A model generated the notes under the pieces. It did not search any database. It was not told where the DNA came from and was given only the letters and a program-made list of their open reading frames with translations. From a virus: DNA of 21,259 nt. Of this stretch, positions 1-21,259 are shown piece by piece. The DNA lies in IMG/VR virus record IMGVR_UViG_3300021519_000087, positions 1 through 21,259 of that record; one strand, written 5' to 3'. Each line of letters starts with the position of its first letter. Within the stretch, counting starts at the first letter, position 1. The translations under genes and the position numbers were made by a program.

Positions 1-154
1 TTGTAAAATCGCCAATACTTCCGTCACCTGATAATGGAATGTAGGGCGTCCATATTGGTTGTTTTTTATTAACATAATTAGGATCAGTTTCACTAACGTA
101 ATATCCGAACTTAAACGAAGATGGCGTCATTGGCCTAAATATCTCGGTTGCCAT
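1..154 (-). CDS. Partial tail-region protein, N-terminal 51 residues
   Basis: An open frame starts with ATG at 154-152 and runs off the left edge without a stop. The start lies two bases after the TAA stop of the upstream gene (TAACTATG), the usual spacing in this operon. The visible protein begins MATEIFRPMTPSSFKFGYY and is rich in aromatic residues, proline and threonine, with no recognisable motif. Its place downstream of two putative tail proteins suggests a tail-tip, baseplate or host-recognition component, but that is position only. The reading frame is supported by the abutting start and the absence of stops; the function is unknown. Confidence 0.7.
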   Translation of the reverse strand, partial: MATEIFRPMTPSSFKFGYYVSETDPNYVNKKQPIWTPYIPLSGDGSIGDFT

Positions 155-156
155 AG

Positions 157-1950
157 TTAAACGCGGTAGAAGAAGTACATTGCACTGCCCGGCGAAGTGA
201 ACTTATGGCGCTGTGACCAGAGTGATCCCGTGACGAACTGATTAACCGTGGTAGCCGACGTAATCTCGGCCAGCGTGATGTAACCGTACTCGTCGGTATC
301 AACGGGCGTCGAAGCCGCCGTCTCGATGGTAAGCGTGTCGCCCGGGTATTGGCCACCACTGTTGGAGATTTGCAGGTAAATCATGCCGCTTGAGGCCGTA
401 ATCTCTGACTCCATATTGTCGGGCACGTAGTCGTTGAGCGTGCCGGGTTGAACGAGCCACTTGCCGGACTCGGAGCCTGGATAGACCGTGAAGGGTGGAA
501 CGGTGTAATCTGGCAACTGCTTAGCGAACGATCCATCACGCTGATAGAAGTCATTAAACCTGCTGTCGCTGACTGAACCACCGGTAATCATCACATTGAC
601 CCAAGACTCATTAAGGTCTTGCGTGGAGCTGAAACTTTTAAAATCTAACGCGTCATCGATGTTAACAATATCAACCCAGTTATTATTAAAATTATAATTA
701 AACCAATCGTCGGCTTCAGTCCAATCTTTTTCATTCATAAGCTGAGTCCCGTTAAACTGCGATTCAATGCCTAAGTCTACATCTCCGACGATATGGTTTT
801 GAATCTGATAATCTAACGACCAAGACGTAATTGAGGAGGCCATGCTTAACGTTACGTCAAGTCCTTCAAGGGCATTGATAAAAGTAATATGATACGTTAG
901 ATCATCCTGCTTAGAACAAGCGATATTCTTCTGAAGGCTGACAATAGCATTAAGTGAATTAAACAACGTATCGGCTGATGCTGTAGGGAATAATAAATTA
1001 TTTTCTAATGGGTAAAATGGCGCCGAGTATTGCGTGCCAAGAGCTGCATCCGTATAACTAAAAGTAACATAGCCGCCTTTTGGTATTTTATCAAAGGTTA
1101 ATGCGTATATTTTGCTTTTAACACCAGGTATGTTATTGGGAGGATATGAAACGTAACCGTCTTGTGAATAAATTGGATACAATTCTACGCCACAAGCAGA
1201 TGTTGAAGTAACGTTAATTTCAGAAATAACTTTAACGTTATAACCAATGCACATTGGGTTATACCAAGAAGTATGACCATTGCCCCAATCATATGTTAGG
1301 GCCTCAACTTCAGCGGCCGTATATCCGGTCATCTTATGGACGTTCATCATATTGCTATATGACGATGGGCCAGTGCCTAAATTAATCTTATCCCAATCAG
1401 CGCTTCCGTGTTTCACTAAAGCCAAAATAGGCTTACCAAAATTGATTGCTGAGTTTGAAGAAAACGCTGGTTGATCTGGATTTATATCCCATGAGCAAGC
1501 AACCAAATACCAAAGGCCAGCATCAAGACATCCATCAAGTTTATAGCCACCACCCTGAAGCATGGTATCAATTAAAAGGCTATCTTCTCCCTCAACTTTT
1601 GATCCAGATGGATATAACTGTAATCCATAATAGGTTGCCTGACACTTGATGGAATCAACTCCAAGATAGATATGGGGGAAGTTGCTACGCGTATAACTTA
1701 CGGAACCGCTTCCAATTTGAAGCAAACGGAATGTCTCGTTAGGTGGGTGATATACCCGGCACTCAAAAGGCTTAATGGGGGCAAGCGCTACCTTGGCGTT
1801 TGGCAGCTGTGGGTAGATACGCGACTGAGCCGGTGCGGGTGGATCGTCAGGTATCGGCAATTTATAATCAACCCAAGGTTGGTTGACGTTAATCGTCGAC
1901 TGACCGTTCGACGTGCTGAATCCGTAACCCGTCCCTGGCTGGATGCTCAT
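157..1950 (-). CDS. Large putative tail protein of unknown family (597 aa)
   Basis: This is the largest tail-region gene. It starts with ATG eight bases after the stop of the upstream gene, with the leader TAACGCCCTACG and no SD. The protein opens with a Gly/Ser/Asn/Gln/Pro-rich stretch and continues as Tyr/Asp/Asn/Ser-rich sequence of beta-rich character, without a clear coiled coil, signal peptide or catalytic motif. I do not recognise the family. Its size, position after the tape-measure-like gene and composition fit a distal tail or receptor-contacting protein (inference). Base composition changes inside the gene: the ends are near 50% GC, while the middle (about 600-1700) is much more AT-rich, suggesting a swapped central segment. 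Confidence 0.8.
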   Translation of the reverse strand: MSIQPGTGYGFSTSNGQSTINVNQPWVDYKLPIPDDPPAPAQSRIYPQLPNAKVALAPIKPFECRVYHPPNETFRLLQIGSGSVSYTRSNFPHIYLGVDSIKCQATYYGLQLYPSGSKVEGEDSLLIDTMLQGGGYKLDGCLDAGLWYLVACSWDINPDQPAFSSNSAINFGKPILALVKHGSADWDKINLGTGPSSYSNMMNVHKMTGYTAAEVEALTYDWGNGHTSWYNPMCIGYNVKVISEINVTSTSACGVELYPIYSQDGYVSYPPNNIPGVKSKIYALTFDKIPKGGYVTFSYTDAALGTQYSAPFYPLENNLLFPTASADTLFNSLNAIVSLQKNIACSKQDDLTYHITFINALEGLDVTLSMASSITSWSLDYQIQNHIVGDVDLGIESQFNGTQLMNEKDWTEADDWFNYNFNNNWVDIVNIDDALDFKSFSSTQDLNESWVNVMITGGSVSDSRFNDFYQRDGSFAKQLPDYTVPPFTVYPGSESGKWLVQPGTLNDYVPDNMESEITASSGMIYLQISNSGGQYPGDTLTIETAASTPVDTDEYGYITLAEITSATTVNQFVTGSLWSQRHKFTSPGSAMYFFYRV

Positions 1951-1959
1951 CGTAGGGCG

Positions 1960-2799
1960 TTAGGTTTGGCGGTATACTTTGCTCGACCAACCTTCGGTGT
2001 TACAGCGCACTTCATAACTTATCTTCTTAAGTGTGCCGGAGAACTGTTCAATGTTAACCGCGGAAAGAAGTAGGCACCCACCGAACTCCCCTGGGGCGGG
2101 TATGGGGACATAGTCGGGAAGGATGTCCAAGGGCAACTCGCCACCCCAATTGGCTGACGAGGAAGCCCATCCAAGGCTTCCTAAAAATTGAGCAGGTGCT
2201 TCGTCTACCTCAGTATAAACAACACCTGCAAAAGATGTCACTGGGGTCAGGTAATTAGTCTTACCATAGAACTCGCGGAAAGTCGGGTCAACAAAACCAA
2301 TAAAACGGCCGCCACCATCTTCATGGCTACGTTCAAAACAAGAACCGTTTAAACCGACATAAGATTTTCCTGATTTCATATCTGGGCGAGTGATAATTGG
2401 TCCGCGGCTATCCTCGTTATAAATGTCTCCAGCAATGGCATCTGTAAAGTCAGCCGCTACATTTACGAAATTAGGGTGAGCAGTGATGTTCTCTGATCCA
2501 AGGGAATTAGAGTTAGTCATCTGAGGTAACGTGTAGCCGGCCTCATAAATGATACCCGCGTAATCGATGGTCACCGTTGAAATCTTAAGGTTATCATGCT
2601 TCACCGAATACTTGTGGGCTTTTAGATAGGATATAACCGGGTGGGCTTCACCGACGGTAAAGTCGTCCCCAATTTCGGATGCATAATCTATTTTGTAAGA
2701 CGTAGATGAGGTGGCGAGTCCGAAAGCGTCCTCGTTATATGTCCAGCCAGGTTGAAGTTGGTAGTCACCAAGAGCTGAACCTTTTGAAATCATAGCCAT
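1960..2799 (-). CDS. Putative tail protein of unknown family (279 aa)
   Basis: A complete frame begins MAMISKGSALGDY. The ATG at 2799 follows an AT-rich leader (TAATTACTAATTAACTTTACGCAT) with no SD; the in-frame ATG two codons later is an alternative start. The protein looks globular, with many Gly, Asp, Thr and aromatic residues and no membrane segment. A Pro-rich stretch (LPDYVPIPAPGEFGG) lies in the C-terminal third. No family is recognised. It lies between the tape-measure-like gene and the large 597-residue tail protein, the place where lambda-like phages keep tail-tip genes such as M, L, K and I. A distal tail role is inferred from position only. Confidence 0.75.
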   Translation of the reverse strand: MAMISKGSALGDYQLQPGWTYNEDAFGLATSSTSYKIDYASEIGDDFTVGEAHPVISYLKAHKYSVKHDNLKISTVTIDYAGIIYEAGYTLPQMTNSNSLGSENITAHPNFVNVAADFTDAIAGDIYNEDSRGPIITRPDMKSGKSYVGLNGSCFERSHEDGGGRFIGFVDPTFREFYGKTNYLTPVTSFAGVVYTEVDEAPAQFLGSLGWASSSANWGGELPLDILPDYVPIPAPGEFGGCLLLSAVNIEQFSGTLKKISYEVRCNTEGWSSKVYRQT

Positions 2800-2820
2800 A
2801 TGCGTAAAGTTAATTAGTAA

Positions 2821-3594
2821 TTAAAAGCCCAATGAAATCATTCTTGGAGGAGCTAATTCAGGTATTGGATCTGAAGATGCTTTTCCGGCCGCAATGATTT
2901 CAAGCAATTCAGTCTGGCGTTTTTGCTGTTCAAGCTGAGCCGACATCGCTTCCATGACCGGGTTAGCGCCGACGCCAACAACGTTGGAGAAACCTTCGGG
3001 GCCTTTAAAAGATGTAGGAGCATTTTTCATATCAGCCTGATCTTTTAAATTTTTAAGCTGTTCAGGTGTTAAGGTTTTTTCAAAGTCAGTTAAAGCTTTG
3101 TTTTGAATAAATTTGTATTCCGCACCTTTGCCAAATCCTAATTCTCCGGCAACGATAGCAAGTGTAGACAATGGAGCTTCAAATGCAGATTTTAAAAATC
3201 CTCTACGTTCAAAAAATTTTTCAACGGATGCTTTTTTACCTGCTTCGCTTTCTGTTCCTCTTTTATCTGAATCATCTTGCATCGCCATAAAACGAGCCAT
3301 TCGCGTTTCGCGTGAGTTTGCTAATTGATCATCACCAGCTGCAAGTGTTTTGAATCCTTCTTCAGAAATTTGTTTTGCTTTTTGAATTGAAGCAGTGATT
3401 TCTGATATAATTTGATTAAATATAGCCATTGGCCCAAGCACGCTCAGGAACAGATCCTTACCGAAACTCTGGAACTTCTTGTTAATGCCTTCAATGTTCT
3501 TCTCCATGTTGGACATAGACGACGCGGCCTTCTTAGTCACTTCATCAATGTTAGATTTACCTGCAAACTCGACTTCAACTTTTTGATCAGCCAT
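2821..3594 (-). CDS. Tape-measure-like tail protein, unusually short (257 aa)
   Basis: The N-terminus (MADQKVEVEFAGKSNIDEVT) and the helical stretch after it, with Ser, Lys, Met and Asn at heptad-like spacing, resemble the start of tail length tape-measure proteins. Residues about 47-70 form a hydrophobic helix (DLFLSVLGPMAIFNQIISEI), followed by Lys/Glu-rich helices, a second hydrophobic helix near 140-155, and a C-terminal Gln/Glu-rich coiled coil before a Pro-rich end. The ATG overlaps the end of the preceding gene by eight bases (ATGGCTGA), with AAAGAAA just before it. Tape measures are usually 600 or more residues, so this is either a very short tail ruler or another helical tail-assembly protein. 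Part of the gene is AT-rich. Confidence 0.6.
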   Translation of the reverse strand: MADQKVEVEFAGKSNIDEVTKKAASSMSNMEKNIEGINKKFQSFGKDLFLSVLGPMAIFNQIISEITASIQKAKQISEEGFKTLAAGDDQLANSRETRMARFMAMQDDSDKRGTESEAGKKASVEKFFERRGFLKSAFEAPLSTLAIVAGELGFGKGAEYKFIQNKALTDFEKTLTPEQLKNLKDQADMKNAPTSFKGPEGFSNVVGVGANPVMEAMSAQLEQQKRQTELLEIIAAGKASSDPIPELAPPRMISLGF

Positions 3595-4225
3595 TTTCTT
3601 TAGTGGGCGTTATGGGTTCAGGGGAGGGTTCAGGGGTAGCCGTAGGCTCTACCTTTGCCAGATTGGCAACGGCCTCCGCAGCTCTCCGGGCTTCTCGAAC
3701 TTCCTCCATAATCTTTTCTTCCTCGGAAGTTAGGATGGAAACATCGGCGCCTTTGCTGATGGCGAAAGCCGAACTCATCCAAATCGCCTGACACTCCGGC
3801 ATCTCCCATGCGCGCTTTTCCTCGATGCCGTTAGCAACCAGATTGCACACAACCGATAAGGGCCAAGGCACCCCGCCTCCGTTACCTCCAGATTGCTTAT
3901 CTGGTTTATCCCAAAACTTAGGCCAATGTCCAACCAGGATGTAATCGGAGAACCGTTTTAGGATGGCCTCAAACTTGGCCGGCTGAGAGTTAAGCCGGAG
4001 GATACGCCATTTGTCCCGCCATCCAATGTACCCGATAGGTTCCTCGGCGCACACTTGCAACGCGACGATCAGGTCAACTGGGGTCACTCCGCGGTGGCCC
4101 ATGACCAGGGGAGAGTTTAACGCCATCAATCTTACCCGGTACTTAAGGCAGAATGGCCAAACAAAACGACCCAAGAATTTAACTCGGGACGGGTCGAAGT
4201 AAGCGTTTAAGAAGCGTTCGTCCAC
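3587..4225 (-). CDS. Hypothetical tail-assembly protein (212 aa), GTG start
   Basis: The frame starts with GTG at 4225, directly after a 7-bp hairpin, and begins MDERFLNAYFDPSRVKFLGR. The N-terminal 150 residues are rich in Trp, Arg and Leu and look like a compact helical domain. The last 50 residues are an Ala/Glu/Arg helix followed by a Pro/Thr/Glu tail (TATPEPSPEPITPTKENG). It lies between the putative tail-tube gene and the tape-measure-like gene, where long-tailed phages encode tail assembly chaperones (G and GT in lambda). I cannot confirm that homology. The next gene is in the frame a +1 shift would reach and has its own ATG, so the classic -1 frameshift product is not supported. Confidence 0.72.
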   Translation of the reverse strand: MDERFLNAYFDPSRVKFLGRFVWPFCLKYRVRLMALNSPLVMGHRGVTPVDLIVALQVCAEEPIGYIGWRDKWRILRLNSQPAKFEAILKRFSDYILVGHWPKFWDKPDKQSGGNGGGVPWPLSVVCNLVANGIEEKRAWEMPECQAIWMSSAFAISKGADVSILTSEEEKIMEEVREARRAAEAVANLAKVEPTATPEPSPEPITPTKENG

Positions 4226-4228
4226 TTC

Positions 4229-4247
4229 CCCGATTTAGTCAATCGGG
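4229..4247 (-). promoter_or_regulatory. 7-bp hairpin just before the GTG start at 4225
   Basis: On the minus strand CCCGATT-GACTA-AATCGGG is a perfect 7-bp stem with a 5-base loop. It ends three bases (GAA) before the GTG of the 212-aa gene and lies in the 41-base gap after the putative tail-tube gene. No T-run follows, so it is not an intrinsic terminator. It may limit initiation on the weak GTG start or stabilise the end of the upstream message (inference). Confidence 0.6.
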
Positions 4248-4266
4248 TTGCTTAAGGCAAATGAAG

Positions 4267-4608
4267 TTAGATGTTGGTATATTCAACGCCAGTGATGGAC
4301 ACCTTAACAAACTCTTTGCTTCCGCCTTTTTCTTCAATTTTTGTAATCCATCCATTGAACGCGTGACCCGATTGAGCCGTAAAAGCCAAAGAATCTCCGA
4401 TTGAAGGCATACCGCCGGTTGCAATTCCTTCGACACTTAACTCGATTTTTTCGTCGTCATAGCGAGCGGTAATCGTTAACCCACCGCCGTCCGTAACGGT
4501 AGCCTCGTTGTTGAAACTATCAGAAATGCTATATGATTGAACGATAAGTTCAGAAACGGTACCAGTGATACCATAGAAGCAAGTGGTTCCTTTAACGATG
4601 GCGGCCAT
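4267..4608 (-). CDS. Putative major tail (tube) protein, V-like (113 aa)
   Basis: The start is set at the ATG at 4608 (MAAIVKGTTCFYGITGTVSE), not at upstream in-frame codons that lie inside the preceding gene. This ATG sits six bases after a conserved TTGCC stem-loop. The protein is a small beta-rich domain with alternating Thr/Val/Ile strands, a glycine turn (VTDGGGLTI) and a closing strand (FVKVSITGVEYTNI), the look of short tail-tube proteins. It directly follows the U-like tail terminator, matching the lambda U-V order. The product is probably made in many copies to build the tube. A decoration or other small tail protein cannot be excluded without structure prediction. Confidence 0.6.
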   Translation of the reverse strand: MAAIVKGTTCFYGITGTVSELIVQSYSISDSFNNEATVTDGGGLTITARYDDEKIELSVEGIATGGMPSIGDSLAFTAQSGHAFNGWITKIEEKGGSKEFVKVSITGVEYTNI

Positions 4609-4614
4609 ATATCT

Positions 4615-4630
4615 TTGCCCTACTTGGCAA
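4615..4630 (-). promoter_or_regulatory. TTGCC stem-loop, copy before the tail-tube gene
   Basis: The minus strand reads TTGCC-AAGTAG-GGCAA, a 5-bp stem with a 6-base loop, followed by AGATAT and the ATG at 4608. The TAA stop of the upstream gene lies one base before the stem. This is one of four copies in the window. Confidence 0.72.
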
Positions 4631-4631
4631 C

Positions 4632-5069
4632 TTAGGCCGGAGGTGGCAGAACGGTCAGAAGGTTGTACGACAAAGCCGTGGCCCAAGAGCGCTCGTCTAC
4701 CCCCTCATCTTCCGAGCCAGGGGTGACGTCGTACAGGGTGGCATCGCCGGCCGTCACGAAACGAGCCTTGAGCGTGACCAAGTCCTGCATGGCACCTGCG
4801 GCCGCGGCGCATCTTGCCCGGTGATCTGTTAGGGTCGTGTCGTCGGCATTCGAAAATAGGGTAATACGAACGGAGCAATCGAAATTGCCCAAGCCTTCAG
4901 GCAGGTCGCTGGGAGTCCGAGCTGAGTCGCAAAGGACAATGGCCTTTGGTAGCACGTTAATCTCACCGCTGTCCCCGGTATAGATGGCTACCCCGGTGAG
5001 TCCTGTCTCGGCGCTAAGGTGAGTGTCGAGTACGGCCTCGACGATGTGGCGTATGGATTTGGTTCCCAT
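4632..5069 (-). CDS. Putative tail terminator / tail completion protein, U-like (145 aa)
   Basis: The protein begins MGTKSIRHIVEAVLDTHL and has a mixed alpha/beta pattern: an N-terminal helix, strands around IYTGD and AIVLCDSAR, and central strands (FDCSVRITLFSNADD) followed by a helix (ARCAAAAGAMQDLV). This layout and the length resemble lambda gpU (131 residues), which caps the tail tube and joins head to tail. The position between the Z-like gene and the tail-tube-like gene is the same as in lambda. The start lies three bases after the upstream TAA (TAACCAATG), with no SD. The assignment rests on synteny and general pattern, not on a diagnostic motif. Confidence 0.6.
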   Translation of the reverse strand: MGTKSIRHIVEAVLDTHLSAETGLTGVAIYTGDSGEINVLPKAIVLCDSARTPSDLPEGLGNFDCSVRITLFSNADDTTLTDHRARCAAAAGAMQDLVTLKARFVTAGDATLYDVTPGSEDEGVDERSWATALSYNLLTVLPPPA

Positions 5070-5072
5070 TGG

Positions 5073-6035
5073 TTATTTGTTGTTAAATTTTTTGGTGTCC
5101 CTGTCTAACATTTGTCGAACGTCAGCGGCCATACGTTGCATGGCTTGAGCATAGAGTATTTCTTCAAGTCCTACGCGGGAGGCAACATCGTCGTTATTCC
5201 CAATCATGTTCCCTATCATCAAATTGACTTGTTTTTCAATGGAACTGAATGAGTGATAATTGTTACCGTTAAACCGTTTTACATAACCCGCAACATTCTT
5301 TCGTCCAAAGGTTTTATCGACGCCTTTCTTTTTAGGCATAGGCAAAGAAGTCATGACGTTCCACCATGCGGATTTAAGCCGGCCGACATGAAGCTGTTTG
5401 CGTTGAATAAAATCTTTAATCTGGCCTTTATTTTCAACAAGGAATTTACCGAGGTAATTGCCCCTCATCCTGCTTACTTGTGTTTTGCCTCTACGGCTTT
5501 TGTTTATAACTTTAGAATGTATTTCATCCATTGCTGTTACATATCCAGCACCATACTCATTTTGCGTAGATGCAGAATGAGCAAAGTAGTTTGATGCTTT
5601 ACCAAATGCCCGGTTGTCGTCGGGATCCATAACGATACCTTGGGCTATTTTATTGTTTAGGCTAACCCCCTTGAGAGAGGAATGATTTTTGATGTTTAGA
5701 AACGTTGCCTTGTCCCTGGTCTTAGCAGCGTAAGAAAGTCGGTTAAGCAATATGCCTACGGTTGCTTTGCTCTTATCGTTAGCGGCCGTAAAAATGCTAT
5801 TAATATCACGAGCAATTGCCCGGTTACCGACCAACTCGGCTTGCTTTGTCATACCGCTACCGCCGCCAGCTTCAAACGGAGGGGTATAGTTGATGGCATC
5901 GCGGCAGACCAATGCAGCTTGCTTGAGAATTACATACTCCATTGTTTCATGGGTATCGATGGAATACTGAACCAGCGCTTTAAGGAATTTCTCCTTGGTG
6001 GCCGGGTTAAGATAAGCTCGAACCGTGAAACTCAC
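5073..6035 (-). CDS. Putative neck / minor tail protein, Z- or gp10-like (320 aa)
   Basis: The frame starts with GTG at 6035, four bases after the TAA of the upstream gene, and has no SD. The N-terminal part has a helix with Lys/Gln/Ala (EYVILKQAALVCRDAINYTP) followed by a proline and a Gly-rich segment, the pattern of HK97 gp10 and lambda gpZ neck proteins, in which a long helix precedes T-P-x-x-x-G. The C-terminal half is strongly basic and Asn-rich, with a final helix around EILYAQAMQRMAADV. At 320 residues it is longer than lambda Z (192). The predicted role is joining the tail to the head at the neck. The 5073-5560 part is AT-richer than the rest. Confidence 0.6.
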   Translation of the reverse strand: MSFTVRAYLNPATKEKFLKALVQYSIDTHETMEYVILKQAALVCRDAINYTPPFEAGGGSGMTKQAELVGNRAIARDINSIFTAANDKSKATVGILLNRLSYAAKTRDKATFLNIKNHSSLKGVSLNNKIAQGIVMDPDDNRAFGKASNYFAHSASTQNEYGAGYVTAMDEIHSKVINKSRRGKTQVSRMRGNYLGKFLVENKGQIKDFIQRKQLHVGRLKSAWWNVMTSLPMPKKKGVDKTFGRKNVAGYVKRFNGNNYHSFSSIEKQVNLMIGNMIGNNDDVASRVGLEEILYAQAMQRMAADVRQMLDRDTKKFNNK

Positions 6036-6041
6036 GGCGGC

Positions 6042-6419
6042 TTACTGGCTGTCGTCCATCACGACGAGGGTGATCCAAGCCGAACCAGGCTTAAAAGTCT
6101 GGGAGTTAATGCGGACGGTCTTACCGCCGGCGACAATCTTCTTGCCGATACCCAAAGAGGCAATGGGCGACCCCGAGGCCAGTAGGGCCGCGGATGCCCC
6201 ATTAGACCCATCTGGGAGGCTCCAGGAGGCCGTTACAGCGGGAAGCCTTACCGTGTGCTGTATGCGGTCACAAAACCCCCCTGCCTCAAAGACCTGAGTA
6301 GCGACCGGGTCGGAAATCATGCACATGAAAGTGATGGCCCCCGCGTTGCAGGAACCCGTCACCCCGAAGTCTGCTACAATCTCCTTGGAGTCGGCTTGGA
6401 ATTCAGAGTAGAGGCTCAT
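6042..6419 (-). CDS. Putative head-tail joining protein, FII-like (125 aa)
   Basis: The open frame extends upstream into the coat gene, but the start is best placed at the ATG at 6419 (MSLYSEFQADSKEIVADFGV). This ATG lies after the coat gene terminator and seven bases after a TTGCC stem-loop, and the sequence turns from basic shadow to a normal protein there. The mature sequence is beta-rich and Gly/Ala/Ser-rich and ends in a strand plus acidic tail (WITLVVMDDSQ). Its size matches lambda FII (117 residues), and it sits between coat and the Z-like gene as FII does. It has no enzymatic motif. A decoration protein is the main alternative. Confidence 0.6.
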   Translation of the reverse strand: MSLYSEFQADSKEIVADFGVTGSCNAGAITFMCMISDPVATQVFEAGGFCDRIQHTVRLPAVTASWSLPDGSNGASAALLASGSPIASLGIGKKIVAGGKTVRINSQTFKPGSAWITLVVMDDSQ

Positions 6420-6426
6420 CCTAACT

Positions 6427-6442
6427 TTGCCCTGTTTGGCAA
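6427..6442 (-). promoter_or_regulatory. TTGCC stem-loop, copy before the FII-like gene
   Basis: The minus strand reads TTGCC-AAACAG-GGCAA, followed by AGTTAGG and the ATG at 6419. The loop starts with AA and ends with G as in the other copies. Unlike two of the others it does not abut the stop of a gene; it follows the coat terminator by 13 bases. Confidence 0.72.
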
Positions 6443-6455
6443 AACGAACAGGCAC

Positions 6456-6479
6456 AAAAAAGCCCCCGGTTATGGGGGC
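6456..6479 (-). terminator. Intrinsic terminator after the coat gene
   Basis: On the minus strand GCCCCC-ATAACC-GGGGGC forms a perfect 6-bp GC stem and is followed at once by six T residues. It starts 26 bases after the coat stop, a classic intrinsic terminator. It probably lowers transcription of downstream tail genes relative to the coat gene; partial read-through is needed unless a promoter lies between it and 6419. Confidence 0.88.
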
Positions 6480-6505
6480 CAGTTTGAAGCCCTTGCGGGC
6501 GGCGA

Positions 6506-7375
6506 TTAGGCCGTGGTGAACTTGGTGAGGCTCGTGGCGCGACCGACAGAGGCACCAAAGAGGAGCGTGGCGATGACGTTGTAGAAGCCCGAGGAGTCTT
6601 GGCCCATGAGAACCTGAATCGAAAGGCCGGTCTGAGGATCGGTGGCGATAGCGGAATCGTAGCCTGGGATTTCGGACAGAGGAACCGATGCGGCGCAAGC
6701 GATTGCGTCTGGGCCACAAGCAAATCCGGCAAGGGATTCGCTGTTCGTTGGGAGGGACGTCCATTGATTGACGTTCATACCAGCGAGGGTACCGAACTTA
6801 CCGGAGGTGATGACACCAGCACCAAGGCCAGCGGCCGCGATGATCGAGGAGTCAGCGAGCAAACCGTTGAGGTAAGCGCTGTTCAGAACGAGGGCGTAAG
6901 GGCCAGGAGCCTTGGCGGTATCGAGGACACCTTTAGCGGTTACCAATTCAGCGTAGCTGAGGGCGGCACCCGTGTTGGTCGTCGAAGCGTAGTTAGCAGT
7001 CGTGATGAGGCCGCCGATTTCAGCGAGGCACTTTTCAGCGATAGCGTTAGCGGCGGTAGGCACGAAGCTGTTAATCAGCATAGGCATTCCGTACGACTTA
7101 ACATTAAGAGGAGTGAACTTGGAGACGACCTTGAAGTGCTTCAGGGTGACGGTGGCGGCGGTGACCGTCGCGTCGTCTTGCGTAGCGTATCCGGATGCAC
7201 CGAATTCGGTAGCAGTCGAGACGCCGATGAGGGGAACCTGGACAGCGATACCCGCTTGGCTTTCGAGGGCCGAGAAGATGGAGCTGAACGAGCTGAGGAC
7301 GGGCAACTTGCCCTTGATGCTTTCGAGGACAGCTTCAGCGAGAACGGCTGGAGCTGCAGTGATGGAATTAGCCAT
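6506..7375 (-). CDS. Major capsid (coat) protein, HK97-fold type (289 aa)
   Basis: The protein is low in charge and rich in Ala, Gly, Ser, Thr and Val, as usual for a major capsid protein. It begins MANSITAAPAVLAEAVLESI. A strand-rich segment (VQVPLIGVSTATEFGASGYA, residues about 46-65) precedes a Thr/Val-rich strand pair and a helix, resembling P22-type coat proteins. A later segment (APGPYALVLNSAYLNGLLAD) looks like the conserved P-domain helix region of such coats. It follows the scaffold gene and is followed by a strong terminator. The leader (CACAACCCCTCACTACTC then AT-rich) has no SD although this should be the most expressed gene. Family assignment is by pattern and synteny. Confidence 0.8.
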   Translation of the reverse strand: MANSITAAPAVLAEAVLESIKGKLPVLSSFSSIFSALESQAGIAVQVPLIGVSTATEFGASGYATQDDATVTAATVTLKHFKVVSKFTPLNVKSYGMPMLINSFVPTAANAIAEKCLAEIGGLITTANYASTTNTGAALSYAELVTAKGVLDTAKAPGPYALVLNSAYLNGLLADSSIIAAAGLGAGVITSGKFGTLAGMNVNQWTSLPTNSESLAGFACGPDAIACAASVPLSEIPGYDSAIATDPQTGLSIQVLMGQDSSGFYNVIATLLFGASVGRATSLTKFTTA

Positions 7376-7407
7376 GATTATTTATGAGTAGTGAGGGGTT
7401 GTGAAAA

Positions 7408-7848
7408 TTAGAGAGCGGCCTTGACGATCGCGGCCTTATTGGCGGCGTAGAATTCGGAACGCTCTTTGCTGCCAACAGGCAGGGAAAGGAAAGTAGCCAG
7501 GACATCGACGGCTTCCGCGGAGGGCTGGCTATCAGATGGGCTTAACTGAACAGGGGATACGCCTACCGATGCGGCAATCTTAGCGGCTTCCTTGGAGGCC
7601 GAGACTTTGCCGGCTTCAAGGGAGGAGATTTTGACTTCGAGATCAGCGGAGAAAGCCACGGCCTTTTCGAGGGCGGCGGCTAATTCAGAAACCTTAGCGT
7701 CCTTAGCGGAGGCATCCAGTTTAAGCGCTTCCAATTCGGAGGCGGCTCCAACGGTTAGTTTTTCAACTGCTAAACGTAAATCGTCACGTTCGGCGGTAAG
7801 GCCGGAGACGATGCTGATGCTCGATTGCAACTGTTCTTCGATTGTCAT
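7408..7848 (-). CDS. Capsid scaffolding protein (146 aa)
   Basis: The start is the ATG at 7848 (MTIEEQLQSSISIVSGLTAE), four bases after a TTGCC stem-loop; the longer open frame upstream overlaps the protease gene. Residues 1-85 are an almost continuous coiled coil rich in Ala, Glu, Leu, Lys and Ser, followed by a Ser/Pro/Gln linker and a short C-terminal helical domain (SKERSEFYAANKAAIVKAAL). This is the typical design of scaffolding proteins that direct procapsid assembly and bind coat through a basic/helical C-terminus. It lies between the protease and coat genes, as Nu3 does in lambda, but as a separate gene rather than nested in the protease. Confidence 0.8.
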   Translation of the reverse strand: MTIEEQLQSSISIVSGLTAERDDLRLAVEKLTVGAASELEALKLDASAKDAKVSELAAALEKAVAFSADLEVKISSLEAGKVSASKEAAKIAASVGVSPVQLSPSDSQPSAEAVDVLATFLSLPVGSKERSEFYAANKAAIVKAAL

Positions 7849-7852
7849 ATCT

Positions 7853-7868
7853 TTGCCCAAGTTGGCAA
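7853..7868 (-). promoter_or_regulatory. TTGCC stem-loop, copy before the scaffold gene
   Basis: The minus strand reads TTGCC-AACTTG-GGCAA, followed by AGAT and the ATG at 7848. The TAG stop of the protease gene directly abuts the stem, so the whole 20-base intergenic space consists of this element. Confidence 0.75.
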
Positions 7869-9026
7869 CTAAGCCTGCTTTACCAGCGTGCCAGGGATAA
7901 CCCATAACTTACAGATGCCGTTAGGATCGATGTCGCCGGCTACGAGTCCACATCCGCGAGGGCCACGGTAGTAAACGCAATTCTGGCAAAGAAGTCCTTC
8001 GTTAGCAAACGGAGAGACAGGAGCGTAATGGGCGCCTTCTGGGCTTGCGTCCTGACTGTATTCGCCAAACGTCTCGACGACATCACCGGCGCAATCAATC
8101 ATCTCACGCTGGCGAGGGGTAAGCATTTCAAGCACGCTATCCTCGATTTCAAGGGCTTTAATTTTAACCAGGCTATCGATGGCCTTGGCTGACTTAAGGG
8201 CAGTGCCAGCAATGGATGAACCGCCGATTGGGGAACCTGCGAAACTTGAGAGGGCTTGCGAGAATGAGTCAGCCAGTCCAGTAACTAACCCAAGGCTTGC
8301 GGCCTGACGGCCTGAGAATGATTGGCCTTCCATCGAGTCGGCGGCGACCATCTTACGCTTCATGTTTACGGCGGCCTTAAAGTCGGCGTGGATTGTATCG
8401 ACGCTGGCTTGGAGGTTAGACACTTGGTCGGTGGTAAGGCTCGTACCTTCGATGCCAGCCCCTTTGTAGATACCGCTTTTAATGACGACCATTTTAATAC
8501 CCTGCATTTCAGCGGCCTTGGAGTAGTCAGGTATGGCCATATAAACGCCAACCGAGCCAACGGAAGAAGAAGGAGAAGCGACGACGCGATCAGCAGCTGA
8601 TGCCAACCAATAGGCGGCCGATGCCGCCTCGCTATCGGTATAGGCCATCGTCGGGCGTTGGATGCCGCGAATCTTGTTAGCCAATTCTTCCACCCCGGTA
8701 ACGGTGCCACCAGGGGATGATACTTGAAAAGCAATCTTGGTAACTTCTGGCAAGCCGAGCATGGAATCGATTTGAGCGCTGATGTCGTTCACATCTACGG
8801 CGCCCATCATCTTTTCAATAGGGGTAAGGTTTTTACCAATCACGCCAGCAATCGGAATGACTCCGACATTGTCGACGATGTAAGGCTGAGGGGTTTCTCC
8901 GAACAGTTTTGAAAGGACATCGGTGAAGCCGAACTTGTCGCTAAGGTCAGCGTGGGCCTTGGCTTTAGCCGGGTCGATTAGGATTGGCTCTCTGCCAGAA
9001 AGGCCGTTGGTAAGGAAGCGGGACAT
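7869..9026 (-). CDS. S49-family (SppA/ClpP-like) head maturation protease with C-terminal Cys cluster (385 aa)
   Basis: This is an S49-type serine protease in the place of lambda gene C, which processes capsid components. The start is the ATG at 9026, four bases after the portal stop; an in-frame TTG at 9050 lies inside the portal gene. The core shows SPGG (residues 104-107, oxyanion region), a Ser in EAASAAYW (S136) and a Lys in YKGAG (K188). The 52-residue Ser-Lys spacing is the one known for Bacillus subtilis SppA (S147/K199). Residues 260-345 are a linker. The C-terminus carries four cysteines, C347-x2-C350-x8-C359-x12-C372, followed by LWVIPG, suggesting a metal or iron-sulfur site not needed for the protease fold. 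Confidence 0.87.
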   Translation of the reverse strand: MSRFLTNGLSGREPILIDPAKAKAHADLSDKFGFTDVLSKLFGETPQPYIVDNVGVIPIAGVIGKNLTPIEKMMGAVDVNDISAQIDSMLGLPEVTKIAFQVSSPGGTVTGVEELANKIRGIQRPTMAYTDSEAASAAYWLASAADRVVASPSSSVGSVGVYMAIPDYSKAAEMQGIKMVVIKSGIYKGAGIEGTSLTTDQVSNLQASVDTIHADFKAAVNMKRKMVAADSMEGQSFSGRQAASLGLVTGLADSFSQALSSFAGSPIGGSSIAGTALKSAKAIDSLVKIKALEIEDSVLEMLTPRQREMIDCAGDVVETFGEYSQDASPEGAHYAPVSPFANEGLLCQNCVYYRGPRGCGLVAGDIDPNGICKLWVIPGTLVKQA

Positions 9027-9030
9027 AGGG

Positions 9031-10527
9031 TTAGGGTTGGTTAGGGTCAACGGGAGTCGGAGGCAGATCTAAATTTTCTGCCGCAGCTTCTGAGATTTGG
9101 GAATTGTTTTGGCCTTGCTGTAGCCAGTTGAAGCCTGGCTTGTAAAGCATCCATACAGGTATCTTGGCCTTCTTTGCTTCATCAATCAGGAAGGCCATAT
9201 CACCAGCGCGCTTCTGAGTCTCTTGCTTAAAGTCGAGGCCCCTTTGGCTGTATAACTCGCTCATCGACAGCAGGCCCATCTCAACGTCGTTACGATCGTT
9301 AGCGGCGTCGCGGCCTGCATCAACTGTCACACTCTTGGGAGTCGTCCAGCTTGTTTGGTTCCACTTTGGATCATCAGGCAATTCACCCGCGGCAATAGCC
9401 TGGCCAATGATATAACCCCAAGTCGGCTGACAAAGTGATTCAATCAAGATAGTTTGATACTTGCCGAACACTCGCCCGGCCTTGGCGGTGATTAGCCGAA
9501 CCGTAGCCCCGCCAATTTTGGAAGCGTCACCGACGAACTCGTAAGGCAAGACGCCTTGGGCGATGTCGCGCTCGAGCGCTGCAAGGAAGCCAGTGAACGC
9601 AGGTGAGGGACGGTTAGAGGTAAATGATTGGAAGTCCTCCCCGGGTTCAAGGGCTAAAATTTTCCCACCCATGCGGGCGGCGATGTTCTCGTAATTGGAA
9701 CCTGTACCCAACTCGCTGGCCATGTCGCTATCGATGAAACCACCGGCTTTCTTAATGACGCGAGTAACGTCGGCCGAGTCTTTAACGGCCAACTTTTCCA
9801 AGGCCAAGATTTCCATCTCATCCTGAATACTATTGATTGAGTGTTGCAGTAGAGGAACTCCACGAGCGCCTGATGCGTACTCGTGGTCGACGATGTGCAT
9901 CATGGACTGAGCCAGAATCTGGCGGTCAGTGCCGTCTGACTTGTAAACATTGAAGGCAAGTAATTCGCCATAAGGGCCGAACACTGCGCCGTCGTGCATA
10001 CCGTCAGGCACCTTGCCGTTTAACGGATCACCGACTCTATGTCCTTCCATCAATTGCAACTTTGGCTCGTCATTACCGTTACGCACCTTGGCGACGAAAG
10101 CGTCACCGTCTCGCACCATTGCCCGGAGCATAATGCTTTGAACCTGGTTGAAACTAAATCGGTTAGTGATATCGATACGCTGGCATTTCTCCGCAAAGTA
10201 AGCCTCATAGGCTTTAGAGTTTTCAGCGCTCTCCGCGTGGCTTTGCACCTTGATGCCATCACCGACGCTATAAAGGCACATGTCCGCAAGGATCTGCTTG
10301 AACAGGCCGCTGTTCCGTTCGGCCCATCGACAACGCTTGACCATATAGAGCCGGTCATACGGCTTTAGGTCGCGACGTAAATCGGTTGGGTTGCTACCGT
10401 AGATGCTCCGGCGCAAACGAGTTTGCCCGACTGAATTCCAACCACCCTCCGAAGCCTGGGGCTTGAGCGTTGCTGGCTTCTTGGCCGCAGGCTTTTTAAT
10501 CGAGGGCTTCTTGAGTTGGCGGGCCAT
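9031..10527 (-). CDS. Portal protein, lambda gpB family (498 aa)
   Basis: A basic Lys/Pro-rich N-terminal tail (residues 1-25) precedes a conserved core. RSIYGSNPTDLRRDL, the segment CRWAERNSGLFKQILADMC, and MLRAMVRDGDAFV match the lambda-type portal pattern (R-x-x-x-N, then a strand with R-D-G-D-A-F). Residues around GVLPYEFVGDASKIGGATVR resemble the wing/clip helix of these portals (lambda: P-Y-E). Twelve copies would form the channel through which DNA is packaged. The length is close to lambda gpB (533). It follows the gpW-like gene with the leader TAACCACCTT and no SD. The C-terminus is Pro/Asn/Gln-rich and ends just before the protease start. Confidence 0.9.
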   Translation of the reverse strand: MARQLKKPSIKKPAAKKPATLKPQASEGGWNSVGQTRLRRSIYGSNPTDLRRDLKPYDRLYMVKRCRWAERNSGLFKQILADMCLYSVGDGIKVQSHAESAENSKAYEAYFAEKCQRIDITNRFSFNQVQSIMLRAMVRDGDAFVAKVRNGNDEPKLQLMEGHRVGDPLNGKVPDGMHDGAVFGPYGELLAFNVYKSDGTDRQILAQSMMHIVDHEYASGARGVPLLQHSINSIQDEMEILALEKLAVKDSADVTRVIKKAGGFIDSDMASELGTGSNYENIAARMGGKILALEPGEDFQSFTSNRPSPAFTGFLAALERDIAQGVLPYEFVGDASKIGGATVRLITAKAGRVFGKYQTILIESLCQPTWGYIIGQAIAAGELPDDPKWNQTSWTTPKSVTVDAGRDAANDRNDVEMGLLSMSELYSQRGLDFKQETQKRAGDMAFLIDEAKKAKIPVWMLYKPGFNWLQQGQNNSQISEAAAENLDLPPTPVDPNQP

Positions 10528-10534
10528 AAGGTGG

Positions 10535-10789
10535 TTAGATGATGCTGTTATTCCAATTCGTATTTACGACAGACTTGCGACTTCCGTAAGTGCTGGGGTC
10601 TAACTGAGATAAAGCAAACATAGCCTCGGCCAACATCTCTTTGGGTGGCATTGCAAAAGACTTTGATGCGGACGAGCCGGAATCGGAGTAACTCATCAGG
10701 GTTTTTCCCTCCGTGATCAGCGTTACGGCCTTCGATTTAATAAGGAGTAATTCGTCCTCAGTCAGTCCAATGAATAAGCCTTGAGCCAT
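10535..10789 (-). CDS. Small head-tail connector, gpW-like by position (84 aa)
   Basis: The start is set at the ATG at 10789 (MAQGLFIGLTEDELLLIKSK) because it lies four bases after a TTGCC stem-loop; an in-frame ATG four codons upstream is inside that element. The protein has an N-terminal helix (TEDELLLIKSKAVTLITEG), a short Ser-rich hairpin segment (KTLMSYSDSGSSASKSF) and a second helix (PKEMLAEAMFALSQLDP). This helix-hairpin-helix order is that of gpW, the 68-residue protein that seals packaged lambda heads. Its position between large terminase and portal is exactly that of W. Sequence identity to gpW is not obvious, so the family call rests on order, size and helix pattern. Confidence 0.62.
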   Translation of the reverse strand: MAQGLFIGLTEDELLLIKSKAVTLITEGKTLMSYSDSGSSASKSFAMPPKEMLAEAMFALSQLDPSTYGSRKSVVNTNWNNSII

Positions 10790-10793
10790 AACC

Positions 10794-10809
10794 TTGCCCA
10801 TTTTGGCAA
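10794..10809 (-). promoter_or_regulatory. TTGCC stem-loop, copy before the gpW-like gene
   Basis: The minus strand reads TTGCC-AAAATG-GGCAA, followed by GGTT and the ATG at 10789. A TAG lies one base before the stem, as in other copies; here it is not the stop of a recognised gene but is in frame with the large terminase. Confidence 0.72.
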
Positions 10810-10823
10810 CCTAATCCGATAGG

Positions 10824-10881
10824 GACGGCCCCAGAGTCCCATGCCACAAAACAAAACCGCCTTGCAACCTCTGGAGCCGTC
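10824..10881 (-). promoter_or_regulatory. Long 13-bp stem-loop between large terminase and gpW-like gene
   Basis: On the minus strand GACGGCTCCAGAG (10881-10869) pairs with CTCTGGGGCCGTC (10836-10824) over 13 positions, one of them a U-G wobble in RNA. The 32-base loop contains GGTTTTGTTTTGTGG. It starts 16 bases after the terminase TAG and lies 14 bases before the TTGCC element. No T-run follows, so it is not a simple terminator. It occupies most of the 108-base gap between the terminase stop and the start at 10789. Confidence 0.6.
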
Positions 10882-10897
10882 TTGCCTTAAAGCGTGC

Positions 10898-12691
10898 CTA
10901 AGCGTCCTCTGAAGGCAAGTCAGTTTCACTTGCTTCCCGACCCACCACACCCCAACGGACGGCGGCCAGCAAACCAAGTAACTCGCAGTCCATAGCGTGA
11001 TTATCCTTCTTTCCTTGTGGTAGTATCCACTGAGGCTTGCCGGTACGCCTGTCCTTGATGCGTACCTCGGCGTTAAGTTGGTCGACGTACTCAGGTGAGG
11101 AGTCTCGGGCAAAGGTAAACACCTTACGCGCTCGAAGGCCGTGAAGCAAATCCTTGCCAGCCAAATTTGACCAAGAGATAAGCACCGCCTTATCGGGAAT
11201 GCCTGGGACAAGTATACGTTGCTTCTCCGAATAAAACCGTCGGGTGGTTTTCCCGTCCCGATCAGTGATGGCGAAATCTTCGTTACCAGAACCCTTAGCG
11301 CATTTCCATTTCCGCTTAGCCGTCTCGCGGTATACTTCCCCTGAGTTATCACCAGAGTCGACCATGACCAAAGCCGGATGCACTCCATGAGTCTTAGCAA
11401 ATGCTTCGACGTTGCCCCAAGTCTCAATGCGCGCAAAAGCCTTAAGGCGACTATGACCGGTCTTTGCCCATCTGCGCACCGTCACCCAGAAGTGTCCGCG
11501 TTGAACGTCGACGCCCATCGTCCTAAATGGTATCGACCCAGCCGGCGCCCCTTCGCGCTCAGCCACTTTACCTTTGGCTGTCAGGACGGCTTCATGATCC
11601 CAGTCGTCATTGAGCGAGTAATCTGCGGCCTCAGCTACATTGACCATCTCGCCCCCTTCCTCGGACCAGGGCATCGCTAAACGTTTTTGTTTAAAGATGC
11701 GCCGCGGTTCCTCGTCGCCGTAAACGTCAGCCGACTCCTTAGCCTTTAGCATCATCACGCCCAACTCGCCCCAACTCATCGACGCCAACGAATTCCAATG
11801 CAAACCGACATAGCCTCCGTTAGTAGAAACCGCCGTAGCCACAAACGACCCGCCAGCGTTAGCCTCCAATCGACTGGCGTTAGTGTCCGGCATACGGACT
11901 AAGCACGATGAACACTCATAGGTTGTACCGTTATTCACGGCCAACAAGTCCCATGTGCCACCCGCTTTAGCGGTCTCGGGGAAGCGCACCTGCTCCCAAA
12001 CCCAAGGCTGAAGGCATCCGCAGCTGACGCATTTAAAATTCCAATCCCGCTGATCCGTTTGCTCATGGAGTTGATGGAACTCTTGCCCGGCTCTACCGCC
12101 CTGGCTCATGAAGATGCGTTTGCCCATCCACCCAAAAGCCGTCACGCGCGCGCTGGCCTCCGCTAAGTGTCCGTTTGGAGCCATCCAACACTCGTCGGCG
12201 ATGACGTACCGAAGCGACAGTCGCTGAAGATTTGCCTCACTCCAGATGCCGCGGCAGTAAAGTGTCATACGGTCGAAGTCAGCCGTCACACTTCGTTCCA
12301 TGTCCTCAGTTGTTAGGCGCTTTGCCACCGGCGGGCAATTCTTCCAGATAGGTCGAAGATACCGAATGGCGAAGTCCTTGGCCTCGTTGTCCGTAGCCTG
12401 AAGTAACATCGTCGGGCCGGGAGCATTGGCTACGATATGACAAGTCATCAGCCTGGCGAATAAACTTTTACCGCTTTGTATGCTGGCCAGCACCGTCATC
12501 ATCCGCGTCTCAGGGTCTGCCGCCAGTCGCAAAGACTCCGAAATCCATGGAGTGCGATCAGACCTAAATGGCCCGGGCATCGGTGAGTCTGGAATCGCCA
12601 TCACATTGCTCTCGAGCCACTCGACAATGTCCCCGCTGTCAGACGGCTTCAGAACTTCCCGACCAATCGCAAGGAGGTCACTGCTATTCAC
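10898..12691 (-). CDS. Terminase large subunit, lambda gpA family (597 aa)
   Basis: This is the motor ATPase and nuclease that packages DNA into the prohead. A Walker A-like loop (ASIQSGKS, 69-76) and Walker B (VIADE, 163-167) mark the ATPase. A zinc-ribbon-like pair C221-x2-C224 and C260-x2-C263 is inserted, as in many GpA proteins. The RNase H-like nuclease shows GVDVQ (D395), MVDSG (D445) and KKDNHAMD (D563/D568). The length is near lambda gpA (641). The GTG start at 12691 overlaps the end of the 45-residue gene by eight bases and is preceded by AAGGAAGG at SD distance, one of few SD-like sites here. The stop is TAG. Confidence 0.93.
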   Translation of the reverse strand: MNSSDLLAIGREVLKPSDSGDIVEWLESNVMAIPDSPMPGPFRSDRTPWISESLRLAADPETRMMTVLASIQSGKSLFARLMTCHIVANAPGPTMLLQATDNEAKDFAIRYLRPIWKNCPPVAKRLTTEDMERSVTADFDRMTLYCRGIWSEANLQRLSLRYVIADECWMAPNGHLAEASARVTAFGWMGKRIFMSQGGRAGQEFHQLHEQTDQRDWNFKCVSCGCLQPWVWEQVRFPETAKAGGTWDLLAVNNGTTYECSSCLVRMPDTNASRLEANAGGSFVATAVSTNGGYVGLHWNSLASMSWGELGVMMLKAKESADVYGDEEPRRIFKQKRLAMPWSEEGGEMVNVAEAADYSLNDDWDHEAVLTAKGKVAEREGAPAGSIPFRTMGVDVQRGHFWVTVRRWAKTGHSRLKAFARIETWGNVEAFAKTHGVHPALVMVDSGDNSGEVYRETAKRKWKCAKGSGNEDFAITDRDGKTTRRFYSEKQRILVPGIPDKAVLISWSNLAGKDLLHGLRARKVFTFARDSSPEYVDQLNAEVRIKDRRTGKPQWILPQGKKDNHAMDCELLGLLAAVRWGVVGREASETDLPSEDA

Positions 12692-12821
12692 AGAAACCTT
12701 CCTTTCGCATTATCTCCATTAACTTATCGAGCGCTATCTTGCGCGTCGGCTTCATTGGCCGGCTTGGTTTAGGCATCGGCTTTCTCGCCCCAGGCTTACC
12801 GGGTTTTTTTTTAGCCTTCAT
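12684..12821 (-). CDS. Small basic Lys/Pro-rich protein between terminase genes (45 aa)
   Basis: An ATG at 12821 lies inside the last codons of the small terminase (GATGAAGGCTAA, another frame). The frame stays open for 45 codons and stops at TAG 12686-12684, inside the start of the large terminase. It thus fills the gap exactly, overlapping 11 bases at the front and eight at the back. The first half is very basic and proline-rich (MKAKKKPGKPGARKP, with repeated K-P and R-P); the second half is a predicted amphipathic helix (RKIALDKLMEIMRKEGF). Three Lys codons lie on a run of nine A. It could be a DNA- or terminase-binding accessory peptide, or mainly a coupling ORF. I know no family for it. 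Confidence 0.55.
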   Translation of the reverse strand: MKAKKKPGKPGARKPMPKPSRPMKPTRKIALDKLMEIMRKEGFCE

Positions 12822-13374
12822 CGGTGACAGAAGATAAATCGGCTCGAGTCTTACGCACCCAAGCCTCTAAAGCCTTCACGGCCTTAGCGGGGTTTTCAGG
12901 GTTGCAAGCCTCCGCAACATCGAGCGCCAACTTATCAAGACGATTGACAACATCGGCCATCAGGGAACGCATAACCTCACCGGCTTCTTTTGCGGAAATG
13001 TAATCCTTAGCCAAGATGAGCCGACGCTCTTGCTCGTCCTCTAAGTCCATCAAGGTTTTAAGCGACTGATTATAAGCCGTCTGGTACTTCCCCTGGTTAG
13101 GGTCTTGGCCTTCCATCGCCCCGTTCCAAATCTCGCCGGCTCGCGTAACCTTTAGACGGTGCTGAGCAATGGTCGACGCCAGTGATCCATCGTCAAGCGA
13201 TGCAGGCAATGGTGCCGGTGCTGGCCTCCGTGTTTCATTCAATCGGGTTGCACGCCAAGCCAACGCGGCCTCGATGGTGTCAGTCGGCATCCCGTCTTTG
13301 CGTAGCACTGAAATGCGTTGCGCGGTAACGCCGAGCGCAAGGCCGAGCTGAGCATTCGTGGGCAAAGGGGTCAT
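12811..13374 (-). CDS. Terminase small subunit, Nu1-like (187 aa)
   Basis: The N-terminal 45 residues form a helix-turn-helix of the kind in phage Nu1/TerS proteins (NAQLGLALGVTAQRISVLRK, then DGMPTDT and AALAWRATRLNE). This segment would recognise the packaging site. A Pro/Ala linker follows (RRPAPAPLP), then a long helical region (about 75-165) for oligomerisation and a basic helix near the C-terminus (AVKALEAWVRKTRADL). The ATG at 13374 is preferred over an in-frame TTG two codons earlier. It is followed, with overlap, by the 45-residue gene and the large terminase, the standard packaging pair. Its leader is A-rich and structured. Confidence 0.85.
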   Translation of the reverse strand: MTPLPTNAQLGLALGVTAQRISVLRKDGMPTDTIEAALAWRATRLNETRRPAPAPLPASLDDGSLASTIAQHRLKVTRAGEIWNGAMEGQDPNQGKYQTAYNQSLKTLMDLEDEQERRLILAKDYISAKEAGEVMRSLMADVVNRLDKLALDVAEACNPENPAKAVKALEAWVRKTRADLSSVTDEG

Positions 13375-13445
13375 TTGCAAAATAGGGCCTTTTTGCTTTT
13401 TTCTTTTTTAAAAAACTCCCGTGGTGCTGGGCCACGCTCATTCAT
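13371..13445 (-). CDS. Possible 24-residue leader ORF coupled to small terminase
   Basis: An ATG at 13445 opens a 24-codon frame (MNERGPAPREFF, then a Lys-rich end) whose TGA overlaps the small terminase start as ATGA. Codons for the middle of the peptide span the terminator-like hairpin and its T-run. The overlap favours a real coupled leader peptide, but the length is small and no homology is known. Confidence 0.3.
   Translation of the reverse strand: MNERGPAPREFFKKEKSKKALFCK
13410..13436 (-). terminator. Terminator-like hairpin with T6 upstream of small terminase
   Basis: On the minus strand CGTGG-CCCAGCA-CCACG is a 5-bp stem with a 7-base loop. It is followed by GGAG and then six T residues. 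The four-base gap between stem and T-run makes it a weak terminator, possibly conditional. It lies between the helix-turn-helix gene and the packaging genes. Confidence 0.42.
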
Positions 13446-13453
13446 GGGGGGGT

Positions 13454-13468
13454 TAAGGAGACTCCTTA
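13454..13468 (-). promoter_or_regulatory. 15-bp perfect dyad, candidate operator
   Basis: TAAGGAG-A-CTCCTTA is a perfect palindrome around one base. It lies 22 bases after the stop of the helix-turn-helix gene and about 80 bases before the small terminase. With a one-base centre it suits a dimeric DNA-binding protein better than an RNA hairpin. It also contains the SD core AAGGAG, but 16 bases from the leader ATG, too far for normal use. Confidence 0.45.
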
Positions 13469-13489
13469 GAGGGGGTATATGGGCCTTAT

Positions 13490-14020
13490 TCACGATGTAG
13501 GCGGGATGACGCGGGTGGGCTTCTTCCCGGTGTGCTTGTGTTGCTTGCTGTTCACATGAGGAAATAATCCAATCGCATCGAGGTCGACGCGGGTTTGGAT
13601 TCGCTTGCCCATCTTCCTCACCTGCTCGTGACTGCAATCGTACATCTTCCCAATGGCCCGAGACGATAGACAACCGGGCAACGATAGCGACCAACGGATC
13701 AGCTCGACGTGACGACGGAAGCCATAGTTGTTCGTGTAACTCAGCGCATCTATAAATCCCTTTAGCATCACGGCCACATGATCGCGTGAGATGAATGCAT
13801 CCGTCTCTGTCCGCAGCTCCTTGGTGTCCGATGTCGACCAAGCCTTGTGGTTTGGGTTGATAGCAAAGATGTGCTTGATAGGCGCCATCTCGCGGTAAGG
13901 CAGAACACCGGCCTGCCTCAAGGCTTCTTGTTCCTTCTTGCCCAGTGAGTAATACCATTTGTCGAATGACTTGGCATCGGATGCCGGTGCATCGACGGTA
14001 TAGACTGAGAGACGAGCCAC
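13490..14020 (-). CDS. Helix-turn-helix protein, possible late regulator (176 aa)
   Basis: The frame starts with GTG at 14020 (MARLSVYTVDAPASDAKSFD); no ATG fits near the N-terminus. Residues 1-105 are a mixed alpha/beta domain with many aromatic residues (FDKWYYSLGKKEQEALRQAG) and no known motif. Residues about 113-142 (LPGCLSSRAIGKMYDCSHEQ, then VRKMGKRIQ) form a plausible helix-turn-helix of the sigma-region-4/transposase type, where the second helix reads the DNA. The C-terminus is His/Lys-rich (NSKQHKHTGKKPTRV) and may help bind DNA. The gene sits between the replication block and the packaging genes, directly before a palindrome, so a role as late-gene regulator or packaging helper is a reasonable inference. 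Confidence 0.72.
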   Translation of the reverse strand: MARLSVYTVDAPASDAKSFDKWYYSLGKKEQEALRQAGVLPYREMAPIKHIFAINPNHKAWSTSDTKELRTETDAFISRDHVAVMLKGFIDALSYTNNYGFRRHVELIRWSLSLPGCLSSRAIGKMYDCSHEQVRKMGKRIQTRVDLDAIGLFPHVNSKQHKHTGKKPTRVIPPTS

Positions 14021-14062
14021 GGTGTTTCATAGCGTTATCAAGGAGATTTAGAAGAAGGCAAC

Positions 14063-14143
14063 TCAGTCGCATTGCTGTTGTGACTCATCCTTGTCGTGAC
14101 AATCATCTAACGCAACGTTGCGGGGCAAGTTGCAAACAATCAT
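14063..14143 (-). CDS. Possible 26-residue ORF overlapping the 145-aa gene stop
   Basis: An ATG at 14143 overlaps the TGA of the preceding gene as ATGA. It opens 26 codons (MIVCNLPRNVALDDCHDKDE, then SQQQCD), ending 42 bases before the GTG at 14020. The peptide has three Cys and an acidic end. Only the ATGA overlap supports translation. Confidence 0.25.
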   Translation of the reverse strand: MIVCNLPRNVALDDCHDKDESQQQCD

Positions 14144-14577
14144 AAGGCCTTGCATCGGTTTTCCCAAAGCCCGGTACTAAGGTTTAGCCTAAACATACCC
14201 TCCCTGACCATTGTGCGGAAAAGATGCTCGGAAGACTTAGCCCGCAGCTTGGTTGATTGGCCTTGGCAGGCTTGACGGATTATCGTCATGATCTGAGTCT
14301 CGCCGGCTTGGATGACCTGAACCCATCTTAGCCTGGTGTTAGCCTCATCCTGTCGCTGAAGGAATCGTTGCAAGGATTGAACGACGATGGTCTTGCGCTC
14401 GGCAATAGACTTACGGCCTACGGCTGCCCGGGCTTGCATTACGGGCTTAAGCGCTGGATCTTTCCATTGCTTGGCATAAGTCTTCAGCTCTTCGATGCGG
14501 TTGTTTCTTGCGATCTCGTAGCGTACCTTGTCGGCCGCGACTTGGGCAGGGGTGCGTTTCTTCCGGTAGTGTGCCAT
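14140..14577 (-). CDS. Unknown basic helical protein (145 aa)
   Basis: The protein begins MAHYRKKRTPAQVAADKVRY and is strongly basic and helical in its first 75 residues (Arg, Lys, Gln, Ala), with no transmembrane segment. The second half holds a helix (GETQIMTIIRQACQ) and a Lys/Arg/Ser-rich stretch (TKLRAKSSEHLFRTMVREGM). Nothing identifies a catalytic centre. The basic character and the position between the helicase and the regulator-like gene suggest a nucleic-acid-binding role in replication or regulation (inference). The ATG lies five bases after the stop of a possible small ORF, with the leader TGACGCAC and no SD. Confidence 0.7.
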   Translation of the reverse strand: MAHYRKKRTPAQVAADKVRYEIARNNRIEELKTYAKQWKDPALKPVMQARAAVGRKSIAERKTIVVQSLQRFLQRQDEANTRLRWVQVIQAGETQIMTIIRQACQGQSTKLRAKSSEHLFRTMVREGMFRLNLSTGLWENRCKAL

Positions 14578-14582
14578 GTGCG

Positions 14583-14744
14583 TCAGCTGTATTTTGTATC
14601 TCGAGGGGAGGGGGATAGGCCGCCGTCAAGGCGAGCCGTATTCTTCCCTCCCTCTCTCATTGCATGTCCATGTAGAAGACATGGACTGCAAGAGAGACAT
14701 GGATTTGTCGTCGGTTTTGTCGTCGGTTTTGTATGATTTGGCAT
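14583..14744 (-). CDS. Possible small ORF in the gap after the helicase (53 aa)
   Basis: An ATG at 14744 is preceded by TTTTAGCCCACCC, a leader like those of accepted genes in this window, and the frame stays open to a TGA five bases before the next gene. The peptide contains a duplicated T-K-P-T unit from a 12-bp tandem repeat, a Cys-rich middle (CLSCSPCLLHGH) and a basic end. The same DNA forms a strong hairpin, so the stretch may instead be non-coding control DNA. Leader and spacing argue for coding; repeat content and odd composition argue against. Confidence 0.3.
   Translation of the reverse strand: MPNHTKPTTKPTTNPCLSCSPCLLHGHAMREGGKNTARLDGGLSPSPRDTKYS
14661..14690. repeat. Strong inverted repeat in the post-helicase gap
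   Basis: TGCATGTCCATGT-AGAAG-ACATGGACTGCA forms an 8-bp perfect stem plus four more pairs across one bulged T, with a 5-base loop. CTCTCT on the left and AGAGAG on the right could extend the stem outward after a small bulge. No T-run follows on either strand. It may be part of a replication origin, a protein-binding site or an RNA structure. Confidence 0.7.
14707..14730. repeat. 12-bp tandem duplication
   Basis: GTCGTCGGTTTT occurs twice in direct tandem, followed by GTA. It lies 16 bases from the strong inverted repeat in the largest gap of the window. The unit length keeps any reading frame intact. Confidence 0.8.
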
Positions 14745-14772
14745 GGGTGGGCTAAAATGGGTTGTTATGTGC

Positions 14773-14822
14773 CTAGTGGCGGGGGTGGTAGCCACCTAGC
14801 CATGCAAGGGGCGTAGGACGCC
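14773..14822. promoter_or_regulatory. Pair of hairpins directly after the helicase gene
   Basis: CTAGTGGC (14773-14780) pairs with GCCACCTAG (14791-14799) with one bulged base and a 10-base loop. Next to it GGCGT-AGG-ACGCC (14810-14822) is a 5-bp stem with a 3-base loop. Neither is followed by a T-run on the minus strand. They lie 12-62 bases beyond the helicase stop and, with the inverted and tandem repeats further on, make this gap the most structured non-coding stretch here. Confidence 0.5.
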
Positions 14823-14834
14823 ACGCAGAGGGGT

Positions 14835-16088
14835 CTAATAGCCCTCCCCAGAGTCGACCACGGGAGGCTGGGAGCGTACCCAGCGGATTTCATCGCGGTT
14901 AGGGGAGTGGCGAATGTAGATTTCCCCGCAACCCTTAAACCCGTCAGTCATGCCGGCACGCATACGGCGCTTAGTCAGGCCGAAGCGGTAGATCTGCTCT
15001 TCCCCAGGGCAACGTTGCAAACACGCAATTTCTCTGGCCCAGTTTGTGACTTCTGAGCTCCCGAAAAGTTGGTATGCAAGGTCGGCAGCCGTCTGGCCTT
15101 CCTTGTCTTTAGATGACTTCGGCTTCCCGGTATGATGCATGAAGACGATAATGACCCCGGTCTCGTTGAGGATGGGCTGGATGATGTGACGGAGGAACTT
15201 AGCGGCCTCGGCGGTCTCAGAGATGTCGGCGCCAACAAATGCCATGAGAGGATCGACGAAACAAATCGTGGCTTGATGCTGTACGACGAGCTTTCGGAGA
15301 ACGTCGCCAAACTCCTTGCCCGTTGCGACGCTCTCGCGGTAGATGAACATCCTATCCTTGAGGTCATCCTTCTGAAACTCGGATAGGCCAAGGCCCTTAA
15401 TCTGATCCTGCATGGACTCGGCAACATCTCCGGCATCGTTCTCGGCTTGAATGACTAGCGTGCGCATCTTCATGCCGTCGTTAGTCTTAATGCCGAAGAA
15501 GTCCTGCCCGAGGGTCCAGTTGATAGCGGCCTGCATCATCAGGGCCGACTTGCCTGTTCCAGCCTGACCAGCCATGACCAAGGAGCCGCCACGGCACAGC
15601 CAGCGATTGCCTAGGACGTTGGTTGGGTCTGCCTTGCGGTCAAAGGCCATAAGGTCGTCAATCCGCATCTGCTGCGCGGCTTGCCTATTGCCCAGGCTCT
15701 TGCGCTTATCTGACAGACGGGCATAGTGGTCAATGAGGGCATCAGGATCAGTGACTTTAGATGCGATGAGGGAAGCCTCACGCATGAAGGCCGCGTCGGC
15801 AATCATGTCAATGTGCTCTTGACGCAATTCCTTAAAGGCAGCGTCAGCCGTCAAATCATTAATAAAGGAATAGTCTACCGATGAGCCTGCCGAGTGAAGA
15901 TACGCTGGCACCGTTGCTTCGTCGGAGGCCTTACCATCTGACTGAAGGTAGAGAATTGCGGCGGCAACGTCTTGATGCTTTGGCTCAAAGAAGTCAGAGG
16001 GCTTAAGGTTTACCGGGAAGGGAAGGTTTTTAAGGAGAAGAACGCCGAGGAGGTGGCGTTCCGCCGGCAGGTTGTTCGGAGGAGTCAT
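14835..16088 (-). CDS. Replicative helicase/ATPase, DnaB N-domain plus RepA-like RecA core (417 aa)
   Basis: The ATG at 16088 is chosen because it starts the conserved part (MTPPNNLPAERHLLGVLLLK); the open frame upstream overlaps the previous gene. Residues 1-110 look like the DnaB N-terminal helical domain (A-E-x-x-L-L-G near the start). The RecA-type core has Walker A GQAGTGKS (174-181), Walker B ICFVDP (D279) and a VIIVFMHHTGK segment (314-322) typical of RepA/AAA_25 helicases. It would unwind phage DNA during replication, probably as a hexamer. No primase domain is present, so priming may be done by the host or by a gene outside the window. The stop is TAG and a structured gap follows. 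Confidence 0.85.
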   Translation of the reverse strand: MTPPNNLPAERHLLGVLLLKNLPFPVNLKPSDFFEPKHQDVAAAILYLQSDGKASDEATVPAYLHSAGSSVDYSFINDLTADAAFKELRQEHIDMIADAAFMREASLIASKVTDPDALIDHYARLSDKRKSLGNRQAAQQMRIDDLMAFDRKADPTNVLGNRWLCRGGSLVMAGQAGTGKSALMMQAAINWTLGQDFFGIKTNDGMKMRTLVIQAENDAGDVAESMQDQIKGLGLSEFQKDDLKDRMFIYRESVATGKEFGDVLRKLVVQHQATICFVDPLMAFVGADISETAEAAKFLRHIIQPILNETGVIIVFMHHTGKPKSSKDKEGQTAADLAYQLFGSSEVTNWAREIACLQRCPGEEQIYRFGLTKRRMRAGMTDGFKGCGEIYIRHSPNRDEIRWVRSQPPVVDSGEGY

Positions 16089-16128
16089 GGAAGAAGAGGA
16101 TGGGGTTTGCGGGCGTGGGTGCCCTTGG

Positions 16129-16380
16129 TCAAGGAGATTGCTTTGGAGTAGGGCGGTAGTGCGGGACTGAGCGGATGCCGGCAGGAGTTTTGATGCGGAA
16201 AACTTTTGCTTCCATCGTGCCCTGAGCAAGCGACTGGTTAATCATCTTGCATACCCGGGAACATGAACGGTTCCACAACAGGCACAGCTCGCGGTTACTC
16301 TTATACTCTTTCGGTACGCTATCGACGCTGTTCTTTAAGGCGCCGAGGAAGGCTATCATGTGCGGATCGGGTGCCTTCAT
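16129..16380 (-). CDS. Small basic protein, possible winged-helix DNA binder (83 aa)
   Basis: The ATG overlaps the stop of the phosphoesterase gene as ATGA. The sequence shows a helical start (HMIAFLGALKNSVDSVPKEY), a possible recognition helix region (SNRELCLLWNRSCSRVCKMI) and a basic strand-turn-strand (EAKVFRIKTPAGIRSVPHYR) like the wing of a small winged-helix protein. No family is recognised. Lying directly before the helicase gene, 40 bases apart, it may be a replication initiator helper or helicase loader, but size and position are the only hints. Confidence 0.72.
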   Translation of the reverse strand: MKAPDPHMIAFLGALKNSVDSVPKEYKSNRELCLLWNRSCSRVCKMINQSLAQGTMEAKVFRIKTPAGIRSVPHYRPTPKQSP

Positions 16381-17141
16381 TTGTTCTTTGGCGTGTAGAG
16401 TTTCAAGTCAGTCTGCCATATCCATTGCCGGCCAACCTTATGCACCAGCCAAACCTTCCAGTCGTTACCGTGTACCCATCCCGCGGCAAAGCCTGAACCC
16501 CAACGGCTTGTTGCCAGTCTCTGAGAAGCGTACGCCATTGCGTCCTTGAGACATAGACAGCCAGCGGAGAACGCGGCGCCGCCGCCATGCTTAGTTAGGT
16601 TTACTTGTTGAAGAGTATGCGTATGTCCGTGAATAACTCCACCACCAGTCGAGGAGTAGTGGCTTCCCTGAAGTGATGTGGCGTTGACGCCGTAGGCGTA
16701 GCCATGAATGAAGGCCACCGGGCCTAGACGATAGACACCCTTCTCGGCGTGATAGGGCAGGATGGTCTTGGCACCGGCTTGCTTGGCAGCTGAGTTGATG
16801 GCGGTCTTAACGTCGGTGCAATAGTCGCGGACAATAGCCGAGCCAGAGTTTGCAATGAGAGAGTCAAGGCGGGCCTCATGGTTGCCCCATAGGTAGACGG
16901 TAGGCTTAAAGCTACGGAGGAACTCGATACCGCTATCGATGTCGGCTTTCAGGCTTTCAGCGCTCTCGGCATCCGTACCGACGCCGCGACGAAGTGATCG
17001 GAAGTCAAAGCAGTCCCCAAGGTGAATGCGTACCGTCGGCTTATAGTCGTCGCAGAACTCGCGTAGGGCGTCGAGGGCTTCCGGGTCAGCCATGTCGCCG
17101 TGGTTATCTCCGGCGGCAACAAAGCGAATAGGTTGGGTCAT
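16377..17141 (-). CDS. Calcineurin-like metallophosphoesterase (254 aa)
   Basis: All metal-binding motifs of the family are visible in order: GDNHGD (D12, H14), LGDCFD (D43), GNHE (N87, H88), FIHG (H146) and HGHTH (H173, H175). The aspartates and histidines would hold two metal ions and split phosphoester bonds. The substrate cannot be read from the motifs; the family includes nucleases of the SbcD/Mre11 type, nucleotide phosphodiesterases and protein phosphatases. At 254 residues it is a bare catalytic domain. It is coupled to both neighbours by ATGA overlaps in the replication operon, so a nucleic-acid or nucleotide substrate is most likely (inference). The leader CCACCAACCCC has no SD. Confidence 0.88.
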   Translation of the reverse strand: MTQPIRFVAAGDNHGDMADPEALDALREFCDDYKPTVRIHLGDCFDFRSLRRGVGTDAESAESLKADIDSGIEFLRSFKPTVYLWGNHEARLDSLIANSGSAIVRDYCTDVKTAINSAAKQAGAKTILPYHAEKGVYRLGPVAFIHGYAYGVNATSLQGSHYSSTGGGVIHGHTHTLQQVNLTKHGGGAAFSAGCLCLKDAMAYASQRLATSRWGSGFAAGWVHGNDWKVWLVHKVGRQWIWQTDLKLYTPKNK

Positions 17142-17503
17142 GGGGTTGGTGGCTTGGGTAAATCGGTTGTCGGAGGCTTAGGCATCCGGGCAGGGACGTA
17201 TATCTTTTCGAGCGCGTCACGCATCTCTCGGGCAACCTTTGGGTCTTTGTCCAAGCGTATGTTGATGGCCCTTTGGTTGCGGGGTTGGTAGCGGAAATAG
17301 ATAATGGACTTACCGTAGACCAGGTTGCGATCTGGTTTAGTACTCAGCTCTTTAACGTACTTCATATGCGTGCCGCAGTTAGTAAGCATCGGGCAGGACG
17401 CTAACCAATCAGCGCGCTTGCGGGATACGCCGACGCTCGCGGCCCATGCGTATTGCTCATCGGTAAGAGGTTGAGCCTTCTTGTTTAGGTTTATAATTGC
17501 CAT
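17138..17503 (-). CDS. Unknown protein of the replication operon (121 aa)
   Basis: The frame starts MAIINLNKKAQPLTDEQYAW, overlapping the end of the kinase gene by 13 bases, and its TGA overlaps the phosphoesterase start. It contains a helix (EQYAWAASVGVSRKRADWL), two Cys near residues 37 and 43 (SCPMLTNCG), basic strands (LVYGKSIIYFRYQPRNQRAI) and a Pro-rich tail (PKPPTTDLPKPPTP). The SVGVSRKRADW segment may be a DNA-binding turn. No family is recognised. The tight coupling suggests a role in DNA metabolism. Confidence 0.75.
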   Translation of the reverse strand: MAIINLNKKAQPLTDEQYAWAASVGVSRKRADWLASCPMLTNCGTHMKYVKELSTKPDRNLVYGKSIIYFRYQPRNQRAINIRLDKDPKVAREMRDALEKIYVPARMPKPPTTDLPKPPTP

Positions 17504-18096
17504 GTCTGGGCGAGTCTCCGGCCTTCAGCCATGATTTCTTGCCGAGCATTGGGTTTGAAATAGAACTCTTGGTCGAACGTCACGTTCATCCGTAAGTCTA
17601 AGATGCTGTATGCTTCCTCGTCGTTAGCCGGGCCAACGCCGGCCGTCTCAACGTAGATAGTCCTTAAGAGCCAGTTATGTTCAAGGAGTGTGTCGGCCGC
17701 TACGATCCATTCATTCGTGTAGCGCCAGTCGGAGCATACAACGATGTCATGCTCGTCACCGTTCTCATCGGGGCCGATGAAGGGCAGGTAGTTAACCAGG
17801 TTCTTAGCAAAGACATCCTTATCGATGGAGCGGGCGAGACGGCCAGCGGCGATTAAGAATTCGCGGTTCTCGACTTTGAATTGCTCGTTAAAGAAATCAC
17901 CGGGCAGGTGCAGGTACTCAAGGTACGCGTTACCTGCCTCCTTGAGCGGGTCGGCAAAGTTAACCTGGGCGGCGCCGCGCTTGCACCATTCAAGGATGCC
18001 CGTGGCAAGGGTGTCCTTCCCTGCCCGAGCGTACCCTGCTATCAGGATAAGCGTCGGGCGTTGGCCCTCCTCGGGATCAGAAGGGACAGGACTCAT
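17491..18096 (-). CDS. Deoxynucleoside monophosphate kinase (201 aa)
   Basis: The P-loop GYARAGKDT (21-29) with a following Asp, the segment VNFADPLKEAG (base/monophosphate-binding region) and VVCSDWRYTNE (Walker-B-like D-x-R-x-x-N-E) are the hallmarks of phage dNMP kinases related to T4 gene 1. The enzyme would phosphorylate dNMPs to dNDPs with ATP in the cytoplasm, feeding replication. The ATG at 18096 lies 20 bases inside the preceding gene in another frame, so coupling is expected. The length is typical for short phage members of the family (T4 is 241). Confidence 0.85.
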   Translation of the reverse strand: MSPVPSDPEEGQRPTLILIAGYARAGKDTLATGILEWCKRGAAQVNFADPLKEAGNAYLEYLHLPGDFFNEQFKVENREFLIAAGRLARSIDKDVFAKNLVNYLPFIGPDENGDEHDIVVCSDWRYTNEWIVAADTLLEHNWLLRTIYVETAGVGPANDEEAYSILDLRMNVTFDQEFYFKPNARQEIMAEGRRLAQTWQL

Positions 18097-18577
18097 CGGC
18101 GGCGGCGGTTGGCTTGGTGGCGTCGTCGTCGGTGGTCGATGGGTCTTTGAGCGCGCCGTAGAGCATAGAGTCGCGAGCGGTTATCTTAGTGAACTTGTAT
18201 TTGAATTGAGGCTTACCGTTGAAATCACCGTTAGGGGTGACTTCCATCTCGACGGTGGCAATCTTGCCAAAGGCCGGCTCGCAGAACTTAATGAGCTGCT
18301 CGACTGACATCTGCTCACTGGGGGCTTGGCAATACTTGCCGGAGAACTTTCCGATGACGACAGCCAGGGACTTGCCCCACTGGGCCGAGTAGCGGTTGGT
18401 AACGCAGTTACCGTCGCCGTCCATGAAGAACAAGGAGCAGGATGCAAAGCCTGACTTGTTCAACTTGAAGCGGTCATAGATTTTATCGTCCTTGGGTTTG
18501 CAAAGTTTCAGCACATAGGTGCCGGACTTTTCGATGTTCTTAAGCGGGGGACGAGCGTTGGGGTCTTGTGGGTTCAT
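18077..18577 (-). CDS. Single-strand DNA-binding-like protein with acidic C-terminal tip (166 aa)
   Basis: The N-terminal 120 residues look like an OB-type beta domain (SGTYVLKLCKPKDDKIYD, FASCSLFFMDGDGN, IATVEMEVTP, KPQFKYKFTKIT). Residues after 140 form a Thr/Asp/Ala linker that ends in DESCPF. Bacterial and phage SSBs end in an acidic tail closed by Pro-Phe (DDDIPF in E. coli), which recruits partner proteins. This match and the position between the RecE-like nuclease and the kinase point to the phage SSB. No direct match to a known SSB family is claimed. The ATG lies six bases after the nuclease stop, with the leader TTCTCT and no SD. Confidence 0.68.
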   Translation of the reverse strand: MNPQDPNARPPLKNIEKSGTYVLKLCKPKDDKIYDRFKLNKSGFASCSLFFMDGDGNCVTNRYSAQWGKSLAVVIGKFSGKYCQAPSEQMSVEQLIKFCEPAFGKIATVEMEVTPNGDFNGKPQFKYKFTKITARDSMLYGALKDPSTTDDDATKPTAAADESCPF

Positions 18578-18583
18578 AGAGAA

Positions 18584-19396
18584 TTAAGCGAATTGGATTG
18601 GAGGGATGGTCGTGGCCTTAGCCGCAAGGTCGATAGTTTGGATCTCCTCGGAGTAGCCGGGCCACTCGCCCAAGTCGGTGCAAGTCTTGTATGCTTTCAG
18701 CGCGGCCTCGAAATCAAAGCAAGCGTTGGTCATCAGCTCAGGGCCAAGCTCATAAATTGCCGTGGCGAAAGGCGGGGTCTTTTCTACTACGAGGAAACGA
18801 AAGCCCTTGCATCGGATTTTAAACGCGGCCTCAAAAGCTTGCCGGTAGAAGTACGCCTGGAGGTTGTATTTATAATTACGGACTGACTTAAGGAAACCTT
18901 GGGGCGATGCGTCCTCGGTGGTCTTGAGGTCGTAGAGGTAATCATCTTCGCCTAAGCCGTCGATGGCACACTTAACTTGGACTTCACCCAAGTAGGTCAT
19001 GAACATTACTTCAGTCTTACCAAGCACGATGCTCTTAGCCTTGAGCGCTAACTTAGCGGAGTTGGCAATCAGTATGCCCTCGTTCCATTCATCCTCCGTC
19101 ATGATGGTTTGCCCGGCGATGATGCTGGCGGTGAACGCTTCGAAGATGGCTTTGCCGTCCTTAGTCCGACGATCACATTCTGGGGCCTTAACAAAGCGGG
19201 GCGTCGTGGCCTCCGCGGTAGGTTCCAAGACCAGGCGGTGAACGTAAGAACCCATGCGGAGGGCTTTGGTGTCCTCGCGGGTCTTGGTCAGGTAAGCCTG
19301 ATAGTGGAGCGGTGACTTCAGCAGCTCTTTGGAGCCGGAGTAGTTAAGCGCTTGGATGCCGTCGTAGACGACGCGGTGTTCGATGAGCATGGGCAT
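18584..19396 (-). CDS. RecE/YqaJ-type PD-(D/E)XK exonuclease (270 aa)
   Basis: The protein matches the C-terminal nuclease domain of RecE-like phage exonucleases. LNYSGSKELLKSPLHYQAYL (18-36) and MGSYVHRLVLEP (48-59, H53) start the domain. The catalytic set reads E129, D146 and D156-x-K158 in YDLKTTE, followed by Q180-x2-Y183 in YNLQAYFY, as in RecE. The enzyme would chew double-stranded DNA ends 5' to 3', leaving 3' strands for the annealing protein. It sits two to five genes from the Erf gene and directly before the SSB-like gene. The start is ATG at 19396 with a C/A-rich leader; an ATG two codons on is possible. Confidence 0.85.
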   Translation of the reverse strand: MPMLIEHRVVYDGIQALNYSGSKELLKSPLHYQAYLTKTREDTKALRMGSYVHRLVLEPTAEATTPRFVKAPECDRRTKDGKAIFEAFTASIIAGQTIMTEDEWNEGILIANSAKLALKAKSIVLGKTEVMFMTYLGEVQVKCAIDGLGEDDYLYDLKTTEDASPQGFLKSVRNYKYNLQAYFYRQAFEAAFKIRCKGFRFLVVEKTPPFATAIYELGPELMTNACFDFEAALKAYKTCTDLGEWPGYSEEIQTIDLAAKATTIPPIQFA

Positions 19397-19434
19397 GGTA
19401 TTAGGTATGTATGTTATTGGGTTAGGGAAATGGT

Positions 19435-19776
19435 TTATAAATCTTCGTCGGAGTAAGGTTCTTCGACAGCCTGGGACAGTTTGCGGACATCATCAAGCGC
19501 CATCTCGGCCGAACGTTCAAGACGTTCAAGGGTGTTCCGTTGGATGCGGAGTTGAAGCACGATAGCATGGATCCGGTCATGCAGGGGTTTAACCTGGTTG
19601 CTTTCCTCAAGGCTGTCCGGGTCGACTTCCTCCAACTCAAGGATGGCCGCAAACACCGACGACTCAAAGGTCTTAACGTCACGCTCGGCAGGGATGGAGT
19701 TGGCCATCTTATCAAGAACGGCTAACTCGGAGGTTATGTTAGTCAGCAGGTGACGGAGGTGATCGCGGTTAGTCAT
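19435..19776 (-). CDS. Unknown helical, acidic protein (113 aa)
   Basis: The protein starts MTNRDHLRHLLTNITSELAV and is almost entirely helical, with leucines at heptad spacing and two long predicted coiled-coil helices (about 1-50 and 60-105) separated by a short break. It is acidic at the C-terminus (EEPYSDEDL). There is no catalytic motif. A dimeric partner of the recombination proteins is possible from its place between Erf and RecE-like genes, but nothing shows it. The leader TAACCCACCAAC is the type of C/A-rich start site seen throughout. Confidence 0.75.
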   Translation of the reverse strand: MTNRDHLRHLLTNITSELAVLDKMANSIPAERDVKTFESSVFAAILELEEVDPDSLEESNQVKPLHDRIHAIVLQLRIQRNTLERLERSAEMALDDVRKLSQAVEEPYSDEDL

Positions 19777-19785
19777 GTTGGTGGG

Positions 19786-20016
19786 TTAGAAAGTCAGCTC
19801 TTTGATGTCACCGGGTGAGCGGATGAAGAAACGCACATCGGAGCGCCTAAGCGATGCCAGCGTGGTTTTCTTCCATGCGGCAAGGGAGACTAAGAAGTCG
19901 GCTTGCTTGCGGGCGGTTATCTCGATGTAGGGGGTGCGGTCTAAGAAGATGAGTAGGGCGTAAGAGGCGCCAAGGGGTGCGGCCTTGGCTATAATGCCCT
20001 TGGGGATTTCAAGCAT
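19786..20016 (-). CDS. Unknown small protein (76 aa)
   Basis: The start is set at the ATG at 20016 (MLEIPKGIIAKAAPLGASYA), which overlaps the end of the previous gene by eight bases (ATGCTTGA); earlier in-frame codons lie inside that gene. The sequence has a hydrophobic strand (SYALLIFLDRTPYIEI), a helix (RKQADFLVSLAAWKKTTLAS) and a closing strand (RFFIRSPGDIKELTF), looking like a small alpha/beta domain. No family is recognised. Confidence 0.7.
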   Translation of the reverse strand: MLEIPKGIIAKAAPLGASYALLIFLDRTPYIEITARKQADFLVSLAAWKKTTLASLRRSDVRFFIRSPGDIKELTF

Positions 20017-20224
20017 TGTTCCGGGCCTCTTGCCAATCTTCGATGGCCTCTTGGAGTTCGGCAGGGTCAACGCGCTTAGCGTGGCGGACGCAGTACCAGA
20101 TGGCGTCGCCGGCCTCACGCATACCTTCGAGGTATTGTTCGAGCTGCTTGATGCGGGCATCCTTAGCCGCGAGGAGGTTCCCTTGATGCAGGGAGTTGAA
20201 GGCGTCTTGAATTGGGTCGCTCAT
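20009..20224 (-). CDS. Unknown small helical protein (71 aa)
   Basis: The ATG lies one base after the stop of the Erf gene (TAATATG), so the two are probably translated together. The protein is helical, with a coiled-coil-like segment (AAKDARIKQLEQYLEGMREA) and a C-terminal acidic helix (DPAELQEAIEDWQEARNNA). It contains a single Cys and one Trp in AGDAIWYCVRHAKR. It may be an accessory factor of the annealing protein, but only position supports that. Confidence 0.75.
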   Translation of the reverse strand: MSDPIQDAFNSLHQGNLLAAKDARIKQLEQYLEGMREAGDAIWYCVRHAKRVDPAELQEAIEDWQEARNNA

Positions 20225-20225
20225 A

Positions 20226-20834
20226 TTATTTGCTGATGGCTTTGATGAAGGAAGGCTTATTGCTCAGGATCATGTCAACCTTTTCGGCCGGCAACTCGAT
20301 GAGGTCGATAGACTTTTCGGACAGCCATCCTTTTGTTACGCAATACTGATGGGCGCGCTCGGCTTCCATCGCCGTCAGGAAGGAATACCAAGGGGCGTTA
20401 GACTTAGGGGTGGCCTGAGAAGGGGCTTGGCTTGCCTTGTAAGACGATGCGGAGGCGCCGTCGTCGTCGAGGTCAGTTGATATGCCCGCCGCCGTTTGGA
20501 TAGATTGGCGACGTATGTAAGTTAGTGCCGATCCAACTTGCTGAGCGGTCAGGGTGTCCGACTTAACGAGCAACCGCCCCGCGTCAAAGACCGTTCCGTC
20601 GATGTGCAGGAAGGTGGTTTGCACGCCAATCTTTCCGTCCTCGGAGATTAGCACCTGCCGGAGAGCCAGGTTATACTCGGACAGCGTGGCCTTGACGCTA
20701 TCCAGTAGCACGTCGAGCGTGACGTACCGGGCTTTAAAGGCCGGGTTGATTTTGTTAGCACCGACATTCGAGAGGGCCGCAAGGGCGGTCACGAAATCAG
20801 CGGTGGCGGTTTGGGTTTCTGGCTTGGGTGGCAT
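20226..20834 (-). CDS. erf: Erf-family single-strand annealing protein (202 aa)
   Basis: The family is recognised by INPAFKARYVTLDVLLDSVK (29-48), where Erf proteins have N-P-x-F-K-x-x-Y followed by a helix, by QQVGSALTYIRRQS (98-111), equal to the Erf segment G-S-x-x-T-Y-x-R-R, and by GISTDLDDDG (117-126). The protein pairs complementary single strands during phage recombination and genome circularisation. The C-terminal third (after 130) is a Ser/Ala/Gln/Pro linker plus a variable helical end. The length matches P22 Erf (204). The ATG follows TCTCCCACCAAACAAACCC, a clear case of a start without SD. Confidence 0.9.
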   Translation of the reverse strand: MPPKPETQTATADFVTALAALSNVGANKINPAFKARYVTLDVLLDSVKATLSEYNLALRQVLISEDGKIGVQTTFLHIDGTVFDAGRLLVKSDTLTAQQVGSALTYIRRQSIQTAAGISTDLDDDGASASSYKASQAPSQATPKSNAPWYSFLTAMEAERAHQYCVTKGWLSEKSIDLIELPAEKVDMILSNKPSFIKAISK

Positions 20835-20853
20835 GGGTTTGTTTGGTGGGAGA

Positions 20854-21075
20854 TTATTTCTTAGGGCTTGCGATCAGCAAGGTATCAAGGGACTCCGCAT
20901 CGATGCGGGTATATTCCTTTTCTTTGCCGAGGAATAAATTGTAATAACGCTTATCGCCTTTGAGCGTAGGGGTCATCAGTCGGGCAACGCGGTTACCGGG
21001 CAGGATAACATACATCGTGCCAGGGATAACGTTTAACGCGTCTGGAAAGGGGATGGTGGTGGGTGGTTTGGTCAT
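20854..21075 (-). CDS. Unknown small protein (73 aa)
   Basis: The frame reads MTKPPTTIPFPDALNVIPGT, then MYVILPGNRVARLMTPTL and KGDKRYYNLFLGKEKEYTRI. The alternating strands suggest a small beta-barrel. Nothing identifies the function. The leader CACCACCCTCACCTAAACCA before the ATG has no SD. It lies directly upstream of the Erf gene, 19 bases away. Confidence 0.7.
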   Translation of the reverse strand: MTKPPTTIPFPDALNVIPGTMYVILPGNRVARLMTPTLKGDKRYYNLFLGKEKEYTRIDAESLDTLLIASPKK

Positions 21076-21099
21076 TGGTTTAGGTGAGGGTGGTGTAAA

Positions 21100-21258
21100 T
21101 TAGTTAATGGCTTTGCGTTTGCCGGCGTCAAGGATGAGCAGGGCATCGGCGTTAGATAGGGTGACTGACATCGAGGGGTGCAACTCTTGAGCGCGAGCCT
21201 TAAGGACGTTCTTCCATTCGGTGGTCGTGCGTTCGCCTTTCGTGCCGACGCTATGGGC
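21100..21258 (-). CDS. C-terminal part of a gene cut by the right edge (52 aa visible)
   Basis: An open frame enters from the right edge and ends with TAA at 21102-21100. The visible peptide includes GERTTTEWKNVLKARAQELH and SNADALLILDAGKRKAIN, a helical, basic sequence with normal codon use. The start is outside the window and no family is recognised. Confidence 0.6.
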   Translation of the reverse strand, partial: AHSVGTKGERTTTEWKNVLKARAQELHPSMSVTLSNADALLILDAGKRKAIN

Positions 21259-21259
21259 C

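Follow-up and report, generated by a model that had tools for sequence, protein, structure and literature searches.

What is the role of a short palindrome that stands four times in one phage genome, each time just before the start of a virion gene? It was seen in an IMG/VR record that comprises 21,259 bases (the window) and has its genes on the minus strand. The pattern TTGCCN6GGCAA occurs exactly four times in it, as against a mean of 0.03 in shuffled sequences, none of which reached four. The preliminary description had given the positions, loops and gene starts of the copies and had called their number far beyond chance, and all of this proved exact. Read on the coding (minus) strand, each copy is TTGCCAANNNGGGCAA, and the loops are AAGTAG, AAACAG, AACTTG and AAAATG. 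The element of the tail-tube gene, TTGCCAAGTAGGGCAA at 4615-4630, takes up 4609..4630 together with the 6 nt to the ATG, and the gene itself (113 aa) runs over 4267..4608 from a start at 4608. The FII-like gene (125 aa; 6042..6419, start at 6419) is preceded by TTGCCAAACAGGGCAA at 6427-6442 and 7 nt (6420..6442), the scaffold-like gene (146 aa; 7408..7848, start at 7848) by TTGCCAACTTGGGCAA at 7853-7868 and 4 nt (7849..7868), and the gpW-like gene (84 aa; 10535..10789, start at 10789) by TTGCCAAAATGGGCAA at 10794-10809 and 4 nt (10790..10809), all on the minus strand. The four elements are exact matches that are kept in relatives, for the tail tube at the orthologous start, and the four genes that they mark are open reading frames with orthologues. 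The names gpW-like, scaffold, FII-like and tail tube follow the earlier naming and the gene order; family profiles recognised the portal, the head maturation protease, the major head protein and the small terminase.

The protease stop codon adjoins the scaffold copy, and a single base separates the tail-tube copy from the stop of the tail terminator; the tail-tube start follows the tail-terminator stop by about 23 nt, and the gpW-like start follows the TerL stop by about 110 nt. The portal, protease, coat and tail-terminator starts of the window lack the element, as had been noted. When two mismatches were allowed, the palindrome gave 23 sites as against 13.2 expected, and because this excess is only mild, the window has no clear copies beyond the four exact ones.

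Related phages and their probable host

With the coat protein as query, 59 related loci (L125-L183) were retrieved, mostly at 52-99% identity, and a large terminase alignment yielded 80 viral loci, of which a few lie on contigs of the coat set; about 140 related contigs were compared. Among deposited or known phages, none came closer than about 25% TerL identity. The terminase also matched three contigs from MAGs, which bear the labels Opitutales, Opitutae and Verrucomicrobiota, which suggests that the phage clade infects Opitutae-type bacteria (Verrucomicrobiota), an assignment based on MAG bins, in which binning errors are possible.

A linear two-part motif at orthologous starts

The gpW-like, scaffold, FII-like and tail-tube genes of these contigs, whose orthologous starts were assigned by homology and independently of the motif, mostly carry TT(n)CCA[AT]-N5-GCA[AT] on the coding strand, usually 4-8 nt before the start codon and with a rigid CC-to-GC offset of 9 nt. 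An unbiased gapped-motif search ranked CCA-(9)-GCA first, with 77% of 219 distinct leaders as against about 0% of 348 leaders of other genes. Under a strict criterion, which required TT, CC and GCA and allowed CC-to-GC offsets of 7-10, the offset was 9 in all 164 distinct cases; the TT, CC and GCA columns are invariant partly by construction, because the criterion demanded them. The same criterion found no element in the leaders of TerL (0/71), portal (0/47), protease (0/83), coat (0/60), g25 (0/50) and g28 (0/42). Near starts, 218 matches lie on the coding strand and 1 on the other, and the distance to the start varies from 4 to 12 nt, or up to 18 for g29. A further downstream gene of about 105 aa (MSCNTVTFKRG...) is marked in many relatives. 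The idea of an element fixed at the starts of a subset of virion genes thus holds across the clade: the marked genes are the same in relatives, most genomes having the element at gpW, scaffold, FII and tube, and none having it at portal, protease or coat under the strict criterion. Close relatives keep the palindrome and more distant ones carry the looser element at the same starts. We infer that the perfect palindrome of the window would be a lineage version of two half-sites, and not the working feature.

The stem is not maintained

RNA-phage coat-protein operators exemplify the hairpins by which phages control translation. They stand at the ribosome-binding site of specific phage genes, as the element does here, and the window copies resemble small hairpins of this kind. 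The preliminary description had proposed such an operator, in which a protein would bind a stem closed by six loop bases, and had named covariation of the stem pairs as its test. Folding of each of the four window copies does give the predicted 5-bp stem, and close relatives keep it, but shuffled versions of these copies fold about equally well, so that the copies have z-scores from +0.4 to, at best, -1.5. Pairs that are broken in relatives are not compensated: the paired share of cells is 71.8% as against 71.5% after shuffling, a single double change was seen in 170 cells, and all five pairs are complete in only 7.5% of 106 distinct elements. The C of GCA is constant while its partner varies between T, G, A and C, and the second C of CC stands opposite C, G, A or T. 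Whole leaders fold hardly better than shuffled ones (mean z of -0.55 for gpW, +0.25 for scaffold, -0.3 for FII and -0.21 for tube). Hairpin operators need a conserved stem, which the element of this clade lacks. Because the stem does not covary in relatives, we regard the hairpin operator as refuted on the test named for it, and leave it only the slightest probability.

The element belongs to the phage clade

We scanned IMG/VR for TTCCAAN5GCAAN4AAATG. The 41 matches in the clade included 36 at clear gene starts, and 4 of the other 5 stand at the same tail-tube start, where no in-frame stop lies close upstream; among 79 matches in unrelated viruses, only 4 were start-like. The exact consensus of the window was rejected as a general IMG/VR signal: apart from those in a close relative (L123), nearly all its matches were intragenic and away from starts. 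A host signal was likewise rejected, the motif being about as frequent as in the control in three MAGs. Loose matches numbered 14 in about 380 kb from candidate hosts, and the open reading frame near which one of them lies looks spurious. A second form of the motif exceeded the control in parts of the host family, yet not at gene starts (about 380 kb), and was discarded as well. Because gene starts in unrelated viruses and in the candidate host DNA are nearly devoid of it, the element is, judging from these scans, a trait of the phage clade and not of its host.

Marked starts are those that are not coupled

The element marks starts at least 20 nt past the upstream stop codon. Median stop-to-start gaps of the marked genes are 113 nt for gpW, 23 (or about 365) for scaffold, 80 for FII and 24 for tube; the portal, protease and g25 genes, with a gap of about 4 nt, are coupled and unmarked. 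The tail-terminator gene occurs in both arrangements, and the element is present in 13 of 14 distinct uncoupled leaders (gap of 20-33 nt or, with additional sequence in between, about 960 nt) as against 1 of 42 coupled ones (p=1e-10, an optimistic value because related contigs are not independent). Since different element types occur before this gene, TTGCCAGCCCGAGCAA in L195 and L200 and CCAAAGCGGGCAA in L162 and others, the sequences suggest that the tail-terminator element was gained more than once. The extra sequence of about 960 nt lies between g25 and the tail terminator (L167, L170, L178, L223, L226, L255 and others), and the element then precedes the tail terminator.

The rule has exceptions. 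The coat and g28 genes are uncoupled yet unmarked, and g29 is coupled, yet carries an offset-8 variant. The early genes of the window are unmarked. The coat leader is a second, different kind of uncoupled start; in the window (7376-7407, minus strand) and also in relatives it is unstructured and nearly free of G (1% over the last 20 nt ahead of the start). The g28 leader of the window is structured, with a 7-bp hairpin, CCCGATT-GACTA-AATCGGG, at 4229-4247 (minus strand) before a GTG at 4225 (z -2.45), and most relatives have other hairpins there (AGCCC-TGCAA-GGGCT, CCCC-GCAA-GGGG) after a conserved TTGAC. A conserved g28 hairpin was rejected: hairpins were seen in single sequences, and folding of the alignment gave no consensus.

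Some genomes (L166, L176, L226, L246 and others) have about 370-440 nt between the protease stop and the scaffold start. The scaffold element is kept before the ATG even where the upstream frame runs open through it. Because the scaffold frame is open through the element in these genomes, translation of the scaffold may begin internally at this ATG, in a manner that partly recalls lambda C/Nu3.

An RNA-processing site would also agree with the link to uncoupled starts, the coding-strand orientation and the absent structure; at such a site an endonuclease would cut the polycistronic late mRNA and provide every uncoupled cistron with a separate 5' end and a stability of its own. We know of no nuclease with a comparable two-part, rigidly spaced site, which counts against processing, and we consider it improbable.

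Copies within a genome resemble each other

Within a genome, the elements before different genes resemble each other more closely (0.668) than after shuffling of the genomes (0.594, 0/1000), whereas the adjacent 10 nt flanks show no excess (0.288 versus 0.286). The likeness persists when a single genome stands for each subclade (5-9 genomes; p<0.0005 over the whole element), single columns being weak in this test with only five representatives, and the spacer, too, is more alike than chance between copies of one genome. L250, for example, carries TTGCCAAT...GCAG at all four core starts. The likeness is not absolute, since L137 mixes element types, and L127, like L137, has different types at some genes. 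In one subclade (L138/L140/L141/L144/L157), the FII and tube genes have TTGACC...GCC(C)AAGG(T/G)TAAGA-like leaders, related to the main element and different from it, and the gpW gene has CCAAGGTTAAG-like leaders.

Either a shared reader or repeated copying would explain the likeness within genomes. Copying would be expected of a recombination linker, that is, of short conserved junctions for gene swaps among relatives, and both the shared spacer and the different element types of L127 and L137 fit such a linker. Against it stand the base-specific conservation and rigid offset, retained while the flanks diverge, and the absence of the element from coupled junctions and from the coat junction; we hold it to be very improbable.

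Shine-Dalgarno use

Leaders of the candidate hosts show little Shine-Dalgarno (SD) signal (0.197 as against 0.184 in a control stretch), and SD-like 4-mers occur in 0-31% of the gpW, scaffold, FII and tube leaders. The earlier remark that the phage hardly uses SD sites is borne out by most marked leaders and by the likely hosts. The host 16S rRNA keeps CCUCC and its 3' end is GGATCACCTCCTTT; the element core is not complementary to it, which sets the element apart from an SD sequence, and one 16S of the candidate host family contained no bipartite complement to the element. SD sequences are scarce in some Verrucomicrobia (PMC10783764), and the non-SD initiation regions of Bacteroidota are A-rich or Kozak-like leaders (PMC6847099). 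The systems described there resemble the present one in combining normal anti-SD ribosomes with little SD use (PMC6847099, PMC10783764), and the coat and early leaders of the phage are of the same G-poor kind. Non-SD regions consist, however, of single favoured bases and a lack of structure, whereas the element of the clade is a rigid two-part motif at some genes only.

Proposed function

We propose, giving it about an even chance of being right, that this is a clade-specific, start-associated, SAS-like element that would act in translation initiation through a putative factor. The oriented, linear two-part motif, placed at the ribosome-binding position of late virion genes with uncoupled starts, would act in the mRNA as a stand-in for the SD sequence: a putative phage-encoded or ribosome-associated factor would bind it and recruit the 30S subunit. 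Such recruitment would serve starts that cannot depend on reinitiation, in hosts of a group that makes little use of SD pairing. We favour a translation element because of the position at the ribosome site, the orientation, the retention before open frames, the link to uncoupled starts and the SD-poor hosts. The translational role proposed in the preliminary description fits as a linear two-part start-associated sequence and fails in its hairpin form, translation being suggested by position, orientation and coupling. However, the spacing to the start (4-18 nt) is loose for a ribosome site, the coat, g28 and g29 genes are exceptions, and the likeness within genomes is explicable by copying. A more specific form is put forward tentatively: an SD-independent initiation signal, in which a phage-specified factor would read the rigid two-part mRNA motif and steer ribosomes to late cistrons that are uncoupled, while the reader would change in step with its sites from one lineage to another.

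The half-sites lie about one helical turn apart and form a perfect dyad in the lineage of the window, as might be expected of a DNA-level site, either for a phage transcription regulator or as an unusual promoter, that would give each uncoupled late cistron a near-leaderless transcript. Uncoupled cistrons would profit from it, the FII copy has a terminator immediately upstream, and the ESAS of Cluster K carry putative promoters (PMC11373665). The terminator, an intrinsic-terminator-like hairpin with a T-run at 6461..6480 (minus strand), was found by a terminator scan between the coat gene and the FII element and is the same in the relatives examined; it is a neighbour and not part of the element, and may set coat-to-tail expression. 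The element itself was rejected as an intrinsic terminator, as a T-run is absent after all four copies and the scan finds the separate one at 6461-6480. A sigma-70 promoter was also rejected: hexamers of the -35/-10 type 16-18 nt apart gave 4 sites in the region as against 5.1 expected, a test that addresses the sigma-70 class only. In addition, the flanks are unshared, the orientation is strict despite nearly symmetric half-sites, copies 4 nt before the ATG would place a transcription start downstream of the motif inside the gene, and a DNA site gives no reason for the absence at early genes. The DNA-level site also draws on a conserved protein with a helix-turn-helix-like C-terminus that precedes TerS; on balance we consider such a site rather unlikely. 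This 176-aa protein (13493-14020, minus strand), conserved in the clade at 50-64% identity, has no Pfam or PHROG match; its helix-turn-helix-looking C-terminus differs between subclades, and it is a candidate late regulator. As the reader of the element it was set aside, its AlphaFold model being too weak (pLDDT 59) and a family match lacking.

Comparison with start-associated sequences of Cluster K

The closest known system to the translation element proposed here is the SAS of Cluster K mycobacteriophages (PMC3203893), the function of which is still unverified (PMC12699233). Both are short repeats, 3-9 bp before the start codon in Cluster K, that stand in one orientation at several genes per genome, are fixed to particular gene families across the cluster, and are rare elsewhere and absent from the host. 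The Cluster K SAS has the consensus GGGATAGGAGCCC, with an AGGAG core able to pair with 16S rRNA (PMC3203893), whereas the element of the clade is CCA-(9)-GCA without an SD core; for the Cluster K ESAS, pairing is not supported and the consensus differs between subclusters. SAS and ESAS stand at non-structural genes of phages that infect mycobacteria, whereas the element stands at virion genes of phages that probably infect Opitutae, and the coupling rule is not described for SAS in the Cluster K literature cited here. The element works like the Cluster K SAS but is not a member of it.

How start codons are chosen in SD-poor bacteria and their phages is an open question, for which this clade gives a defined cis-signal with constraints at the level of single bases. 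Its unmarked coupled genes serve as built-in controls, and its tail-terminator gene provides a natural experiment. The clade also suggests that start-associated sequences, described from a single cluster of mycobacteriophages, may form a broader class of regulatory elements in phages.
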